From Candidatus Desantisbacteria bacterium CG1_02_38_46 (GTDB taxonomy: Bacteria; Desantisbacteria; UBA1551; UBA1559): DNA of 5,277 nucleotides. The notes below the pieces were generated by a model that did not search any database, was not told where the DNA came from, and saw nothing but the letters and a program-made list of their open reading frames with translations. The stretch lies in contig MNUO01000060.1 of assembly GCA_001871015.1 (NCBI GenBank), positions 1 through 5,277 on the forward strand. The letters run 5' to 3'. Each line of letters begins with the position of its first letter. Position 1 is the stretch's first letter. The translations under genes were made by a program, and so were the position numbers. Shown here in pieces: positions 1 through 5,277 of the stretch.

Positions 1-1715
1 CTGTCCAGGGAGCATGGCTTTCTGAGAGGGTGTGGGAACCACATCTGGCAAAGACCCTTGCAAGAGCAGGTTTGGAATATACACTGGTTGATGACCATCA
101 TTTCAGGCTCGCTGGCTTAAGTGATAATGAGATATACAACTATTTTACTACTGAAGAACAGGGTTTTTCGCTTAATGTTTTTCCTATTAATGAGAGGTTA
201 AGGTATCTTGTACCTTTCAAACCTGTGGAGCAGTGCATAAATTTCTTAAGGGAGAAAGCAGAGTCAGGGCAGGGGTTAATCACACTTGTTGATGACGGTG
301 AAAAATTTGGGGTCTGGCCTGGTACGCATAAATGGGTCTATGAGGAAAAATGGCTTGAAAATTTTTTCTCTAGTTTAGAGGAAAATGCATGGATAGAATT
401 GATAACCCTTAAAGATGCAATTAAAAAATATAATTCCCGTGGTCTTGTTTACATACCTGCGGGTTCATACAAGGAAATGCTTGAGTGGTCAGGAGGGTTC
501 TGGCGTAATTTTCTTACAAAATATCCAGAGGCAAATAATCTTCATAAGAAAATGTTATTGGTTAGTAAAAAGGTAAGAGCCGCGCAGAAATATGCAAATC
601 CCATTGTCTTCAGAAAAATTGAGGAGGAACTTTTTCAGGGACAGTGCAATGACCCATACTGGCATGGAATTTTTGGGGGATTGTACCTGAATTATTTGAG
701 GTCCAGTTCCTATTCTCACTTAATTGCTGCTGAGGTGATTGCCCAACGAGAAATTTATGGGAAAACAGAGGAATGGTTAGATATTGAAGTAGTTGATTTT
801 GACAGGGATGGCAGAGACGAGATATTAATGTCCAACAACCTTATTAATCTGTATCTCGACCCGGATTGCGGAGGGCATCTCTTTGAAATTGATTACAAGG
901 GTGGACCATGCATTAACATTTCTGATACTTTTTCACGCAGATATGAGGTTTACCATAGAAAAATAAGTGAGGCATTGAGCACTCCCCAGGATAATGACAC
1001 CAGGAGTATTCACGAAATGCTTAAGGTAAAGGAAAAAGGATTGGAAAAGCTGTTGGTTTACGATTCCTACAGGAGAGTTTCACTTATAGACCATTTCATT
1101 CCCGATGATGTTACCAGTCTCTCATTCAGAGATTTTCCTTCAATTTCACCTTTTGTTAATGGGTCCTACAAATATCAGATTTTTAGAAAGACAAAAAAAA
1201 TTATGACTGAATTAAAAAAAGAAGATGGAGGAATAAGTATCAGGAAGGAAATTCTAATGCAGACAAACAGGGCCTGTGCTTTTGTCCAATATGAGATAGA
1301 GAACCTCGGTAATGTGGAGTTGAAAAAACGATTTGGAATTGAATTCAACTTCTCTTTGCTTGCAGGTGATGACCCTGATAGATATTATGAGATTCCAGGG
1401 TTGGACTTAAAAGATAACAGGCTTATTTCAGTTGAGGAGATTGACGATGTGCAGGAAGTAAGACTCGTGGATAAATGGCAGGGATTTTTTATATCACTTA
1501 AATTTACCCAAAATTCAATGTTATGGCGTTTTCCTATTTATACAGTTTCTCAATCCGAGGAAGGAATGGAGCAAAACTATCAACATTCCACAGTTATACC
1601 AATCTGGAATTTAAAGATTCCTCCAGGGGAAAAATGGAAAACAAGTATTGTGTTAAATGTAACTCAGGGCTTTAGCCCTGATGGTATTGGAGTTAAATGT
1701 AACTCAGGGCTTTAG
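1..1715 (+). CDS. GH57 4-alpha-glucanotransferase / alpha-amylase, 5'-truncated by window edge
   Basis: This is the C-terminal part of a glycoside hydrolase family 57 enzyme, which breaks and re-forms alpha-1,4 links in maltodextrin, starch or glycogen. The frame is open from base 3 and reads WLSERVWEP at once. This is the GH57 motif with the catalytic nucleophile, the Glu codon at 24-26. The GTG at 30 lies after that residue and cannot be the start. About 120 N-terminal residues, including the first barrel motif, should lie upstream. Numbered from codon 30, DDGEKFGVWPG at about 88-98 holds the acid/base Asp (codon 294-296). QCNDPYWHGIFGG near 205-217 and the C-terminal beta-sandwich, with SQSEEG near 510, resemble Thermococcus litoralis 4-alpha-glucanotransferase from memory. 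The last 20 or so residues are encoded by a 40-bp tandem repeat, and the TAG stop lies in its second copy. Family is secure; transferase versus amylase activity is less so. No signal peptide can be judged. Confidence 0.93.
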   Translation, partial: VQGAWLSERVWEPHLAKTLARAGLEYTLVDDHHFRLAGLSDNEIYNYFTTEEQGFSLNVFPINERLRYLVPFKPVEQCINFLREKAESGQGLITLVDDGEKFGVWPGTHKWVYEEKWLENFFSSLEENAWIELITLKDAIKKYNSRGLVYIPAGSYKEMLEWSGGFWRNFLTKYPEANNLHKKMLLVSKKVRAAQKYANPIVFRKIEEELFQGQCNDPYWHGIFGGLYLNYLRSSSYSHLIAAEVIAQREIYGKTEEWLDIEVVDFDRDGRDEILMSNNLINLYLDPDCGGHLFEIDYKGGPCINISDTFSRRYEVYHRKISEALSTPQDNDTRSIHEMLKVKEKGLEKLLVYDSYRRVSLIDHFIPDDVTSLSFRDFPSISPFVNGSYKYQIFRKTKKIMTELKKEDGGISIRKEILMQTNRACAFVQYEIENLGNVELKKRFGIEFNFSLLAGDDPDRYYEIPGLDLKDNRLISVEEIDDVQEVRLVDKWQGFFISLKFTQNSMLWRFPIYTVSQSEEGMEQNYQHSTVIPIWNLKIPPGEKWKTSIVLNVTQGFSPDGIGVKCNSGL

Positions 1716-1817
1716 CCCTGATGGTGTTGGAGTTAAATGTAACTCAGGGCTTTAGCCCTGATGGTATTGGAGTTAAATGTAACTCAGGGCTTTAGCCCTG
1801 ATGGTGTTGGAGTTAAA
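1652..1817 (+). repeat. 40-bp tandem hairpin repeat, four copies plus 6 bp
   Basis: Four head-to-tail copies of exactly 40 bp start at 1652, 1692, 1732 and 1772, followed by GTTAAA. Copies are identical except for one base (A at 1686 and 1766, G at 1726 and 1806). The A/G alternation suggests that an 80-bp dimer was duplicated. Each copy carries the perfect hairpin TCAGGGC-TTTA-GCCCTGA (1664-1681, 1704-1721, 1744-1761, 1784-1801). A flanking TAACT can also pair with AGTTA near the end of the unit, leaving a bulge. Copy 1 is entirely inside the GH57 reading frame and copy 2 supplies its stop. Because 40 is not a multiple of three, each copy is read in a different frame. There is no T-run after the hairpins, so these are not standard intrinsic terminators. 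Confidence 0.97.
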
Positions 1818-1894
1818 CAAAATAAGAACCTGACTTCGTCAGAACCTTGTTTCTCGTAAGTGAAGTCGATAAAATGTCAAAATAGGGGTTTAAG
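1818..1894 (+). promoter_or_regulatory. ptsH leader with small hairpin and weak promoter candidate
   Basis: This short gap follows the tandem repeat. It contains the hairpin CTGAC-TTC-GTCAG (1830-1842). GACTTC (1832-1837) could instead pair with GAAGTC (1862-1867), so two mutually exclusive folds are possible. A weak sigma-70-like promoter is TTGTTT at 1847-1852, a 17-bp spacer, and TAAAAT at 1870-1875. That would start transcription near 1882, just upstream of the Shine-Dalgarno AGGGG (1884-1888), giving a very short leader. The promoter is a guess; ptsH may equally be read through from the GH57 gene. Confidence 0.25.
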
Positions 1895-2158
1895 ATGATA
1901 GCCACTGTGAGAATAATAAATAAATCAGGGTTACATGCGCGTTCCGCAGCCACCTTTGTCCAGCTGGCTAATAAATTTCAATCTCAAGTTAAAGTGAAAA
2001 AGGATGAGATTGAGGTTAATGGAAAAAGTATCCTTGGCATGATGATGCTTGGTGCGGTTTATGGAAGTAAGATTACCATTAAAGTTTCTGGCCTGGATGA
2101 GGAGGGGGCGATGGAGGGATTGAAGAATCTTATAAAGAGCAAGTTTGGCGAGGAGTAA
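1895..2158 (+). CDS. ptsH: Phosphocarrier protein HPr
   Basis: HPr is the small cytoplasmic phosphocarrier of the PTS. It takes phosphate from enzyme I on a histidine and passes it to EIIA domains. At 87 residues it has the normal family length. The active-site block GLHARSAA places the phosphorylated His at residue 14, followed by Arg16. The usual HARPA proline is Ser17 here. The segment GKSILGMMMLG places Ser45 at the position of Bacillus subtilis Ser46, the target of HPr kinase/phosphorylase. A regulatory role through HprK is therefore possible but unproven, since no hprK is in the window. The ATG is set by AGGGG at 1884-1888, six bases upstream. An earlier ATG at 1874 meets a stop almost at once. 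ptsI follows after 139 bp filled mostly by a repeat whose first copy begins two bases after the TAA stop. Confidence 0.96.
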   Translation: MIATVRIINKSGLHARSAATFVQLANKFQSQVKVKKDEIEVNGKSILGMMMLGAVYGSKITIKVSGLDEEGAMEGLKNLIKSKFGEE

Positions 2159-2159
2159 A

Positions 2160-2284
2160 TGTAGTGGTCGAGTTTACTCGACTGTATTGCAGAGCAATCT
2201 CTGCCACTAATGTAGTGGTCGAGTTTACTCGACTGTATTGCAGAGCAATCTCTGCCACTAATGTAGTGGTCGAGTTTACTCGAC
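2160..2284 (+). repeat. 51-bp tandem double-hairpin repeat, two full copies plus a 23-bp partial
   Basis: Identical full copies lie at 2160-2210 and 2211-2261; the partial third (2262-2284) ends four bases before the ptsI Shine-Dalgarno. Each full unit can fold as a three-way junction. The outer stem TAGTG/CACTA (2162-2166 with 2205-2209) encloses hairpin 1, GTCGAG-TTTA-CTCGAC (2167-2182), and hairpin 2, GCAGAG-CAAT-CTCTGC (2189-2204). Read on the other strand, the second half also begins TAGTGG followed by a stem and tetraloop. The unit therefore looks like two related hairpin elements placed head to head. The partial copy keeps only the outer left arm and hairpin 1. It fills the ptsH-ptsI gap and would be transcribed between them. 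No T-run follows. Confidence 0.96.
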
Positions 2285-2297
2285 GATTGAGGAATTT

Positions 2298-4028
2298 ATG
2301 ATTGAACTAAAAGGAATTGCGGCATCACCTGGTATAGCGATTGGCAGAACATTTTTCCTGGATAAGGAAGAATTTGCAATCAAAAAACACAAAATTGACA
2401 AAAAAAATATTGATGCTGAAATTTTCAGGTTTAATGAAGCTGTAGATAAATCACGTTTTGAACTGGTAGAGATCAAGAAAAAAATTGTGGAGTCCATAGG
2501 TCATAAAAATGCAAAGATATTTGATGCACATATTTTAGTATTAAATGACCCCTTATTTATAGAGAAAATTCATAACAGGATAAAAACGGAACTTTTGAAC
2601 GTTGAATATGCAGTCTGGATTACAACTGAAGAATTAAGCAATGCTTTTATACAATCAGGCGATTCGTTGGTTAGTGAGAGGGCCAGTGACATTCATGATG
2701 TTGGCAGGCGAATACTTAGAAATCTTTTAGGCAACGAGAGAGAAATTCTTGCAAGTTTGCAGGAAGAAGTAATAGTTGCTGCTGCAGACCTTGCTCCATC
2801 AGATACTGCGCAGATGCGAAAGGAAAAAGTTATAGGATTTGTAACTGATATGGGTGGAAGAACATCCCATGTTGCTATTATGGCTCGTTCTCTGGAAATT
2901 CCTGCAGTTGTTGGTTTAAAGGAAATAACTGAAAAAGTAGAGCCAGGTGACCTGTTAATCGTAGATGGAAATTCAGGAACAGTAATTGTCAATCCGGAAA
3001 ATGATGTCCTGAAAAAATACGAGAAGGAAAAGAAAAAAATTAGAGTTGTCGCGAGTGAACTCATTAAATTAAAAGACGTGATGGTACGCACCGTAGATGG
3101 TCATGAAGTGAGGCTCATGGCAAATATTGAAGGTCCTGAAGAAATAGAATCTGCAATTAATCACGGAGCTGAAGGTGTGGGATTATATCGCACAGAATTT
3201 TTGTATTTAAACCGTTCTGATTTACCCGGAGAAGAAGAACAATTTGAAGCATACAAGTATGTTGTAGATTTAATGAAACCACATCCCGTGACTATCAGGA
3301 CACTTGACCTTGGAGGTGATAAGTTTCTGTCACATTTAAATTTATCTCCTGAGATTAATCCCTCTCTTGGTTGCCGTGGCATAAGACTATGTCTGAATAG
3401 GCCTGATATATTTAAAATACATCTGCGTGCAATTCTACGTGCAAGTATTTTTGGTAATCTTAAAATTATGTATCCCCTTATTTCCGGGATAGAAGAATTG
3501 AAAAGGGCAAACCAGATTTTAGAAGAAGTTAAACAGGAATTAACATCAAAAGGTACTGAATTCAACAGGGATGTAGAGGTGGGTATTATGATTGAGGTTC
3601 CATCTGCAGCAATAATTGCGGACTTCCTTGCAAAAGAGACCAGATTCTTCAGCATTGGAACAAATGACCTTATTCAGTATTCACTTGCAATTGACAGAGT
3701 CAATGAAAAAATTGCTTATCTCTATGAGCCTTTACATCCAAGTGTATTGCGGTTGATTAAAGGAGTAATAGATACAGCGCACAACGCAGGCATTGAAATT
3801 GGAATGTGCGGAGAGATGGCAAGTGACCCATTGTTTATTCCGGTACTATTAGGAATGGGACTGGATGAATTCAGTATGGGTTCGATTTCTGTTCCGGTAA
3901 TAAAAGAAATTGTCAGGAATATATCGTTGGTTGAGGCTAAGGGATTGGCTGAAAAAGTAATGAATTTTTCCTCAGCAGGAGAAATTGAGGAATTCCTGCG
4001 AACGCAATTAAAAAAAAATCAGACCTGA
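2298..4028 (+). CDS. ptsI: PTS enzyme I (PEP-protein phosphotransferase)
   Basis: Enzyme I starts the PTS cascade in the cytoplasm by moving phosphate from PEP to its own histidine and then to HPr. At 576 residues it has full family length. The N-terminal HPr-binding and phosphohistidine domain carries GGRTSHVAIMAR with active-site His191. The C-terminal PEP-binding barrel has GLYRTEFL (Arg298), TIRTLDLGGDK (Arg334), the presumed Mg ligands Glu433 (MIEVPSA) and Asp457 (GTNDL), and the catalytic Cys504 in GMCGEMASDP. These run about two residues beyond E. coli numbering, so all key residues are present. The ATG follows GAGG at 2289-2292 by five bases. The gene lies directly after ptsH, as is usual. 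Its 3' end has a run of nine A (4010-4018), and its TGA stop is in the loop of a repeat hairpin (4019-4036). No EII gene is visible, so the final acceptor is unknown. Confidence 0.98.
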   Translation: MIELKGIAASPGIAIGRTFFLDKEEFAIKKHKIDKKNIDAEIFRFNEAVDKSRFELVEIKKKIVESIGHKNAKIFDAHILVLNDPLFIEKIHNRIKTELLNVEYAVWITTEELSNAFIQSGDSLVSERASDIHDVGRRILRNLLGNEREILASLQEEVIVAAADLAPSDTAQMRKEKVIGFVTDMGGRTSHVAIMARSLEIPAVVGLKEITEKVEPGDLLIVDGNSGTVIVNPENDVLKKYEKEKKKIRVVASELIKLKDVMVRTVDGHEVRLMANIEGPEEIESAINHGAEGVGLYRTEFLYLNRSDLPGEEEQFEAYKYVVDLMKPHPVTIRTLDLGGDKFLSHLNLSPEINPSLGCRGIRLCLNRPDIFKIHLRAILRASIFGNLKIMYPLISGIEELKRANQILEEVKQELTSKGTEFNRDVEVGIMIEVPSAAIIADFLAKETRFFSIGTNDLIQYSLAIDRVNEKIAYLYEPLHPSVLRLIKGVIDTAHNAGIEIGMCGEMASDPLFIPVLLGMGLDEFSMGSISVPVIKEIVRNISLVEAKGLAEKVMNFSSAGEIEEFLRTQLKKNQT

Positions 4029-4088
4029 AGGTCTGAGTTACGGACTTTAGTCCTGACTGAGTTACGTAACTCAGGACTTTAGTCCTGA
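4019..4088 (+). repeat. Cluster of three hairpin elements related to the 40-bp repeat
   Basis: Three related units lie in about 70 bp. Unit A (4019-4041) is TCAGACC-TGAA-GGTCTGA followed by GTTAC; on the minus strand it reads GTAACTCAG plus stem and a TTCA loop. Unit B (4042-4064) has GGAC-TTTA-GTCC and a right arm interrupted by an extra CTGA. Unit C (4066-4088) is GTAAC followed by TCAGGAC-TTTA-GTCCTGA. B and C meet head to head and form the perfect 18-bp palindrome CTGAGTTACGTAACTCAG (4057-4074). The constant AACTCAG and TTTA/TTCA loop match the repeats at 1652-1817, but the inner stem differs with pairing kept. Unit A contains the ptsI stop codon in its loop. On the minus strand unit A is followed by nine T, so it could terminate antisense transcription. 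On the + strand there is no T-run. Confidence 0.9.
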
Positions 4089-4102
4089 TTGTGGATAACT
4101 TT

Positions 4103-4111
4103 TGGTATAAT
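4103..4111 (+). promoter_or_regulatory. Extended -10 promoter upstream of tRNA-Lys
   Basis: TGGTATAAT is a perfect extended -10 (TGnTATAAT). It predicts transcription starting near 4118, about 46 bases before the tRNA-Lys gene. No good -35 sits at the right distance (TCCTGA at 4083-4088 for a 17-bp spacer), which is common for extended -10 promoters. TGTGGATAA (4090-4098), the complement of the consensus DnaA box TTATCCACA, lies just upstream and would overlap the RNA polymerase footprint. Confidence 0.6.
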
Positions 4112-4163
4112 TTCCTTAGCTATTAAAAAAGACATATTAAAACTCAGGAGTGCTCGGTATTTT

Positions 4164-4237
4164 GAGCCGTTAGCTCAGCTAGGTAGAGCACCGGCCTTTT
4201 AAGCCGGGTGTCGCTGGTTCGATCCCAGCACGGCTCA
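4164..4237 (+). tRNA. tRNA-Lys (anticodon TTT)
   Basis: A complete cloverleaf can be drawn over 74 bases. The acceptor stem is GAGCCGT/ACGGCTC with discriminator A at 4237. The anticodon stem CCGGC/GCCGG (4191-4195 with 4203-4207) encloses the loop CTTTTAA, with anticodon TTT at 4198-4200. The T arm is GCTGG-TTCGATC-CCAGC. The D arm has the usual TAGCTCAG start. CCA is not encoded (ATTT follows), so it must be added after transcription. It has its own likely promoter at 4103-4111. No T-run terminator is visible immediately downstream. Confidence 0.97.
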
Positions 4238-4246
4238 TTTGAAGTA

Positions 4247-4272
4247 AGGTGTCAGGTCAATATCTGACACCT
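4247..4272 (+). repeat. Perfect 9-bp-stem hairpin between tRNA-Lys and the small gene pair
   Basis: AGGTGTCAG and CTGACACCT form a perfect 9-bp stem around the eight-base loop GTCAATAT. No T-run follows directly, only the T-rich GCTATTTT some ten bases later, so a terminator for the tRNA transcript is possible but weak. GGTGTCAGGTC-type inverted repeats resemble REP-like elements known from many bacteria. That link is from memory and rests on one copy here. The remaining 87 bases to the next start show only a Shine-Dalgarno. Confidence 0.6.
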
Positions 4273-4359
4273 GATACTATTGCTATTTTCAGTTTATTGA
4301 GGAACCCTTGCAAACTTGGAAAGTCTATGTTTTTAGTTTTAAAGAAATGAGGAATAATT

Positions 4360-4704
4360 ATGCAAGATAAAGAAGTGATAGAATTTACTAAATCAATTTC
4401 TGGAAAAGAAATTAGACTTACATTTAAGCAGTGGTTCCACATCATAGAATCCCATGATTACATGGGTGGAAACATAGAAAAAGTAATGGAGACAATATCT
4501 TCTCCTGATTATATAATAAAAGGAATAAAAGGAGAATTGATTGCTATTAAGCATTACCATAATACTAACATAGGAGAGAAATGTTGTGTAGTAGTGTATA
4601 AAGAAGAAGAAAAAGAGGGTTTTATTATTACTGCTTTTTTTACTTCCAAACCAGAGACAATTAGAAAAGGGGGTGTAGTATGGCAAAAACAAAAGTTGGA
4701 ATAA
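4360..4704 (+). CDS. Small hypothetical protein, possible toxin/nuclease partner of a DUF2283 protein
   Basis: I do not recognise this 114-residue protein with certainty. It is soluble-looking, with no signal peptide or membrane segment. The pattern RLTFKQWFHIIESHDYM, then PDYIIKGIKGELIAIKHY, VVVYKE, GFIITAFFT and a terminal VVWQ resembles the small alpha/beta toxin-like proteins grouped with DUF4258 or BECR-fold (RelE/barnase-like) nucleases. His residues at about 27, 32 and 65 are candidate functional residues; the fold assignment is inference. The ATG follows GAGG (4349-4352) by seven bases. It overlaps the next gene by 25 bases, which implies translational coupling and a shared job. Toxin first and antitoxin second would match the HigBA or BrnTA order. 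The gene looks richer in A and T than ptsI by eye. A non-toxic function is equally open. Confidence 0.8.
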   Translation: MQDKEVIEFTKSISGKEIRLTFKQWFHIIESHDYMGGNIEKVMETISSPDYIIKGIKGELIAIKHYHNTNIGEKCCVVVYKEEEKEGFIITAFFTSKPETIRKGGVVWQKQKLE

Positions 4705-4910
4705 AGGAGTTTGATTCCTCTGTAATTCCCTATTTTCTTAAATTTCAGCAGGCTCATTATTGGGTTGATTATGATGAAGAGACAGATACTCTTTACATTA
4801 GTTTTCGAAAGCCACAATCTGCTAACGACAGCGTGATGAAAGGTAATTTCATTTACCATTATGACAACGATAGATTAGTAGGAGTTACAGTTTTACATGC
4901 AAAGGGTTAA
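4680..4910 (+). CDS. DUF2283-family small protein, possible antitoxin
   Basis: This 76-residue protein matches the DUF2283 pattern. VDYDEETDTLYISFRKP (about residues 29-45) is the usual YDEEADVLYI block, followed by the family's central Ser/Asn segment, then NFIYHYDNDRLVGVTVLHAKG, the usual 'D...GIxIL' ending. The family is small, of unknown biochemical function, and often found beside toxin-like small genes. The N-terminal 25 or so residues extend beyond the core and include PYFLKFQQAHYW. The ATG at 4680 is supported by the strong Shine-Dalgarno AAGGGGG (4667-4673), inside the upstream gene and six bases away. The start overlaps that gene by 25 bases, so the two are almost certainly co-transcribed. 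I see no helix-turn-helix DNA-binding motif. Family call is fairly firm; the antitoxin role is inference. Confidence 0.85.
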   Translation: MAKTKVGIKEFDSSVIPYFLKFQQAHYWVDYDEETDTLYISFRKPQSANDSVMKGNFIYHYDNDRLVGVTVLHAKG

Positions 4911-4943
4911 AGAAACGGAGTTGCTTTAATTATCTAAATTCGG

Positions 4944-5015
4944 GGCCCCATGGTCTAGCGGTTAGGACATCGCCCTTTCAAGGCGGTAGTAGGGGTTCAA
5001 CTCCCCTTGGGGCCG
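4944..5015 (+). tRNA. tRNA-Glu (anticodon TTC)
   Basis: A 72-base cloverleaf is clear. The acceptor stem is GGCCCCA/TGGGGCC with discriminator G at 5015. The anticodon stem TCGCC/GGCGG (4970-4974 with 4982-4986, one T-G pair) encloses CTTTCAA, with TTC at 4977-4979. The T arm is AGGGG-TTCAACT-CCCCT. The D arm GTCTAGCGGTTAGGAC is typical for tRNA-Glu. CCA is not encoded. It begins 33 bases after the DUF2283 stop. I see no convincing promoter in that gap, so it may be processed from a longer transcript that includes the small gene pair. Confidence 0.97.
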
Positions 5016-5030
5016 ATTTCTTACCTTAAA

Positions 5031-5055
5031 GTCATTGCGGGGGAGAAGCAATGAC
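5031..5055 (+). repeat. Hairpin element GTCATTGC/GCAATGAC before the Memo gene
   Basis: GTCATTGC (5031-5038) and GCAATGAC (5048-5055) form a perfect 8-bp stem around GGGGGAGAA. The sequence resembles the common dispersed GTCATTGCGAGG...GAAGCAAT repeats seen in many bacterial genomes; this is from memory. The loop is a strong Shine-Dalgarno-like sequence and the 3' arm contains an ATG (5051) in frame with the downstream gene. The element could therefore affect where or how well that gene is translated. Confidence 0.7.
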
Positions 5056-5068
5056 GAGGGAGGTTAAG

Positions 5069-5277
5069 ATGAGTATTCGTATACCATCTGTAGCAGGTCA
5101 ATTTTATGAGAGAGCAGAGAAGGAACTCAAATCTCAAATAGAGAGATGTTTCCTTAATAAAATCGGAGTTGGAAAATTGCCTGAGGTGAATTCAGCAGGG
5201 GAGAGAAAAATCTTAGGTTTGATTAGCCCCCATGCCGGTTATGTATATTCTGGGCCTGTGGCAAGCCACGGATTTTA
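5069..5277 (+). CDS. Memo-family protein (AmmeMemoRadiSam system protein B), 3'-truncated by window edge
   Basis: The first 69 codons of a Memo-family gene are present. The opening RIPSVAGQFYERAEKEL and the block LISPHAGYVYSGPVA near residues 51-64 are typical. His55 corresponds to the conserved PHAGY histidine of human MEMO1, part of a metal-site-like pocket. Family members have a fold related to extradiol dioxygenases and in bacteria often sit with AMMECR1 and radical SAM genes. Those would lie beyond the window and cannot be checked. I chose ATG 5069, preceded by GGGAGG (5058-5063) at five bases. An in-frame ATG at 5051 would add six residues (MTREVK) and has GGGGGAG upstream, but it lies inside a hairpin repeat arm. 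The biochemical role of the family in bacteria is unsettled. Confidence 0.92.
   Translation, partial: MSIRIPSVAGQFYERAEKELKSQIERCFLNKIGVGKLPEVNSAGERKILGLISPHAGYVYSGPVASHGF

Follow-up and report, generated by a model that had tools for sequence, protein, structure and literature searches.

The window analysed here, a 5,277-nt stretch of Candidatus Desantisbacteria bacterium CG1_02_38_46, carries two clusters of short hairpins whose stem letters vary while the stems stay paired. This raises the question of what kind of element the hairpins are and what keeps them folded. REP elements are common bacterial repeats, and there is no settled account of how their enzymes recognise them or move them. 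A RAYT (TnpA-REP) is a small single-domain HUH/Y1 enzyme that is thought to copy REP elements around bacterial genomes. We consider it highly likely that the hairpins are REP elements, often dimeric, whose 23-nt units are handled as folded single-stranded DNA by a RAYT. This reading draws on their copy number, pairing, dimers and intergenic location, on junctions that lack the repeat in a relative, and on hairpin-flanked RAYT genes in relatives.

Hairpins within the window

The window carries genes for a GH57 alpha-amylase/glucanotransferase (truncated by the window edge), HPr, PTS enzyme I (EI) and a Memo-family protein, together with tRNA-Lys, tRNA-Glu and two small ORFs. The two small ORFs overlap (4360–4910); one encodes a DUF2283 protein and the other a PBECR2-like protein (RelE/Barnase-like nuclease), a weak match that misses the Pfam cut-off. 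They look like a toxin-antitoxin-type pair.

A search with the pattern AACTCAG-N3-TTYA-N3-CTGA, together with inspection of the sequence, gave six complete hairpin copies and one truncated remnant. The six pattern matches (1661–1681, 1701–1721, 1741–1761 and 1781–1801 on the + strand, 4019–4039 on the − strand, and 4068–4088 on the + strand) compare with a shuffle expectation of 0.01, and none of 200 shuffles reached six. GT precedes AACTCAG in all six complete copies, which share the frame GTAACTCA-NNNN-TTYA-NNNN-TGA. The element is 23 nt long and consists of the foot GTAAC, then TCA-NNNN / TTYA / NNNN-TGA; when folded, each complete copy pairs over 7 bp around a 4-nt loop and leaves GTAAC unpaired. 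The features are located as follows.

1652–1817, + strand: tandem array of four 40-bp units; overlaps the GH57 gene at its 3' end
1659–1681, + strand: REP copy, stem GGGC, loop TTTA (pattern, fold)
1699–1721, + strand: REP copy, stem GGGC; TAG at 1713–1715 ends the GH57 ORF 3–1715
1739–1761, + strand: REP copy, stem GGGC, loop TTTA (pattern)
1779–1801, + strand: REP copy, stem GGGC, loop TTTA (pattern)
2161–2284: second REP family between HPr and EI, as inverted dimers with a 51-bp period
4019–4041, − strand: REP copy, stem GACC, loop TTCA, holding the EI stop TGA at 4026–4028 (pattern, fold)
4042–4065, no strand assigned: remnant (sequence; folding gives just 4 bp)
4066–4088, + strand: REP copy, stem GGAC, loop TTTA (pattern, fold)

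Each 40-bp unit of the array is one REP copy plus 16–17 nt of flank. Array copy 1 lengthens the GH57 gene by 24 nt in frame, and unit 2 shifts the frame and supplies the stop. In the downstream cluster, 4042–4056 (GGACTTTAGTCCTGA) equals a + strand copy without GTAACTCA, and the adjoining 4057–4065 (CTGAGTTAC) equals the last 9 nt of a − strand copy. Judged by its sequence, 4042–4065 is a fused or truncated remnant outside the common hairpin frame.

The original prediction described seven hairpins with one frame; this holds for the six complete copies and fails for the seventh (4042–4056), which is without GTAACTCA and folds into a 4-bp stem. Its inner stems, GGC/GCC, GAC/GTC and ACC/GGT, are all present in the window sequence. 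The complete element that it envisaged, a 28-bp palindrome with a 12-bp stem, had to be abandoned: GTAAC folds unpaired, the stem has 7 bp, and the sequence 3' of CTGA differs among copies. AACTCAG is also less constant than was claimed, its G forming G-C or A-T with its partner among the genome copies.

Copy number, pairing and location in the genome

The window's own genome assembly (G000; 1.73 Mb in 133 contigs, 88% complete) contained 201 exact matches to the initial pattern and at least 250 exact copies under a widened frame, with zero matches to the reversed control in each case. Positional and pairing statistics refer to 333 kb of this assembly (about 19%), mostly contigs chosen as holding copies. 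For the pairing analysis, copies were picked by GTAACTCA alone with pairing not required, and all seven pairs were formed in 74 of the 88 anchors in the 333 kb. Among the 80 copies with at least five pairs, the inner four positions were paired at 98%, compared with 67% (maximum 75%) when arms were shuffled among copies. This is consistent with a requirement for the fold but not for most individual stem letters, so that changes occur in pairs only. The original prediction held that stem changes are compensatory and that one family appears to be kept in folded form, and it named many genome copies with paired changes as support. This was borne out at family scale by the 201 exact copies and the paired changes, and by RAYT genes that lie amid such hairpins in relatives.

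Although predicted ORFs span 92% of bases, only 11 of the 80 copies fall inside one (333 kb; rough ORF caller), and nine overlap gene 3' ends. Inverted dimers, both head-to-head and tail-to-tail, are common in this genome and in the comparison genome (G001); tail-to-tail dimers in G000 most often have no spacer, and head-to-head dimers in both genomes mostly have one of 2 or 5 nt. The family therefore shows a short palindrome in high copy, a mostly intergenic location, inverted dimers (REPIN/BIME) and complementary stem variation, as expected of REP elements, and lacks the tag GT[A/G]G.

The second REP family carries the tag GTAGTG; its stems are GTCGAG, GCAGAG or GCAGAC, and its loops include TTTA and CTTG. 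It also occurs at L187, L190, L193, L197, L200 and L203 and has 48 perfect copies in the 333 kb; a RAYT for it was not found.

Junctions compared with a related genome

The comparison genome belongs to the same order only and is presumably Candidatus Desantisbacteria CG1_02_49_89. Its GH57-HPr-EI order is identical to that of the window. At the GH57-HPr junction it has no GTAAC repeat, and in the window the array supplies the final codons of the ORF together with its stop. The HPr-EI junction has one GTAAC copy in G001 and the different, GTAG-tagged family in the window. The EI gene ends in a hairpin in both genomes, with a different sequence in G001. These differences indicate gain or loss of copies since the two lineages diverged. 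Two window genes (the GH57 ORF and EI) thus have stop codons that come from REP copies, a contribution of REP elements already described in passages of PMC3733652.

RAYT genes among the same hairpins

Y1 transposases were present in G000 and in 16 of 16 other genomes searched. One Y1 type, of about 160–170 aa with the motifs PDHLH and YI..NP (YIFNNP), is located between GTAAC hairpins. G001 has two such genes (86% identical), three Deltaproteobacteria-side genomes have one each (G044, G046 and G148), and a Nitrospinae MAG (G045) has a decayed RAYT gene amid GTAAC hairpins. The protein has the HUH motif and the Tyr motif Y..NP and passes the NCBIfam profile for REP-associated tyrosine transposases (NF047646; 94.7 bits, cut-off 80). 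It matches the E. coli structure PDB 4er8 with only distant sequence similarity (E 3e-5), and its structure prediction, whose mean pLDDT of 64 is too low to judge residue geometry, has the ISDra2 transposase and 4er8 as best PDB matches. Other Y1 loci tested in the same genomes, IS200 and DnaA-tailed types among them, were without such hairpins in the flanks examined, except for one copy ~1.2 kb off at L125. No relatives of the RAYT were found in viral contigs and plasmids. A c-di-GMP-I riboswitch match lies near the RAYT pair of G001 (L131:951–1062, − strand).

The RAYT gene that the original prediction proposed to look for was therefore found in relatives, flanked by the same hairpins; that a cognate RAYT was not found in the window's own 88%-complete assembly counts against the REP reading. 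Nor was one found in several other copy-holding genomes, such as G043 (13 copies) and G053 (21 copies). The G000 Y1 genes on contigs C60, C109 and C53 were rejected as the cognate enzyme, there being no copies in the flanks examined; the C60 and C109 proteins are just 28% identical to the cognate RAYT. The C109 gene (L012:1462–2445) is intact and encodes a Y1 protein of 327 aa whose C-terminal domain is DnaA-like, and GTAAC copies are absent nearby; Y1 proteins with such a domain have been published as not REP-associated.

A few copies of the window hairpin also occur in L018, L026, L047 (Magasanikbacteria), L038 (Patescibacteria), L021 (Zixiibacteriota), and L050 and L062 (Methylomirabilota). 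A cognate RAYT was not found in those assemblies, and either horizontal transfer or an error of binning may account for the copies.

If it works as the E. coli and group-3 enzymes do (PMC8266576), the RAYT would bind the folded single strand by its GTAA(C) foot, TTYA loop and paired 7-bp stem, cleave next to the hairpin and transfer it to another site. Copies would settle chiefly between genes and at gene 3' ends, and each paired stem variant would then spread as a subfamily. Both the cleavage steps and the movement of these copies by this RAYT are inferred.

Alternative explanations

The hairpins could instead act as RNA elements (terminators or 3' mRNA stabilisers), with pairing kept by selection on transcripts and spread being secondary. 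Copies do lie downstream of genes, 22 of 66 of them within 30 bp of the upstream stop or overlapping it, and passages of PMC3733652 credit published REPs with such roles. We nevertheless regard this as very unlikely, given that orientation relative to genes shows no clear preference (38 same, 28 opposite), that G-U pairs are nearly absent and mispairs are chiefly A-C (G000 copies in the 333 kb), that an Rfam search gave no match, and that foot, loop and stem recur beside RAYT genes in other phyla. More improbable still, to the point of near dismissal, is an origin of the hairpins as termini of IS200/IS605 elements. Subterminal hairpins do form the ends of IS200, and an IS200-like gene lies at the edge of contig C53 in G000, but the hairpins do not bound an IS200-type tnpA, being absent near the C53 gene and near IS200-type loci of other genomes, and the copies far outnumber Y1 genes.

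A more serious contender, which we hold to be possible without favouring it, is that the REP family is now an orphan in G000, its RAYT lost and its copies persisting or duplicating passively through tandem duplication or gene conversion. It would account for the close RAYT that was not found in this genome and for tandem arrays such as 1652–1817, and loss of the REPtron is reported for many E. coli strains in passages of PMC3733652. However, about 12% of the genome is absent from the assembly, in which some contigs (C4 and C19) end in REP clusters. Moreover, 74 of the 80 copies are perfectly paired, so any RAYT loss would be recent.

The GTAA tag and the residue aligned with E. coli Q95

In this family GTAA forms the foot of 68 of the 72 distinct copies sampled from G000 and of 66 of the 68 from G001, the remainder being GTAG. 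Passages of PMC3686654 and PMC2817692 define the REP tag as GT[A/G]G, and degenerate forms described in parts of PMC3733652 retain the final G. A GTAA tag was not found in the running text on published REP families. A text search of the literature found GTAACTCAGG in 31 papers; by title, the 20 matches listed look like chance, and none of these 20 concerns REP elements. With a foot of GTAA and not GT[A/G]G, the hairpins are not filed as a canonical GTAG family, and a foot outside the tag by which the literature defines REPs counts against the REP reading. The T that precedes the foot was considered as a sign of the target site, and this reading was also rejected: by eye, the GTAG family of G000 often shows the same T.

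Otherwise the window family resembles the GTAG-tagged REP/RAYT families of Nunvar 2010 (PMC2817692), Nunvar 2013 (PMC3686654) and Di Nocera 2013 (PMC3733652). Shared features are a conserved 5' tag on a short palindrome, copies in the hundreds that lie between genes, dimers, alternative complementary stem letters, a RAYT flanked by its own repeats (here in relatives), and the supply of stop codons; those families differ in keeping G at tag position four. The window family also shares short perfect palindromes with published group 3 (Corneloup 2021, PMC8266576). As in E. coli TnpA-REP (4er8) and the group 2/3 enzymes (PMC8266576), the protein is of the HUH/Y1 kind and keeps the residues aligned with W94, E/D100, H101 and R104. 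It differs from the E. coli enzyme in having His in place of Q95, and E. coli REPs are longer and bulged.

In E. coli, Q95 contacts the tag (PMC8266576). A wider search of related RAYTs showed hairpins that are alike in general design and nearly always GTAG, and at the residue aligned with Q95 the GTAA set has His where the GTAG set has Gln. Scored by the commonest foot at each locus, His occurs with GTAA at six loci and GTAG at one (L160, a counterexample), whereas Gln occurs with GTAA at none and GTAG at 25 (Fisher p about 8e-6, kinship ignored). At L159 (G388), a Gln locus, the feet of the flanking hairpins are mixed (GTAG, GTAA, GTAT and GTGG) on similar stems. The Brocadiaceae REPtron L136 has the same stems and loops (TCAGGGCTTCAGCCCTGA, TCAAACCTTCAGGTTTGA) but the canonical GTAG tag and Gln, and its RAYT (foot GTAGC) nests among His/GTAA proteins (92/86). 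The tree contains one or two Gln/His contrasts, too few for significance, and His may have one or more origins (p-AU 0.15). Since related sequences are non-independent and the contrasts so few, we treat the link between Gln/His and foot as a hypothesis.

We tentatively suggest a natural change of tag specificity in these RAYTs, in which replacement of Gln by His at the position of E. coli Q95 accompanies a shift of the tag from GTAG to GTAA, stem and loop being unchanged; under the published cross-pairing model of how the cleavage site is chosen, the cut would then also shift from CT to TT. The CT cut site has been tied to tag A3 and G4 (PMC8266576), and by analogy GTAA should favour TT. Recognition of GTAA in place of GTAG by this RAYT clade we infer with less confidence.

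Implications

The window hairpins belong to a REP family of known kind, and what sets it apart is the GTAA tag and the His at the tag-contacting site. The family extends the REP/RAYT kind to Candidatus Desantisbacteria, with one hairpin frame common to bacteria of several phyla. Because near-identical hairpins stand one tag base apart and their enzymes differ at the tag-contacting residue, a few swaps could probe how the tag is recognised.
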